Shown: piece by piece, positions 1-54,718 of the stretch
How positions within the stretch are numbered: position 1 is the first letter of the stretch
Layout: every line of letters begins with the position of its first letter
DNA from: Williamsia limnetica
GTDB taxonomy: Bacteria > Actinomycetota > Actinomycetes > Mycobacteriales > Mycobacteriaceae
Length of the DNA: 54,718 bases
NCBI RefSeq assembly: GCF_003217475.1
Contig: NZ_QJSP01000028.1
Coordinates: 1 to 54,718 of the forward strand
Reading direction: 5' to 3'
Made by a program: the position numbers and the translations under genes
The notes under the pieces: model-generated
Seen by the model: only the letters and a program-made list of their open reading frames with translations
Told to the model about the DNA's origin: nothing
The model's database searches: none

Positions 1-161
1 ATCTGCTTGAAACGGGGCCAGATCGGGAAAATCCTGGTGGTGTCCTTTTGCCCCTGGGCGATGGTGCGGATCATTCTCCACACCCCGCCGAAGAAGAGGG
101 CCCAGCACACCAGGCTGGCCAGGGCGGCAATGGTGCCGATGGTGATCGTCGCGGTAGTCAC
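1..161 (-). CDS. Putative membrane-bound Fe-S (heterodisulfide-type) reductase, 5' part only
   Basis: The reverse strand reads from a GTG at 161 off the left edge, so only about 53 residues are visible. The start has a GAAAGG-type ribosome site about 10 bases upstream. The peptide opens with TTATITIGTIAALAS, continues into one hydrophobic helix ending in WALFFGGVW, and is followed by a basic stretch (RMIRTIAQGQKDTTR). This layout fits the N-terminus of integral-membrane (Fe-S)-binding reductases such as mycobacterial Rv0338c. That gene neighbours the IniR-like regulator in M. tuberculosis, which makes the assignment more plausible here. No cysteine cluster or quinone-binding region is in view, so the family call is an inference. 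The open frame and the membrane segment are directly visible. Confidence 0.5.
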   Translation of the reverse strand, partial: MTTATITIGTIAALASLVCWALFFGGVWRMIRTIAQGQKDTTRIFPIWPRFKQ

Positions 162-348
162 GGCGTCACGGCCTTTCTCTATGGAACTTCACGGCCTGTG
201 GTACGGCTATTTCGCACAGCGGCCGTTGGTTCACCCGGATTGGCAGTACACAGCTTGCGCAGTGTTCTCCACTAGGTACGTTAAGGCTTGTCTTTGCAGC
301 ACTATTGCGCAGGTTGGCCTAAGTTACCAATCAGTAAGATCCTTTGTG

Positions 349-954
349 ATGTCCGACATAATCCACGCACGAGTTCTATTGCTGTTCGGCGCCTCGATGG
401 TTGCCGTTCAGTTCGTCATCGCGAGCGCTGCGACGTGGATCTACGTGATGGCCTTCGACCGCGAGTTCGCCGTCCCGGAGGCCCCTGCGGCCCCCATGGC
501 GCTGGTGCTCGGTTCCAAGGTCTCTGGCGGTGAACCCGGTTCCTACGTGCGTGGCAGGCTTGATTCTACCCTCCGGTTATATCAGGAGGGCCGCGTGCAG
601 CAGATTCTGAACTCAGGCAACGGACACGAGTCCGCCGGCGACGAACCGCAGGTCATGCGCAGTTATCTGCAGCAGCGCGGCGTCCCCGCGTCGGCCATCA
701 TCGACGATCCCGAGGGCTTCGACACCGCAGCGAGTTGCAGACGCGCCCACGACGTCTACGGCGTGGAGGAAGTAGTGATCGTCACGCAGGACTTTCATCT
801 CGGTCGTGCGATCGCGCTGTGCCGCGACGTGGGGATCGATGCGCACGGTGTGTACGCCGACTGCGACTGCGTGATGTGGACCCTCGCCCGGAACCACCTC
901 CGGGAGGCGGTGCTGGCCCGGCCTCGCGCGCTGCTCACGTCATTGACGAACTGA
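349..954 (+). CDS. DUF218 / SanA-YdcF-ElyC family envelope protein
   Basis: A 201-residue protein with one N-terminal membrane helix (about residues 8-30) and a DUF218 domain behind it. Family signatures seen are ALVLGSKV, a GRLDSTLRLYQEG helix, ILNSGNGH, the GFDTAAS turn and VVIVTQDFHLGRA. DUF218 proteins (SanA, YdcF, ElyC) are membrane-anchored and are linked to envelope integrity and peptidoglycan precursor handling; their chemistry is unsettled. The frame stays open far upstream, back to position 7, but that part overlaps the divergent gene at 1-161 and lacks family similarity, so the ATG at 349 is preferred. The 3' end overlaps the convergent acyltransferase gene by 15 bases. Confidence 0.8.
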   Translation: MSDIIHARVLLLFGASMVAVQFVIASAATWIYVMAFDREFAVPEAPAAPMALVLGSKVSGGEPGSYVRGRLDSTLRLYQEGRVQQILNSGNGHESAGDEPQVMRSYLQQRGVPASAIIDDPEGFDTAASCRRAHDVYGVEEVVIVTQDFHLGRAIALCRDVGIDAHGVYADCDCVMWTLARNHLREAVLARPRALLTSLTN

Positions 955-2208
955 GCTGGGCTCCTCGGCCTCGGTGGCCACGTCATCGTCCTGGGTCTCC
1001 AAAGTTGAGGGTCGCTGTTTGCGCTTCTTGGTCAGCGGCAACCGCGGGCGGCCTGTCAGGTACGACGAGCCGGGGATGCGGCGAAGGATCTCGACGAGCA
1101 TGAGCGAGCAGGCGATGGTGGCGACGTACATCAGGATCGTTGCCCAGGGTGCCCCGAGGGTGTTGATCCACGACTCACCGTTCTTCTGTGGGTACAGGAT
1201 GAAGAAGATGAAGATGGCGTGGCACAGGAAGACACTGAAGGATCGGTTCGACGCGTATTTGACCACCCGGTCGAAACGCGGTGTGCTCTCCCGGTGGCTG
1301 TCGGCCCAGTGCTGGCCGATCGCATACAGGCACCCGATGGCCACGAGGATGAACGGGATCAGGGTCGGCTGGAATGCGGCACTCGCATAGATGGCACGCT
1401 CACCGCCGGCGACCCGCATCAAATAGGTGACCTGGGCAAATGCGCCGGTGATCACCAACGCTCCGAACAGCCACCAGCCCTTGCCGCGCAGCCAGAGCCG
1501 GATGCCCTCGCGATGTACGGCGACGACCGCGCCGAGGAAGATCAGGAACTGATAGGGCACGAACGTTGCGTAGTAGTGCCACCAGATGCCGGCGATACTT
1601 GCCGGAGGCTGCCAGTAGGTGATGACCGATGTGACTGCGACATGGACGCCCAAACTGGCCGTGAGCAGCGCGAGGTGGTGATTGCGCGACTTGCGCACCA
1701 CCCACAGCACGAGCGGGAAGAGCAGGTAGACCTGCAGCATCACGAACAGGAAGTACATGTGGAAGCCGGACAGGCCCCACTTGAGCAGGTCCCAGAACTC
1801 GTCGAGACTGCCCGGGATGTCGGTGGTACGACCGTGGGCCCACATGTCCTCGACGGCCCAGTAGATGAACGACCAGATCAGGTACGGGAAGATCACCAGC
1901 TTCATGCGGCGGCGCCAGAAGTCGATCGACCGGAAGTCGACCTTGTCGAAGTTCTGGTGCATGAGGACGAAACCGGTCAACGCGAAGAACATGTTGCGGG
2001 TGAAATGCAGCAACAACGTCGTCGAGTTGACACCGACGCTGTCCCACTCATTTGTCGTCGCGGTGAGGCAATGCACGAAGATGACCAGCGAGAACGTAAT
2101 TGCGCGGATCAGGTCCACATGGTGGAGATAGGCGCGCTTTGCAGATGCTTTTGCGGTGCGGCCGACAGTTCCTGCGTCTGAGGTGCGGGCGGAGGTCGTG
2201 GCAGTCAT
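940..2208 (-). CDS. Acyltransferase family 3 (OafA-like) integral membrane protein
   Basis: A polytopic membrane protein of about 422 residues with the acyltransferase-3 pattern: a short basic N-terminus, the first helix with HHVDLIRAITFSLVIFVHC, the RNMFFALTGFVLMHQNF segment, a FWRRRMKLVIFPYLIWSFIYW block and roughly ten hydrophobic helices. Family members move acyl groups (often acetyl or succinyl) across the membrane onto exported sugars or lipids. The substrate here is unknown. A basic cytoplasmic tail (TKKRKQRPSTLE) ends the protein. The frame extends to an ATG at 2265, but the ATG at 2208 removes a cysteine-containing leader that looks unlike the family; neither start has a strong ribosome site. 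No SGNH domain is attached, unlike the two paralogues at 5.7-10 kb. Confidence 0.8.
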   Translation of the reverse strand: MTATTSARTSDAGTVGRTAKASAKRAYLHHVDLIRAITFSLVIFVHCLTATTNEWDSVGVNSTTLLLHFTRNMFFALTGFVLMHQNFDKVDFRSIDFWRRRMKLVIFPYLIWSFIYWAVEDMWAHGRTTDIPGSLDEFWDLLKWGLSGFHMYFLFVMLQVYLLFPLVLWVVRKSRNHHLALLTASLGVHVAVTSVITYWQPPASIAGIWWHYYATFVPYQFLIFLGAVVAVHREGIRLWLRGKGWWLFGALVITGAFAQVTYLMRVAGGERAIYASAAFQPTLIPFILVAIGCLYAIGQHWADSHRESTPRFDRVVKYASNRSFSVFLCHAIFIFFILYPQKNGESWINTLGAPWATILMYVATIACSLMLVEILRRIPGSSYLTGRPRLPLTKKRKQRPSTLETQDDDVATEAEEPSSVRQ

Positions 2209-2301
2209 CGCCGTACAGCATGCCGTATAACTCTGAGTTTTCGCTGGGCGGGAGTGCTTCCTCACATGCGGTGGTTACCGTGGCCGGGTGCTTTGTGACG
2301 G

Positions 2302-3084
2302 ATGTGGCCGATGATTCCTGACTGGGATGTCCTTGTCCTGCTGCTTGCCGCTGCGGGGGTCGCCGGATGGATCGATGCGGTGATCGGCGGCGGTGGGCTG
2401 GTGCTGATCCCCGCGTTGTTGATCGCGTTTCCGGGAGCCCCGCCCGCGAGTGCCCTCGGGACCAATAAGCTGGCGGCGATCTGGGGGACCGGTGCGGCCG
2501 CCATCGCCTATTCGCGTGTCACCGCGATCCCTCGTCGCCTGGCGTTGATCTCCGTACCGATCGCCTTCGTGTGTTCGGCCGCCGGGGCGCTGTCGGCGAA
2601 GGCGGTGTCGACCGAGATCATCAGGCCGGTCGTGATTGTGCTGATGCTCGCGGTGGGCATCTTCGTCGCAGTTCGACCGTCATTCGGCAGTAACACCGGT
2701 GAGAGTCCGCCCCTGACGGTCAAGCAGACGGTCGCCGGCTGCATCGCTTTCGCCGTGATCGGCTACTACGACGGCATTTTCGGCCCCGGCACAGGAATGT
2801 TCCTGATCATTGCGTTGACCGCGCTGCTGTCGCGGAACTTCATCGAGAGCGCGGCGCTGGCCAAGATCGCCAACACGGCCACCAACCTCGGAGCACTCGT
2901 CGTCTTCTCGATCGGCGGAAATGTCTGGTGGGCTCTGGGTTTCATGCTGGCGGTCGCCAACACCGGTGGTTCGTTGCTGGGGTCGCGAACCGTACTCAAC
3001 CGCGGCACCGGCGTGATCCGGATCGCGTTGCTGGTGGTCGTGGTCGTGATGTCCGCGAAACTCGCCTGGGATCAGTGGGGCTGA
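2302..3084 (+). CDS. TSUP-family permease (sulfite exporter TauE/SafE-like)
   Basis: A 260-residue integral membrane protein with about eight helices. It shows the two-fold TauE/SafE repeat: GWIDAVIGGGGLVLIPALL near residue 22 and a matching half with GYYDGIFGPGTGMFLIIAL near residue 155, plus the ALGTNKLAAIWGT segment. TSUP carriers move sulfite, sulfoacetate, sulfur compounds or related organic anions; the substrate cannot be read from sequence. A second ATG three codons downstream (2311) is an equally possible start. The gene stands alone between the divergent acyltransferase and the downstream DUF222 gene. Its stop codon is followed within a few bases by a 21-bp phased repeat. Confidence 0.85.
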   Translation: MWPMIPDWDVLVLLLAAAGVAGWIDAVIGGGGLVLIPALLIAFPGAPPASALGTNKLAAIWGTGAAAIAYSRVTAIPRRLALISVPIAFVCSAAGALSAKAVSTEIIRPVVIVLMLAVGIFVAVRPSFGSNTGESPPLTVKQTVAGCIAFAVIGYYDGIFGPGTGMFLIIALTALLSRNFIESAALAKIANTATNLGALVVFSIGGNVWWALGFMLAVANTGGSLLGSRTVLNRGTGVIRIALLVVVVVMSAKLAWDQWG

Positions 3085-3089
3085 CCCGC

Positions 3090-3162
3090 CGACCGTGCCC
3101 TTGTTGGCGTCGACCGTGCCGAACCAGCCGTCGAGCGTGCCTTTGTTGACATCGAGTGTGCC
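3090..3162 (+). repeat. Four 21-bp phased repeats upstream of the DUF222 gene
   Basis: The core CGACCGTGCC or CGAGYGTGCC occurs at 3090, 3111, 3132 and 3153, exactly 21 bases apart, or about two helical turns. Linkers between cores are also partly conserved (TTGTTGGC, GAACCAGCCG, TTGTTGAC). The same element occurs at 54037-54089, again directly upstream of a DUF222 gene. Confidence 0.8.
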
Positions 3163-3212
3163 TTACGGGCAACAGATCCGGCATTGTCAGAGGGTGCTGA
3201 TACAAAGAACAC

Positions 3213-4775
3213 ATGAGCACGGGCATGGCTGATCTGATCGACCGCATCGAGGGCATGGCTCTCGACGCGTCGGAGATCGTTGCTGTCCGCGAGGTGTTGT
3301 CGCGCAGATTGATCGACGCCCCACTGGCGATGATGTCGGACAAAGAAGCCGTGGAGTTGACGCAGGCCGTCGAGACGCAGACCCGCCGTGACGAGGCCGT
3401 CAAGATTCGGCTGTCGGCCGAGCTGACCGAGCGCAGGGTAGCTGCCAAGCTGGGACACAAGCACAACAATTTCCTGCGATTGGTGCTACGCATCTCAGCT
3501 GCACAGGCGTCGGGCCGATCGAAGAGGGCTGAGCGAACAGGGATTTGGCACAGCATCACCGGTGAAGTGACTGAACCGCGGTATCCCCACGCCGCAGAAG
3601 CTCTGCGGGACGGAGCAATTGGCCTCGCGCACGAGAAGGTCATCTTCGACACGATGACGGCGTTGCCGGCGAGTATTCGCAGCGATCTCGGATTGTGGGC
3701 ACAGGGCGAGAAGTCGATGGCCGATGCCGCCCGGACCATGGACCCCGACGAGCTGAAAAAGGTCGGACTGCACCTCCATGCGTACCTGAATCCCGACGGC
3801 ACGTTCGACGACGTCGACCGCAAACAGAAACGAGAATTGAACACCTTCAAGCAGGGTGCCGATCACATGGCCGGGATCAAGGGCAACCTCGATCCGGCGA
3901 CCAAGGCGCTGTGGGACATGGTCGCTGAGAAATGGGCGGCGAAGGGCATGAACAACCCGGATGACCCGCAGTCGCCGAGTGGGAACGTCGACAAGGCCGA
4001 CCCGCAAGCCATCAAGGAAGCTGCAGCGCGCGACAGTCGCAGCCAGGGTCAACGCAACCACGACGCGTTCCGCCGGTTGCTGGAAATGGTCGTCGGACAG
4101 GGCAAACTCGGTCAGCACCGCGGACTGCCGGCCCGGGTGATCGTGACCATGACCCTCGAGCAACTCGAATCCGAGGTCGGCTTGGCGACCACTGCGTCCG
4201 GCGGCGTGATTCCGGTCCGCGATGCGCTCGCTCTGGCCGGGGCGACCCGCAAGTTCTTGGCGTTGCTCGACAACAAGCATCGCCCGCTGTTCCTGGGCCG
4301 CCAGGCGCGGCTGGCGTCGGCCGATCAGCGACTGGCCCTGATCGCCGCCGACCGCGGGTGCTGCCGCCCGGGATGCGACAAACCCGCGACCCGCACAGCG
4401 GTTCATCACCTCACCGAGTGGTCCAAAGGCGGCCGAACCGACATCACGGCGTTGGCACTGGTCTGCGACGGCGACCACGGACAGGTTCACGACGGCGCGA
4501 ATGGCTGGCTCACCGAGATCATCACCAATCGCACCGGACCACCGGGCTGGCAAGGCCGGATCGGATGGCGTCAGCGCGGTACGGCTGACCCACCACGTCC
4601 CAACAACACACACTTCTCGGAGCTGTTCTTCACGCATCCGGAAATGTGGGATCCCGACGGTGACGACGATGTCGCATGGTTCAAAGAACGCGCACGCGAG
4701 GCATTCGGAGAACCACAGTCGGAACCACCCATTCGCACCGTCGACTTCGGATGGCGACGGCCGCTGGCTGCCTGA
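3213..4775 (+). CDS. DUF222 / HNH endonuclease-domain protein (13E12-repeat family)
   Basis: A 520-residue protein with an N-terminal DUF222 helical domain (about residues 30-330) and a C-terminal HNH nuclease motif near residue 385. The HNH core reads CCRPGCDKPATRTAVHHL, then WSKGGRTDITALALVC, then DHGQVHDG, so the zinc-type cysteines and catalytic histidines are present. This is the family called REP13E12 in M. tuberculosis, where copies are numerous and mark prophage attachment regions; several are LexA-regulated. The biological role is not established; DNA cleavage is inferred from the motif. A GAACACATG half-site of the actinobacterial SOS box overlaps the start codon, but its other half is degenerate. 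A second family member begins at 54233. Confidence 0.9.
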   Translation: MSTGMADLIDRIEGMALDASEIVAVREVLSRRLIDAPLAMMSDKEAVELTQAVETQTRRDEAVKIRLSAELTERRVAAKLGHKHNNFLRLVLRISAAQASGRSKRAERTGIWHSITGEVTEPRYPHAAEALRDGAIGLAHEKVIFDTMTALPASIRSDLGLWAQGEKSMADAARTMDPDELKKVGLHLHAYLNPDGTFDDVDRKQKRELNTFKQGADHMAGIKGNLDPATKALWDMVAEKWAAKGMNNPDDPQSPSGNVDKADPQAIKEAAARDSRSQGQRNHDAFRRLLEMVVGQGKLGQHRGLPARVIVTMTLEQLESEVGLATTASGGVIPVRDALALAGATRKFLALLDNKHRPLFLGRQARLASADQRLALIAADRGCCRPGCDKPATRTAVHHLTEWSKGGRTDITALALVCDGDHGQVHDGANGWLTEIITNRTGPPGWQGRIGWRQRGTADPPRPNNTHFSELFFTHPEMWDPDGDDDVAWFKERAREAFGEPQSEPPIRTVDFGWRRPLAA

Positions 4776-4807
4776 AAGGGCGGTCGACGAGCACTAGACT
4801 CGCAGCC

Positions 4808-5233
4808 ATGGCGATGAGCCCTGCGGAAGACCAGAACCGACGGCTACTGCGTGCCCGCGACACCATGGACCGCGACTACGCTCATAACCTCGACATCCCG
4901 AAGCTGGCGGCCATCGCCTACATGTCGCAGGCACACTTCAGCCGGACCTTCCGCGCCACTTTCGGCGAGACGCCACATCGACATCTGCAGCGTCGCCGGA
5001 TCGAACGTGCGATGGCAATGCTTCGGGGATCCGACACCTCGGTCACCGACGTCGCGCGCCTGGTCGGTTTCGAGAGCCTCGGGACGTTCAGCCGGACATT
5101 CCGGGCTGTCACCGGAAGTTCCCCCAGCGAGTTCCGTGCCCTCTCACAGCCCGTCGCCGCGCCGGTGTGCTTCGTGAAGAGCTGGTCGAAACCGAGCAGT
5201 TTCGGAGAAGCCGTCCCGGTCCCCGAGTTCTAG
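4808..5233 (+). CDS. Short AraC-family transcriptional regulator (DNA-binding domain only)
   Basis: A 141-residue protein made almost entirely of the AraC/XylS double helix-turn-helix: IPKLAAIAYMSQAHFSRTFR as the first HTH and VARLVGFESLGTFSRTFR as the second, followed by GSSPSEFR. No effector-binding domain is attached, so it resembles short MarA/SoxS-type members or depends on another signal. The frame remains open upstream into the DUF222 gene; the ATG at 4808, a few codons before the family-conserved helix, is chosen. It lies nine bases upstream of a VOC-domain gene, suggesting a two-gene unit. Confidence 0.85.
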   Translation: MAMSPAEDQNRRLLRARDTMDRDYAHNLDIPKLAAIAYMSQAHFSRTFRATFGETPHRHLQRRRIERAMAMLRGSDTSVTDVARLVGFESLGTFSRTFRAVTGSSPSEFRALSQPVAAPVCFVKSWSKPSSFGEAVPVPEF

Positions 5234-5242
5234 GGTTGGCCC

Positions 5243-5707
5243 ATGTTCAACAAGATCACCATTCACTCGGTCACCGTCCTCGACCAAAACGAGGCACTCG
5301 ACTTCTATGTCGGGAAGCTCGGATTCGAAGTCGCAGACGACGTCGACATGGGCTTCATGCGCTGGCTTACCATCGTCCTGCCGTCCGATCCTGAACGACA
5401 CATCCTCCTTGAAGTCCCGGGGCCGCCTGCCCTGACCGAAGAGGTGGCCGCTCAGGTTCGCGAACTCCTGACCAAGGGCGCGCTGGGCCTCGCAGCGATC
5501 CTCACCACCGATGACTGCCGCAAGACGTACGAGGAATTGACGGCAAAGGGAGTCGAGTTCACCGAAGAACCGATCGAGCAGCCCTACGGAATCGACTGCG
5601 CGTTGCGGGATCCGTTCGGCAATCACATCAGGATCACGCAACCGGTGACAGGCCCGGTCGAGATCACCCCGGCCGATATCGCGAGATGGGCGGACGACAA
5701 CGTCTGA
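5243..5707 (+). CDS. VOC-superfamily (glyoxalase/dioxygenase-like) protein
   Basis: A 154-residue single-chain VOC protein with two beta-alpha-beta-beta-beta modules. The opening HSVTVLDQNEALDFYVGKLGF is typical, and likely metal ligands are the early histidine, the glutamate in HILLEVPG and the late acidic position preceding DPFGNHIRI. Such proteins include glyoxalase I-like enzymes, ring-cleavage dioxygenases and antibiotic-binding proteins; the substrate here is unknown. It follows the AraC-type gene by nine bases and is probably cotranscribed, so the regulator may control it or act together with it. The C-terminus (TPADIARWADDNV) is short and polar. Confidence 0.85.
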   Translation: MFNKITIHSVTVLDQNEALDFYVGKLGFEVADDVDMGFMRWLTIVLPSDPERHILLEVPGPPALTEEVAAQVRELLTKGALGLAAILTTDDCRKTYEELTAKGVEFTEEPIEQPYGIDCALRDPFGNHIRITQPVTGPVEITPADIARWADDNV

Positions 5708-5714
5708 CGGCTCG

Positions 5715-7835
5715 TCACCACCACTGCGTCAGCGCATCCCGCAAACTCTCATCCAACGCCGGCACCAGTGTGCGCACGAAGCTGGTCGTCAGGTGGTGAA
5801 AGTCGTGCCACACCAAAACGTTCCCGACAATCGCAGGGCACGTCGTGTCGTCGCACATGGCATCGGTGAAATCGAGGAAAGTCATGTTCGGGAAGTCCCC
5901 TGCGATGGCGGAAGTGGGGTCGAGCGATGACAGTGCATGTTCTCGGTCGACACCGCAGTCGGCGGCCGACCGGCCTTCAGCGAGACACTCCGGCGGGGTC
6001 AGCGTCGGGCCGAGGACCCACGGGGTGTCGCGTACCGCAATGACCTGCTGACCGCGGTCGCGAAACTCGGCGAAGATCTCCAGATAGTCGTTCGGTATGT
6101 AGTCACCGGACCCATCCCCGTCGGTCGGTCGGGTGCTCGTGGTGAACACGGCATCAGGACGATCGATGGCCAAGCGGTCCATCACCTCTCGAGACCACAC
6201 GTTGCACTCCGGATATGCGGAGCCGATGGGTGCCAAGATCGTGGTCGTGATCAGTGGGCACCCTGCCTTCAGGTACGTGTTGACAGCGAAGCCGCGTTCG
6301 CGGCCGATCTCATCCAGCGCGGTCAGCCAGTGCTCGGAATGCGACCCGCCGACCAAGGCCACTGTCCGTGGTGCGCCAGGAGCGCCGTAGACCCCGACGC
6401 GCACCAGCGGGTCATCGAAACCCGAGACAAACCCCTGCTGCGACGAGATCGGCCAGTCATCTTTGACCGCAAGCGGATCCGGCTGCGGTTCCACCAGCAG
6501 CACCGGCGCATCCGACCAGAACGCGCGAGCACCGGGGTAGAGCTCGGGGTCGAGCGCCGTGGCGTCGACCATGATCCGCTGACCGTGGGACCTCCAGTCA
6601 TGGACAACCCAGCCGGCGGTGACGGACGCAGCGAGGAGAAGGCAGGTCATCGTGGCGGCGTACGTCGGCACGAACCGCCGCCTCCGGTGGTCGGAAGACC
6701 GCCGGGACCGCAGCGGGATCTCGACGAATCGCGTTGTCAGATAAGCCAGTACCACCGACACCGCGATGATGGCTGCGCCTTCGACGAAGGTCACGTCGCG
6801 CTGGTAACGCCAGGCGAGATAGAAGATCAGCAGCGGCCAATGCCAGAGGTAGAGCGCATAGGCGATGGAGCCGAGCCAGACGGCCCACGGGTGGGCGAGC
6901 CAAGTACTCGCCGTGGATCGGCCGATGCCGGCGGGAGCGGTACGCGCCGACCCCACCCAGATCAACAGCAGGGTCGCGCCAACCGGCACCAGTGCCATCG
7001 TGGACGGGAACTCCTCGACCCCGGCGATCCACCATCCGCTGCTGACGATGAGAACCAACGCCGCGACGCTCAAGGCTGACCGCAGCCATTGCGTCATCGC
7101 AAGACGCGGCATCCAGAGTGCCAGCAGCCCGCCGACCAGGGGTTCCCATGAGCGAGCGAGGGTGTCGTAGTAGTTGAACGGCTGGTCGATACCGTGGCGG
7201 TGGACAGCCCAGGCGAAGGACGTCAACGCGGCGGCGCCCAGGACCGAACCGAGTGCGCCGCGGATCACGGCGGGCTTACGCAGCGCCGCAACACTGATGC
7301 CGAGGATTTTGAGGAGTCCGCCGACCAGCAGCAGCGCGACGAGGGTCCCTACAAAGAACTGCCCCTGCACCGACATCGACCACAGATGTTGCATGGGACT
7401 GTTCGCAGAATCAGCCGCCGCGTAGTCCTGGGACGCGAATGCCAGATGCCAGTTCTGGTAGTACAGCGCCGACGCGATCACCTCGCCGCTGAGCGATTCC
7501 CACCGAGCTCGTGGCAGCACGAGCAACGTCAGCGCCACGATGGCCGCCAGGACGACGAGCAGAGCAGGCAGCAGTCGTCGCATCAGTCGCCACAGGCGGG
7601 TCAGCGGATTGATCGCCGACATCCACGACGTGTCGGGACCGTTGACGGCGACCACATGCTTGTACAGCGATGCCACGAAGAAGTACCCGGACAACGTCAA
7701 GAACACGTCGACGCCGCCGGATACTCTGTCGAACCAGACGTGGAAGACGACCACCAGGGTGATGGCCAGGCCACGTAGGCCGTCGAGGTCGGACCGGTAC
7801 GTGTCGGTTCGGGCGACGTGCGAGTCGGTCACCAC
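5715..7835 (-). CDS. AT3-SGNH membrane acyltransferase (OafA/YrhL type), copy 2
   Basis: A 706-residue fusion. Residues 1-390 form an acyltransferase-3 domain (LDGLRGLAITLVVVFHVWF, FFVASLYKH, LYLWHWPLLIF, FVEIPLR) and residues 400-706 form an extracytoplasmic SGNH-hydrolase domain. SGNH elements seen are the nucleophile block LVGGSHSEHW (glycine replaces the usual aspartate before Ser), an asparagine block around TTSTRP and the terminal catalytic pair in WHDFHHLT. AT3-SGNH enzymes O-acylate surface glycans or glycolipids; in mycolate bacteria such proteins modify trehalose lipids and lipooligosaccharides. The GTG start at 7835 overlaps the stop of the upstream paralogue, indicating coupled translation. 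The exact acceptor is unknown. Confidence 0.88.
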   Translation of the reverse strand: MVTDSHVARTDTYRSDLDGLRGLAITLVVVFHVWFDRVSGGVDVFLTLSGYFFVASLYKHVVAVNGPDTSWMSAINPLTRLWRLMRRLLPALLVVLAAIVALTLLVLPRARWESLSGEVIASALYYQNWHLAFASQDYAAADSANSPMQHLWSMSVQGQFFVGTLVALLLVGGLLKILGISVAALRKPAVIRGALGSVLGAAALTSFAWAVHRHGIDQPFNYYDTLARSWEPLVGGLLALWMPRLAMTQWLRSALSVAALVLIVSSGWWIAGVEEFPSTMALVPVGATLLLIWVGSARTAPAGIGRSTASTWLAHPWAVWLGSIAYALYLWHWPLLIFYLAWRYQRDVTFVEGAAIIAVSVVLAYLTTRFVEIPLRSRRSSDHRRRRFVPTYAATMTCLLLAASVTAGWVVHDWRSHGQRIMVDATALDPELYPGARAFWSDAPVLLVEPQPDPLAVKDDWPISSQQGFVSGFDDPLVRVGVYGAPGAPRTVALVGGSHSEHWLTALDEIGRERGFAVNTYLKAGCPLITTTILAPIGSAYPECNVWSREVMDRLAIDRPDAVFTTSTRPTDGDGSGDYIPNDYLEIFAEFRDRGQQVIAVRDTPWVLGPTLTPPECLAEGRSAADCGVDREHALSSLDPTSAIAGDFPNMTFLDFTDAMCDDTTCPAIVGNVLVWHDFHHLTTSFVRTLVPALDESLRDALTQWW

Positions 7836-10003
7836 CAGCCGGGCAGCGCCTTCTGAAGATCCGCGGTCAGAGCGGGGATCAAGCTACGCACGAATGTCGC
7901 AGTGAGGTGGTGGAAGTCGTGCCACAGCAGGATGTTGCCCACCACCGCCGGGCAGTAGGTGGCATCGCACATGGCGTCGGTGTAATCGAGGAAACTCATG
8001 TTCGGGAAGTCGGGTGCGATGGCCAGCGCGGGGTCGGTCGGTGCCATCACCAGTGACCTCTCGACGCCACACACCGACGGCTTCTTGCCCAGGGCCAGGC
8101 ACTCGGGTGGGCTCTCTTGCCCGACTGACCACGGGTTGTCGCGTACTGCAACAACTTTCTGCCCGCGGTCGCGGAACTCGCTGAAGACGTCGATGTAGTC
8201 CTTGGGCACGAAGTCGCCGGTGATCTGGCCTTCGACCGGGCGAGTGCTGTTGGTGAACACCACATCCGGTTTGTCGACAGCGAGGCGATCCATCACGTCG
8301 CGGGACCACTCGTTGCACTGGTAGTACTTCTGGCCGAACCAGGTGAAGACGTGATCCGTCGTCAACGGGCAGCCGACTTTCAGATACGTCGTGACCTTGA
8401 ATCCCTGGGCTTTGCCGATCGCGTCGAGTGCGGTGATCCAGTACTCCGCGTGCGATCCACCGACCAGCGCGACGGTGCGGGTCGCGGCCGGGTCGCCGTA
8501 GACCCCGACCTTGATGGAGCCGTCCTTCCAGCCGGAGATCACCGAGTCGTAGGACGTGATCGGCCAATCCTTGTCCACCACCTGGGGGCTGGGTTCGGCT
8601 TCGACGCGTGGCACCGGTGCGTTGTCGAGGAAGGCGCGGGCGCCGGGGTAGAGGCGTGGATCGAGGTTCTCGGTGTCGACGGTCAGGTTTTTGACGTGGT
8701 CGTTCCAGCGCCAGATTCCGACGCCGGTGACCGCGGTCAGGACGACCAGAATCGAGGTGAGCACCGTCGCGTAGCTGAGCCACCGAGGGTTCGGTGCGGG
8801 TGCGGGTGTGGACATGGGCCCCGCAGATTTCTTCTTACCCGCTCGCAGTGGGGACTCGATGTACTTGGCAGTGGCCCACGCCAGCGCGAGCGAGACGGCG
8901 ATGATGCCGGCGCCTTCGATGAAGTTGGCTCGATCTTTGTATTGCCAGGTCAAGTAGAAGATCAGCAGCGGCCAGTGCCACAGGTACAGCGCGTATGCGA
9001 TCGAGCCGAGCCACACGATCGACGGATGTGCGAGCCACGAGCTCACCGAACCTGGCGCGGAACCATTTCCGGGCGCGGTCTGCCGTGAACCGCTCCAGAT
9101 CAACAGGAGTGTCGCACCGACCGGGACCAGCGCCATCGTCGACGGATACTGCTGGACGCCGACGATCCACCAGCCGCAGCTGATGATTAAACCGAGCGCG
9201 ATGAGGCCTAGCGCATTGCGCATCCACTGCGGCATCCGGACCCGAGGCATCCAGACCGCGAGCAGGCCACCGACGATGGGCTCCCAGGTTCGGGCGATGG
9301 TGTCGTAGTAGTTGAAAGGCTGGTTGATGCCGTGTCGGTAGTGGGCCCAGGCAAATGAGACCGCTGCGACGACGAGCAACGCGGTGAAGACGATCCCGCG
9401 GATGACCGGCGGTCTGCGGAAGGTGGTGAATCGCGTCGCCAGCAGCTTCAGCACCCCGCCGAGTGCGAACGCAGCCAGCATCGTCACGACGAAGAACTGC
9501 CCCTGGACGGACATGGACCAGAGGTGCTGCATCGGGCTGTTGGCCGAGTCGGCGGCGGCGTAGTCCTGCGAGGCCAGGGCGAGATGCCAGTTCTGGTAGT
9601 ACAGCGCCGAGGCGATCGCCTCGCTTCCCAGCGGTGACCAGCGGGTCCGCGGCATCAGGATCAAGCACATCACGACGATGAACAGCAGCACCGTCAGCAG
9701 CGCCGGGAGAAGTCGTCGGGCCAGGCGCCACAGACGAGGGCCCGGGTTGAGCGCCTCCACCCAGCTGCCAGTGGTCGGATTGGTGGCCAGCACATGCTTG
9801 AGCAGCGACGCCACGAAGAAGTAGCCGGAGAGGGTCAGGAAGACATCGACACCGCCGGAAACCCGTCCGAACCAGATGTGAAAGACGGCAACCAGCGTGA
9901 TCGCGATCCCGCGCAGGCCGTCGAGATCCAGGCGATATTCGCTAACCGAGGTGCGTTTGGGAGGGCTGGACTCGACGGAGGGGTCGGTCACGGGCGCACT
10001 CAC
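7829..10003 (-). CDS. AT3-SGNH membrane acyltransferase (OafA/YrhL type), copy 1
   Basis: A 724-residue close paralogue of the following gene with the same plan: acyltransferase-3 helices with LDGLRGIAITLVAVFHIWF and LYLWHWPLLIFYL, a linker with KKKSAGPMSTPAPAP, and an exported SGNH domain with LVGGSHAEYW near residue 490 and WHDFHHLTATF near the end. Both copies share the stretch ALYYQNWHLALASQDYAAAD with few changes, so they arose by tandem duplication. The first block again has glycine in place of the usual aspartate. The start is GTG at 10003. The pair forms a two-gene minus-strand operon. The likely role is acyl decoration of a cell-surface sugar or trehalose lipid; the substrate is not visible. 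Confidence 0.88.
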   Translation of the reverse strand: MSAPVTDPSVESSPPKRTSVSEYRLDLDGLRGIAITLVAVFHIWFGRVSGGVDVFLTLSGYFFVASLLKHVLATNPTTGSWVEALNPGPRLWRLARRLLPALLTVLLFIVVMCLILMPRTRWSPLGSEAIASALYYQNWHLALASQDYAAADSANSPMQHLWSMSVQGQFFVVTMLAAFALGGVLKLLATRFTTFRRPPVIRGIVFTALLVVAAVSFAWAHYRHGINQPFNYYDTIARTWEPIVGGLLAVWMPRVRMPQWMRNALGLIALGLIISCGWWIVGVQQYPSTMALVPVGATLLLIWSGSRQTAPGNGSAPGSVSSWLAHPSIVWLGSIAYALYLWHWPLLIFYLTWQYKDRANFIEGAGIIAVSLALAWATAKYIESPLRAGKKKSAGPMSTPAPAPNPRWLSYATVLTSILVVLTAVTGVGIWRWNDHVKNLTVDTENLDPRLYPGARAFLDNAPVPRVEAEPSPQVVDKDWPITSYDSVISGWKDGSIKVGVYGDPAATRTVALVGGSHAEYWITALDAIGKAQGFKVTTYLKVGCPLTTDHVFTWFGQKYYQCNEWSRDVMDRLAVDKPDVVFTNSTRPVEGQITGDFVPKDYIDVFSEFRDRGQKVVAVRDNPWSVGQESPPECLALGKKPSVCGVERSLVMAPTDPALAIAPDFPNMSFLDYTDAMCDATYCPAVVGNILLWHDFHHLTATFVRSLIPALTADLQKALPGWW

Positions 10004-10054
10004 CCGACAAATTGTTCCAGATGAACCTATGGACCAAGCAGTCGACGCACGCGT

Positions 10055-10315
10055 TTATGAGGCAGATCTCTGTGGTTCGGCGAGGGCGACGGCCAGCTGA
10101 TCCATCGATAAAGACAGCTCGTCGGCCAGAGCGGCAATGGTGAAAAAGGCCGGTGTCGGGATGCGTCCGGTCTCGATTTTCCTCAGGGTCTCGACGGAGA
10201 TGCCGGCCGCGACCGCCACCTGCCCCATGCTGCGATCGCCGCGCGCTGCGCGCAGGACCGCACCGAGCCGACGGCCCCGGTCGACTTCGCCGGGTGTGAG
10301 GGGTACGCGAACCAT
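10055..10315 (-). CDS. Small XRE-family (Cro/CI) transcriptional regulator
   Basis: An 86-residue protein consisting of a helix-turn-helix of the XRE type: RRLGAVLRAARGDRSMGQVA, then AAGISVETLRKIETGRIPTP, then FFTIAALADELSLSMDQLAV. There is no ligand or protease domain. The ATG at 10315 lies right after a 12-bp palindrome in the intergenic region shared with the divergent methionine aminopeptidase gene, so autoregulation and control of that gene are plausible. The frame is open much further upstream on this strand, but that portion is only the reverse of the peptidase gene. Confidence 0.85.
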   Translation of the reverse strand: MVRVPLTPGEVDRGRRLGAVLRAARGDRSMGQVAVAAGISVETLRKIETGRIPTPAFFTIAALADELSLSMDQLAVALAEPQRSAS

Positions 10316-10325
10316 GCCCGTATAG

Positions 10326-10345
10326 TAATACCGGTATTTTAATAC
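10326..10345. promoter_or_regulatory. Palindromic operator candidate between XRE regulator and map
   Basis: The perfect 12-bp palindrome AATACCGGTATT lies at 10327-10338. TAATAC at 10326-10331 recurs at 10340-10345. This AT-rich site is the most distinctive element in the 48 bases between two divergent start codons, so it is a good candidate binding site for the XRE protein encoded beside it. Confidence 0.5.
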
Positions 10346-10363
10346 GCGCAAAGGAGTGTGGTC

Positions 10364-11131
10364 GTGGTCGACCTCAAGACCCCCGGAGAGATCGAGATGA
10401 TGCGCGAAGCCGGACGCGTCGTCGCCCGAGCGCTGGCTGCGGTGAAGAGCGCCGCGGTCATCGGCTCCACCCTCAAGCAACTCGATGATGTCGCCGCCGC
10501 CGTGATCTCGGATGCCGGCGCGAAGCCGGTATTCCTCGATTACCACCCGAACTGGGCCCCGACCCCATTCGCGGGGGTCATCTGCGCCAGCGTCAACGAC
10601 GCCGTGGTCCACGGCATCCCCGACGAGCGGCAGATCGGCGACGGCGATCTGGTGAGCATCGATTGCGGCGCACTTCTCGACGGGTGGTGCGGCGACGCGG
10701 CGATCAGCTTCGTGGTCGGCGAGGCGGACCAGGCCGATCTCGACCTGATCGCAGCCACCGACGCCGCTCTGATGCGGGGCATCGAGGCCGCACAGCCCGG
10801 CGCCAAGATGGGCGATATCGGACACGCGATCGCCGGTCCCGCCCGCATCGCCGGTTACGGATTGCTCGAAGATCATGGGGGACACGGCATCGGCCGCACG
10901 ATGCACGAGGCGCCGCATGTCCCGAACGAAGGACGCGCCAGGCGTGGCCTGAAGTTGAAGCCCGGACTCGTGATCGCCATCGAACCGATGCTGATCCGAG
11001 GGGGGACAGACCAGTACGTCCACGCCCCCGACGGCTGGGAGCTGCGCAGCGCGTCCGGTGCCCGCGCCGCGCACTCCGAACACACCGTTGCGATCACCGA
11101 ATCCGGTCCACAGATACTGACGACCCTCTGA
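10364..11131 (+). CDS. map: Methionine aminopeptidase, type I
   Basis: A 255-residue type I methionine aminopeptidase that removes the initiator methionine from nascent proteins in the cytosol. The dinuclear metal site is complete: Asp in SIDCGA, Asp in WCGDAA, His in DHGGHGIG, Glu in AIEPM and Glu in AHSEHT. The catalytic histidine-region motif NDAVVHGIPD is also present. An AAAGGAG ribosome site (10350-10356) is seven bases from the GTG at 10364 and only one base from the GTG at 10358, so 10364 is chosen. Actinobacteria usually carry a map gene next to secY/adk; this copy sits instead beside an XRE regulator, so it is probably an extra paralogue. Regulation by that neighbour is an inference. 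Confidence 0.92.
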   Translation: MVDLKTPGEIEMMREAGRVVARALAAVKSAAVIGSTLKQLDDVAAAVISDAGAKPVFLDYHPNWAPTPFAGVICASVNDAVVHGIPDERQIGDGDLVSIDCGALLDGWCGDAAISFVVGEADQADLDLIAATDAALMRGIEAAQPGAKMGDIGHAIAGPARIAGYGLLEDHGGHGIGRTMHEAPHVPNEGRARRGLKLKPGLVIAIEPMLIRGGTDQYVHAPDGWELRSASGARAAHSEHTVAITESGPQILTTL

Positions 11132-11172
11132 GGCGCCAGTCCCTACGAGCCGTTCTCATGAAAGGCCCCTTT

Positions 11173-12129
11173 GTGACCACTGTTCCGATGCCTCTGCGGA
11201 CACGCGCCTTCGGCGTTCTTCTCAAGAAGATCGCAAAAGAGCCCACCACCCCCGACCAGATGATCGCGCTGCGCATCAAGCGGGAGAAATTGCTGTCGAC
11301 CGGCGTCGGCCGGTTCGTCTGCGGTGCCGACTCGCCGAACGTCGAGGTCGATGAGGTGATCGCGGAGATCGAAGGGCGCGCGGTCAGACTCCGCATCCAC
11401 CGCCCGATCGGCGCAGTCGGAACGCCGCCCATCGTCGTGAATTATCACGGTGGCGGTTGGTGCCTCGGTTCGCCCGAGCAGTCGCGGTGGATGGCGTCCC
11501 GGGTCGCGGAGCGCGCCGGCGCGGTAGTCGTGTCGCCGGTGTATCGACTGGCGCCGGAGCATCCTTTTCCGGCAGCGGTCGACGATGCGTGCGGTGCCCT
11601 GCAGTGGATAGGCCTCCACGCCGCCGACCTCGGCGGTGATCCCGGCCGGATCGCAGTGATGGGTGACAGCGCCGGCGGCAACCTGGCCACCGTCGCGGCT
11701 CTGGCAGCGCGAGATGCCGGCGGACCCGAACTCCGCGGCCAAGTCCTGATCTACCCGGCGGTCGAGATGTACGAGCGATGGCCATCAGAGGATGAGAATG
11801 CGGACGCGCCGGTCCTGACCTCGTCGGGGATGCACACGTTCACCGAGATGTATCTGGCCGCCGACCACGGCACCGAGGATTGGCGCGCATCACCGATCCG
11901 CGCCGCCTCACATGAGGGTCTTTCGCCGGTACTGATTCTCACTGCGGGCCACGATCCACTGCGCGACCACGGCCGACACTACCGAGAGGTTCTCCAGGCG
12001 GCGGGGGTGCGAGTCGAGCTCATCGACTACCCCGACACCGTGCACGGATTTGCCGCACTGCCTGGGGTCGCACCCACAGCTCACACCGCTCTCGGCGACA
12101 TCGTCGCGTTCCTGAAGGGGGTCTTCTGA
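11173..12129 (+). CDS. Alpha/beta hydrolase of the HSL (lipase/esterase) family
   Basis: A protein of about 318 residues with the hormone-sensitive-lipase signatures: the oxyanion motif YHGGGW, the nucleophile elbow GDSAGGN, the aspartate in TAGHDPLRD and the histidine in DTVHGF. YRLAPEHPFPAA between them is also typical. These are cytosolic carboxylesterases acting on short-chain esters; mycobacterial relatives belong to the Lip group. Two starts are possible: ATG at 11158 with no clear ribosome site, and GTG at 11173 with AAAGG seven bases upstream. The latter is used. It lies about 40 bases after map on the same strand and may be cotranscribed. Confidence 0.88.
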   Translation: MTTVPMPLRTRAFGVLLKKIAKEPTTPDQMIALRIKREKLLSTGVGRFVCGADSPNVEVDEVIAEIEGRAVRLRIHRPIGAVGTPPIVVNYHGGGWCLGSPEQSRWMASRVAERAGAVVVSPVYRLAPEHPFPAAVDDACGALQWIGLHAADLGGDPGRIAVMGDSAGGNLATVAALAARDAGGPELRGQVLIYPAVEMYERWPSEDENADAPVLTSSGMHTFTEMYLAADHGTEDWRASPIRAASHEGLSPVLILTAGHDPLRDHGRHYREVLQAAGVRVELIDYPDTVHGFAALPGVAPTAHTALGDIVAFLKGVF

Positions 12130-12219
12130 TCCGGCTCTGACAGCAATCGCGCGATTCGTGCTGTGCCGGTGACACCGGGCCTGTAACTTCTCTTACACTT
12201 CAGCAGAGAGGGCAATCGC

Positions 12220-13428
12220 ATGGCGCGAGCGGCGAAACCGGCAGGCAGGCACAAGAAGTCAAAGTCGGTTCGCCGGCGGCAACGCGCGGGGGTTGCGACC
12301 GCGGCAGTGATGACAGCAGCGATGGGCGCAACAGTGACCCTCGGAGCGGCACCGGCGTCGGCGGTGGACGTGCTGACCTTCCGTGAATGCTCCGCCGGTA
12401 GCGGGGTGAAGACCAGTACGGTCGACTGCAAGGACAGCATTGCACCTCCGCTGATCGGCGTCCTCAGTCAACTCGGTGTCGACCTCCCGATCACCAGTAC
12501 CGCCGCTGCACGTGCGCCCATCATCATTCCGCCCCTGATCGTGCTCGGAGTCGAGATAACCCCGGAGATCGTCGTCGATCCGGGTTCGACCGCCAAGATC
12601 TCCGGTGTCGGTGTCGCGTATGCCAATTCGCAACTCGGAACGGGTCACGCCGAGGCAAACGCGTGGGGGTTCGTCAGTGCTGCGGTGGCGCTCAACGCCC
12701 TGGGTGGAGGAACGGCCACGGCTACATCTTTGCCGCTCGGTGTCACGATTGCGGCATCGGACTCCGGAACCTCCACGGCCTTCGCGATCGGTGGGATTGC
12801 CACCGCCATCGACGTCATCGGCGTCGCCCAGAACGTCAGTTGCCTGGGCTTGGTCACCTACGCCTCAGCATCAGACATCGGGAGCTGCGCCGGATTACTC
12901 TTCCTCTTCAGCGTCGAACAGGCGGCGGGTTCACCTGAATACGTATTCGCGATAGCCGATCCGACGTCACTGCAGATACTCAGCAACGACGGTGGGCTGA
13001 TTCCGCTGCCTATTCCGCAGTTCACTCGCGACCTCATACGCATCGGTGTCGGTGGTCCCGGGGGAGTCCGCATCGAGAGTGATCTGGTGCCGCCAACCGC
13101 GACGTCGACGCAGGTGTCCGCCAGAGTCGCTTCGGCGCCGGAGCCGAGCATCACCGCCGTCGCCGATGAGTCGGAGCCCGCTGCCGAACCCGAGCAGGCG
13201 TACGTAGGTAAGCATCGCGCGGTTGAGCCGGTTGAGCCGGTTGAGCCGGTCGCAGAGGTCGAAGAAGTGGAAGAAGAACCAGCCGAGGCGATCTGGACCG
13301 CACCGGAAGACGTCAAGGATGCGCCGCCTGAGTCCGAGCCGGCAGCTGGACCTGATGCGACCGTCACCGCCGAAGAAACCGACACCACGCCGTCGACACC
13401 GGCCTCGGCCGAACCGGCAGCTGACTGA
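12220..13428 (+). CDS. Secreted Ala/Gly/Val-rich protein with acidic Pro-Glu tail, unknown function
   Basis: A 402-residue protein, not recognised. A long basic leader (RHKKSKSVRRRQR) precedes a hydrophobic core and a signal-peptidase I-type site after APASA (about residue 48), so export is likely. The mature part (50-290) is rich in Ala, Val, Ile and Gly with four cysteines (in FRECSAG, VDCKD, NVSCLG and GSCAG) that could form two disulfides. Residues 300-402 are disordered, rich in Pro, Glu and Ala, and include three exact VEP repeats encoded by a 9-bp unit (GTTGAGCCG, 13222-13248). A GAGAGGG ribosome site precedes the ATG. It ends at a bidirectional hairpin shared with the IniR-like gene. 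A cell-wall-associated role is only a guess. Confidence 0.7.
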   Translation: MARAAKPAGRHKKSKSVRRRQRAGVATAAVMTAAMGATVTLGAAPASAVDVLTFRECSAGSGVKTSTVDCKDSIAPPLIGVLSQLGVDLPITSTAAARAPIIIPPLIVLGVEITPEIVVDPGSTAKISGVGVAYANSQLGTGHAEANAWGFVSAAVALNALGGGTATATSLPLGVTIAASDSGTSTAFAIGGIATAIDVIGVAQNVSCLGLVTYASASDIGSCAGLLFLFSVEQAAGSPEYVFAIADPTSLQILSNDGGLIPLPIPQFTRDLIRIGVGGPGGVRIESDLVPPTATSTQVSARVASAPEPSITAVADESEPAAEPEQAYVGKHRAVEPVEPVEPVAEVEEVEEEPAEAIWTAPEDVKDAPPESEPAAGPDATVTAEETDTTPSTPASAEPAAD

Positions 13429-13455
13429 CAGCAGCCAGCGAGCTCCCGCTCATGA

Positions 13456-13497
13456 AACTTGGTCCCGCTCGCTCTGTAGCGCGAGCGGGACCAAGTT
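13456..13497. terminator. Bidirectional hairpin between convergent genes
   Basis: A perfect 17-bp inverted repeat (arms 13456-13472 and 13481-13497, AACTTGGTCCCGCTCGC) with an 8-base loop sits between two convergent genes. A nested outer pair TCCCGCTC/GAGCGGGA (13444 and 13502) extends it. There is no T-run. Confidence 0.65.
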
Positions 13498-13543
13498 CTG
13501 CGAGCGGGAAGGGGTCCGGGCCGGGGTCGTGGTCGGTTGTGGT

Positions 13544-16081
13544 CTATTCCGGCCCGGCAGGCCCGTAACCGGCTGCGCGGAGCATCGACAACATCTCCGA
13601 CCGCGATCCGGCGCCGATCCTGCGCCGGATGCGGGCGACATGATGCTCGACCGTCTTGGCTGAGATGTACAGGTGTGCACCGATCTCGCGATAGGTGTGG
13701 CCGAGAAGCAGATGGCGGGCCACCTCGGCTTCTCGTTCGGAGAGCTGACCGGCGGACGCGGGCTTGTCGGGCGTCGGTGCATGGGCGGTCACGCCACCCC
13801 CAGATCCTCCGCCGACGAGACGCGCGACCTGGAGCAGAGTCGTCGCAGAGTGCGTGTCGTCGACCCGCAGCGCGGCTTCACTCGCCAACCGCGCTGCATC
13901 CCAGGGTAATCCGGCCTCATCCAGCTTGCGGGCAGCCGACTCGACCTCAATGACGTCGGGACTGCCCTGCATGACTCTCAGCCAAGCCCGGCCGGCGCCG
14001 GCGAGCGCGGCAGCGAAGGGGTCATCGTTCGCGGCCTCGCCGAGCATGCGGGCGTATGGAACCAGTGCGGCCGGATCGTCGGACAGGATCGCGGCCTGCA
14101 CCCCGTACCAACTCCACGACGTGGCCCACACCGGTGGCGACCCCAGTTCCGCGAGGAGGCGATCGGCGTCGTCGACCAAGTGTGTGACCCGTGCACCCTC
14201 ACCCAATCGGACTGCGGCAAGCCAGAGTTCACCGAGCGGTAGGAGGTTGAACAGGTCGGTCTCCATCTCTGCGACTACCGGTGCGGCATCCTTCCAAGCG
14301 TTGAGCAGGCCGCCGGCGTCACCGCGCCGCCGGGCTATCGCCACGGTGAGTGCGCGCGCCACCACTTGGTCCCGAAAATGCTGTGGTGCGCAGGACTTGA
14401 CGATGTCGGCGGCTCCATTGAGGTCGCCGCCGAGCATCACCGTCCAACCGAGCAGCAGCTTCTCTCGGATTGCGCCCGCGTTGGCGGATCGGCCGAGCGC
14501 GGAGCGGGCACCGACGAGGTCACCGCCGTGTAGCGAGAGCAGGGCTGCGATCGCTGTGGCCGACTCGGGCTCGGCCCGATCATGCGGGCGGGACAGCGAA
14601 GCGGACCGCAGCACGCTGCCGATCGCGGCTGCCCGGGAGGTGGTCAACGAGGTCACCAGTCCGGTGGACAGCAGTAAGGCCCGAGAGTTCTCGGTGGTCG
14701 GGGGCGCGCTGGCTGCTGCCGCGGTGAACTCGTCGGCACCTGCCCGGTCACCGGTGCCGAGAAACGCCAGGACTCCGAGTGGGGCGTCGGCGCCTGCTTG
14801 CTCGGGCCCGAGCCAGCGATAGAGAGCCGCGCATCTGGAGTAACTGCCACGTCGTGCGGCCACCGCCGACGCGATCCGGACGGCATCCCGCCGCGCGGCG
14901 GCGGAGCCGTCGGCCAGGGCGGTGTCGACCAGAGTGGTCGCGGTGTCGAGATCTCCGGCACGTACAGCGGCGTCGGCGAGCGGTAGATTCGCGACGTCGG
15001 GGTCGGCACCGGCGGCGAGTGCGGCGGTCCACAGGGTCACGGCGCGCGCCGCGGGGGCGGTGGCCGCGGCGTCCGAGAGCAATTGGGCGAGTGCAGGAGT
15101 GGTGATGCCCGCGTGCGCCGCGGTGATGGCGGTGTCCTCGCGCAGTACACCGTGGGCAAGCAGTACGTCCACCAATGCCCGATGGATGGAGGCCACGACG
15201 TGCTCGCCTCTGGCCACCCGCAGTCGCGGGGCCACGGAGGCGAGCAATGTGTCTGTGGCACTGAGAAATCCACTGCCGCGTGCTCGATCGAGAGCGCCGC
15301 ATGCGATGTCGTGGGCTATCCCGAGTGTTTCTGCGATCGTGTCCGGATCCGGCGCCGGGTGCAGGCCGGCGATGGTGAGCACGTCCAGGGTGGCCGGATC
15401 CAACTCCCGCAGACGCCGCTGCTGCCACAGTGAAATGGCCTCGCGGACCGGCACATCGGGCTCCACAGAATCGTCGGCGGCCGTCCGCGCCGCAGCCAGC
15501 GCGGCGTTCACAGCCGCCCGGACGCCACCGCTGTCGACGCGGATTGCTTCGGCGACCACCGGGGTGATCGTCCCACCGGCGCGGGCGAGGATGTCCGCGC
15601 GCGACAGGGGCGCCAGGGTGAAGGCGGAACCGGCTGCACCCAGCTCCCGGCGCAGCTCCCTGAGGGCGGGATCGTGGAAGCGTGGTTCGGACGCGACGAT
15701 CACGGTCGCTTGTGGGGACGTCGCGAGTGCCGCTATACGGCGCAGTGATTCGGCGTCCTGTGCGTGTGCGTCGTCGATGACGATCGCGGAACCCGGGTAA
15801 TCGTCGGGTGTCGACGACACGGGGGTCCCGGCTCGTTTCAGCGCCGATCGGCACGAGTCGAGTAGTTCGGTCTTCCCGCTACCGGACACCCCGGTCACAA
15901 AGGCGATCGTGGGCTTGCCGGCTTGGAGCCGCGACAGCAACACCTGTGGTGCCGGAGACGAAGCGGAGCGGAGCTCGACTCGTGATGCCGGAGAGGAAGC
16001 GGAGCGGAGCTCGACCTTTGATGCCGGAGACGAAGCGGAGCGGAGCTCGACCCTTGGATCAGGCATACCCGCAGTGGTCAC
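13544..16081 (-). CDS. STAND-ATPase / LuxR-type regulator, IniR-like (Rv0339c-like)
   Basis: An 845-residue signal-transduction ATPase. Residues 64-71 form Walker A (GVSGSGKT), residues 98-104 Walker B (SAIVIDDAHAQD), the middle is an alanine-rich helical repeat array of TPR-like character, and about residues 780-840 form a LuxR helix-turn-helix (LSEREAEVARHLLLGHTYRE, then HLYISAKTVEHHVARI). Length and plan match the large LAL/MalT-like regulators. The position beside iniBAC matches Rv0339c of M. tuberculosis and IniR of M. marinum, reported to activate iniBAC in response to trehalose. The GTG start overlaps the stop of the Hsp70-like gene (GTGA), so translation is coupled; ATG at 16066 is an alternative. 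The N-terminus contains three 12-residue repeats (VELRSASSPAS). Confidence 0.85.
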   Translation of the reverse strand: MTTAGMPDPRVELRSASSPASKVELRSASSPASRVELRSASSPAPQVLLSRLQAGKPTIAFVTGVSGSGKTELLDSCRSALKRAGTPVSSTPDDYPGSAIVIDDAHAQDAESLRRIAALATSPQATVIVASEPRFHDPALRELRRELGAAGSAFTLAPLSRADILARAGGTITPVVAEAIRVDSGGVRAAVNAALAAARTAADDSVEPDVPVREAISLWQQRRLRELDPATLDVLTIAGLHPAPDPDTIAETLGIAHDIACGALDRARGSGFLSATDTLLASVAPRLRVARGEHVVASIHRALVDVLLAHGVLREDTAITAAHAGITTPALAQLLSDAAATAPAARAVTLWTAALAAGADPDVANLPLADAAVRAGDLDTATTLVDTALADGSAAARRDAVRIASAVAARRGSYSRCAALYRWLGPEQAGADAPLGVLAFLGTGDRAGADEFTAAAASAPPTTENSRALLLSTGLVTSLTTSRAAAIGSVLRSASLSRPHDRAEPESATAIAALLSLHGGDLVGARSALGRSANAGAIREKLLLGWTVMLGGDLNGAADIVKSCAPQHFRDQVVARALTVAIARRRGDAGGLLNAWKDAAPVVAEMETDLFNLLPLGELWLAAVRLGEGARVTHLVDDADRLLAELGSPPVWATSWSWYGVQAAILSDDPAALVPYARMLGEAANDDPFAAALAGAGRAWLRVMQGSPDVIEVESAARKLDEAGLPWDAARLASEAALRVDDTHSATTLLQVARLVGGGSGGGVTAHAPTPDKPASAGQLSEREAEVARHLLLGHTYREIGAHLYISAKTVEHHVARIRRRIGAGSRSEMLSMLRAAGYGPAGPE
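15951..16058 (-). repeat. 3 x 36-bp in-frame tandem repeat at the regulator N-terminus
   Basis: The unit beginning GCCGGAGACGAAGCGGAGCG starts at 15951, 15987 and 16023, exactly 36 bases apart, with one or two changes per copy. It encodes VELRSASSPAS plus K or R. The repeat precedes the ATPase domain and could vary in copy number. Confidence 0.85.
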
Positions 16082-17835
16082 CCGAGGACGCCGCCGACCA
16101 GGCCTCCGACGCCGTCGCCGACTCCACCGACCACTCCTCCGACGCCGTCGCCGACTCCACCGACCACGCCTCCGACGCCGTCGCCGACGTCGGCCGGGGT
16201 ACCACCGACGCCCCCGCCGCCGGGAGATTCGCCGCCGGATGTGTCGCCGCCACCGGTGCCGCCACCCGAGGTGTCTCCGCCGCCCGAGGTATCACCACCG
16301 CCGGGTTGTGCCGGTGGGGGCGTGCCCGCGACCGGTGCATTGTCGGCGGGTGCGGTGCCGGTCTGACCGGCTACCGGAGGAGCCCCTGCGGCAGTGGTCG
16401 CCGTCGCACCCGAAGTGCCCCCGGAACCCGGTCGCCCAGGGGTTGAGGTGGATCCGGGGGTGCCGTCGGGGTTGCGTGCAGCAGATTTGCTGGGAGCACC
16501 CGCGGTGCTGGAAGGCGCCGATGAACTCTTCGCCGGGGCCGTGGATTCCGAGGAGCCGGCTGACGGCTTCTTGTCGTCGGTCAGTGCTGTGCCGACCGAC
16601 AGGCCGCCCGCGGTCAACAAAGCGATTGCGGCGGCGACTCCGACGACGACGGCGATCCGCTTGGGGCGCGACATCGTCTTGGGCTCTGCAGCAAGGGTTC
16701 TCGGCGCCGGGGTGATCGCCCGCGCGGCTGACGGGACCAGCTCGGCCGACGCGGCGGCGGGCGCCGCGGATGCGAGCTGCGCCTGCGCGGCAGCAGCTTT
16801 GGCCGCCGAAACACTCGCGGCTGCGATGGTCGCGGCGCCGGTTGCAGAGGTGATGGTGGGGTCTGCGTTGACGGCCACAGGTATCCGCAGGGTCGACGAC
16901 ACCAGCTCGCTGACCAACGGTGTCGCCGCACCGCCACCGATCAGCACGATGGTCGAAACCCCCGCCAGGTCGATCTCTGCGAGGTGGAGGGCTTCGCCGA
17001 TCAGCGACATCGACGAGGTCAGTGGTCCGCGCAGCAGTTCTTCGAGCTCCGAACGCACCAGGCGGGCCTCGGTGCGCAGACCGGGCAGGTCGATCGAAAC
17101 AACGGTTTCGGTGTCGACGGACAGAGCTTCGCGGGCAACCGCGCACCGGGTGCGCAGTTCGGTGAGTGCCGTGATCGTCGCGGGATCGAACGGGTCGATG
17201 GTGTCAGCGGCGCCGACGGACGCGAGGACGTGGCCCAGGACCAGATGGTCGAACTGCGAGCCGCTGACCTCTTCGGAACGCAGCGGTCGTCCGAGGATCC
17301 GGGAGCCGGGTCCTCCGGTGACGACCGCGACGTCGAGAGCGGAACCGCCCAGATCGTAGACAACCAGCGCGCCGTCCACCGGTCCGCGCCGCGACTCGAG
17401 TGCGGCGACGGCGGCGATGGCTTCGGGAACGATCGTGACCGGGGGTAGAGCCTGGTCATCGGCGGCGGATTCGAGAGCCTCGATGGCGTGCGGTTGCCAG
17501 TCGTTGGGGCAGGCGACGACGATCTGGTCTGCGTTCCAGCGGTCGACCTCGGCGGCCAGATGGCCCATGGCCGCGGCGTAGAGGTCCTGGCCGGTGTACT
17601 GCGTGCCGTCGTCGCCGAGGAGGGCGACGGGATCGCCGACGCGGTCGGCGAACCCGGTGATGCGATGCGGTCCGGCGGTGTCGGTCAGTCGGGGCTCGTG
17701 ATCGGGGGTGAGGTCGAGGTACGGACCGGCGACGACCACGTCACCGACGGGACCGGCCTCGTCCGCAGGCACTGCGACACAGGTGGTGCTCCCGATCTTC
17801 ACTCCGAGCGCTGTCCCCATCTTCGATGTGGCCAT
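16078..17835 (-). CDS. Membrane-anchored Hsp70-like (actin-fold ATPase) protein
   Basis: A 585-residue protein with an N-terminal Hsp70/actin ATPase domain: phosphate-1 GVKIGSTT (11-18), phosphate-2 YDLGGSALDVAVV (160-172) and adenosine motif LIGGGAATP (298-306). No substrate-binding domain or lid follows. Instead there is an Ala-rich linker, a single membrane helix (about 393-417, IAVVVGVAAAIALLTAGG) and a Ser/Thr/Pro/Gly-rich tail of about 165 residues ending in 11-residue repeats (GVGDGVGGVVG). The topology implies a cytosolic ATPase with an outward tail suited to contact the cell wall. It is first in a coupled operon with the IniR-like regulator and divergent from iniB, so a role as membrane sensor or partner of that regulator is inferred. 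Confidence 0.8.
   Translation of the reverse strand: MATSKMGTALGVKIGSTTCVAVPADEAGPVGDVVVAGPYLDLTPDHEPRLTDTAGPHRITGFADRVGDPVALLGDDGTQYTGQDLYAAAMGHLAAEVDRWNADQIVVACPNDWQPHAIEALESAADDQALPPVTIVPEAIAAVAALESRRGPVDGALVVYDLGGSALDVAVVTGGPGSRILGRPLRSEEVSGSQFDHLVLGHVLASVGAADTIDPFDPATITALTELRTRCAVAREALSVDTETVVSIDLPGLRTEARLVRSELEELLRGPLTSSMSLIGEALHLAEIDLAGVSTIVLIGGGAATPLVSELVSSTLRIPVAVNADPTITSATGAATIAAASVSAAKAAAAQAQLASAAPAAASAELVPSAARAITPAPRTLAAEPKTMSRPKRIAVVVGVAAAIALLTAGGLSVGTALTDDKKPSAGSSESTAPAKSSSAPSSTAGAPSKSAARNPDGTPGSTSTPGRPGSGGTSGATATTAAGAPPVAGQTGTAPADNAPVAGTPPPAQPGGGDTSGGGDTSGGGTGGGDTSGGESPGGGGVGGTPADVGDGVGGVVGGVGDGVGGVVGGVGDGVGGLVGGVLG
16100..16190 (-). repeat. 33-bp tandem repeat encoding the Gly/Val tail
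   Basis: The unit CCTCCGACGCCGTCGCCGAC recurs at 16103/16104, 16136 and 16169 with 33-bp spacing, encoding GVGDGVGGVVG-type repeats at the extreme C-terminus of the Hsp70-like protein. Together with the 36-bp array it flanks the overlap of the two genes. Confidence 0.75.
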
Positions 17836-18144
17836 GTCGACGACTCCCTCTGCTGCGAACGTTTGTATGCGTCGGCGTGTGCTGTGATGCCGTCTTCCAT
17901 TCTGTCGCCGCAGGTGAGGCCCGTGTTACCCATTCGGGGAATCACTCGAGAAGTAAGGGGTGATTCACCGATCCCCGATCATCGGATACCCCGGATCCCC
18001 TAATGCCCCGGCCCCGATTCCCCTATAGGGGGTTCGAAAAGCATGGGGCTCCAACCCGTTGGACGGAGGGCGAGGAGTTCGTAGCGTTGTTGTCACTCAC
18101 CGCGGATCCGATGCCTGGATCTGCCCCGGATACAGGAGATCCCC
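17836..18144. promoter_or_regulatory. Divergent ini promoter region with an array of GGGGA-type motifs
   Basis: This 309-base gap between the Hsp70-like gene and iniB has no reading frame of note. It holds a cluster of G4/C4 motifs: GGGGAATC at 17936 and GGGGTGAT at 17957 on the plus strand; on the minus strand GGGGATCG (ending 17973), GGGGTATC (17989), GGGGATCC (17997), GGGGCATT (18006), GGGGCCGG (18012) and GGGGAATC (18020). A 7-bp inverted repeat GAATCAC/GTGATTC spans 17939-17966 and a 12-bp palindrome CCCCTATAGGGG lies at 18020-18031. MalT, a regulator with the same STAND-LuxR plan, binds repeated GGGGATGA-like boxes, so these are candidate IniR-like sites. The iniB ribosome site ACAGGAG is at the end. 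Confidence 0.55.
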
Positions 18145-21138
18145 ATGGCCAGCAACGCAGTACTCGATTTCATCCTCGGGCTCCTCCGTGACGAGCAGGC
18201 AGCCTCGGCCTACTGCCTCAATCCGCAAGGCGCCCTCGACGCGGCAGGTCTGCCCGACCTGAGCCACGCCGACATCGTCGCCGCGGCTCCGCTCGTCGCC
18301 GACTCGGCATTGTTCGACGGCGGCTCCAGGCTGACCCAGATCGTCAACGCCGGAGGCGGCGCGGGAGTGGTCAACGTCGTCAATATCGGGAACATCGGCA
18401 ACATCGGGGCGATCGGTGGCGGGATCGCCGCGGGTGGCCTCAACTTCGGGAACGTCGACTTCGGTGATCTGGTCTTCGGTGGGATCGACTTCGGCAACCT
18501 CGAGTTCGGCAACTTCGGCGGCATCGACCTGGGCTCGATCGATCTCGGTTCCATCGATCTCGGAGCAATCGACCTCGGTTCCCTCGACCTGGGCGTCATC
18601 AACTTCGGCGACCTCGACTTCACAGCCCAGTTCGCAGCCATCCTCGCCGCGAGCTTGTCAGCGGCACTGACCGTCGGCGGCGAGCTCGCGGCCGGCTTCG
18701 GTGCGGTACTCGGCGGCGTCATCGAGGCGGCGCTCGAACTCGGCGGCGACCTCACCGGTGTACTCGACCTGGACGGCGTACTCGACATCGGCGCCACGGT
18801 CGCCGCGATCATCGGCGGCGGACTGGGTGTCACGGCGGGGCTGACCGGCCAGCTCGCCGCAGCCATCAACGCAGCGCTCGCTGCGGCGGGTGGCCTCGAC
18901 CTGGACGCGGTCCTCGGTGCGGGCGGGGCCATCTCTGCCGCGCTCTCCGGTGCGCTCGTGCTCGGCGGCGATCTCGCCGCGGCGGTCGGAGCCACGTTCG
19001 GTGCGGTGCTCGGCGCCGGTATCGGCGCGGGTGCCGACCTCGTGGGCGACCTCGCCGGCGCGTTGATCGCCGGAGTCGATGTCGGTGGCGCGATCGGTGC
19101 TGTCGTCGGAGGCGCAATCGGGGTCGGCGCAGATCTCGCAGGCGGCTTCGGCGCGACCCTGACCGGACTTCTCGGTGCCACGGGCGCGCTCGACGGAGCG
19201 CTCGCCGCAGTTCTCGACGCCGACGTCCTAGCAGGTCTCGTCGGTGGTCTGACCACGACGCTGCAGACCACCTTGGCCGGTGTCCTCGCGGCAGGCGGTC
19301 AGGTCGGTGCCGACCTCGGTCTGGCAGTCGGCGCACTACTCGGGGGTGCCGTCGACCTGGACGTCCTCGATCTCGACGCAATACTCGGTGCCGACGCGAC
19401 GATCGCTGCGTTGCTGGCAGGCGCGCTGGAACTCGGCGGTGGCGTCACCGCCGGATTGACCGGCGCTCTGACCGCGCTCATCGGTGCCGGTGGCGGCATC
19501 GACATCGACGGCGTCCTCGGCGCCGGCGGCGATCTGGGACTGGCGGTCGGCACGGTGCTGGCGGGTGCGCTCGAGGCGGGTGGCGACCTCGGCGGGTTGT
19601 TCGGTGTGGCGCTCGGTGGAGTCGTCGGTGGAGTACTGACCGGTGACCTCGCCGCACAGCTGACCGGCCTGCTGGCAGGGGACGTGGATCTCGGGCTCGC
19701 ACTGGGCACCGTGTTCGGCGGTGCACTCGATCTCGCCGGGGCGGCCGATCTCACTGCCGGCGTCACTGCTGCATTCGGTGGGGCACTCGCCGCAGCGCTC
19801 GGCGCCGGCGGGCTGCTCGACGTCGACGTGGCCGGTCTGCTGGCCGGAGGGCTGAGTGCTCAACTCGCCGCCGCGCTGGCGACCACGCTGGCTGCGGGCG
19901 GCGCCCTCGCCGGAGACTTCGGCGGATCGCTGAGCGCAGTACTGGCCGCGACCACCGAACTCGTTGCTGCCACTGATCTTTCCGGGTTGCTGAACCCGGA
20001 ACTCGGGCTGGGCCTGGCCACCGACCTGGTCGGCGCCCTAGGTGTCGGCGGGGTCCTGGATACCGATCTGGACCTCGCCGACATCCTCTCCGCAGGTGGC
20101 GACGTCGCGGCGGCCATCGGGGCCACCGTGGGAACGACCCTGGCAGGCGCTCTTTCGGGTGAGCTCGGTACACAGCTCCTGGGTGTCCTCGACGGCGGCA
20201 TCGATCTCGGGACGGGCCTCGGCGTCGTCCTCGAGAGCACGCTCGCCCTCGACGGCGGTCTGGCCGCCGGGCTCGGCACCCAGATCGGTGCCGCGCTCGC
20301 CGCCGGCGGTGTGGTCGCGGCCGACGTCACCGGCCTGCTCGAAACCGAGCTCGAGACCGGCCTCGACACCTCGCTCCTCGCGGCCGGCGCGCTGGCGGGC
20401 GGCGTCGGGGCCGTGGTGGACGGTGGTTTGGCAGGAACACTCGGTGCGGCAGGGGCATTGGCAACCGGACTGGACACCGCGGTGGACGGCGGTGTCGGCG
20501 GTGGACTCGCTGCGGCGGGCGTGGTTGCAGGCGGGCTCGAAACGGGTCTCGGCGCGGCGATCTCCACCGGAGGCGGAGTGATCGCAGGCGGCGACGTCGT
20601 GGCGGGCGGTTTGCTCGGCACCGCAGTGGACACCACAGCGGGCCTCGAGACCGGCATCGTCGGTTCCGTCACCGGCGGACTCGCAGGCACCGCGGGCGGT
20701 GAACTGGACCTCGGCGGACTCGGCCTTGGTGGTCCCGATGCCGCTGGTCTGGATGTCGCTGGCGTGGTCGGAGGAGGGGCAACCGCTGAACTCCAGGGCG
20801 CCCTGGACGACCTCGGTGCACCGGCCGCTGACGTCACCGGCGGATTCGCCGACCCGATCGCACCTGTTGCCGACACGGCCGGCGTGGTCACCGAAACCAC
20901 GGGGGGCCTGACGGGATCGTTGACCGAGACCACGACCGAGACCACGACCGGTGTCGCGGGCGGGAACGCCTGGTCGGACATCGATGCCGACAACACCTTT
21001 GGTTCCGGCGCCGACACAGGACTCGACACAGGTGGCCTCACCGGCAACCTCACCGGCGGTCTGCTGGGCGGCGCGGGAGTCGGTGGCGATACCGACGCCG
21101 GTGCGACGTCCACGGTGGATGGCGGTCTCGACGATTAG
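18145..21138 (+). CDS. iniB: IniB-like Gly/Ala-rich protein with pentapeptide-repeat segment
   Basis: A 997-residue protein, about twice the length of M. tuberculosis IniB. Residues 1-65 match the IniB N-terminal domain (VLDFILGLLRDEQAASAYC, then NPQGALDAAGLPDLSHADIV). Residues about 98-158 form a run of roughly twelve pentapeptide units (GNVDF, GDLVF, GGIDF, GNLEF, GSIDL, GAIDL, GSLDL, GVINF, GDLDF), the sequence pattern of a right-handed beta-helix. The remaining 800 residues are low-complexity Gly/Ala/Leu/Asp repeats such as GALxLGGDLAAxxGA, ending in a Thr/Glu-rich stretch. There is no signal peptide. iniB heads the isoniazid-induced envelope-stress operon in mycobacteria; its biochemical role is unknown. 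An AGGAG site precedes the ATG. Confidence 0.85.
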   Translation: MASNAVLDFILGLLRDEQAASAYCLNPQGALDAAGLPDLSHADIVAAAPLVADSALFDGGSRLTQIVNAGGGAGVVNVVNIGNIGNIGAIGGGIAAGGLNFGNVDFGDLVFGGIDFGNLEFGNFGGIDLGSIDLGSIDLGAIDLGSLDLGVINFGDLDFTAQFAAILAASLSAALTVGGELAAGFGAVLGGVIEAALELGGDLTGVLDLDGVLDIGATVAAIIGGGLGVTAGLTGQLAAAINAALAAAGGLDLDAVLGAGGAISAALSGALVLGGDLAAAVGATFGAVLGAGIGAGADLVGDLAGALIAGVDVGGAIGAVVGGAIGVGADLAGGFGATLTGLLGATGALDGALAAVLDADVLAGLVGGLTTTLQTTLAGVLAAGGQVGADLGLAVGALLGGAVDLDVLDLDAILGADATIAALLAGALELGGGVTAGLTGALTALIGAGGGIDIDGVLGAGGDLGLAVGTVLAGALEAGGDLGGLFGVALGGVVGGVLTGDLAAQLTGLLAGDVDLGLALGTVFGGALDLAGAADLTAGVTAAFGGALAAALGAGGLLDVDVAGLLAGGLSAQLAAALATTLAAGGALAGDFGGSLSAVLAATTELVAATDLSGLLNPELGLGLATDLVGALGVGGVLDTDLDLADILSAGGDVAAAIGATVGTTLAGALSGELGTQLLGVLDGGIDLGTGLGVVLESTLALDGGLAAGLGTQIGAALAAGGVVAADVTGLLETELETGLDTSLLAAGALAGGVGAVVDGGLAGTLGAAGALATGLDTAVDGGVGGGLAAAGVVAGGLETGLGAAISTGGGVIAGGDVVAGGLLGTAVDTTAGLETGIVGSVTGGLAGTAGGELDLGGLGLGGPDAAGLDVAGVVGGGATAELQGALDDLGAPAADVTGGFADPIAPVADTAGVVTETTGGLTGSLTETTTETTTGVAGGNAWSDIDADNTFGSGADTGLDTGGLTGNLTGGLLGGAGVGGDTDAGATSTVDGGLDD

Positions 21139-21146
21139 TCCCAAAT

Positions 21147-21231
21147 AGCCAGACAACTACTGACAGCCAGAAAACTACTGACAGCCAGAAAACTACTGAC
21201 AGCCAGACAACTACTGACAGCCAGACAACTA
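21147..21231 (+). repeat. 18-bp tandem repeat (about 4.7 copies) just after iniB
   Basis: The unit AGCCAGACAACTACTGAC starts at 21147, 21165, 21183, 21201 and 21219. Copies differ only by C/A at one position, and the last copy diverges after 13 bases. It lies eight bases after the iniB TAG and is markedly AT-richer than its surroundings. Read in the iniB frame past the stop it is open and would encode ARQLLT or ARKLLT repeats until a TAG at 21247. Confidence 0.95.
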
Positions 21232-21264
21232 GCAGTACGAGGGGTGTAGCTGTCGACGCTGTCA

Positions 21265-21323
21265 CGCCATCGGTCCCATGCGCAGTGCCTCATCGGCGAT
21301 ACTGTGGCTGGGACCGATTGGCG
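21265..21323 (+). promoter_or_regulatory. Long stem-loop in the iniB-iniA gap
   Basis: Arms ATCGGTCCCA (21269-21278) and TGGGACCGAT (21309-21318) pair perfectly and extend by CGCC/GGCG across one bulged base, giving a 14-bp stem with a 30-base loop; CAGT/ACTG can pair inside it. No T-run follows. It could act as a processing site, partial terminator or attenuator that sets the iniB to iniA ratio. Confidence 0.5.
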
Positions 21324-21391
21324 TGTACCCCGAGCCCGGCGGGTGCAGCCACATCGGGGTTGCTCTCGTTGACGAACAGGTCGGATGCCGG

Positions 21392-23251
21392 ATGAAAAGC
21401 GAAGTGGCCACTGCCGCGCCAACAACCACGGGTGAGCTCGGTGAGTTGCTCGGCCGGATGGGTGAGATCGCGGCTCGTTCTGGTCGACAGGATCTGGTGG
21501 CGCGTCTGGACGGTGCCCGCACGAAGGTCACCGACCCCAGGCTCAGGATCGTCGTCGTCGGACCCCTCAAGCAGGGCAAGAGCCAGTTCGTGAACTCGCT
21601 GCTCGGCATCGATGTCTGTTCGGTCGGTGATGACGAGACGACTGCCGTCCCGACCCTGGCCGCGTACGCCGACGAGGCGTCGGCGCACCTGGTTCTCGAT
21701 CGCCCCGGCTCCGAGCCCGAACGCGTGACGGTTCCGCTCGACCAGATCAACGCGATCACCCCGGATCATCCCCTCGCGGGAGGGTCCACCGTGTTGCGTC
21801 TGGAGGTGAACGTCCCGAGCCCGCTGCTGGCGGACGGTCTCGTCCTCGTCGACACGCCCGGTGTCGGAGGGCACGGGAACCCGCATGCGGCAAGCACTCT
21901 GGGACTCCTACCCGCAGCAGATGCGGTCTTCGTCGTCTCGGACGCCAGCCAGGAGTTCACCGAGCCCGAGGTGGCGTTCCTCAAACAGGTCGTGGGTTTG
22001 TGCCCGACGGTCGCGTGCCTGATCACCAAGACCGATCTGTATCCGCATTGGCGTGCCATCGTCGAGGCCGATCGGGCGCACCTGCGGCGTGAGGGCGTCG
22101 ACGTCCCGCTGCTCCCTGTGTCCTCGCTGCTGCGCTCGCATGCGTTGCGACTGAAGGACGATTCGCTCAATGCCGAAGCGGGCTTCGTCGAGGTGTACCA
22201 GTTCCTGCGCGATCGGGTGGTCGCACGAGCGGCCGAGTCGACGAAAGCCTCTGTGGCGCTGGATCTGCGCTCGGTCTCCGAGCACCTCGCGCTGACATTG
22301 GGCAGTGAGCTCGCAGCGCTTCGCAATCCGGAGAAGGCGGCCGCGGCGGTCGCTGAACTGCAACGGGCCAAGGCGACAGCCGACGAGATGAAGAAGCGCA
22401 CAGCGCTGTGGCAGCAGACCCTGTCCGACGGCATCACCGATCTCGCCGCCGACATCGACCACGACCTGCGAGACCGGCTGCGAGCCGTCACACGGGAAGC
22501 CGAGGACGCCGTCGATCAGGGCGACCCCGGGAAGGACTGGGCACAACTCGGTGAGTGGCTCGAGGATCAGATAGCAGTGGTCGTCGGCGACAACTTCGTC
22601 TGGGCACACGAACGCGCGATCTGGCTCTCGGAACGGATCGCCGAGCACTTCGCCGACTCGGCGCAAGCGCACCTGCCTGCGCTCGACATCACCGACATCG
22701 ACGGCGTCTTCGACACGGTGACCGAGCTGTCCGAACTCGAGTCGGGGCGCGTCGGGATCACCCAGAAAGTGCTGATCGGGATGCGGGGCTCCTACGGGGG
22801 TGTCCTCATGTTCGGACTCATCGGCACCTTCGCCGGTCTCGCCCTCATCAACCCGATCTCCGTCGGTGCCGGGCTGTTGCTGGGAACCAAGGCCTACAAG
22901 GACGACAAAGAAGCGCGGACGGTTGATCGGCGGCAAAAGGCGAAGGCCGCGATCCGCAAGTTCACCGACGACGTCAGCTTTCAGGTGGGCAAGGAATCCA
23001 AGGATCGGTTGCGACACGTCCACCGTGCGCTGCGCGATCACTTCACCGAGATCGCGGAGCAGTCCGCACGATCGATCGGTGACTCGCTGCAGGCCGCCCA
23101 GGAAGGTGCCGCTCTCGCGACGTCCGAGCAGCGGCAGCGGACCGCGCAGCTCGAAGGAGAACTCAAAGCGGTTGCGGCGCTGCGGAAGCTGGCGCTGCAG
23201 CTCGATTCGGCGGGTTCGCAGACCGCCGTGTCGCGGGCAGGGCAGTCGTGA
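21392..23251 (+). CDS. iniA: IniA, dynamin-like GTPase
   Basis: A protein of about 619 residues of the bacterial dynamin family. GTPase motifs are G1 GPLKQGKS (57-64), a DDETT switch region, G3 DTPGVGG (154-160) and G4 TKTD (212-215). A hydrophobic paddle-like hairpin (MRGSYGGVLMFGLIGTF, then INPISVGAGLLLG) precedes long C-terminal helices. M. tuberculosis IniA shares segments such as LGLLPEADAV and MRGSYGGV; mycobacterial IniA has been shown to bind and divide membranes. It acts on the inner face of the plasma membrane during envelope stress. The frame continues 38 codons upstream through a stem-loop; the ATG at 21392 is chosen because family similarity begins soon after. Its stop overlaps the iniC start. 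Confidence 0.92.
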   Translation: MKSEVATAAPTTTGELGELLGRMGEIAARSGRQDLVARLDGARTKVTDPRLRIVVVGPLKQGKSQFVNSLLGIDVCSVGDDETTAVPTLAAYADEASAHLVLDRPGSEPERVTVPLDQINAITPDHPLAGGSTVLRLEVNVPSPLLADGLVLVDTPGVGGHGNPHAASTLGLLPAADAVFVVSDASQEFTEPEVAFLKQVVGLCPTVACLITKTDLYPHWRAIVEADRAHLRREGVDVPLLPVSSLLRSHALRLKDDSLNAEAGFVEVYQFLRDRVVARAAESTKASVALDLRSVSEHLALTLGSELAALRNPEKAAAAVAELQRAKATADEMKKRTALWQQTLSDGITDLAADIDHDLRDRLRAVTREAEDAVDQGDPGKDWAQLGEWLEDQIAVVVGDNFVWAHERAIWLSERIAEHFADSAQAHLPALDITDIDGVFDTVTELSELESGRVGITQKVLIGMRGSYGGVLMFGLIGTFAGLALINPISVGAGLLLGTKAYKDDKEARTVDRRQKAKAAIRKFTDDVSFQVGKESKDRLRHVHRALRDHFTEIAEQSARSIGDSLQAAQEGAALATSEQRQRTAQLEGELKAVAALRKLALQLDSAGSQTAVSRAGQS

Positions 23252-24717
23252 CCCCGAGCACCCTCGACCGTGCCCGGGAACTGATCGACGCGACCGAAAC
23301 GCTGTGCGCGGGCGATCGCTGGGCCGCCGAGCGCCTTGCCGATTGTTCCCACCGCCTCGAGGAACCGCTGCGGATCGCCATCGCGGGATCGCTCAAGGCG
23401 GGTAAGTCGACCTTGCTCAATGCCATGGTCGGCCAAGACATCGCGCCGACCGACGCCACCGAGTGCACCCGCGTGGTGACCTGGTACCGGCGGGGGATCA
23501 ACCCGAAGGTGACCGCCCACTACGACGGCGACCGGTCGGCCGGCATCCCGGTGTTGCGCCGCAACGGCCACCTCACCTTCGACTTCGGGGAGCTCACCGC
23601 CGAACGGGTGGACCGCCTCGACGTGGAATGGCCGGCCCGCGCGCTGCGGACCACCACGATCATCGACACCCCTGGCACCGCGTCGCTCTCGCGCGATGTC
23701 TCCGCACTGACGGTCGACATGCTCACCCCGGATGACGCGGAGTCGGGCGCGGACGCGGTGGTCTATCTGTTGCGAACGCTGACCAATACGGACACCTCGT
23801 TCCTGGGTCGCCTCGGGGAGTCGATCGGCGGCGACTCGGGCCCGCTGGGGGTGATCGGCGTGGTGTCGCGGGCCGATGAGATCGGTGCCGGGCGGATGGA
23901 CGCGATGATGTCCGCGAAGCAGGTGGCGGCGCGGTTCGCCGCCGAACTCGAGCGCACCGGCCTGTGCCAGGCGGTGGTACCGGTCGCCGGACTGCTGGCC
24001 CTGGGAGCGCGAACCCTGCGGCAGGTGGAGTTCGTCGCCTTCGAGGCGCTGGCGGCGGTGTCGCCTGAGGACCTGCAACTGGCGATGTTGTCTGCGGACA
24101 GGTTCGTGCGGCCCGAAACCCAGCTACCGGTGGAGCCGCAATTGCGTGCCGAACTCCTCGATCGGTTCGGGATGTACGGGATCCGGCTGGCAGTCACCCT
24201 GATCCGGCTCGGTACCTCCGATTCGCCGACTCTCGCCACGGAACTCGTCGATCGCAGTGGTCTGACCGAGCTCCGGCAGATCATCGACGTCCAATTCGGG
24301 CAGCGGGCCGACCAATTGAAGTCGCACACGGCGTTGATCGCCCTCGACCGGATCCTGTCGCACTACGATTCGGCCGATACCGCGGCACTGCGACGCGCCA
24401 CCTCCCACCTGCTCGCCGACACCCACGGGTTCACCGAGCTCCGGTTGCTCGGCAGGTTGCGCGCCGAGGAGACCGCGTTGCCACCCGCAGAACGCGATGA
24501 ACTGCAACGGATCATCGGTGGGCAGGGGACCCAGCCCTGGGCTCGGCTCGGTCTCGCGCCCGACGATTCGATCGACTTGCACCGCACCACCGCCACGGAC
24601 GAGGTGCGACGCTGGCGCACCAGGGCGGCACATCCGTTGTTCGACCGGCCGACATCGGTGGCCTGCACCGTCGCCGCCCGGAGCGCAGAAGGCATTCTGG
24701 CGGAACTCGACTCATGA
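23248..24717 (+). CDS. iniC: IniC, dynamin-like GTPase
   Basis: A 489-residue partner of IniA. Motifs are G1 GSLKAGKS (47-54), a TRVVTWYRRG switch-like stretch, G3 IIDTPGTA and a G4-like SRADE. It is shorter than IniA and lacks an obvious hydrophobic paddle, consistent with known IniC proteins. Heteromeric pairing of two dynamin-like proteins encoded in tandem is common in bacteria and is likely here. The GTG start at 23248 overlaps the iniA stop (GTGA), and its own stop overlaps the start of the next gene (ATGA), so iniA, iniC and the fourth gene are translationally coupled. Confidence 0.92.
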   Translation: MTPSTLDRARELIDATETLCAGDRWAAERLADCSHRLEEPLRIAIAGSLKAGKSTLLNAMVGQDIAPTDATECTRVVTWYRRGINPKVTAHYDGDRSAGIPVLRRNGHLTFDFGELTAERVDRLDVEWPARALRTTTIIDTPGTASLSRDVSALTVDMLTPDDAESGADAVVYLLRTLTNTDTSFLGRLGESIGGDSGPLGVIGVVSRADEIGAGRMDAMMSAKQVAARFAAELERTGLCQAVVPVAGLLALGARTLRQVEFVAFEALAAVSPEDLQLAMLSADRFVRPETQLPVEPQLRAELLDRFGMYGIRLAVTLIRLGTSDSPTLATELVDRSGLTELRQIIDVQFGQRADQLKSHTALIALDRILSHYDSADTAALRRATSHLLADTHGFTELRLLGRLRAEETALPPAERDELQRIIGGQGTQPWARLGLAPDDSIDLHRTTATDEVRRWRTRAAHPLFDRPTSVACTVAARSAEGILAELDS

Positions 24718-25316
24718 GCAGACTGCGCTTCGACGGTGACATCTCCGGTATCGGTACCGCCGGCGGCACCCGAATCGTCATCGGTCACTGGCCGCACTCG
24801 CATCTCGGCGAGTTCGCGGACGCCATGGTCGAGTTCTCCGGCGGTGAGCGGCTCCTGATCGCGCCGAGTGAAGAGGTCCGCGACTTCGTCACCGCCACCT
24901 ACAATTTCGACCGCACGGTGATCGCCGAGGTCATCTACACGTCCGACGGTCCGCGGATTCACGTGGTCGCGGGCGAGTTGGAGGTGTCCCTTGAGGTCGG
25001 GTCACCGACGGTGCTGGGCCGGCTGCTGTCGATCATGCCCAGAGCTGTGGTCACGGCGCCGTGGTTCTGCGCGATCAGCGACCCCATCGCCCGCGTCTTC
25101 CTCCGTGGCGTCCGGACCCGGGGTACGGCAGGCGGTGGTAGACGCGAGTACTACGGTGCCCGTGGTCAGCGGCGCATCACCAGCGCGACGGCGACGTGGC
25201 AGGGCAAGGATCTCGGTGGGCTGACCCCGGTGGATCCACCGGTCAGGTTCGGCTTCGGTTCCACCCCGAAGGCCCCGTCGACGACCCTGATCACGACGAC
25301 GATCGACCAAGAATAG
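24714..25316 (+). CDS. Uncharacterised fourth gene of the ini operon
   Basis: A 200-residue soluble protein that I do not recognise. It has no signal peptide or membrane helix. The first 120 residues look like an alternating beta-rich domain (RIVIGHWPHSHLGEFADAM, RLLIAPSEEVRDFV, VIAEVIYTSDGPRIHVVAGE). The C-terminal third is basic (RGVRTRGT, GGGRREYYGARGQRR) and ends in a strand-like TTLITTTIDQE. The ATG overlaps the iniC stop by four bases, so it is part of the operon and probably made in proportion to IniC. A role with the dynamin-like proteins is inferred only from this coupling. It ends at a pair of hairpins facing a convergent gene. Confidence 0.75.
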   Translation: MSRLRFDGDISGIGTAGGTRIVIGHWPHSHLGEFADAMVEFSGGERLLIAPSEEVRDFVTATYNFDRTVIAEVIYTSDGPRIHVVAGELEVSLEVGSPTVLGRLLSIMPRAVVTAPWFCAISDPIARVFLRGVRTRGTAGGGRREYYGARGQRRITSATATWQGKDLGGLTPVDPPVRFGFGSTPKAPSTTLITTTIDQE

Positions 25317-25340
25317 GTCGGTTCGACGGTGAAGAACGTC

Positions 25341-25405
25341 CCACCTGAGGGGGTTCGAGGGGAATGCTCCCTCGGTGGATCTCGCCGGGGACGAAGATCC
25401 CCGCG
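25341..25405. terminator. Two adjacent hairpins between convergent genes
   Basis: CCACCTGAGGG (25341-25351) pairs with CCCTCGGTGG (25369-25378) with one bulge, and CGCCGGGGA (25383-25391) pairs with TCCCCGCG (25398-25405) with one bulge. They close the ini operon and probably also the opposing gene. Confidence 0.55.
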
Positions 25406-25412
25406 CTGTCGA

Positions 25413-25973
25413 TCAGCGCCGGGGCGGCGCTGCCTTGAGCCACGTGCCAACGGCGGGCGCATAGAGCAGAGCGGTCGCGATCAGCGCGCCGACGGCCGTC
25501 ACCAGGGGTAGCACGGACACCACCGGGCCGACGACATCTCTGGCGGGTTCGGCCACCAGCCAGAACTGGATGCCGGCGGCCACCGCGAGCAGTCCCACCA
25601 CGGTGAGCATCGTGCGGCCGGAGCTGATCCGGTCCCGCACCCGGATGATCCCGACCACCGCGAACGCCAGGATCACCAGCGCTGCGGCACCGTTGCCGAT
25701 CATGATTAGGTTCACCGTGTCGTCGACGTCGCTGCGACTGGTCGCGGGATGGTCGGCGGCGAGTGAGTCGCTGATCGCGCTGCGAACGGCCACGTGATTG
25801 AAGGCCTGCCAGATGGCCGCGAGCACCAATGCGGCCAATGCGACCAACCACGCCGTCATCGCGATGTCGACGATGCGAGGCCGCTCATCCGGGACTGGCT
25901 CATGGAGCGGGGCGATCCGGATCTCCGGCCTGCCCGGACGCGGGCGCGGTGGTGGCCGTCCGGGTTCGGTCAT
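25413..25973 (-). CDS. Four-helix membrane protein, unknown function
   Basis: A 186-residue protein with a proline/arginine-rich cytoplasmic N-terminus (PGRPPPRPRPGRP) and four hydrophobic helices: AMTAWLVALAALVLAAIW, IMIGNGAAALVILAFAVVG, MLTVVGLLAVAAGIQFW and LPLVTAVGALIATALLYA. Between helices 1 and 2 is a polar loop (AADHPATSRSDVDDTVN) that is probably outside. No family is recognised. It lies convergent to the ini operon and divergent from dnaK, and its promoter must overlap the upstream part of the HspR control region, so heat-shock influence on it is possible but unproven. Confidence 0.75.
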   Translation of the reverse strand: MTEPGRPPPRPRPGRPEIRIAPLHEPVPDERPRIVDIAMTAWLVALAALVLAAIWQAFNHVAVRSAISDSLAADHPATSRSDVDDTVNLIMIGNGAAALVILAFAVVGIIRVRDRISSGRTMLTVVGLLAVAAGIQFWLVAEPARDVVGPVVSVLPLVTAVGALIATALLYAPAVGTWLKAAPPRR

Positions 25974-26012
25974 GGCGCGATATTACGCCGGGCGACACCC
26001 GATCGAGGTCGA

Positions 26013-26172
26013 GTTGAGTGGAACTCGCTCAAGTTTCTCGGAGATTCGGGAACACACTCGGCACGGGGTCCGTTACACCTCTTGAGAGACCTGAGCGGCC
26101 AAGACTCAAGCCGGTTTGACGGAAGGTATCGTCGGTCGGTAGAAGTTGAGTCGATCGCGCTGAGGTCTCAAG
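26013..26172 (+). promoter_or_regulatory. dnaK operon control region with HAIR (HspR) boxes
   Basis: HspR recognises CTTGAGT-N7-ACTCAAG. Site 1 is GTTGAGT (26013-26019), seven bases, GCTCAAG (26027-26033). Site 2 is CCTGAGC (26090-26096), seven bases, ACTCAAG (26104-26110). A weaker third site has GTTGAGT at 26145 and TCTCAAG at 26166, with non-standard spacing. Between sites 2 and 3 a promoter is likely: TTGACG (26116-26121), 17 bases, GTAGAA (26139-26144). The hspR gene is the last gene of the operon, so this gives negative feedback. Confidence 0.75.
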
Positions 26173-26241
26173 CCAAAAGACTAGATCGTGAACACCCCGT
26201 GCTCCGCTTGCCGCGGATGCACTGCTTATAGGAGGCAACAA

Positions 26242-28077
26242 ATGGCTCGTGCTGTTGGAATCGACCTGGGCACCACCAACTCGGTGGTCGCAGTGCTCGA
26301 AGGTGGAGAACCCACCGTCATCGCCAACGCCGAGGGCGCCCGCACCACCCCGTCGGTGGTTGCTTTCGCCCGCAACGGCGAGGTTCTGGTCGGACAGCCG
26401 GCCAAGAACCAGGCTGTCACCAACGTCGACCGCACCATCCGTTCCGTCAAGCGCCACATGGGCGAAGAGTGGAACCAGTCGATCGACGACAAGAACTACA
26501 CGCCGCAGGAGATCAGCGCTCGTACGCTGATGAAGCTCAAGCGCGACGCCGAGAGCTACCTCGGTGACGAGGTCGTGGACGCGGTCATCACCGTGCCGGC
26601 CTACTTCAACGACGCCCAGCGTCAGGCGACCAAGGAAGCCGGCCAGATCGCCGGCCTCAACGTGCTCCGCATCGTCAACGAGCCCACCGCTGCCGCACTG
26701 GCATACGGCCTGGACAAGGGCGAGAAGGAACAGACCATTCTGGTCTTCGACCTCGGTGGCGGCACGTTCGACGTGTCCCTGCTCGAGATCGGCGACGGCG
26801 TCGTCGAGGTCCGTGCGACCTCCGGCGACAACAACCTCGGTGGCGACGACTGGGATCAGCGCGTCGTCGACTGGCTGGTGGAGAAGTTCAAGGCGCAGAA
26901 CGGCATCGACCTGACCAAGGACAAGATGGCCTTGCAGCGTCTGCGTGAGGCCGCGGAGAAGGCGAAGATCGAACTGTCCTCGGGACAGAGCACCTCGATC
27001 AACCTGCCGTACATCACGGTCGACGCAGAGAAGAACCCGCTGTTCCTCGATGAGCAGTTGAGCCGCAGCGAGTTCCAGAAGATCACCAACGATCTGCTCG
27101 AGCGCACCCGTGCGCCGTTCCAGGCCGTGGTCAAGGACGCAGGCATCGCTGTCGGCGACATCGACCACGTCGTACTCGTCGGTGGATCGACCCGTATGCC
27201 CGCAGTGAGCGAACTGGTCAAGGAGCTCACCGGTGGACAGGACCCCAACCGCGGTGTGAACCCCGATGAGGTCGTCGCCGTGGGCGCCGCACTGCAGGCC
27301 GGTGTGCTGCGCGGTGAGGTCAAGGACGTGCTGCTGCTCGACGTGACCCCGCTGAGCCTCGGCATCGAGACCAAGGGTGGCGTGATGCACAAGCTCATCG
27401 AGCGCAACACCACCATCCCGACCAAGCGGTCCGAGACCTACACCACGGCAGAGGACAACCAGCCGTCGGTGCAGATCCAGGTCTATCAGGGTGAGCGTGA
27501 GATCGCTTCGCACAACAAGCTGCTCGGATCGTTCGAGCTCGCCGGCATCGCTCCTGCGCCCCAGGGCGTCCCGCAGATCGAGGTGACCTTCGACATCGAC
27601 GCCAACGGCATCGTGCACGTCACCGCGAAGGACAAGGGCACCGGCAAAGAGAACACCATCCGGATCCAGGACGGCTCGGGCCTGTCGAAGGACGAGATCG
27701 ACCGCATGATCAAGGATGCCGAAGCACACGCCGACGAGGATCGTCAGCGCCGTGAAGAGGCCGAGACCCGCAACCAGGCGGAGTCGCTGGTGAACCAGAC
27801 CGAGAAGTTCCTCAAGGACTCCGACGACAAGGTTCCCGCCGAACTCAAGACCAAGGTCGAGGGCTCGATCGAGGGTGTTCGCGAAGCGCTCAAGGGCACC
27901 GATCTCGGTGCCGTGAAGTCGGCGGTCGAGAAGCTGACCACCGACTCGCAGGAGCTTGGTCAGGCGATCTACGCCAACGCTGGCGCCGAAGAGGGTGCAG
28001 CGACGCCCGGCGGAGCCGACGACGTCGTCGACGCCGAGGTCGTCGACGAAGGTGCCGACACCGAGGACAAGAAGTGA
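26242..28077 (+). CDS. dnaK: Molecular chaperone DnaK (Hsp70)
   Basis: A 611-residue Hsp70 with all expected parts: phosphate-1 [13 protein letters not shown], the [10 protein letters not shown] segment, phosphate-2 [12 protein letters not shown], adenosine motif [12 protein letters not shown], the interdomain linker [17 protein letters not shown], the substrate-binding domain and a C-terminal tail ending in [11 protein letters not shown]. It binds hydrophobic segments of unfolded proteins in an ATP cycle driven by DnaJ and GrpE. Length is slightly below the 625 residues of M. tuberculosis DnaK. A strong AGGAGG site (26230-26235) sets the ATG. HAIR boxes upstream indicate control by HspR. The stop overlaps the grpE start (GTGA). 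Confidence 0.98.
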
Positions 28078-28655
28078 CCGGTCCGGAATCCGATCCGGCC
28101 ACCGTGGTCGACACGGAAGCTGCGGACGTACCGGAGACTGAAGACGTCTTCGCGCAGCCGGATTCGGATGACACCGTGGACGCTGCACTCGACGAGGCCG
28201 TGTCCGACGCCTCGGGGTCGGATCGGGAGACCGAGCTGATCGCGGACCTGCAACGCGTGCACGCCGAGTACGCCAACTACCGGCGTCGCGCCGAGCGCGA
28301 CAAGGTCTCCGCGCAGCAGTACGGCAAGGGTGAGCTCATCAGGTCGCTGTTGCCGGTGCTCGACGACCTCGACCGGGCTCGTGCGCACGGCGACCTGGAA
28401 GCGGGTCCGTTGCGTGCGGTGGCCGATAAGATCACGGAAACGCTCAGCAGCGCGGGCCTGGCGGCCTTCGGTGCCGAGGGAGACCCGTTCGACCCGGCTC
28501 TGCATGAAGCCGTGCAGAACGAAGGTTCCGGATCGCATCCGGTGATCGGGAACGTGTACCGCCAGGGCTTCCGCCTCGGTGACCGCGTCCTGCGGACCGC
28601 CATGGTGGTCGTCGTCGACGGCCCCGAACCCGAGGCCCCGGCCTCACAGGACTGA
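28074..28655 (+). CDS. grpE: Nucleotide exchange factor GrpE
   Basis: A 193-residue GrpE. An acidic, unstructured N-terminus (to about residue 48) is followed by the long dimerisation coiled coil ([20 protein letters not shown]), the [15 protein letters not shown] helix and the beta-wing with FDPALHEAV and [20 protein letters not shown]. It releases ADP from DnaK. The GTG start lies inside the dnaK stop (GTGA), giving coupled translation. The short acidic tail ends in PEAPASQD. A strong hairpin follows before dnaJ. Confidence 0.97.
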
Positions 28656-28661
28656 GCTCCT

Positions 28662-28688
28662 CGGCCCAGGCGCACGGCGCCTGGGCCG
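28662..28688 (+). terminator. GC-rich hairpin between grpE and dnaJ (partial terminator or processing site)
   Basis: GGCCCAGGCGC (28663-28673) and GCGCCTGGGCC (28677-28687) pair perfectly around ACG, with one further C-G pair outside. There is no T-run, so attenuation or RNA processing is more likely than full termination. Confidence 0.5.
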
Positions 28689-28750
28689 GGATCTCTCCCC
28701 ACAAACGACATACATTGACGAGAATGACAGAGAGAAGGAGGTGACGCCTG

Positions 28751-29941
28751 GTGGCTCCTCAACGTGAATGGCTCGAACAGGACTTCTACAAAGCGCTGGG
28801 CGTTGCACCCGATGCGTCCGCCGACGAGATCAAGAAGGCCTACCGGAAGCTGGCGCGGGAACTTCATCCCGACGCCAACCCGAACGACTCTGCCGCCGAA
28901 GAACGCTTCAAGCTGGTCTCCGAGGCGCACAGCGTGCTGGCCGATCCGGCGAAACGCAAAGAGTACGACGACACCCGGCGCATGTTCGCCGGCGCCCGCG
29001 GCCGCGGAGGCAGCGGAGGTTTCCCCGGTGGCTACGGCACCACCACGGGCGGCCAGGAATTCAACATCAACGACCTCTTCGGCGACGGTGCCGGAGCGGG
29101 GGCCGGCGCAGGAGGTAACTTCAGCGACCTCTTCGGCGGCCTGTTCAACCGCGGAGCCGCTCCGCGGGGGAACACCACCACCCGTAACCGTCGTGGAAAC
29201 GATCTCGAGACCGAGACGACGCTGAGCTTCAAAGAAGCCGCGCTCGGGACCTCGAAGACCATCACCATCACCAGCTCGGCGCCCTGCACCAACTGCCACG
29301 GCAGCGGTGCGAAGCCGGGTACCAGCCCGCGCGTGTGCCCGACCTGCAACGGCGCCGGTGTGGTCAGCCGCAATCAGGGCGCGTTCGGATTCAGTGAGCC
29401 GTGCTCGGACTGCCGCGGCACAGGGTCGAAGATCGACGATCCGTGCCCGGTGTGTGACGGCGACGGTGCCACTGTGCGCACCCGCCCGATCACGGTCCGG
29501 ATCCCACCGGGTGTCTCCGACGGTGGCCGCATCCGGCTCGCCGGCCAGGGTGAGGCAGGACTGCGGGGAGCTCCCTCCGGTGATCTCTACGTGGTCGTGC
29601 ACGTCTCACCCGACCGCACGTTCACGCGCAGCGGAGACGACGTCAAGGTGACGCTGCCCGTGAGCTTCGCCGAGCTGGTCCTGGGGACCACGGTGTCGGT
29701 GCCGACCCTCGACGGTTCGGTGGGTCTCAAGATCCCGGCGAACACCGTCGACGGCCGGACCCTGCGGGTACGCGGTCGCGGTGTCGCGAAACGGGCAGGT
29801 GGAGCGGGCGATCTGCTGGTCACGGTGAAGGTGGCCGTCCCCACGAAACTGGACGACGCCGCAGTCGAGGCGCTCACCAAGTACGCGGCCGCAGAGAAAG
29901 CGAGCGGCTTCGACCCACGAGCGAACTGGGGTACGTCATGA
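28751..29941 (+). CDS. dnaJ: Chaperone DnaJ (DnaJ1 type)
   Basis: A 396-residue class A J-protein. The J domain (about 10-75) has the HPD motif in LHPDANPND. A Gly/Phe-rich region (GGSGGFPGGYG) follows, then four zinc-finger repeats, CTNCHGSG, CPTCNGAG, CSDCRGTG and CPVCDGDG, and the two substrate-binding beta domains. It delivers unfolded clients to DnaK and stimulates its ATPase. The GTG start at 28751 is fixed by an AAGGAGGTGA site fully complementary to the 16S tail, six bases upstream. This strong site may compensate for the hairpin that separates it from grpE. Its stop overlaps the hspR start. Confidence 0.97.
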   Translation: MAPQREWLEQDFYKALGVAPDASADEIKKAYRKLARELHPDANPNDSAAEERFKLVSEAHSVLADPAKRKEYDDTRRMFAGARGRGGSGGFPGGYGTTTGGQEFNINDLFGDGAGAGAGAGGNFSDLFGGLFNRGAAPRGNTTTRNRRGNDLETETTLSFKEAALGTSKTITITSSAPCTNCHGSGAKPGTSPRVCPTCNGAGVVSRNQGAFGFSEPCSDCRGTGSKIDDPCPVCDGDGATVRTRPITVRIPPGVSDGGRIRLAGQGEAGLRGAPSGDLYVVVHVSPDRTFTRSGDDVKVTLPVSFAELVLGTTVSVPTLDGSVGLKIPANTVDGRTLRVRGRGVAKRAGGAGDLLVTVKVAVPTKLDDAAVEALTKYAAAEKASGFDPRANWGTS

Positions 29942-30348
29942 CCTCGTCGCGCGATGACCGGGAAACTGCCGAGCAGAAGGCCCGGATGTTCGTGATCTCC
30001 GTGGCTGCCGAGCTCGCCGGGATGCACGCCCAGACGCTGCGGACCTATGACCGGCTCGGCCTGGTCACCCCGCAGCGCGCGGCAGGTGGGGGACGTCGCT
30101 ACTCCTCGCGCGATGTCGAACTGCTGCGCGAGGTCCAGCGGCTCTCCCAGGACGAAGGCGTGAACCTCGCAGGCATCAAGCGGGTCATCGAGCTGACGAA
30201 TCAGGTCGATGCCCTGCAGAGCCGTGTTCGTGAGCTCGAGGCGGAGCTCGCCAACGCCCGCGGCGGACGGCCCGGCGACCTCGTGCCGATGTCTCGTACC
30301 AGCGCTCTCGTGGTCTGGAAGCCCCGCCGTGATCGCCCGAATCGGTAA
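29938..30348 (+). CDS. hspR: Heat-shock repressor HspR (MerR family)
   Basis: A 136-residue MerR-type regulator. The winged helix-turn-helix reads FVISVAAELAGMHAQTLRTY, followed by DRLGLVTPQR and GGGRRYSSRDVELLREVQRL, then a coiled coil (VDALQSRVRELEAELANA). HspR binds HAIR boxes and needs DnaK as corepressor, which closes a feedback loop on this operon. The ATG overlaps the dnaJ stop by four bases. The basic C-terminal tail (WKPRRDRPNR) resembles that of mycobacterial HspR. HAIR sites are visible upstream of dnaK. Confidence 0.96.
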   Translation: MTSSRDDRETAEQKARMFVISVAAELAGMHAQTLRTYDRLGLVTPQRAAGGGRRYSSRDVELLREVQRLSQDEGVNLAGIKRVIELTNQVDALQSRVRELEAELANARGGRPGDLVPMSRTSALVVWKPRRDRPNR

Positions 30349-30378
30349 CGGGCGACCAGTGCCAGGCGATATGCGGGT

Positions 30379-31584
30379 ATGAGTCAGGTACTCGGGATCT
30401 CCGTCACGGACTTGGAGATCGCTTCGGTCGTGGCCGAATCCGGTACCGGTGACATCCTCGCCCGCAACTTCGTCGAGCTGCCCGGAACCGGCCCGGACGT
30501 CGCTTTCGACGCCATTTATCAGCTGATCGAGTCAGCACCGGTCGAGCCGGCAGCGATCACCATCGCATGCTCGGACAGTGGCGTGCAGCTCGCGATCGCC
30601 GACATCATCGCGTCCGGTGTCGTACCCGATTCTCTGCCCCCGTCCAATCCTGCCGAGCCCACGCTCGCGCGCAAGCCGAGCTGGTTCCCCCGCACAACTG
30701 TGGTGGGGACGCCGGTGGCCTTCGCCGAGACTGCCGCAGGGCAGTTCGGATCTCCGCAGTCCGGGTTCAACGGTGTGGTCGCGGTGGCGGCCCTCGACAC
30801 CACGGGCGCACTGTTCCCCGGCCAATCGGTGGCACTCGTCGACACCACCACCCGTACCGTCGTCGGGGCCAGCTCGGTCTCGCCGCTCGGCGACCGTCTG
30901 CCGGTCACCGAACCGGACGGTGCGCAGACACTCGCCGATGCCATCGGTGTGATCGCCAACCCCGCAGGCGGGTTGATCGGCGTCTGCGTGATCGGCCCCG
31001 GCGCTCAGATACCGGGGGTCGCGCCGTCGCTGGAGTACGCACTCCAGTTGCCTGTCCAGATCGCAGACGATCCCCAATACGCCTCGGCCCACGGCGCCGC
31101 GCTGGTCGCGGCTGCGGCAGCCGGGGTCGGGCGTGACAACAATCGGTGGGTGCTGTTGTCGGCAGCTGCCGGCGCCGCCCTCCTGCTCGCGGTCGGTGTG
31201 ATCGTCGCCGTGGTGATGACCGGCGGCAGCAGCACGCCCGAGACAGCGGTGAACGAGAACTCGGTGTCCACCGTCTCCGAGAGCTCGAGTACCACCACCG
31301 CGGTGTCCACGTCCAAGGGCCAGTCGCGCATCTCCTCGCCCACGGTGGCGCCCGAGCAGACAACCACCACGACCATCGCCCCGCCGCCTCCACCGCCGCC
31401 GACGACCCGGACCATCACCCAGGCGCCCCCGCCGGTGACGGTCACTCAGGCTCCGCCGCCTCCGGTCACGTCGACTACCACAAGTGCGCCAGTGGAGCCG
31501 GAGGAACCAGAAGAGCCTGAAGAGCCGACGGCATCAGACTCGACGACTTCGGTCAGCAAGCCGCCTGCCAGTCCCGCCGGCTGA
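30379..31584 (+). CDS. Actin-fold-like protein with membrane anchor and Pro/Thr tail (DUF7159-like)
   Basis: A 401-residue protein. Residues 1-250 look like a degenerate actin/Hsp70-type fold: VLGISVTDLEIASVV at the start, GVVAVAALDTTGALF and VALVDTTTRTVVGASSV in the middle, and a terminal YASAHGAALVAAAAAG helix. Strict ATP-binding glycine motifs are missing. One membrane helix (about 257-280, WVLLSAAAGAALLLAVGVIV) is followed by an exported Pro/Thr-rich tail containing runs of proline and EPEEPEEPEEP. The architecture parallels the Hsp70-like protein at 16078-17835. It lies 30 bases after hspR on the same strand, so heat-shock readthrough is possible. Its function is unknown; the fold call is an inference. 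Confidence 0.7.
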   Translation: MSQVLGISVTDLEIASVVAESGTGDILARNFVELPGTGPDVAFDAIYQLIESAPVEPAAITIACSDSGVQLAIADIIASGVVPDSLPPSNPAEPTLARKPSWFPRTTVVGTPVAFAETAAGQFGSPQSGFNGVVAVAALDTTGALFPGQSVALVDTTTRTVVGASSVSPLGDRLPVTEPDGAQTLADAIGVIANPAGGLIGVCVIGPGAQIPGVAPSLEYALQLPVQIADDPQYASAHGAALVAAAAAGVGRDNNRWVLLSAAAGAALLLAVGVIVAVVMTGGSSTPETAVNENSVSTVSESSSTTTAVSTSKGQSRISSPTVAPEQTTTTTIAPPPPPPPTTRTITQAPPPVTVTQAPPPPVTSTTTSAPVEPEEPEEPEEPTASDSTTSVSKPPASPAG

Positions 31585-31590
31585 GTGAGT

Positions 31591-32742
31591 TCAGACCGGG
31601 TCGTGCTGCATCTTGCTTGCCGGAAGGCCCGCGATCAGCAGTCGGCGCCGCGTGGTCGCGATCATCTCCGGGGACCCGGCGAGTAACACCTGATGTTGCG
31701 TCCAGTCCTTGCCGTATCCGAGAACGGCGTCGGCGAGTTGCCCCTGCACCCGCTCCAGGGTGATGCGGCCGGATTCTTCGCTCGCGGTGCTCCACCACGG
31801 ATCCGTCTCGTCCTCGACCACTGTTGTGACCGACAGCCAGGGGTTGGTGGCGACCATGCGCCACAATCGGGACAAATCGTAGAGATCCGCCGGGTACCGG
31901 GCTCCGTAGAACAGGTGCACCGGCGGCGCATCGGCACGGAACGAGAGTTCGATGAGCAGCGCCCGCAGCGGCGCCAGGCCGGTGCCGCCGGCGATCATCA
32001 ATATCTCGCGATCGGTGTCGACGTGCAGGGTGCCGTGACTCTGCGCCAGCTTCCAGACGTCGCCGGCCTGGGTCTCGGTGACGATCGAGTTGCTGACGGT
32101 ACCACCGGGCACCGCGCGTACATGGAACTCGATCTCGCCGTCGGGGTTCGGCGGGATCGACGGAGAATAGTGTCGCCAGATCCGCGGCCATTGGGGTATC
32201 TGGACCTCGAGATACTGTCCCGCGGCGAACGTCAGCGGCTGCGACGACTTCAGGCGGACCACAGCCAGATCCCGTGACAGTCGGTACTTCTCGGCAACGG
32301 TGGCCGACCATGTCGCCGGTCCGGGAGCAGAGTGCGCGGCACCGCGCATGACGCCCGTGGTGAGCATGAAGGCCTGCGAAACGACATTCGCGACGTCCTC
32401 GTCCCACCGGTCGCCCATCGTCACCGCGATCTCCCGCATGAGTGCGTCGAAGAACTGGTGGTAGTTCTCCTCGGTGACGCCGTACTTGCGGTGATCTCGT
32501 CCGAGCTGCCCGAGGAACTCGAGAAGTCGCGGGTGATTCTCCCGGTCGGGGACCGTCTCCAGCACATACTCGATGACCCGGAACAACGTCGCGCGCTGGT
32601 GGCCCATGTTTGCCGGGAACAGCTCGCGCAATTCCGGATTCTTCGCGAAGAGCCGTAGATAGAAGTTCGAGGTGAACCGATCGGGGTCGGCGTTCAGCAC
32701 ATCACGCACCTGCACGAGCACGTGACGTGTATGCGTTCCCAC
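31591..32742 (-). CDS. Flavohemoglobin-like protein (globin plus FAD/NAD reductase), probably type II
   Basis: A 383-residue fusion of an N-terminal globin (1-135) and a ferredoxin-reductase-like module. Heme-site features are the Tyr in NFYLRLF, the Phe in LRELFPANM and a likely proximal His in GRDHRKYGV. The reductase has an FAD motif RHYSP and the nucleotide motif IAGGTGLAPLRAL. Classical flavohemoglobins convert NO to nitrate. The overall sequence is closer in my judgement to the mycobacterial type II group (Rv0385), which has poor NO dioxygenase activity and has been linked to D-lactate oxidation. The GTG start has AAGGTCGGGG upstream. It is convergent with the preceding membrane-anchored protein. 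Confidence 0.85.
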   Translation of the reverse strand: MGTHTRHVLVQVRDVLNADPDRFTSNFYLRLFAKNPELRELFPANMGHQRATLFRVIEYVLETVPDRENHPRLLEFLGQLGRDHRKYGVTEENYHQFFDALMREIAVTMGDRWDEDVANVVSQAFMLTTGVMRGAAHSAPGPATWSATVAEKYRLSRDLAVVRLKSSQPLTFAAGQYLEVQIPQWPRIWRHYSPSIPPNPDGEIEFHVRAVPGGTVSNSIVTETQAGDVWKLAQSHGTLHVDTDREILMIAGGTGLAPLRALLIELSFRADAPPVHLFYGARYPADLYDLSRLWRMVATNPWLSVTTVVEDETDPWWSTASEESGRITLERVQGQLADAVLGYGKDWTQHQVLLAGSPEMIATTRRRLLIAGLPASKMQHDPV

Positions 32743-32893
32743 TTAGAGCCCCGACCTTCCCGTGTGTGGCCCTCGAATGGCCACGCGTTCGCTTTCCCGA
32801 ACAGTGTCCCAGGACAGCTTCTCCAGAACAGTTTATTGCCCCAGGCCTGTATATCCGTCCAGGCAACCGTGGATGGCTGGGTACAGTTATCAC

Positions 32894-34135
32894 ATGGCAG
32901 AGGAGCGTGCCAAGCAACAGGCGCGCCGGAGCGCGCACGCCGGGTCGGGTGAGGATGGGTCCGGCGTACTCGAACGCGGACCGCACATGGGGGAGACACA
33001 GGGAGGAGACGCGCGGTTGCCGCGGTTGCCGGGGTCCGTGGGGGCATTGACGGGGGTGATCCCGGGGATGGTCGACACCCACGTGCATCAGTGGGATCCG
33101 CTGCGTTCTCCGCGGGAGGCATCCCGACGGACACGGCTCTACCGGGCGGCCCCGGTGTTCGGCAAGGCGATATTCCGGTACGCGGTGACCCAGAAAGATC
33201 GTGAACTCGTACTGGACCCGAGGTTCGTGACCAGGCCCTACCTACCCAAGCACTACCAGCACGACGCTGCGGCTGTTCTCCTCACCACCGGTGTGCCTGT
33301 GGAGTCCGTCGTCCACATGCAGGCCGACTGGCGGACGGACGAGCCGATGGCCGCGGCGGCCGAGACCAGATGGGTCGCAAGTTTGCCGTTCGGTGTGAAC
33401 GGAACACCGAAGCTGGGCGCGATCGTCGCGCGCGGTGATCCGCGGAGTCCGTTCTTCTCGCAGCTGCTCGACCTGCATCTCGACATCTCCGATCGCGTCA
33501 CCGGGGTCCGGGCCATGGCGGCCAACCATCCGGACCCGAAGGTACGCAGCTGGGCAGACGTCGATGGATTGTTGGCAGAACCCGACTTCCTTCGAGGATT
33601 CGCCGCGTTGGCCGAGCGCAATCTGGTGTTCGACGCCTGGGTGTACTCACACCAGCTGCGCGACGTCCGGACCTTGGCGCGCGAGTACCCCGAGACCACC
33701 ATCGTGCTCAACCACTTCGGGACACCGGTCGGCCTGTTCGGGCCGATGGGGCAGAGCACCGGCCACACCGCCGCCCAGCGTCATGAGCTGATGCGGGCGT
33801 GGCGTGAGGACATCTCAGCGGTCGCGCAATGCCAGAACGTGGTGGCAAAACTGTCCGGACTGGCGTTCCCGCTTCTCGGTTACGGACACCAGCGTTCGGG
33901 AAACGTCGGCACCCAGCAGACCTTGACCAACATGACCGGCCCTCTCCTCGAACACATGGTGTCGGTGTTCGGCCCCGACCGGTTGATGTTCGGATCGAAC
34001 TTTCCCGCCGACAAACCCAACGCTTCGATGGCCACCATCGTCGGTACGGAGTTGGACGTGCTCGAACCGTACGGGGAAGAGCTGCTGCGGAAGGTGTTCC
34101 GCGACAACGCCCGTAGGGTCTATCGAATCGACTGA
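32894..34135 (+). CDS. Amidohydrolase family 2 (TIM-barrel metal-dependent hydrolase)
   Basis: A protein of about 413 residues. The catalytic barrel begins at VDTHVHQWDP, whose HxH pair binds metal; further ligand regions are IVLNHFGTPVG and the terminal aspartate in MFGSNFPADKP. The family hydrolyses lactones, decarboxylates or hydrates small organic acids; the substrate is unknown. Start choice is uncertain: ATG at 32894 gives a 58-residue polar leader, ATG at 32987 a shorter one, and ATG at 33068 starts directly at the barrel. None has a strong ribosome site. It is divergent from the flavohemoglobin gene and convergent with the flavoprotein gene. Confidence 0.82.
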   Translation: MAEERAKQQARRSAHAGSGEDGSGVLERGPHMGETQGGDARLPRLPGSVGALTGVIPGMVDTHVHQWDPLRSPREASRRTRLYRAAPVFGKAIFRYAVTQKDRELVLDPRFVTRPYLPKHYQHDAAAVLLTTGVPVESVVHMQADWRTDEPMAAAAETRWVASLPFGVNGTPKLGAIVARGDPRSPFFSQLLDLHLDISDRVTGVRAMAANHPDPKVRSWADVDGLLAEPDFLRGFAALAERNLVFDAWVYSHQLRDVRTLAREYPETTIVLNHFGTPVGLFGPMGQSTGHTAAQRHELMRAWREDISAVAQCQNVVAKLSGLAFPLLGYGHQRSGNVGTQQTLTNMTGPLLEHMVSVFGPDRLMFGSNFPADKPNASMATIVGTELDVLEPYGEELLRKVFRDNARRVYRID

Positions 34136-34155
34136 TGGCCCGATGGCCGCGGCCA

Positions 34156-35913
34156 CTAGTGCCGGGGTGTCAGATTCGCCAGGCGCACCCGCTGTAGATG
34201 TTCGTGCACCAGTGGCACCGCCGAGGCACCCTCACCGCTCGCGGACGCGACCCGCTTCATCGACCCGCTCCGCACGTCGCCGACCGCGAAGATGCCAGGC
34301 ACCGTGGTCTCGAGGAACGCCGGAGGAACACCGTCCTGCCAATACTCTTTCGGCATCGACCGGCCGGTGACCAGGAAGCTGTGCTCGTCGCGTTTGATCT
34401 GCTGCGGGATCCAGTCGCAGGTCGGCGCCGCACCGAGCAGCAGGAACAGACCTGACGCCTCGACTCGCTCTGAAGTCTGAGATTTGTTGTTGCGCAACTC
34501 GAGCCATTCGAGATGTCCCTCGCCGCCGCCGTCGACAACCTCGGTATGACCCTTCACCGTGATGCACGGGCTCGCCTCGATCTCCCTGATGAGGTAGTCC
34601 GACATCGTCTCCGTCAGCGACTCCCGACGGATCGCGATCGTCACGGACTTCGCGAACCGGGACAGGTGCATCGCTGCCTGCCCGGCAGAGTTGCCACCAC
34701 CGACCACGACCACCTCGCGTCCGGTCATCTCCCGGGCTGCGCTGGTGGCGGCGCCGTAGTAGACACCGGATCCGACGAGGTCCTCACAACCGCGGACACC
34801 GAACCGGCGGTAGGCGACGCCGGTTGCGATGACGATGGCTCGCGCGCAGATACGGGCGTCGCCGACCCGGACGTGGTGGTGGTCGTACTCGTCGTTGATC
34901 TCGATCTCGGTGACGCCCTCACCGGAGAAGAACTGTGCCCCGAAGCGGCTGGCCTGGATCCGGGCCCGCTGGGCCAGGCGCATGCCGGAGATGCCGCGGG
35001 GGAATCCGAGATAGTTGCGGATCATCGAGCTGGTTCCGGCCTGTCCGCCGATGGCGCCCTGCTCGATGACGGTGGTGCTGAGTCCTTCCGACGCGCCGTA
35101 GACGGCTGCAGCGAGACCGGCCGGTCCCGCGCCGATCACGAGTAGGTCGGCGACCGTGCCCTCGGGGATCGTGTCGGGGGTGCCGAAGATGGTTGCCGCG
35201 ACCTCGCTGACCGTCGGCCGGGACAGCGGTGGCTTCCCGAGCCGGCTCAGCACCGGCAGCTCGGAGTCGCCCTCGACCGAGGCCAGGATGTCGCGGCCCA
35301 CGACGGAATCGGGGTGGTAGATCTCCACCGGCATGCCCATCCGGTCGAGGAAATCGCGGATCGCCGAGAGCTCGGGTGAGGGCCCGTCAGCCACGATCTG
35401 CAGGTACGCGACCTCGGGCGCGGCGACCGACCATCCCCAGTCCGACAGGTACTCGACGATCGCGGTGTGGAACTCTTCGTCACGCTGGCCGCGGGGTATG
35501 CCGAGGTAGGTGTCGTAGCGGCCTTCGGCGACGCCGGTGCGCAGTTCGTCGAAGGAGTCACCGAATCGGATCGCGGGTATCAGTGCCACGCGCCGTGCCG
35601 AGGGTACGACGAACCGCAGCTTCTGGAGCAGGGCGTCGCCGTGCCAGTCGCCGAGATCGTCGAGTTGGATGAGGAACAGTGCGATCGGGACCTTCTTGGC
35701 GAGCAGGCTCTTGGTCAGTTCCAGGCACTCGCCGCCTGTCGCGGCGAATTTGATGTTGTAGTCGCGGCCGTAGCGGCTGCGGATCTCGTCGATGATGGTG
35801 TTGCGGGCGCTGTCGGTCGCCGAGAGGATGATCGCCGGCGTCAGTCGCTCATTGGCGTCCGGGACAAAGAGGGCGGCGTTCGCCGGGAGATCGGACGAGG
35901 TTTCAGAAGTCAC
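34156..35913 (-). CDS. TrxB-like FAD/NAD(P) oxidoreductase with N-terminal receiver-like domain
   Basis: A 585-residue protein. Residues about 25-150 look like a degenerate response-regulator receiver (TPAIILSATDSARNTIIDEI, with LFLIQLDDLGDW in place of the phospho-Asp strand). A short thioredoxin-like linker domain (about 165-215, VAYLQIVADGPSPELSAIRD) follows. The rest resembles thioredoxin reductase: FAD motif VIGAGPAGLAAAVYG, NAD(P) motif VVVGGGNSAGQAAMHL and GIFAVGDVRSG. The redox CxxC of TrxB is absent: the position reads GAATSAARE. It is therefore not a classical thioredoxin reductase. Its electron acceptor and signal are unknown; similar fusions occur widely in Actinobacteria. It lies divergent from the flavin monooxygenase gene. 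Confidence 0.85.
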   Translation of the reverse strand: MTSETSSDLPANAALFVPDANERLTPAIILSATDSARNTIIDEIRSRYGRDYNIKFAATGGECLELTKSLLAKKVPIALFLIQLDDLGDWHGDALLQKLRFVVPSARRVALIPAIRFGDSFDELRTGVAEGRYDTYLGIPRGQRDEEFHTAIVEYLSDWGWSVAAPEVAYLQIVADGPSPELSAIRDFLDRMGMPVEIYHPDSVVGRDILASVEGDSELPVLSRLGKPPLSRPTVSEVAATIFGTPDTIPEGTVADLLVIGAGPAGLAAAVYGASEGLSTTVIEQGAIGGQAGTSSMIRNYLGFPRGISGMRLAQRARIQASRFGAQFFSGEGVTEIEINDEYDHHHVRVGDARICARAIVIATGVAYRRFGVRGCEDLVGSGVYYGAATSAAREMTGREVVVVGGGNSAGQAAMHLSRFAKSVTIAIRRESLTETMSDYLIREIEASPCITVKGHTEVVDGGGEGHLEWLELRNNKSQTSERVEASGLFLLLGAAPTCDWIPQQIKRDEHSFLVTGRSMPKEYWQDGVPPAFLETTVPGIFAVGDVRSGSMKRVASASGEGASAVPLVHEHLQRVRLANLTPRH

Positions 35914-36029
35914 GGCGTCAAATCTAATCCCCGTTTCGGGTCAGTGTGATCGCAAGTGTTTCCGGCACGACCCGGCCACCGGAGGATCGACCCAGTCCGG
36001 GTACGACCGCCCGGTGAGAGGTGGCACCG

Positions 36030-37451
36030 ATGTCCCGCAAGATCCGGTTCAACGCGTTCGACATGAACTGCGTCGCTCATCAGTCCCCTGGACTGTGGCG
36101 CCACCCGCAGGACCGGTCGTGGGACTACAACACCCTCGACTACTGGGTCGACCTCGCCAAAGCGCTGGAAACCGGAGGATTCGACGGGCTGTTCATCGCT
36201 GACGTGCTCGGCACCTACGACGTGTACGCGGGAACCGACGAGGCCGCGATCAGGCAGGGCGCCCAGATCCCGGTCGCGGATCCGTTGCTGCTGGTGTCGG
36301 CGATGGCCCACGCCACCGAGCACCTCGGCTTCGGGATCACCGCAGGCACGGGGTTCGAGCATCCCTATCCGTTCGCGCGGCGGCTCTCGACGCTTGATCA
36401 TCTGACCCGCGGTCGTATCGGCTGGAACATCGTCACCGGCTATCTGCCTGCCGCGGCCCGCAACATGGGTGAGGTCGACCAGCTCGAGCACGACGCCCGC
36501 TACGACCACGCCGACGAGTACCTGACGGTGCTCTACAAACTGTGGGAAGGCTCGTGGGAACGCGACGCGGTACGCCGCGACAAGGATCACGGGGTCTTCG
36601 CCGATCCCGCCAAGGTGCATCACATCGGTCACCGCGGAGAGCATTTCAGTGTTCCGGGTATCCACCTGTCCGAGCCGTCGCCGCAGGGTTCGCCGGTCAT
36701 CTACCAGGCCGGGGCGTCGCCTCGAGGGGTTAAGTTCGCGGCTGAGAATGCCGAGGCGATCTTTGTCGGAGCCCCGACGAAAGACATCCTGCGGACCCTG
36801 GTCACCAACATTCGTCAACAATTGGTGGGTGCCGGTCGGGGGGCCTACGACGCGCGCATCTACACGCTGCTGACCATCATCACCGCCGAGACCGATGAGG
36901 CGGCGCGGTTGAAAGCGGAGGAATACCAGCGGTACGCCAGCGCCGAGGGTGCACTCGTGTTCATGTCGGGGTGGATGGGCATCGACCTGTCCCGCTATGA
37001 CCTCGACGAACCGATCGGCAACGTCGAGAGCAACGCCATCCAGTCAGCCGTCGCGGCGTTCCAGCAGGCTTCGGACACCGGCAAGGAATGGACGATCCGC
37101 GACATCGCGGCCTGGGGCGGCATCGGTGGGATGGGACCGGTGCTCGTCGGATCCGGGGACAGCGTCGCCCAGCAACTGCTGGAGTGGGCGGAAGACACCG
37201 ACGTCGACGGCTTCAACCTGGCCTACGCGGTGACTCCCGGAACGTTCACCGACGTCATCGAGCTCGTGGTGCCGGCGTTGGAGGCGCGGGGTGCCTACGA
37301 CCGCGAGTACGTCCCCGGCACGCTGCGGCACAAGCTGTTCGGACAGGGCGATCTGCTTCCCGATCACCACCGGGGAGCGAGCTTCCGGGTGGGTGGGGCG
37401 AACTCGACCATCGACGACTCCCTGCGCCACGGGGTGGGTGTGCAGGCCTGA
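36030..37451 (+). CDS. LLM-class flavin-dependent monooxygenase (NtaA/SnaA/DszA family)
   Basis: A 473-residue FMN-dependent monooxygenase. Diagnostic stretches are FNAFDMNCVAHQSPGLWRHP at the start, FDGLFIADVLGTYDVY, GITAGTGFEHPYPFARRLST, GRIGWNIVTGYLPAAARNMG and SPVIYQAGASPRG. Relatives oxidise nitrilotriacetate, pristinamycin, alkanesulfonates or dibenzothiophene sulfone using reduced FMN from a separate reductase; no reductase gene is adjacent. The ATG at 36030 has GAGAGG eight bases upstream and is preferred over the GTG at 36021. The surrounding sulfur genes make an organosulfur substrate attractive but unproven. A 17-bp inverted repeat follows the stop. Confidence 0.9.
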   Translation: MSRKIRFNAFDMNCVAHQSPGLWRHPQDRSWDYNTLDYWVDLAKALETGGFDGLFIADVLGTYDVYAGTDEAAIRQGAQIPVADPLLLVSAMAHATEHLGFGITAGTGFEHPYPFARRLSTLDHLTRGRIGWNIVTGYLPAAARNMGEVDQLEHDARYDHADEYLTVLYKLWEGSWERDAVRRDKDHGVFADPAKVHHIGHRGEHFSVPGIHLSEPSPQGSPVIYQAGASPRGVKFAAENAEAIFVGAPTKDILRTLVTNIRQQLVGAGRGAYDARIYTLLTIITAETDEAARLKAEEYQRYASAEGALVFMSGWMGIDLSRYDLDEPIGNVESNAIQSAVAAFQQASDTGKEWTIRDIAAWGGIGGMGPVLVGSGDSVAQQLLEWAEDTDVDGFNLAYAVTPGTFTDVIELVVPALEARGAYDREYVPGTLRHKLFGQGDLLPDHHRGASFRVGGANSTIDDSLRHGVGVQA

Positions 37452-37457
37452 TGCTCG

Positions 37458-37528
37458 CTGAGATCGTCCGATTCGAGACCTACTAAGGGCGTATTGCCCT
37501 CGGGCACCCCTGAATCGGACGATCTCAG
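37458..37528 (+). terminator. 17-bp perfect inverted repeat after the monooxygenase gene
   Basis: CTGAGATCGTCCGATTC (37458-37474) pairs perfectly with 37512-37528. Inside the loop AGGGC/GCCCT (37486-37500) forms a smaller hairpin. It lies between two same-strand genes and has no T-run, so it may be a weak terminator or a protein-binding dyad. Confidence 0.5.
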
Positions 37529-37633
37529 AACGGAATTCGGAAACTCTCGGCAGATGATCACAGCGATGACCGATGATCGGGCGGAGGCAACCGCCGCATC
37601 CTTGGAAAAACGAGCACCGGAGTATCGACGACA

Positions 37634-38392
37634 ATGACGCTTGATCTGTTCGACGTGAGTGGCAAGACCGCCCTGGTCACCGGCGGTACCAGCGGAATCG
37701 GCGCGATGATCGCCCACGGTCTGCACGCCCGGGGTGCCCGCGTGGTGATCGCGGGCCGCAAGGCCGACGCACTGGAGGAGGCGCGCGCCGCCGGTCTGAC
37801 CGCGCTGCAGGCGAACCTTTCCACCCCGGAAGGTGCGCGCGAGCTGGCCGAGCAGGTCGCCGCCCAGGTCGATGGTGTGGACATTCTCGTGAACAACGCC
37901 GGTGCCACCTGGGGTGCACCGCTCGAGGAGTTCCCCGACGCGGCGTGGGACCGGGTCCTCAAGCTCAATGTGCAGGCGCCGTTCGCCCTGACCCAGGCGC
38001 TCCTGCCGCAGCTGATCCGAGGCGCAACCGCAGAGGATCCGTCGCGTGTGATCAACATCGGCAGCATCGACGGGATCAGGGTGCCGCGTACGGCGTCCTA
38101 CTCGTACTCGTCGAGCAAAGCGGCCATCCACCAGCTGACCCGGCACCTCGCCCGCGACCTCGGTCCGCGCAATGTCACCGTCAATGCCATCGCGCCAGGA
38201 CCTTTCGAGTCCAAGATGATGGCGCCCATACTCGCCGAGTTGCGGGACGAGGTGGCAGCGGCGTCACCGCTCGGCCGCATCGGACGGCCCGACGATGTGA
38301 TCGGCGCCGTGGTGTACTTGTCCAGTCGCGCAGGTAGCTACCTCACCGGTGCTGTGATCCCCGTCGACGGTGGTATCGCGACAACACTCTGA
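37634..38392 (+). CDS. Short-chain dehydrogenase/reductase
   Basis: A 252-residue classical SDR with the cofactor motif TGGTSGIG (17-24), structural NNAG, the catalytic serine in INIGSIDG and YxxxK in YSSSKAA, plus GRPDDVIGAVVYLSS and a final VDGGIATTL. It reduces or oxidises a hydroxyl/carbonyl group with NAD(P); an Arg following the second strand (AGRKADAL) suggests NADP. Substrate unknown. The gene follows the monooxygenase after 180 bases containing a 17-bp dyad, and precedes a damaged enoyl-CoA hydratase gene. Confidence 0.9.
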   Translation: MTLDLFDVSGKTALVTGGTSGIGAMIAHGLHARGARVVIAGRKADALEEARAAGLTALQANLSTPEGARELAEQVAAQVDGVDILVNNAGATWGAPLEEFPDAAWDRVLKLNVQAPFALTQALLPQLIRGATAEDPSRVINIGSIDGIRVPRTASYSYSSSKAAIHQLTRHLARDLGPRNVTVNAIAPGPFESKMMAPILAELRDEVAAASPLGRIGRPDDVIGAVVYLSSRAGSYLTGAVIPVDGGIATTL

Positions 38393-38442
38393 AGAATGCG
38401 TGCTCATTCGGCGGATTTGTCTTGGATGAGATTGGGACGCAG

Positions 38443-38988
38443 ATGTCGGACGAAGTGCTACTCGACACGGTCGACGGCAGCGTGTTGGTGATCACCATCA
38501 ACAGGCCACAGGTGCGCAACGCGGTCAACGAGGCGGTGGCCGTCGGTATCGCCGAAGCGCTCGTCCTCCTCGATGCGGACAGCAGCTTGTCCGTGGGCAT
38601 CATCACCGGCGCCGACGGAAACTTCTGCGCGGGTATGGACCTCGTCGCCTACGTGCAGGGCAGCAGGCCGATCGTCGTAGGGCGGGGATTCGCGGGGATA
38701 GTCCACAAGTCATGCGAGAAACCGTTGATCGCGGCGGTCGAAGGCTATGCGTTGGCGGGCGGGTTCGAGATCGCTCTCGCCTGCGACCTGGTCGTGGCCG
38801 CCCGCGGTGCGAGGTTCGGACTCCCCGAGGTCACCAAGGCCATCGTGGCGACATCGTCAACGTGGTCGACCGAGGAGCAGTTCGCGCGGCAGGCCGAGAT
38901 CGTGGCCCCGGTCTTCGCGTCCGCAGACGCACGCGAAGGCACGCTGGCCTTCACCGAGAAGCGACCTCCCAAGTGGACGGCGTCCTGA
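38443..38988 (+). pseudogene. Enoyl-CoA hydratase/isomerase with internal in-frame deletion
   Basis: The frame encodes 181 residues, whereas the family has about 255. The N-terminal part is normal: LVITINRPQVRNAVNE, the oxyanion-hole segment ADGNFCAGMDL and YALAGGFEIALACDLVVAA, then FGLPEVTKAIVA. The next residues, TSSTWSTEEQFARQ, belong near the C-terminus (EEQFARQAEIVAPVFAS, then DAREGTLAFTEKR). About 65-70 residues, including the second catalytic glutamate region and part of the trimer interface, are missing around 38855 without a frameshift. The gene is probably non-functional, although the frame is intact. ATG at 38443 is preferred to TTG at 38422. If expressed, the product could not form a normal crotonase active site. 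Confidence 0.75.
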
Positions 38989-39006
38989 GCCGGACACTCG
39001 GCGGCG

Positions 39007-40434
39007 CTATTCGGTGGCGCGGACGGTCCGCGTCTGCAACTGGCGATCGCGGCCCTTCGGGGAGCGCGGCACCGCTTCCTTGTCGCCAAGTGTCGCCTTG
39101 TACCGCTGCATGAACTCGGCTGCGATGGCACTGCCCTCGGCGTCGCTGGTCACCGTGTCACCGAGCTCTTTTTGCCACGCGTGGAGCCGGTCCTCCAGTC
39201 GGCTCTGCACGTCGGCGTAGGCCGGGTCGCCGGCAAGGTTGTTGACCTCACCGGGATCCGAACGCAGATCGTAGAGTTCCTTGGCGCTGCGTGGTCCCAG
39301 GTGTGATCCGTCGAGCGCCCGTCCTGAAGGACTGTCGGCGATGTCGAGGGGTAGCTCCAGGGCTCTTCTCGACGCGAAGTTCTCGATGAAGCTGAAATCG
39401 GCCGTACGGACGGCACGGATCGGGTCATAGCTGTCGTGGTAGTTCTTCTGGGTGAACACCGCATCGCGGACCACGGTCTCCCGGTCGGCACCCGAGAACA
39501 CGGCGGCGTGCGAAACACCTTCGACCTCCGCGGGCACCTCGACGCCGACGAGTTCGAGCAGGGTCGGGACGAGGTCGACGCCGCTGAACAGTCCCTCATA
39601 GCGAATCGGTGCGATGGATCGCGCGCGCGGCGGGCGCACGATGAACGAGATACCGGTGCCGCGGTCGTACAGCGTCGACTTCGCGCCCGGGAACGCCTCG
39701 CCGTGATCGGTGAAGAACACCACCCAGGTGTCTTCAGCGAAACCTGACGCGTCGAGCGCCTCGAGCAAACGACCGGTCGCAGCGTCGGCGACCTCGATGC
39801 TGCCGTGGAACGCCGCGAGGTCGCCGCGGACCTCGGCGGTGTCGGGTAGATAGTCGGGGACGTCGAACGCGTTGGGGTCGGGCACGGGGTAGCGATCTGG
39901 TGAATACGGGCGGTGCACTTCGAAGAAGCCTGTGTTGAGCAGGAATGGGGTGGTGTCGCCGGCATCTCGTCGTTGCGCGGTGTTCTTGAGCCACTCTTCC
40001 GCGCGGTCGACGACGTAGTCGCAGTCGGAATCGGTGACGTCGTAGTCGTCGTAACCCAGCCGTCCCGGAACCGCGGATTCGTGCTGCATACCGAACAGAG
40101 CGCTGTGCCAGCCGCCGGCCCCGAGGATCTGAGGCAGCGTCCGGACGCCTTCGCGATACTCCCAGCCGTGGTGGGCGAGCCCCACGACACCGTTGCTGTG
40201 CGGGTATCGGCCGGTCAGCAGTGAGCCGCGCGAGGGGGAGCACAGCGGCGCGGTCGCGTGCGCGCCGGTGAGGAGAACGCCTTCGGATGCCAGTCGCTCG
40301 AGATTGGGACAGTGGGCACCGGATGCCCCGTAGAGCTCGAGGTGGCGACCCAGATCGTGCCAGTGGACCAGGAGGACGTTCTCTTTCCCGGTGGCGGCGT
40401 CCTCTTTCCCGGTCGCGGCCAAATTGCCGGTCAT
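39007..40434 (-). CDS. Type I sulfatase (formylglycine-dependent)
   Basis: A 475-residue sulfatase. The formylglycine signature LCSPSRGSLLTGR (CxPSR) is intact, so a formylglycine-generating enzyme elsewhere must activate it. The C-terminal metal-site motif FFTDHGEAFPGAKSTLYDRG is present, as is KELYDLRSDPGEVNNLA. Metal-binding acidic residues at the N-terminus are less canonical (VHWHDLGRH). There is no signal peptide, so it is probably cytosolic; it would release sulfate from sulfate esters. The start ATG at 40434 has GAAGGGG upstream. Its first residues contain a small duplication (AATGKED, AATGKEN) from a 21-bp repeat. The gene is followed upstream by the cysNC operon on the same strand, giving a direct route from released sulfate to PAPS. 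Confidence 0.88.
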   Translation of the reverse strand: MTGNLAATGKEDAATGKENVLLVHWHDLGRHLELYGASGAHCPNLERLASEGVLLTGAHATAPLCSPSRGSLLTGRYPHSNGVVGLAHHGWEYREGVRTLPQILGAGGWHSALFGMQHESAVPGRLGYDDYDVTDSDCDYVVDRAEEWLKNTAQRRDAGDTTPFLLNTGFFEVHRPYSPDRYPVPDPNAFDVPDYLPDTAEVRGDLAAFHGSIEVADAATGRLLEALDASGFAEDTWVVFFTDHGEAFPGAKSTLYDRGTGISFIVRPPRARSIAPIRYEGLFSGVDLVPTLLELVGVEVPAEVEGVSHAAVFSGADRETVVRDAVFTQKNYHDSYDPIRAVRTADFSFIENFASRRALELPLDIADSPSGRALDGSHLGPRSAKELYDLRSDPGEVNNLAGDPAYADVQSRLEDRLHAWQKELGDTVTSDAEGSAIAAEFMQRYKATLGDKEAVPRSPKGRDRQLQTRTVRATE

Positions 40435-40469
40435 ACGTGTAAACCCCTTCACCGATGTCTGTCGACAGG

Positions 40470-42407
40470 CTAGTCCTTGCTCGTCGGCTCTGTCGGAGCC
40501 CGCGTTTCCAGCACCGTCAGTATCTGCGCCACCAGGGCGTCGAGATCGGCCCCGGTGGTGTCGACGACGAGGTCGGGGTTCTCCGGTACCTCGTAGGGCG
40601 CGTCGATGCCGGTGAGTCCCTTGAGTTCGCCCGCGCGGGCTCGTTTGTAGAGGCCCTTGGGGTCGCGGCGTTCACATTCGGCGAGCGGGGTCGCGACGTG
40701 GATCTCGACGAATGGGAGTCCGGCTGCGTCGTTCAGGGTCCGGGCGATCTCGCGGTCTGATTCCAGCGGCGACACCAGGGACGCGATCGCGACCACGCCC
40801 GCGTCGGCGAACAGTCGGGTCAGGTGCCCCACCCGGCGGATGTTCTCGGCGCGATCACCGGGGGAGAAGCCCAGGTCGTCGGACAGGCCGTGGCGCACGT
40901 TGTCGCCGTCGAGTAGATATGCGACTCTGCCGGATTCGACCAGCGCACGTTCGAGAGCGACTGCGAGCGTGGACTTCCCGGACGCGGGGAGGCCGGTGAG
41001 CCACACGGTCGCACCGCGTTGGCCGACCGTGGTCCACCGATGGCCCCGGTCGAGCGACGAAGGGTGCCACTTGACGTCGTTGCGGGTCCGCTCGCCCGGC
41101 TTGACCTCGCGGGCCTCGAGGATCGTGCCGGCACCGACGGTGTCGTTGGAGTTCTCGTCGATGAGGATGAATGCGCCCGCATCCTGATTGTCTGCGTACC
41201 GATCGGCGACCACCACCGAACTCGTCCGCAGCGTCACGGTCCCGATGTCGTTGAGTGACAGTTCGATCGGGTTCTTGTCGATCTCGAGCGTCTCGGGATC
41301 GAGCCGGCTGTGCAGTTCTTGCACCGTGGCGCGCACCGTGCGGGTGGTGTGCTTGAGCGCCAGCCGGTCGCCGGCGCGCAGTGGGCTGTCGACGAACCAG
41401 CACAGGGTGACCTCGAGTTCCCGTGCGAGCACCGGGAGTTCGGTCGCATCGGCGGAGACGAGCACGTCGCCTCTGCCGACATCGATGTCGTCGGCGAGTT
41501 CGACGGACACCGACAGCGGTGCGACCGCGACCGCGCGGGTGTCGTCGAGGGTGTCGAGCGCCGTCACCGTGCTCTGGGTCCCTGCGGGCAGCACGGCGAT
41601 CCGATCACCGACGGACAGTGTTCCGGCGGAGAGCCGCCCGGTGTACCGCCGGCGCTCGTCTGCGCTCGGGCGGGAAACCCATTGGATGGGCAGACGCAAC
41701 TCGTCGACAGCGGCGTGCGGTGCCTTGAGGTCGATCTCCTCGAGGTGGCCGAGCAGGGTTGGGCCGTCGTACCACGGCGTCTGTGTCGACCGGTGCACCA
41801 CGTTGTCGCCGTCGCGAGCGGCCACGGGGACCACGGTGAGGTCGCGGGCTCCGAGTCGGTGTGCCAGGGCCTGCAATTCGGCTTCGAGTTCACGGAAGCG
41901 GGCCTCGTCGTAGTCGACGAGGTCGATCTTGTTCACCGCTGCGACGAGGTGCGGTACCCCGAGCAGTGAGGCGATCCGCGCGTGTCTACGGGTCTGCCGC
42001 AGCACACCGGCACGCGCATCCACCAGCAGTACGGCGACGTGCGCGTTGGATGCACCGGTGAACATGTTGCGGGTGTACCGCTCATGGCCGGGGGTGTCAG
42101 CGAGGATGTAGTTGCGCGACGGGGTGGAGAAGAAGCGGTAGGCGACGTCGATCGTGATGCCCTGCTCCCGCTCGGCCCGCAGCCCGTCCGAGAGCGCTGC
42201 GAGGTCGACGCCGCCGCCGACGTCGGTCACCGATTCGAGATGGTCCAACGGCAGGCTGTCGGTGTCGAGGAGGAGCCGTCCGATCAAGGTGCTCTTGCCG
42301 TCGTCGACAGATCCGGCGGTGGCCAGCCGGAGTAGCTGGCGGGGAGGCTGATCGGTGAGATCTGCTGATGTCTCGGCTGTTTGGATCAACTCGGTTGTCT
42401 CGCTCAT
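40470..42407 (-). CDS. cysNC: Bifunctional sulfate adenylyltransferase subunit 1 / APS kinase (CysNC)
   Basis: A 645-residue fusion. The N-terminal GTPase (about 1-440) is CysN, with G1 GSVDDGKS, G3 DTPGHERY and NKID, followed by EF-Tu-like barrels; it drives CysD-catalysed formation of APS from ATP and sulfate. The C-terminal part (about 460-645) is APS kinase (CysC) with P-loop GLPASGKS, which phosphorylates APS to PAPS. Together they make activated sulfate in the cytosol. The start ATG shares one base with the cysD stop (TGATG). The order stf0-cysD-cysNC couples PAPS supply to a PAPS-using sulfotransferase. Confidence 0.96.
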   Translation of the reverse strand: MSETTELIQTAETSADLTDQPPRQLLRLATAGSVDDGKSTLIGRLLLDTDSLPLDHLESVTDVGGGVDLAALSDGLRAEREQGITIDVAYRFFSTPSRNYILADTPGHERYTRNMFTGASNAHVAVLLVDARAGVLRQTRRHARIASLLGVPHLVAAVNKIDLVDYDEARFRELEAELQALAHRLGARDLTVVPVAARDGDNVVHRSTQTPWYDGPTLLGHLEEIDLKAPHAAVDELRLPIQWVSRPSADERRRYTGRLSAGTLSVGDRIAVLPAGTQSTVTALDTLDDTRAVAVAPLSVSVELADDIDVGRGDVLVSADATELPVLARELEVTLCWFVDSPLRAGDRLALKHTTRTVRATVQELHSRLDPETLEIDKNPIELSLNDIGTVTLRTSSVVVADRYADNQDAGAFILIDENSNDTVGAGTILEAREVKPGERTRNDVKWHPSSLDRGHRWTTVGQRGATVWLTGLPASGKSTLAVALERALVESGRVAYLLDGDNVRHGLSDDLGFSPGDRAENIRRVGHLTRLFADAGVVAIASLVSPLESDREIARTLNDAAGLPFVEIHVATPLAECERRDPKGLYKRARAGELKGLTGIDAPYEVPENPDLVVDTTGADLDALVAQILTVLETRAPTEPTSKD

Positions 42408-43339
42408 CAGAAGTATCCCTCACGTTTGCGGTCTTCCATGGCTGCTTCAGAGGTCCGGTCATCGGCCCGGGTCTCGCCGCGCTCGGACACCACTGCCGCC
42501 GAGATCTCCTCGATGACCTGGCTGATCTCGGTCGCGGTGGATCGGACGGCACCGGTGATCGTCAGATCGCCGACGGTGCGGTAGCGGACCCACTCGGTCT
42601 GTGCCGCCTCGTGGTCGGCCGCTTGCGTGAATTCGGATGTCGCCAAAAGGATTCCGTCCCGTTCGAAGACCTCGCGCTCGTGCGCGAAGTAGATCGACGG
42701 CAGGTCGAGTTCCTCGAGTTCGATGTACCGCCAGATGTCGAGTTCGGTCCAGTTGCTCAGGGGGAACACCCTCACCTGCTCACCGCGGCGGATGCGACCG
42801 TTGTACAGCGACCACGGCTCGGGCCGCTGGGCCCGCGGATCCCACTGGCCGAACTCGTCGCGGAAACTCAGGACCCGTTCCTTGGCGCGGGCTCGTTCCT
42901 CGTCGCGGCGGGCACCGCCGAACGCCGCATCGAATCGTCCGGCGTCGAGTGCGTCGAGAAGGGTCCTCGTCTGCAAGCGATTTCGGGAGCCACTGGAACC
43001 GCCGATCTCCGTGCTCCGGCCGCTGTCGATGGCCTCCTGTACCGATCCGACGATCAACCGGTGGCCGCCCTCGGCGAGCCTGCGGTCGCGGAATTCGATG
43101 ACCTCGGGAAAGTTGTGGCCGGTGTCGATGTGCAAGATGGGGAATGGGACCGGACTCGGCCGAAAAGCTTTCTCCGCCAGGCGCAGCAGGACGATGGAGT
43201 CCTTGCCCGCAGAGAACAGGAGCACGGGTCGCTCGAGTTCGGCGACCACCTCGCGGATGATGTGCACGGACTCGGCTTCGAGTGCGCGCAGCTCCTCCAC
43301 CCTGCTGATGTGGGCGGGAAGTAAGTCGGTTGTGCTCAT
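42407..43339 (-). CDS. cysD: Sulfate adenylyltransferase subunit 2 (CysD)
   Basis: A 310-residue ATP-pyrophosphatase-type subunit of ATP sulfurylase. The PP-loop is [19 protein letters not shown]; further signatures are [44 protein letters not shown] and [14 protein letters not shown], with the terminal DRKREGYF. It adenylates sulfate using energy from CysN GTP hydrolysis. The ATG at 43339 has GAGAGG nine bases upstream and overlaps the stop of the sulfotransferase gene (ATGA), so all three genes are translationally linked. A longer frame upstream to 43387 is not needed. Confidence 0.97.
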
Positions 43340-44169
43340 AGCGGCAGGCCTCTCGATGCGGCGTCGTGGCGATAGCGCTCCGCCCATTCGTTGGAGCGGG
43401 CGTCACCCTGCTTTTCCAGATCGGGCGGTGGGGCCGCAGCCGGGTCGAGCTCGAGGGCCTCCAGGATCGCGGCGACCACCTTGGTGGTGTCGGCGGTCAG
43501 CTCCTCATAGCTGACCTCGAACGGGGTGATGCCGTTGTCGGCGAACCATGCTCGCCAGCCGGCCTCTTGATTCCGAAGCTCGGTCACCAGGTGGGCGATT
43601 CCGTCGGCGTTGTATTGCGCCCGCGCATCGCGTTCAGGGTCCGCCTTGCCCCGCCACACCCGCGTCTGTACCGCACGCCAAAAGGACACGGCCTGATCGA
43701 CGACGTTTTCCCGGGAGACCTTGATCAGCAACACGTCGCCGAGGACGTCCGCGATGGCCGTGCGGAGATCGGAACCCGAACGGTCGGGCAAACCGGCAGC
43801 CCGGTCGACCAGCAGCGGGGTCTGGTTCCACATCAGTTTGCCGCCCCAGACGCCGTTGTCGCTACGTCCGGCCTGCAGTATCCGCTCTCGCCACTGCGAT
43901 GAGGTCTCCGCCGCGGGTACGCCGGGATCCAGGGGATCGAGCAGTGCCAGCACCTGTGGGTCGGTCACCCCGGCGAACCATTCGCGTGGCTGCGGGGCCG
44001 CACTCGTGGTCGGCAGGTACTGGAAGTACTCCTCCGGGTTGCCGGCGATCCCGGTGGCGCGAAGCGACTCGACGAGAAGTGTGCTGCCGCTGCGCTGTGA
44101 CGCCAGCACGAGATAGGAGCCCCCGGGACCACTTCTGTGAAGGGTCGAGTCGTCAGAATCCGATGCCAT
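43336..44169 (-). CDS. Stf0-type trehalose 2-sulfotransferase
   Basis: A 277-residue sulfotransferase. The PAPS-binding start [18 protein letters not shown] and the stretches [51 protein letters not shown] and the C-terminal [12 protein letters not shown] closely match Stf0 of mycobacteria. Stf0 transfers sulfate from PAPS to the 2-position of trehalose, the first step towards sulfolipid-1 in M. tuberculosis. The ATG at 44169 with AAGGT upstream is chosen; a GTG at 44190 is possible. Its stop overlaps the cysD start, so substrate (PAPS) synthesis is expressed with it. Whether the organism makes a full sulfolipid cannot be told from this window. Confidence 0.9.
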
Positions 44170-44291
44170 GAACGTGACCTTAGCGGCCACAAAATATCCA
44201 CGACCTCGATGAATCCGCGTGATCGGGACTATTGACCGACCGGCAAACCTCGGCTAGAAATACGTCTCCCTCGGGTGTCAGCCCTCGCGAC

Positions 44292-44699
44292 TCAGTCGTT
44301 CCTCCAGGTGGCGACGGCCCAGATCACGATGAGATCGAGGGCGATGACCACGATGGACCACAGTGGATATTGCGGCAGCCAGAGAAAATTGATGACGATG
44401 GAGAAGGCGGCCAGCACGATGGTGGTGGCACGGGCCCACGGTGCACCGGTCATCAGCCCGGCGGCGACCAGGACTCCGATCACACCCAGGATCAGGTGGA
44501 TCCAGCCCCAGGCGGTCAGATCGAACTCGTACGTGTATTTCGGTCCGACCACAAAGAGATCGTCATTCGCAATTGCGGCGATGCCCTGGAAGATCGCCAG
44601 AAATGACGCCACCAGCAACAGAATTGCGGCGGCGAATGTGGTGCCACCGGCAATGCCCTGCTTGACCGGATGCCGCTCGATATCAGGTGAAGTGCTCAC
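44292..44699 (-). CDS. Four-helix DUF7144-type membrane protein
   Basis: A 135-residue membrane protein with four helices. Helix 1 begins GIAGGTTFAAAILLLVASFL, helix 2 contains TAWGWIHLILGVIGVLVAAG, helix 3 is WARATTIVLAAFSIVINFLW and helix 4 is LWSIVVIALDLIVIWAVATW. The loop DLFVVGPKYTYEFDLTAW after helix 1 is characteristic of this actinobacterial family of unknown function. It is a single gene with a divergent SHOCT-domain membrane gene beyond a 17-bp hairpin. Confidence 0.82.
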   Translation of the reverse strand: MSTSPDIERHPVKQGIAGGTTFAAAILLLVASFLAIFQGIAAIANDDLFVVGPKYTYEFDLTAWGWIHLILGVIGVLVAAGLMTGAPWARATTIVLAAFSIVINFLWLPQYPLWSIVVIALDLIVIWAVATWRND

Positions 44700-44763
44700 A
44701 GTTCGGCCTTTCTCGCAGACATGGTTTGTGCAACGAGTCTGTGCCGGTGCACCGGTCGAGTCC

Positions 44764-44818
44764 TCACCCTTCTCGGATGATCGCTCGCGGCCCCCGCGAT
44801 TTCATCCGAGAAGGGTGA
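44764..44818. promoter_or_regulatory. 17-bp perfect inverted repeat between divergent genes
   Basis: TCACCCTTCTCGGATGA (44764-44780) pairs perfectly with 44802-44818; CGCGG/CCGCG (44786-44798) pairs inside the loop. It lies between two divergent genes, so it is more likely an operator or structured leader than a terminator. Confidence 0.45.
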
Positions 44819-44898
44819 AGAAAAGTAGTGCTCACGTGCGATGATCGACGTCGTCACCGATGTACGGGGGCAGCTTCGAAGCAAGGAGTGGTCGGAAA

Positions 44899-45282
44899 AT
44901 GTGGGATTCTTTCTGGGATTTCATCTGGTACACGCTGGTGATCTTCGCGTTCATCGCTTATTTGATGATTCTTTTCAACGTGCTCGCGGATCTCTTCCGT
45001 GATCACAAGACCTCCGGTTTCATCAAGGCGGTCTGGATCATCTTCTTGATCTTGGTGCCCTACATCACGGTGTTCGTCTACCTGATCGCTCGCGGTCGCG
45101 GTATGGCGGAGCGGGCGCAGGCCTCACAACTGGCGGCCCGGGAGCAGGCCGACGCCTACATCAAGCAGGCCGCCGGCACGGCGTCTCCGGCGGATCAGAT
45201 CCACTCGGCGAAGGCGCTGCTCGACAACGGCACCATCACGCAGCAAGAGTTCGACAGCCTCAAGGCCAAAGCGCTGGCCTAG
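44899..45282 (+). CDS. SHOCT-domain membrane protein (PLDc_N-like)
   Basis: A 127-residue protein with two N-terminal membrane helices (WDFIWYTLVIFAFIAYLMIL and AVWIIFLILVPYITVFVYLI), the usual phospholipase-D nuclease N-terminal-like hairpin, then a charged linker and a C-terminal SHOCT motif (QIHSAKALLDNGTITQQEFD, then SLKAKAL). SHOCT is a short oligomerisation or interaction motif. Function is unknown. The ATG at 44899 starts directly before the first helix and has AAGGAG upstream. A 14-bp stem-loop follows the stop. Confidence 0.87.
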   Translation: MWDSFWDFIWYTLVIFAFIAYLMILFNVLADLFRDHKTSGFIKAVWIIFLILVPYITVFVYLIARGRGMAERAQASQLAAREQADAYIKQAAGTASPADQIHSAKALLDNGTITQQEFDSLKAKALA

Positions 45283-45297
45283 TCGCCTACGACTTCG

Positions 45298-45335
45298 ACG
45301 TCGACCGCACCATGTCAGGCAGGTGCGGTCGACGT
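45298..45335 (+). terminator. Stem-loop terminator after the SHOCT gene
   Basis: ACGTCGACCGCACC (45298-45311) and GGTGCGGTCGACGT (45322-45335) form a perfect 14-bp stem with a 10-base loop, followed by TTGTGGTTTGTGG, a T-rich but interrupted tail. Confidence 0.65.
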
Positions 45336-45442
45336 TTGTGGTTTGTGGCCTGCGGTGCAGTGATCGGCGCCACGATTGTTCCCCTGTGCAGTGGGGTAAA
45401 CCGGGATGGTCCGCTCACGAACGCAATGCGCGTGTGCTCTTG

Positions 45443-45490
45443 CGGTCACCACAAGCGCTCGAGCACGCCTGAGTTCGCTGGTGGTGACCG
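45443..45490 (+). promoter_or_regulatory. Dyad just upstream of the epimerase gene
   Basis: CGGTCACCAC (45443-45452) pairs with GTGGTGACCG (45481-45490) across 28 bases. It ends 30 bases before the start codon at 45521 and could be an operator or leader structure. The rest of the 45336-45520 gap shows no gene. Confidence 0.4.
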
Positions 45491-45520
45491 ACCGAGGTAC
45501 GCATAGAACCAGGTGGTGAC

Positions 45521-46594
45521 ATGCACGTACTTGTTCTCGGGGCCACCGGCTACATCGGCTCCCGACTGATTCCTGCTCTCCTCGACGCAGGTCACGAGGT
45601 GGTGGCCGCGTCCCGCAACCTTGCGTCCCTCGACCGCTTCGGCTGGGCGGCAGAGGTTCGGGCCATCGAGTTCGACGCCTCCGATCCGGAGTCGGTGCGG
45701 GCGGGGTTCGCCCAGGCAGGTGACATCGACGTCGTCTACTACCTCGTCCACGGCATCGGTGAGAAGAACTTTCGCGACATCGATCGCGCCGCTGCGGAGA
45801 ACGTTGCCGCCGGAGCCCGCGACCGCGGCGTCGGCCGCATCGTGTACCTCGGAGGGTTCGTTCCGGACGACGCGGAGTTGTCGGAGCACCTCGAGAGCCG
45901 AGCCGAGGTCGGCAAGGCTCTTGACATCAAAGGTGGGCCCGACCTGGTGTGGCTGAAGGCAGCCGTGGTGATCGGCGCAGGGTCCACGTCGTTCGAGATG
46001 GTCCGTTACCTCTCGGACCGTCTCGCGGTGATCCCGCTGCCCACCTGGGTGGACAACCCGATGGACCCCATCTCTGTGCGCGACGCCGTCTACTATCTGA
46101 CAGCTGCGGCAACCGACAAGGTACCGCCGGGCAGCTACGACATCAGCAGCGCCGACACCGGGTCATACAGCGCGCTCCTGTTCGCCTACCTGCGCGCCAT
46201 CAAGGCACCCAGGGTCGGCGTGGTCATGCCGTCGGTGGACGTGCGGCTGGCAGGGTTCGTCAGTGGACTGCTGGTGCCGATACCCAGTGGGCTCGCCTCC
46301 GACCTGGTGAGATCGTTGGACTATCCGATGAAGGCGTCCGAGCATACGATTCGTGACCATGTACCCGATCCTCCGGGAGGACTGTTGACCGTCCGGCAAG
46401 CGGTGGAGCGCTCGGTGGCCAGCGGCCTGCCGCGGCCGGTGAACCGCCTCCCCGACATCCACCACCTCGCCGACACCGATCCAGGCTGGGCCGGCGGGGA
46501 TCTGATGCGGGTCAAGAGGGAAGTCCGCGATCGGGCGGTACAGGCCGCCGGTGTGGTCGCGGGGTTGATCAGCGCAGTGCGAGGGGCGACGTGA
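45521..46594 (+). CDS. NAD(P)-binding epimerase/reductase-like protein (atypical SDR)
   Basis: A 357-residue extended or atypical SDR. The Rossmann motif GATGYIGSRLIPALL opens the protein (7-21), followed by DIDVVYYLVHGIGEKNF, IVYLGGFVPDD, and a substrate domain with NPMDPISVRDAVYYLTAAA. YbjT-like proteins of this kind bind NAD(P) and are annotated as quinone-binding or nucleotide-sugar-like reductases. The classical YxxxK is not evident, so catalysis is uncertain. The last 60 residues form a linker and an amphipathic helix (AVQAAGVVAGLISAV). Its stop overlaps the GTG of the CPBP protease gene, so the two form an operon. Confidence 0.85.
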   Translation: MHVLVLGATGYIGSRLIPALLDAGHEVVAASRNLASLDRFGWAAEVRAIEFDASDPESVRAGFAQAGDIDVVYYLVHGIGEKNFRDIDRAAAENVAAGARDRGVGRIVYLGGFVPDDAELSEHLESRAEVGKALDIKGGPDLVWLKAAVVIGAGSTSFEMVRYLSDRLAVIPLPTWVDNPMDPISVRDAVYYLTAAATDKVPPGSYDISSADTGSYSALLFAYLRAIKAPRVGVVMPSVDVRLAGFVSGLLVPIPSGLASDLVRSLDYPMKASEHTIRDHVPDPPGGLLTVRQAVERSVASGLPRPVNRLPDIHHLADTDPGWAGGDLMRVKREVRDRAVQAAGVVAGLISAVRGAT

Positions 46595-47295
46595 TCGCGG
46601 TACCCGAAAGGTTCCAGTTCCTGCTCGACACCGTCGTCGACGATTCGGATGAGCCGGTGGAGTCGAGGGCTTCGGTCCTGCGTCGGCGGATCGTCGTGGC
46701 TGTTGTGCTCGTCGCGGGCAGCGTGACGCTGGGGTTGTCGCTGTCGATCGAGCCCGGTGACTCGTCGTTCTATCCGATGACCTTCGCCCTCGCCGCGGTC
46801 TGGCTGGTGGGTGCCATCGCGTCGGGTCCGATCCGGATCGGCTGCTTCCCGCCGCCACGCGGCGGTCACGTGCAGGCCGCTGGAATCGGCATCGTCGTCG
46901 GACTGATCCTCGGGGCGATCTTCGTGGTCGGCGGTCTCGTCACCAGGGAGATCCCACCGCTACGCGACTTCATCGCCGACGTGCTCGACCACGCCGACAC
47001 CGGCGGGCTCGCTCTGGTGCTGGCGACGGCCGTCGTCAACGGGATCGCCGAAGAGCTGTTCTTCCGCGGGGCGGTCTACTCGGCCTTCAAAGGCCACGCA
47101 CCGGTGATCTTCTCGACGCTCATCTACGTGATCGCGACCCTGGCCAGCGGAAACCCGATGCTCGGCTTCGCGGCCATCTTGCTCGGCGTCGTGTGTGCGC
47201 TGGAACGTCGTGCCACCGCCGGTGTGCTCGCCCCGGCATTCACCCATATCGCGTGGACGCTCGTCATGGTTCTCGTGCTCCCGCTGCTCTTCTGA
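46591..47295 (+). CDS. CPBP-family intramembrane metalloprotease (CAAX-like)
   Basis: A 234-residue membrane protein with about six helices. The conserved glutamate motif NGIAEELFFRGAVYSAF (EExxxR) and the later AFTHIAWTL (with His) match the Abi/CPBP family of intramembrane proteases related to Rce1. Targets of bacterial members are mostly unknown; some give immunity to bacteriocins or process prenylated peptides. The GTG start overlaps the upstream stop (GTGA). A Rv0910-like SRPBCC gene follows 37 bases downstream with its own GGAGGT ribosome site. Confidence 0.87.
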   Translation: MIAVPERFQFLLDTVVDDSDEPVESRASVLRRRIVVAVVLVAGSVTLGLSLSIEPGDSSFYPMTFALAAVWLVGAIASGPIRIGCFPPPRGGHVQAAGIGIVVGLILGAIFVVGGLVTREIPPLRDFIADVLDHADTGGLALVLATAVVNGIAEELFFRGAVYSAFKGHAPVIFSTLIYVIATLASGNPMLGFAAILLGVVCALERRATAGVLAPAFTHIAWTLVMVLVLPLLF

Positions 47296-47332
47296 TGACC
47301 GCGGCACTTACAACACTGGAGGTAATACCCGC

Positions 47333-47761
47333 ATGGCTGGTGTGAACGTATCGGTGACGAGCGATCTGGAACCCGAGAAGGCATGGCAGATGGCGTCGGA
47401 CCTGAGTCGATTCGACGAGTGGATGACGATCTTCGCCGGCTGGAAGAGCCCGGTGCCGGACACCATCGCCGAGGGTACGAAGGTGTCGTCGCTGATCAAG
47501 GTGAAGGGGTTTCGCAACACCATTCACTGGGAGGTGACCCGCTACGACGAACCGCGTCTGCTCGAGCTGTCGGGCAGTGGGCGTGGCGGGGTCAAGATCG
47601 CGATCGCGCTCAAGGTGACGCCCGAAGGCGACGGTTCGGTATTCGACCTCGATGCGACCTTGAGCGGCAGTGTGCTGAACGGGCCGATCGGCGATCTCGT
47701 CGCTCGGGTGATCGACTCCGACGTCCGCAAATCAGTGGCGAACTTGGTGGCTCTGCGGTGA
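47333..47761 (+). CDS. SRPBCC protein, Rv0910-like (toxin-like family)
   Basis: A 142-residue START-like SRPBCC protein. Stretches EKAWQMASDLSRFDEWMTIF, VKGFRNTIHWEVTRYDEPR and GSGRGGVKIAIALKVTPEG resemble M. tuberculosis Rv0910, described as the toxin of the Rv0909-Rv0910 pair. No antitoxin-like gene (Rv0909 type) is adjacent, so toxicity here is doubtful, and lipid or small-molecule binding is an equally good guess. The ATG at 47333 is set by GGAGGT ten bases upstream; the frame continues upstream but overlaps the protease gene. It is convergent with the permease pair. Confidence 0.83.
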   Translation: MAGVNVSVTSDLEPEKAWQMASDLSRFDEWMTIFAGWKSPVPDTIAEGTKVSSLIKVKGFRNTIHWEVTRYDEPRLLELSGSGRGGVKIAIALKVTPEGDGSVFDLDATLSGSVLNGPIGDLVARVIDSDVRKSVANLVALR

Positions 47762-47792
47762 CAGGGTATCGCCAGGCGGCTCCGTGCTCTGC

Positions 47793-48518
47793 TCAGTAGC
47801 TGTAGGTGTTCTCGGGCGCGGTGGTGCGCTCGACGCTGACCACGCGCATCTCGGGTACGAACTCGTTCTGCTCGGTCGCACTGCCCGGTATCACCGTTCC
47901 GACCACCCGCCACCACTGTTCTGAGCCGACGTCGGTCATCCGCGTCGCCTCCGGGCCGGTGAGCTTGATCTTGGCTGTTCTGGCATCGGCGGCACAGCAG
48001 ATGATCACGATCCTGGCCAGATCGACTCCGCCGTCTGCACGGGCGACGGCGTAGCCCCGTACCGCGATCTCCCGGTCGTCGAGCGTGCCCGCCGAATCGA
48101 GTCGATTTCGTTGCAGCACCTCGGAGAACGTCATCTCCGGTGTCGTCCCCTGGGGTATCGGATCGAAGGCTCGAAGGTCAGCGCTGCTGCTCGGCGGCTG
48201 CACCTGACGTTCGACGAACGAGCCGGGGCCCAGCGCAGGAGGAGCCAGGAACAGGACCACCAGTGCGGGGGCCATGAGTAGCCATGGCATGCGATCCGCG
48301 TGACCGTGACCGTGGTCGTGCTCGAAGGAGGAGGGTCCGCCGGCCCTGATGTCGGTGATCATTGCCGCTGCGGCGAGGACGACGATGACCGTGCCGCTGA
48401 TCAGTAGATATGGTTCCAGGCTCGGCTTCACGTACCGCATGAACGAACCGTCGAGCGTGGTCTTGAGGACTGCGACGCCGAGCAGGAAGAGCACCAAGTT
48501 CTGTGTCTCCCGGCTCAT
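47793..48518 (-). CDS. TIGR03943/YcgQ-type permease subunit
   Basis: A protein of about 241 residues with two N-terminal membrane helices (NLVLFLLGVAVLKTTL and LLISGTVIVVLAAAAMI), a His-rich loop (FEHDHGHGHADR), a third helix (WLLMAPALVVLFLAPPA) and an exported C-terminal domain with ARIVIICCAADA and WWRVVGTVIP. This matches the YcgQ half of the YcgR-YcgQ two-part permease. The His-rich loop suggests metal binding. In Bacillus and Actinobacteria such pairs are often zinc-regulated. The ATG at 48518 overlaps the stop of the upstream permease (ATGA). Confidence 0.85.
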   Translation of the reverse strand: MSRETQNLVLFLLGVAVLKTTLDGSFMRYVKPSLEPYLLISGTVIVVLAAAAMITDIRAGGPSSFEHDHGHGHADRMPWLLMAPALVVLFLAPPALGPGSFVERQVQPPSSSADLRAFDPIPQGTTPEMTFSEVLQRNRLDSAGTLDDREIAVRGYAVARADGGVDLARIVIICCAADARTAKIKLTGPEATRMTDVGSEQWWRVVGTVIPGSATEQNEFVPEMRVVSVERTTAPENTYSY

Positions 48519-49522
48519 TTCGGCCAGCCCAGGATCAGCAGACCGGTGAATCCGGCACAGAGAGTTGCCACCACCAGGGTCACCGGGGCGAACCGGATGG
48601 CGAACTCCCGACCGAAAGTGCCTGTCTGCATCGCGAACAGCTTGAGGTCGATGGCCGGTCCGACCACCATGAACACCAGCTTTGCGATGGCCGGCATGGT
48701 CGAGAAACTGGCTGCGACAAAGGCGTCGGCCTCCGAACACACCGAGAGCACCACTGCAAGTATTGCCATCACCACGATCGACAGCACCACCTGTCCGGCC
48801 AGATGGTCAAAGAAACTCTGCGGAACGATCACGTTCAACACCGCGACGAACAGTGCGCCGAAGGTGAGGTATGCCGCGGACTGCAGCAGATCGTGCCGCG
48901 CCGATTCGGCGAACACGGTTCGTTTGCTGCCGGACTGTTCGGTGTCGAATCCGTTGAGGCGCTGGGTGATCCAGGCCGGATCGCCGTACCGCGACCACAG
49001 TCCGCCCATGATCATGGCGGTGGCGAACGAACCGCAGAACCGGGCGAGCACCATCGCGGGTTCGCCGGGGAACGCAACCGCGGTCGATACCAGGACGATC
49101 GGATTGATCGCGGGCGCAGAGAGCAAGAACGCGAGCGCCGCGCCGCTCGGGACCCCGCGGTCGAGCAGGCGACGGGCGATGGGGACCGAGCCGCACTCGC
49201 ATCCGGGCATCACCGCGCCGGAGGCCCCGGCGACGGCGATCGCCAGCGACGGACGGGCGGGCAACACGCGGCGCACCATCGCAGGCGTCACCCACGCCGC
49301 GATCGCGCCGCTGACCACCGTTCCCAGCACGAGAAAGGGGATTGCCTGGATGACAACACCGGCGAAGATCGTCGCCGCGGTTTGTAGCCGGGCACTGGAG
49401 TTGAGCAGATCCGCCGACGGTATCGCCAGCAATGCAGCCGCCACGACCACGGTCACGAAGATGTGAGTGGAGGTGATCCGGCTCCGGACATCGGATGTCA
49501 GTCCACGCCGTCTCGGCGTCAT
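48515..49522 (-). CDS. YraQ/YcgR-family (DUF318) permease
   Basis: A protein of about 335 residues with eight or more helices. Family signatures are FAGVVIQAIPFLVLGTVVSG, VMPGCECGSVPIARRLLDRG with its cysteine pair, FLLSAPAINPIVLVSTAVAF, and VLSVCSEADAFVAASFS. It forms the membrane partner of the YcgQ-type protein, with which it overlaps. The transported compound is not established. The start is uncertain: a GTG at 49639 gives a 39-residue basic leader, while the ATG at 49522 gives a more usual length. With the shorter form, a perfect palindrome at 49602-49616 lies in its upstream region. Confidence 0.83.
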   Translation of the reverse strand: MTPRRRGLTSDVRSRITSTHIFVTVVVAAALLAIPSADLLNSSARLQTAATIFAGVVIQAIPFLVLGTVVSGAIAAWVTPAMVRRVLPARPSLAIAVAGASGAVMPGCECGSVPIARRLLDRGVPSGAALAFLLSAPAINPIVLVSTAVAFPGEPAMVLARFCGSFATAMIMGGLWSRYGDPAWITQRLNGFDTEQSGSKRTVFAESARHDLLQSAAYLTFGALFVAVLNVIVPQSFFDHLAGQVVLSIVVMAILAVVLSVCSEADAFVAASFSTMPAIAKLVFMVVGPAIDLKLFAMQTGTFGREFAIRFAPVTLVVATLCAGFTGLLILGWPK

Positions 49523-49842
49523 GGGCGGCGGAACCGACCGTGTGGTCGGCCGATCGAGGTCATCGATGAGCTCACGCTGCGGTTTACGCCTTCTGTTGAG
49601 AGTGTTCACCGAACACGGGACCACCGACCGAACGATCACCAGGCTATCGGCGCCGGGTCACGAGGCAAAGCGATGACAAAGTGAGACACGCCGGGCATGG
49701 ACGCGGCGTGGGTCGGTGGACGAGACTTGGAGTGCTGGCCGCTTGTCGATCCGAGGTTTCATCCACGGCGTCGGTGGGGATTCCAACTGGGCAGCGTGGT
49801 CACGCATCCGTGACCAACGCACCACAACGTTAGGAAAGCACT
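49523..49842. promoter_or_regulatory. Divergent intergenic region with a perfect palindrome
   Basis: GTGTTC (49602-49607), ACC and GAACAC (49611-49616) make a 15-bp palindrome in front of the permease gene, a candidate operator. GGTCACG/CGTGACC (within 49798-49815) lies before the GlsB-like gene, whose ribosome site is AGGAAAG. If the permease begins at 49639, part of this stretch is coding. No other gene is visible. Confidence 0.4.
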
Positions 49843-50148
49843 GTGAGTACCACTGCTCAAGCGGTCGAGGTTTTGGCCGAGCGTTCAACCACCACGACTG
49901 CTGTCGGCTGGGTTGGTTACATCATCATCGGCGGGCTCGCCGGTTGGATCGCCAGCAAGTTCATGGGTACCGACAAGCAGATGGGGATCCTGCTCAACAT
50001 CGTCGTCGGTGTCATCGGGGCCTTCTTGGGCGGCTTCATCCTCAGTTTCTTCTTCGACACCGCGAGCGGCGGTTGGTGGTTTACATTCTTCACGGCACTC
50101 CTCGGCGCGTGCATCCTGTTGTTCATCGTGAAGAGGCTCAGGCGCTGA
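49843..50148 (+). CDS. GlsB/YeaQ/YmgE-family small membrane protein
   Basis: A 101-residue protein. After a polar N-terminus of 20 residues come three hydrophobic helices: GWVGYIIIGGLAGWIASKFM, LNIVVGVIGAFLGGFILSFF and WWFTFFTALLGACILLFIV. The glycine-rich helices and the MGTDKQMGILLNIVVG stretch define the transglycosylase-associated (YeaQ/GlsB) family, linked to general stress in other bacteria. The role is not known. The GTG at 49843 has AGGAAAG upstream. A strong terminator hairpin follows. Confidence 0.88.
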   Translation: MSTTAQAVEVLAERSTTTTAVGWVGYIIIGGLAGWIASKFMGTDKQMGILLNIVVGVIGAFLGGFILSFFFDTASGGWWFTFFTALLGACILLFIVKRLRR

Positions 50149-50183
50149 TTCTCTAGACCACCCACGCACCAATTGAGGCAAGT

Positions 50184-50214
50184 ACCGGCGCGGGCTCGCG
50201 GAGCCCGCGCCGGT
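50184..50214 (+). terminator. Strong GC-rich terminator hairpin
   Basis: ACCGGCGCGGGCT (50184-50196) and AGCCCGCGCCGGT (50202-50214) form a perfect 13-bp stem with a 5-base loop directly after the GlsB-like gene and before the lipase gene. Confidence 0.7.
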
Positions 50215-50237
50215 TGTCGCGTTCTACAGGAAGTCCG

Positions 50238-51560
50238 ATGAGCGAAAACGTCGATGTGGCAAGCGGTTGGACCGCAGAAGAGACGATCCCGCGGCCGTCG
50301 TCGAGATGGCACAGGCCGCAGTTGCCCGTCGACGATCCGTTCTACCGTCCGCCGGCAGGCTTCGAGACCCTGCCTGCGGGCACATTGTTGCGCAGTCGCG
50401 AGGTGGAGATCGCGTTGCTGGGTCTGATCCCGCAGAAGGTCCACGCCTGGCAGCTGCTCTACTGCACGGCGGATCTGAACGGGACGCCGGAGGCGTCGGT
50501 CACCACGGTGCTGTTGCCCGCGGATGCCGATGCCGCCACCGCGCGGCAGCGCCCGTTGCTGGCCTATCAGTGCGCCATCGATGCCATCTCCTCACGCAGC
50601 TTTCCCTCGTATGCACTACAACGCGGATCGACCTCACTCGGCAACGTCGCGCCGTTCGAGCTGCTGATCATCGCCAACGCGGTGTCTCGTGGCTGGGCGG
50701 TCACCATCGCCGACCACGAGGGACTCGGTGGCTATTTCGGCGCACCCCGCGAGCCGGGGTATCGCGTTCTCGACGGGATCAGGGCCTCGACCGACTTTGC
50801 ACCGCTGAATCTTTCGCGGTCGACTCCCGTGGGCGTGTGGGGTTACTCCGGCGGCGGGATGGCCTCATCGTGGGTCGCTGAGATGGCGCCGGAGTATGCG
50901 CCCGAGATCAACATCGTCGGGGCGGTTCTCGGCGCACCGGTGGGCGATCCCGGCCAGACGTACATTCGCCTCAACGATACGTTTTTTGCCGGCCTACCTG
51001 CGCTGGTCGTCGCCGGCCTACGGCACCTGTACCCCGGACTGGGCAGGGTGATCGAGTCGCACGTCAATGACGAGGGCAGAGCGCGACTCGACGAGATCGA
51101 GTCGATGTCCACCGCGTGGGCGATCGCCCGATTCGCCGGCGATGACTTCGACAACTACACCGACATCCCACTGGCCGATGTGCTCGCTTCGCCGGCCGTT
51201 CTCGAATTGTTCGACGACATCCGGCTCGGTTCGCGTCGGCCCGCGTGCCCACTTCTCGTCCTGCAGCCGGTTCACGATCAGATCATCGACGTCGAGGACG
51301 TCGATGGACAGGTGGACCGCTACAACGAGTTCGGCGCCAACGTGACCTACGTACGCGATCGGATCAGCGAACACCTGTCGTTGATGGTGTTGTCGACTCC
51401 CACCGTGCTCGAATGGCTGACCGCTCGCTTCGACGGAGCACCCGAACCGACAGGATCGACCCGCACCGTGTGGTCGACGGCGCTGTCACCGACGTCGCTG
51501 CGGGGATTTCTGGGAATGGGTAAAACCGCGCTGGCCACGTTGATCGGCGGCACACTGTGA
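50238..51560 (+). CDS. Secretory-lipase-family (LIP) alpha/beta hydrolase
   Basis: A 440-residue lipase of the PF03583 group. The nucleophile elbow is VWGYSGGGMASSW, preceded by ANAVSRGWAVTIADHEGLGG; the acid region is LVLQPVHDQIIDVEDV and the histidine is probably that in RISEHLSLMVL. The group also includes fungal secretory lipases and mycobacterial triacylglycerol hydrolases. No signal peptide is visible: the N-terminus (SENVDVASGWTAEETIPRP) is polar. It may act inside the cell or at the membrane on tri- or diacylglycerols. ATG at 50238 has AGGAAG upstream. The gene is convergent with an SRPBCC gene, separated by one base. Confidence 0.86.
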   Translation: MSENVDVASGWTAEETIPRPSSRWHRPQLPVDDPFYRPPAGFETLPAGTLLRSREVEIALLGLIPQKVHAWQLLYCTADLNGTPEASVTTVLLPADADAATARQRPLLAYQCAIDAISSRSFPSYALQRGSTSLGNVAPFELLIIANAVSRGWAVTIADHEGLGGYFGAPREPGYRVLDGIRASTDFAPLNLSRSTPVGVWGYSGGGMASSWVAEMAPEYAPEINIVGAVLGAPVGDPGQTYIRLNDTFFAGLPALVVAGLRHLYPGLGRVIESHVNDEGRARLDEIESMSTAWAIARFAGDDFDNYTDIPLADVLASPAVLELFDDIRLGSRRPACPLLVLQPVHDQIIDVEDVDGQVDRYNEFGANVTYVRDRISEHLSLMVLSTPTVLEWLTARFDGAPEPTGSTRTVWSTALSPTSLRGFLGMGKTALATLIGGTL

Positions 51561-51561
51561 G

Positions 51562-51990
51562 TCAGCCGACGACCTGGTCGCGCAGCCCCTTCGTCGCCAT
51601 CTCCAGTACCGTTTTCTGACCCCTCTTGACGAGTAGGCCAGGCACCGGGATCTTGAGATCGATGGTCATCTCGAAATCGACGTGGGTGCCGGTTTCTGTT
51701 TCGGTGAGGCGGTATTCGGCGCGCTGCATCTTCTGCTGTGAGCTCTCGATCATCTCCCAGACCACGGAGTTGTCTGCCCAGGTGTACTCGACGAGCTGAT
51801 CATCGGTGATGCCCATCAAAGTGACGCTCATGCGGGCCTGCCGGGGCCTGCCGTCCTCGTGACGGTTGATCACGTCGGCGCTCTTGTGAATGGACGACCA
51901 TGACGGCATACCTTCGACGTCCGCGATGGCGTCGAGCACCGCCGCTGGTGGTGCCTCGATGTCGATGCTCTTGCTTCCGCTGACTGCCAT
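51562..51990 (-). CDS. SRPBCC (polyketide cyclase/START-like) protein
   Basis: A 142-residue SRPBCC protein with the typical opening SGSKSIDIEAPPAAVLDAIA, then VEGMPSWSSIHKSADVI, a beta-sheet with VEYTWADNSVVWEMIESSQQ and HVDFEMTIDLKIPVPGLLV, and a C-terminal helix (TVLEMATKGLRDQVVG). Proteins of this type bind hydrophobic ligands in a deep cavity; mycobacteria have many copies. Function is unknown. ATG at 51990 is preferred to a TTG at 52008. It is divergent from the gamma-glutamyltransferase gene by about 90 bases. Confidence 0.87.
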   Translation of the reverse strand: MAVSGSKSIDIEAPPAAVLDAIADVEGMPSWSSIHKSADVINRHEDGRPRQARMSVTLMGITDDQLVEYTWADNSVVWEMIESSQQKMQRAEYRLTETETGTHVDFEMTIDLKIPVPGLLVKRGQKTVLEMATKGLRDQVVG

Positions 51991-52077
51991 GGAGTGAAGG
52001 TAACCCAACCACCACGATCGTCAAACGAAATCGTCGTTCGCGTGTTTTCGCCGGATACGATCGGGGAACATGCACGC

Positions 52078-54039
52078 ATGAACGGACTTGGGCGCCCACG
52101 GGTGACTGTTGCGATGACCGCCGTGGTGACCGCGTTGCTGCTGTCGACGTCGTGCGCGACGTCCTCCGATGAGACCGCGTCACCTGAGCAGGTATGCGCC
52201 CTGCCCGAGTCGTCGAGTGTCGCAGCTTCAGCACCGTCGCAGCCGGTCGGTCCGCCGAGGGACATCTCTACCAATCCTGAGGTGGCAACGGGGTACCGGT
52301 CGGACATGACCGCGGTGCAGACAGCATCCTTTGCTGCAGCAACAGCGAATCCGTTGGCCACGCAGGCTGCCTGCGAAGTCCTCGCTGACGGTGGCGATGC
52401 TGCTGACGCCTTGGTGGCCGCACAGATGGTTCTCGGCCTCGTCGAACCACAGAGCTCCGGTATCGGTGGCGGGGCGTTCGCCCTCTATTACGACGCGGCC
52501 GACAAGTCGGTACAGGCCTACGACGGCCGGGAGGTGGCACCGGCGGCTGCCACCGAGAACTATCTGCGCTGGATCGATGATGCCAATCGGACCGAGCCGG
52601 TTCCCAGTGCCCGCGAGAGTGGCCGATCGATCGGGGTCCCCGGGGTGCTGAGATTGCTCGAAGATGTCCAGTCAGAGCATGGAAACATCGCCTGGCGCAG
52701 TCTCTTCGAACCCGCAACCGGCTTGGCCGACAGTGGTTTCGCGATCAGCCCCCGGATGGCTGCGGCGATCGCGGATTCCAGCGCCGAACTCGCCGTTGAT
52801 CCTGCTGCGAAATCGTACTTCCTGCGGCCGGACGGGTCGGCCAAACCGGCGGGAGAAGTCCTCGCCAATCCTGCCTATTCGAAAACGTTGGGTGCCATCG
52901 CATCTGAGGGTGCGGACGTGTTCTATTCCGGCGACATCGCCGAGGCGATCGTGGCGAAAGCGGGTTCCACCGCGAACGGGATGACGCCATCGGTGATGAC
53001 GGTCGCCGATCTGGAGAATTACGAGTCGAAGGTGCGTGAGCCGATCTGCGTCCCGTATCGCGGCGTGCAGGTCTGCGGGATGCCCAACCCGTCGTCCGGT
53101 GGGCTCGCGGTGGCATCGACACTCGGGATCCTGTCGAACTTCCCGATGGATCAGTACCCGCCGACCGCGCTCGACCTCAACGGTGGGAAGCCATCCGTCA
53201 TGGGAGTGCATCTCATCTCCGAGGCCGAGCGCCTGGCCTACGCGGACCGCGACAAGTACGTCGCCGACTCCGACTTCGTGCCACTCCCCGGGGGCAGTCC
53301 CGCTGCCCTCCTCAACCCTGCCTATCTGAAAGGCCGGGCAGCCCTGATCAATCCGGATCGCTCGATGGGTACTGCGACGGCCGGTGAGTTCGACGCCGCC
53401 GCGCCGGTCGGGTGGTACTCCGGCGTGGAGCACGGGACGAGCCACATCTCGGTCGTCGACAAGGACGGCAACGCAGCATCCATGACCACGACCGTGGAGT
53501 CGGCGTTCGGTTCGTACCACATGGTCGACGGATTCCTCCTGAACAATCAGCTCACGGACTTCTCCGCCGAACCCACCGATCCGCAAGGTCTGCCTCTGGT
53601 GAACCGGGTGGAGCCGAACAAGCGACCGCGTAGTTCGATGGCACCGACCCTGGTGTTCAGCGAGCCTGCTGCCGGCGGCGAGTACGGCGATCTCGAGATG
53701 GTACTCGGTTCTCCCGGCGGATCGGTGATCATCCAGTTCGTCGTGAAAACCCTGATCGGGCTGACGGATTGGGGGATGGATCCCCAGCAGGCGGTGTCGA
53801 TGGTCGATTTCGGTGCGGCCAACACCCCGAGTACCAATGTCGGTGGGGAACACCCCAACGTCGACACCGCCGACACCGGCGACAACGATCCGCTCGTTCA
53901 GGGATTGCGAGCCAAGGGGCACGAGGTCGACCTCGACGACCAATCCAGCGGCCTGAGCGCATTGCTGCGCACCGAGCAGGGTTGGTCCGGTGGAGCAGAC
54001 CCGCGCCGCGAAGGGATCGTCCTCGGCGACACCCGTTGA
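52078..54039 (+). CDS. ggt: Gamma-glutamyltransferase, lipoprotein
   Basis: A 653-residue gamma-glutamyltransferase precursor with an N-terminal lipoprotein signal (basic GRPRVT, hydrophobic VVTALLLS and lipobox LSTSC). The large subunit carries GLVEPQSSGIGGGAFALYYD and YDGREVAPAAA. Self-cleavage should occur before Thr454 in EHGTSHISVVDKDGNA, freeing the small subunit with this catalytic threonine. Later motifs are NNQLTDFS, KRPRSSMAPTLVF and GSPGGSVIIQFV. The enzyme transfers or hydrolyses gamma-glutamyl groups outside the cytoplasmic membrane, for example from glutathione; since Actinobacteria mostly use mycothiol, the substrate may be dietary glutathione or gamma-glutamyl peptides. The ATG at 52078 begins the signal. 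Its stop overlaps the first unit of a repeat. Confidence 0.93.
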   Translation: MNGLGRPRVTVAMTAVVTALLLSTSCATSSDETASPEQVCALPESSSVAASAPSQPVGPPRDISTNPEVATGYRSDMTAVQTASFAAATANPLATQAACEVLADGGDAADALVAAQMVLGLVEPQSSGIGGGAFALYYDAADKSVQAYDGREVAPAAATENYLRWIDDANRTEPVPSARESGRSIGVPGVLRLLEDVQSEHGNIAWRSLFEPATGLADSGFAISPRMAAAIADSSAELAVDPAAKSYFLRPDGSAKPAGEVLANPAYSKTLGAIASEGADVFYSGDIAEAIVAKAGSTANGMTPSVMTVADLENYESKVREPICVPYRGVQVCGMPNPSSGGLAVASTLGILSNFPMDQYPPTALDLNGGKPSVMGVHLISEAERLAYADRDKYVADSDFVPLPGGSPAALLNPAYLKGRAALINPDRSMGTATAGEFDAAAPVGWYSGVEHGTSHISVVDKDGNAASMTTTVESAFGSYHMVDGFLLNNQLTDFSAEPTDPQGLPLVNRVEPNKRPRSSMAPTLVFSEPAAGGEYGDLEMVLGSPGGSVIIQFVVKTLIGLTDWGMDPQQAVSMVDFGAANTPSTNVGGEHPNVDTADTGDNDPLVQGLRAKGHEVDLDDQSSGLSALLRTEQGWSGGADPRREGIVLGDTR

Positions 54040-54089
54040 CCGTGCCGAAACAGCCCGTCGACCGTGCCGAAACTAGCGTCGAGCGTGCC
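54037..54089 (+). repeat. Second copy of the 21-bp phased repeat element
   Basis: Cores TGACCGTGCC (54037), CGACCGTGCC (54059) and CGAGCGTGCC (54080) are spaced 22 and 21 bases apart. Linkers such as CCGAAACAGCCCG match those of the copy at 3090-3162. The first core contains the ggt stop codon. Confidence 0.75.
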
Positions 54090-54189
54090 CTTTTCGTGCG
54101 TAGCAGGCGATGTCAGGCGCCTTTGATATCCTGCCGCCGATAGTGCTTTGCATAGCGAAAGATGTTGCAGCACAGCGAAATAAGTTGTG

Positions 54190-54205
54190 TCGAACACTTG
54201 TGCGA
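54190..54205 (+). promoter_or_regulatory. Near-consensus LexA (SOS) box before the second DUF222 gene
   Basis: TCGAAC-ACTT-GTGCGA differs at one position from the actinobacterial SOS box TCGAAC-N4-GTTCGA. It lies 28 bases before the start codon at 54233, where a repressor could block transcription. In M. tuberculosis several 13E12-family genes are known LexA targets. Confidence 0.6.
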
Positions 54206-54232
54206 ATACGTAAATCGCGGTAGATTGAGGTC

Positions 54233-54718
54233 ATGAACTTTCGGGGGTTGTTCGAACACCTATCAACCATGGCGGCTGATCCATTGCTGCTCGCACCGCT
54301 CGACGATGTGGCGTTGTCCGAGGAGACGGTGTGCGCGCTGCGCGCGAAGAATGTGTTGGACGCATTGCTGTTTCGGTTCACCGCTGATCTCGACAAGCGT
54401 GGTGTGGCCAAGACACTCGGTGCGGATTCGACTGCTGAGCTGCTGCAATCGGTGCAGGTATCCCCGGCCGTCGCGCACCGCTACGTACGGGTTGGTCGCG
54501 CCCTCGGGTCCATCCCGACTGTCGCTGCGTATGCCGTGGATGGAACTCTGTCCGGGGAGCACGTGGACGCCATCGTCAAAGGCTTGCATCACATCGACCG
54601 CCGTGACCCGGACCTGTCGGAGACCGACCGGGACGACTGCGTCCGTGGGTTGTTGACCGAGGCGCGTATCTCGACGCCGGCCGCGGTCATAGAACGCGCC
54701 CACGAGATGGCCATCGCC
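54233..54718 (+). CDS. DUF222 (13E12-repeat family) protein, 5' part only
   Basis: An open frame of 162 codons from the ATG at 54233 runs off the right edge. It encodes the N-terminal part of a DUF222 domain: VCALRAKNVLDALLFRFTAD, then LDKRGVAKTLGADSTAELLQ, SPAVAHRYVRVGRALGSIP, DGTLSGEHVDAIVKGLHHID and LLTEARISTPAAVIERAHEM. A C-terminal HNH nuclease is expected by family habit but is not in view. It differs strongly in sequence from the DUF222 protein at 3213-4775, so the two are old paralogues, not a recent copy. A LexA-type box and an AT-rich leader precede it. Confidence 0.85.
   Translation, partial: MNFRGLFEHLSTMAADPLLLAPLDDVALSEETVCALRAKNVLDALLFRFTADLDKRGVAKTLGADSTAELLQSVQVSPAVAHRYVRVGRALGSIPTVAAYAVDGTLSGEHVDAIVKGLHHIDRRDPDLSETDRDDCVRGLLTEARISTPAAVIERAHEMAIA

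Follow-up and report, generated by a model that had tools for sequence, protein, structure and literature searches.

An Hsp70-like membrane protein as candidate partner of the IniR-type regulator beside iniBAC in Williamsia limnetica

The iniBAC operon serves as a standard reporter for drugs that act on the cell wall. In the stretch of Williamsia limnetica DNA analysed here (contig NZ_QJSP01000028.1, 54,718 nucleotides; "the window") it faces a divergently oriented regulator gene and a gene for an Hsp70-related protein, H, and the question raised by this locus is what H does beside the regulator. The sequence-only reading had proposed a six-gene layout, and all six genes were recovered where it had placed them, with the regulator and H facing iniB, iniA, iniC and a fourth gene:

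13544..16081, minus strand: IniR-type STAND/LuxR regulator, 845 aa (NF038181 reg_ATPase_IniR, 531.7 bits; GerE, E 6.9e-12)
15951..16050, minus strand: three copies of a 36-bp repeat at the 5' end of the regulator gene, a repeat dispersed in this genome
16078..17835, minus strand: H, 585 aa, Hsp70-NBD-like, with a Gly/Ser/Thr/Pro tail after a single membrane helix (PF00012; DnaK 2v7y profile match)
18145..21138, plus strand: iniB-like gene, 997 aa (NF038175 IniB_NTERM, 68 bits, cut-off 40)
21278..23251, plus strand: iniA-like dynamin-family GTPase (profile match to solved IniA 6j72; start may be 21392)
23248..24717, plus strand: iniC-like dynamin-family GTPase (PF00350, E 9.3e-11, 42.5 bits, cut-off 27)
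24714..25316, plus strand: fourth gene, 200 aa, without Pfam or NCBIfam match

The gene overlaps described earlier are also present: the regulator and H share GTGA at 16078-16081 as stop and start, and the iniA/iniC and iniC/fourth-gene pairs overlap by 4 bases each. The iniB-like product carries the IniB N-terminal domain and is rich in Gly, Ala, Val and Leu, a 9-row IniA profile matches solved IniA 6j72 with E 2.3e-276, and the second dynamin-family GTPase lies immediately 3' of iniA, as iniC does. Judged from the sequence, iniA may begin at 21392 (MKSEV...) instead of 21278. A search of 106 loci recovered the fourth gene in 8 of the 9 genomes that form the window's genus group and nowhere else, some loci stopping short of its position. 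A dnaK proper lies close by, at about 26.2-28.1 kb.

The regulator had been described as having Walker A, Walker B and a LuxR helix-turn-helix, and this description holds. Walker A (GVSGSGKT, residues 64-71, about 15869-15892) and Walker B (AIVIDDAH) were read in the sequence, as in a STAND (MalT-like) P-loop NTPase, and the LuxR/GerE helix-turn-helix was matched by PF00196 at residues 779-833 (about 13583-13747). A sequence search of solved structures with the regulator gave a weak STAND match only (6mfv, E 0.0029); a MalT-like sensor in the regulator and the cleft of H were both assessed at the level of sequence. The match to NF038181 runs from profile position 16 to 823 of 827, covering the NTPase, middle region and helix-turn-helix, and the gene lies beside iniBAC; the score is under the equivalog cut-off of 750 bits, and the regulator is therefore named IniR-type here and not filed as that equivalog. 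Scores of at least 750 bits occur in only 9 of 201 genomes, every one in genus group g29. The exact start of the regulator is unsure because copies of the dispersed 36-bp repeat make up residues about 11-44. Both parts of the proposal of IniR-type control of iniBAC, an IniR-type regulator and iniBAC as its target, are supported.

In mycobacteria, iniBAC is switched on by IniR when cells meet cell-wall inhibitors or trehalose (Boot et al. 2017, PMC5760070); IniR binds upstream of the operon, and ATP level has been linked in print to induction. The window resembles that system in having an IniR-type regulator beside iniB-iniA-iniC, an envelope-stress operon, and differs in that its regulator is under the NCBIfam cut-off and H lies upstream of iniR and overlaps it. 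The pairing had been thought to be undescribed; this does not stand, since in its available text Boot et al. 2017 give it one sentence, on M. smegmatis, which is the sole mention found in the literature searched. The dnaK-like gene is in print there for M. smegmatis only, though IniR also works in M. tuberculosis and M. marinum, which counts against H as its partner; in the text available the gene is not studied and no binding motif is given (PMC5760070).

H has three parts:

16816..17835, minus strand: H nucleotide-binding domain, residues 1-340 (Pfam match, alignment, profile)
16600..16656, minus strand: H predicted membrane helix, residues 394-412 (hydropathy 2.43 over 19 residues)
16081..16599, minus strand: H low-complexity tail, residues 413-585, with GDGVGG-type repeats at its end (composition)

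The Hsp70 family match (PF00012, 75.8 bits against a gathering score of 20.6) covers residues 76-340, and an H profile of 42 rows (the window and 41 relatives) matches DnaK 2v7y over positions 1-343 with E 1.6e-38. Like the nucleotide-binding domain of Hsp70/DnaK, H has the phosphate-2 Asp and the adenosine-loop Gly pair. Unlike Hsp70/DnaK it has no substrate-binding domain: the Pfam match stops at residue 340 and is followed by the single hydrophobic helix and a tail of 173 residues, 76% of them P, G, S, T or A, closed by Gly/Val repeats. By eye and without scoring, the tail resembles the IniB repeats. The basic SRPKR ahead of the helix suggests that the N-terminus of H is inside. The phosphate-1 Asp (DnaK D8) is Lys in the window H and is missing in 92 of 93 aligned H (L082 and L104 left out), being Asp in one, and no catalytic Lys (DnaK K70 region) follows the RVGDPV-type motif in any of the 87 readable among 95 H, a loop that the profile aligns loosely, with the DnaK Lys column mostly gap and 8 H unreadable. 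Because these two residues are missing, H of the window's family probably binds ATP and hardly hydrolyses it. Of the earlier "actin-fold ATPase with one membrane helix", the Hsp70-like domain and the one helix are there, and "ATPase" is doubtful. In the tree, H of the window's family forms its own clade (support 100/100) and the DnaK rows sit on a branch of length 2.09, so that a recent origin of H from the dnaK nearby is not supported. With midpoint rooting, the DnaK rows side with the partners from other families, adjoining H of G031 (97/74), so that the H genes of the various families need not make up a single group distinct from DnaK.

Absence or unlinking of H in related genomes would have spoken against a pairing, and was looked for; the linkage is near-constant and favours it. 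In a sample of 201 genomes of the window's family, IniR and H occur together in 98 and are both missing from 95; 7 have IniR only and 1 has H only. The H limit used here, E <= 1e-100, was chosen after the table was seen, and IniR was scored as absent from G084 (58 bits) and from G133, whose 120-bit fragment lies at a contig end. At a looser limit of 1e-60 the counts are 100, 90, 5 and 6. The IniR-only genomes comprise four in which the locus is at a contig end (G091, G098, G132, G185), one with a weak H (G011) and two with a weaker H-type gene 3' of iniC (G031, G085); the H-only genome, G014, is 66% complete. IniA is co-inherited with both. A strict adjacency test placed H directly upstream of iniR in 95 loci out of 99, and two more read by eye (L050, L063) make 97, a count that omits seven loci short upstream of iniR (L058, L062, L064, L088, L096, L102, L142). 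Taking the first start codon found, 20 of the 95 adjacent pairs overlap by 4 bases. With iniA as bait, 66 of 80 loci reach iniR, H being present in all 66 and adjacent in 64 (strict); these 80 are the best among 514 named stretches, many of which share a genome. The order also holds in other families, where H adjoins iniR in 16 of 17 loci by eye. Against the pairing, L261 has iniR and iniBAC with H not found, and L239 has iniR alone.

The most likely role of H is that of a regulatory partner of IniR. We tentatively propose, at slightly less than even confidence, that iniBAC, an envelope-stress operon, is under a two-part switch made of H and the IniR-type regulator. H, actin-fold and related to the Hsp70 nucleotide-binding domain, would in the window's family be tethered to the membrane, its nucleotide-binding domain on the inner side; while the cell is unstressed it would contact the regulator and hold it inactive at the membrane, restraining and not helping it, as the transporter ATPase MalK does MalT in E. 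coli. Envelope damage would act on H or IniR by way of nucleotide level, trehalose or the outer tail's state, and freed IniR would bind the tandem ATCCCCTAAYG boxes that precede the iniB promoter, inducing iniB together with the dynamin genes iniA and iniC and, in the window, the fourth gene.

The boxes lie between H and iniB:

17997..18002, plus strand: core CCCCTA of operator-like box 1 (GATCCCCTAATG, 17994-18005)
18020..18025, plus strand: operator-like box 2, core CCCCTA; TAGGGG directly after it, at 18026-18031, is the reverse-complement form of the box
18059..18087, plus strand: putative iniB promoter (-35 TTGGAC 18059-18064, spacer 17, -10 TAGCGT 18082-18087)

They are a likely operator for IniR. 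Boxes are present in 57 of 60 non-redundant regions (mean of shuffles 5.6), with at least two in 47 (shuffles 0.21), L138 being left out besides L082 and L104. Genome-wide, the box pair has one forward match, no more than the backward control pattern (1 and 1), so that the count is uninformative alone and only position informs; GATCCCCTAATG with at most one mismatch has 9 matches (controls 3), the sole exact one in the window. A sigma-70 consensus scan of the region found no promoter. Across 52 anchored regions of the 60, the -10-like columns are 48-77% conserved; the anchor was CC[CG][GC]TT (or CCC[GC][AT]T), so that conservation on the -35 side is in part built in by the method, and visible mis-anchoring affects some regions (e.g. 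L040, L053, L081). MalT boxes, too, are tandem promoter sites.

The MalT/MalK pair is alike in further ways: the activator is of STAND type and binds DNA through its C-terminal domain, and its nucleotide-binding partner sits at the membrane, MalK anchoring MalT there (PMC10427625). H differs from MalK in being actin-fold and not an ABC ATPase, and whereas MalT depends on its P-loop, many IniR relatives are without one. The Walker A Lys is absent from IniR in 37 of 106 loci, one of them contig-cut, and in 35 of the remaining 36 the H gene is adjacent. On the IniR tree (L142 and L143 left out) this Lys changes 9 times, 8 of them forced by well supported branches. Such repeated natural loss of the P-loop suggests that the module can persist without ATPase activity of IniR itself. 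That H and not the IniR P-loop is the nucleotide switch, binding ATP with little or no turnover and gating a STAND-derived activator, would go further and is unlikely.

A plausible though less probable explanation is that H is an effector, a membrane-anchored chaperone-like protein or scaffold acting with IniB, IniA and IniC on damaged membrane and merely co-inherited with the regulator. H-type genes do lie 3' of iniC in L045, L047, L243, L259, L260 and G031 (order R-A-C-H in the last), and in G085 and G366 H comes after iniC and not before iniR. Across 78 loci H distances follow those of IniC best (r 0.92, against 0.81 for IniR and a partial H-IniR value of 0.23), and IniR is not singled out; the Gly/Val repeats of the H tail and Gly/Ala/Val/Leu-rich IniB might also associate. 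Against an effector role, H sits directly upstream of iniR on the same strand in nearly all loci, a fifth or so of them with the 4-base overlap, and by eye lies opposite iniBAC wherever the locus extends there. The linkage moreover persists in other families, where H is mostly without a membrane helix: of the partners in 16 loci, 10 show no helix candidate and one more has its sole candidate within the nucleotide-binding domain. Wall sensing through an outer tail, proposed earlier, is therefore not the core job everywhere.

Some mycobacteria retain H-type genes without iniR and iniBAC, which counts against the regulatory pairing. Five IniR-less g29 genomes, presumably mycobacteria, carry H-type genes with E 1e-80 to 1e-88 and make up the H-only genomes gained at the looser limit; in G069 and G136 the gene adjoins Fe-S/aminotransferase genes, beside an apparent old iniR site, and one H-type gene of G124 groups with these two by tree position.

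It is improbable that H is an ordinary DnaK-type chaperone folding or stabilising the large regulator: the Hsp70 NBD match is clear and dnaK is nearby, but H shows no substrate-binding domain, lacks the phosphate-1 Asp and a motif-placed catalytic Lys, and its family clade is separate from the long DnaK branch. Least probable of all is hitch-hiking in a conserved neighbourhood with no functional tie, for while the entire R-H/B-A-C block is stable and order alone could persist, H remains beside iniR across the order and is missing where IniR is missing in five mixed genus groups (g9, g10, g22, g23, g27), tracking it except in contig-cut G091, G098 and G185.

What is new here is the tandem boxes, the H residue losses and the repeated loss of the IniR Walker A Lys with H kept. 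The conserved boxes offer a testable operator. Being inherited together with IniR in the family and encoded next to it in others, H is a concrete candidate for how IniR senses damage, and we suggest that a near-constant chaperone-like partner may help the cell to judge damage to its envelope.

The gene examined here, H, codes for an Hsp70-like protein with a nucleotide-binding-like domain and overlaps an IniR-type (STAND/LuxR) regulator gene by GTGA, opposite an iniB-iniA-iniC-like set followed by a fourth gene, the layout given by the sequence-only reading. The features in the window are:

13544-16081, minus strand: IniR-type regulator gene, matched along its length by the NCBIfam IniR model
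16078-17835, minus strand: H, the Hsp70-like gene, overlapping the regulator gene
18059-18064: putative iniB -35, TTGGAC
18082-18087: putative iniB -10, TAGCGT, with a spacer of 17 from the -35
up to 25316, plus strand: iniB-, iniA- and iniC-like genes, then the fourth gene (24714-25316)

The regulator scored 531.7 bits over its full length against the NCBIfam IniR model, below the cut-off of 750, which was reached in 9 of the 201 genomes of the family sample, every one in genus group g29, which we infer to be Mycobacterium. Window genes carry the IniB_NTERM and dynamin domains, and a nine-row IniA profile matched the solved IniA at E 2.3e-276. The fourth gene was present in eight of the nine genomes of the window's genus group; neither Pfam nor NCBIfam gave a match for it, and it was not seen in the rest of the 106 loci compared, some of which are too short. 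Past it and a small gene (25413-25973) lies a dnaK gene (26188-28077). The regulator gene contains, in frame at its 5' end (15951-16050), a 36-bp tandem repeat with the core GCCGGAGACGAAGCGGAGCGGAGCTCGA; allowing up to 3 mismatches, 24 places in the genome match it, against 0 for the backward control.

The family sample, comprising the window's own genome and 200 drawn from its family, was searched with the IniR model, a 47-row H alignment and a 9-row IniA alignment, and genomes were counted as IniR-positive (n=105) on a match of at least 180 bits or, for G090, on two pieces beyond the helix-turn-helix. Co-occurrence of the Hsp70-like gene with the regulator in relatives, which the sequence-only reading had put forward as a check, was borne out: with H at E <=1e-100, 98 of the 201 genomes had both and 95 had neither, leaving 7 with IniR only and 1 with H only (at E <=1e-60, 100, 90, 5 and 6, respectively). 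These results are given as counts without a p-value, because related genomes are not independent samples. IniA at E <=1e-200 accompanied IniR in 104 genomes, with one genome having IniR only (G031) and one IniA only (G133, which has an IniR fragment at a contig end). Among the seven genomes with IniR only, four are cut by contig ends (G091, G098, G132, G185), the H of G011 is weak, and a weaker H-type gene follows iniC in G031 and G085. The sole genome with H only is 66% complete. Across five mixed genus groups (g9, g10, g22, g23, g27) H tracks IniR, except in the contig-cut G091, G098 and G185.

Together with the window, 105 IniR neighbourhoods from 104 genomes gave 106 family loci, 99 of which had at least 800 bases upstream of iniR or an adjacent H. 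By a strict test, which called for a possible iniR start codon between -61 and +32 bases relative to the H stop, H was directly upstream of iniR on the same strand in 95 of these 99 loci, a linkage whose absence from related genomes the sequence-only reading had named as counting against its proposed pairing. By eye H was also upstream in L063 and, with its frame ending early, in L050; neither means found H directly upstream of iniR in L045 and L139. An iniA-bait search of named genomes, many of which appear to be those already sampled, gave 66 loci reaching iniR among the best 80 of 514 stretches; all 66 had H, adjacent by the strict test in 64, with L186 and L200 failing through frame limits. 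A search at the level of the order detected IniR in 61 of 200 genomes, of which 43 belong to other families. Loci were examined from 18 of these 43, and in 16 of 17 (L224-L240; scores of 80 to 235 bits) inspection by eye placed H next to iniR, L239 having iniR alone, without iniBAC; in the eighteenth, L261, iniR and iniBAC were present and no H was found.

Several loci depart from the usual layout. Two tandem H genes lie upstream of iniR in L094 (9766-13491), and three g22 genomes (L087, L091, L096) have two tandem IniR-type frames and a second, more distant iniA match elsewhere. In g29, L039-L042 and L242 have an H gene on each side of iniR, the downstream copies forming their own clade. L148 (NZ_JNYV01000013.1), titled Kitasatospora arboriphila, has an iniA that matches as does that of Williamsia muralis (82-83%), and the record is probably mislabelled or contaminated.

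Of 106 aligned regulators, 37 lack the Walker A Lys, one of them (L142) cut by its contig, through change to Arg or Thr, an eroded motif or loss of the whole P-loop lobe (18 rows, with regulators of about 503-719 residues). Outside the family it is kept in 17 of 18 regulators, the exception being L226. A quick C-terminal tree (109 rows) requires nine Walker A changes, eight of them forced by well supported branches; they are most simply losses, regain being conceivable. Among the 36 uncut loci lacking the Lys, 35 still have an adjacent H (a weak match in L104), and in the remaining one, L139 of G031, an H gene follows iniC. H is thus retained more consistently than the ATPase site of the regulator itself.

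Beyond residue 300, a hydrophobic stretch reaching 1.6 or more is present in 94 of the 95 family H proteins, the exception (L082) being a fragment, and family tails consist of 58-83% P/G/S/T/A. Many C-termini (L049-L143) end in GxGVGGVVGGVG..LLG-type repeats that look similar to the Gly-rich IniB repeats when compared by eye. With positions numbered by the window's own DnaK, the alignment reference, all 93 aligned family H retain the phosphate-2 Asp (170) and the Gly pair (314, 315), 71 have Glu and 20 have Asp at the position of Glu 147, and 1 has Asp at the phosphate-1 position (8). In the presumed catalytic Lys loop, placed by its RVGDPV-type motif since the profile aligns it loosely, Lys follows the motif in 0 of 87 readable H. 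In Hsc70 and DnaK such residue losses slow or stop hydrolysis. Among the 16 other-family partners, 10 have no stretch reaching 1.6 and an eleventh (L235) has its only one within the nucleotide-binding domain; the phosphate-1 Asp is retained in 13 of 15 readable. As these partners mostly lack a membrane-helix candidate, the sequences point to a cytoplasmic domain, encoded next to iniR, as the conserved core, to which H of the window's family appears to add an anchor and tail, without the phosphate-1 Asp. A recent origin of family H by copying of the window's dnaK is not supported by a 93-row tree, in which family H is a separate clade (100/100) apart from both other-family partners and DnaK.

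Between H and iniB, CCCCTA faces iniB in 57 of 60 non-redundant regions (100 dinucleotide shuffles: mean 5.6, largest 12) and occurs twice or more in 47 (mean 0.21, largest 2), most commonly at a spacing of 18 bases, then 15 and 9; the full box is ATCCCCTAAYG. In other families 14 of 16 regions have CCCCTA. Downstream of the boxes, the conserved elements are GGGG and a -10 resembling TAGCGT. The pair TCCCCTA-N8..25-TCCCCTA occurs once in the 6.35-Mb genome of the window, at 17996-18025; since the backward control yields counts of 1 and 1, the number is about that expected by chance and only the place is telling. A single occurrence agrees with the published statement that IniR acts on iniBAC only (PMC5760070). 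Boot et al. found IniR bound in front of iniBAC by ChIP, with no binding motif given in the parts of the paper available to us (PMC5760070), and we infer that the boxes may be IniR sites. A 2026 paper reports another regulator, HpoR, at a palindromic site within the iniBAC promoter of BCG (PMC13413693).

Several observations count against H as a partner of IniR, and a serious rival reading is that it is an effector. H lies after iniC in G085 and G366, the gene order in G031 is R-A-C-H, and distances favour H-IniC over H-IniR. In the sixth mixed group, g29, five genomes without IniR or IniA matches retain H-type genes (E 1e-80 to 1e-88). In G069 and G136 the gene stands beside Fe-S and aminotransferase genes, which we take to flank iniR in M. 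tuberculosis, and H therefore seems to have outlived iniR there. The g29 loci with these neighbours are L244, where two H-type genes stand in tandem, and L248; L246, from another g29 genome without IniR or IniA matches, groups with them by tree position.

The sequence-only reading knew of no description of the pairing; our searches of the accessible literature turned it up in one sentence, in which Boot et al. mention a dnaK-like gene for M. smegmatis only (PMC5760070), and older iniBAC-promoter work in subscription journals may hold more. In mycobacteria trehalose acts as an activator of iniBAC (PMC5760070); in BCG, induction of iniBAC is suppressed when the drug-induced ATP rise is suppressed, for which the authors suggested IniR's own ATPase as sensor (PMC6104191). 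With the dnaK-like gene mentioned in print for M. smegmatis only, H is not claimed to explain results in M. tuberculosis or BCG. The domain make-up of MalT resembles that of IniR (PMC5760070), and MalK anchors MalT at the membrane while nothing is transported (PMC10427625). By analogy, we propose as the most likely reading that H would play a MalK-like part for IniR, anchoring the regulator at the membrane.
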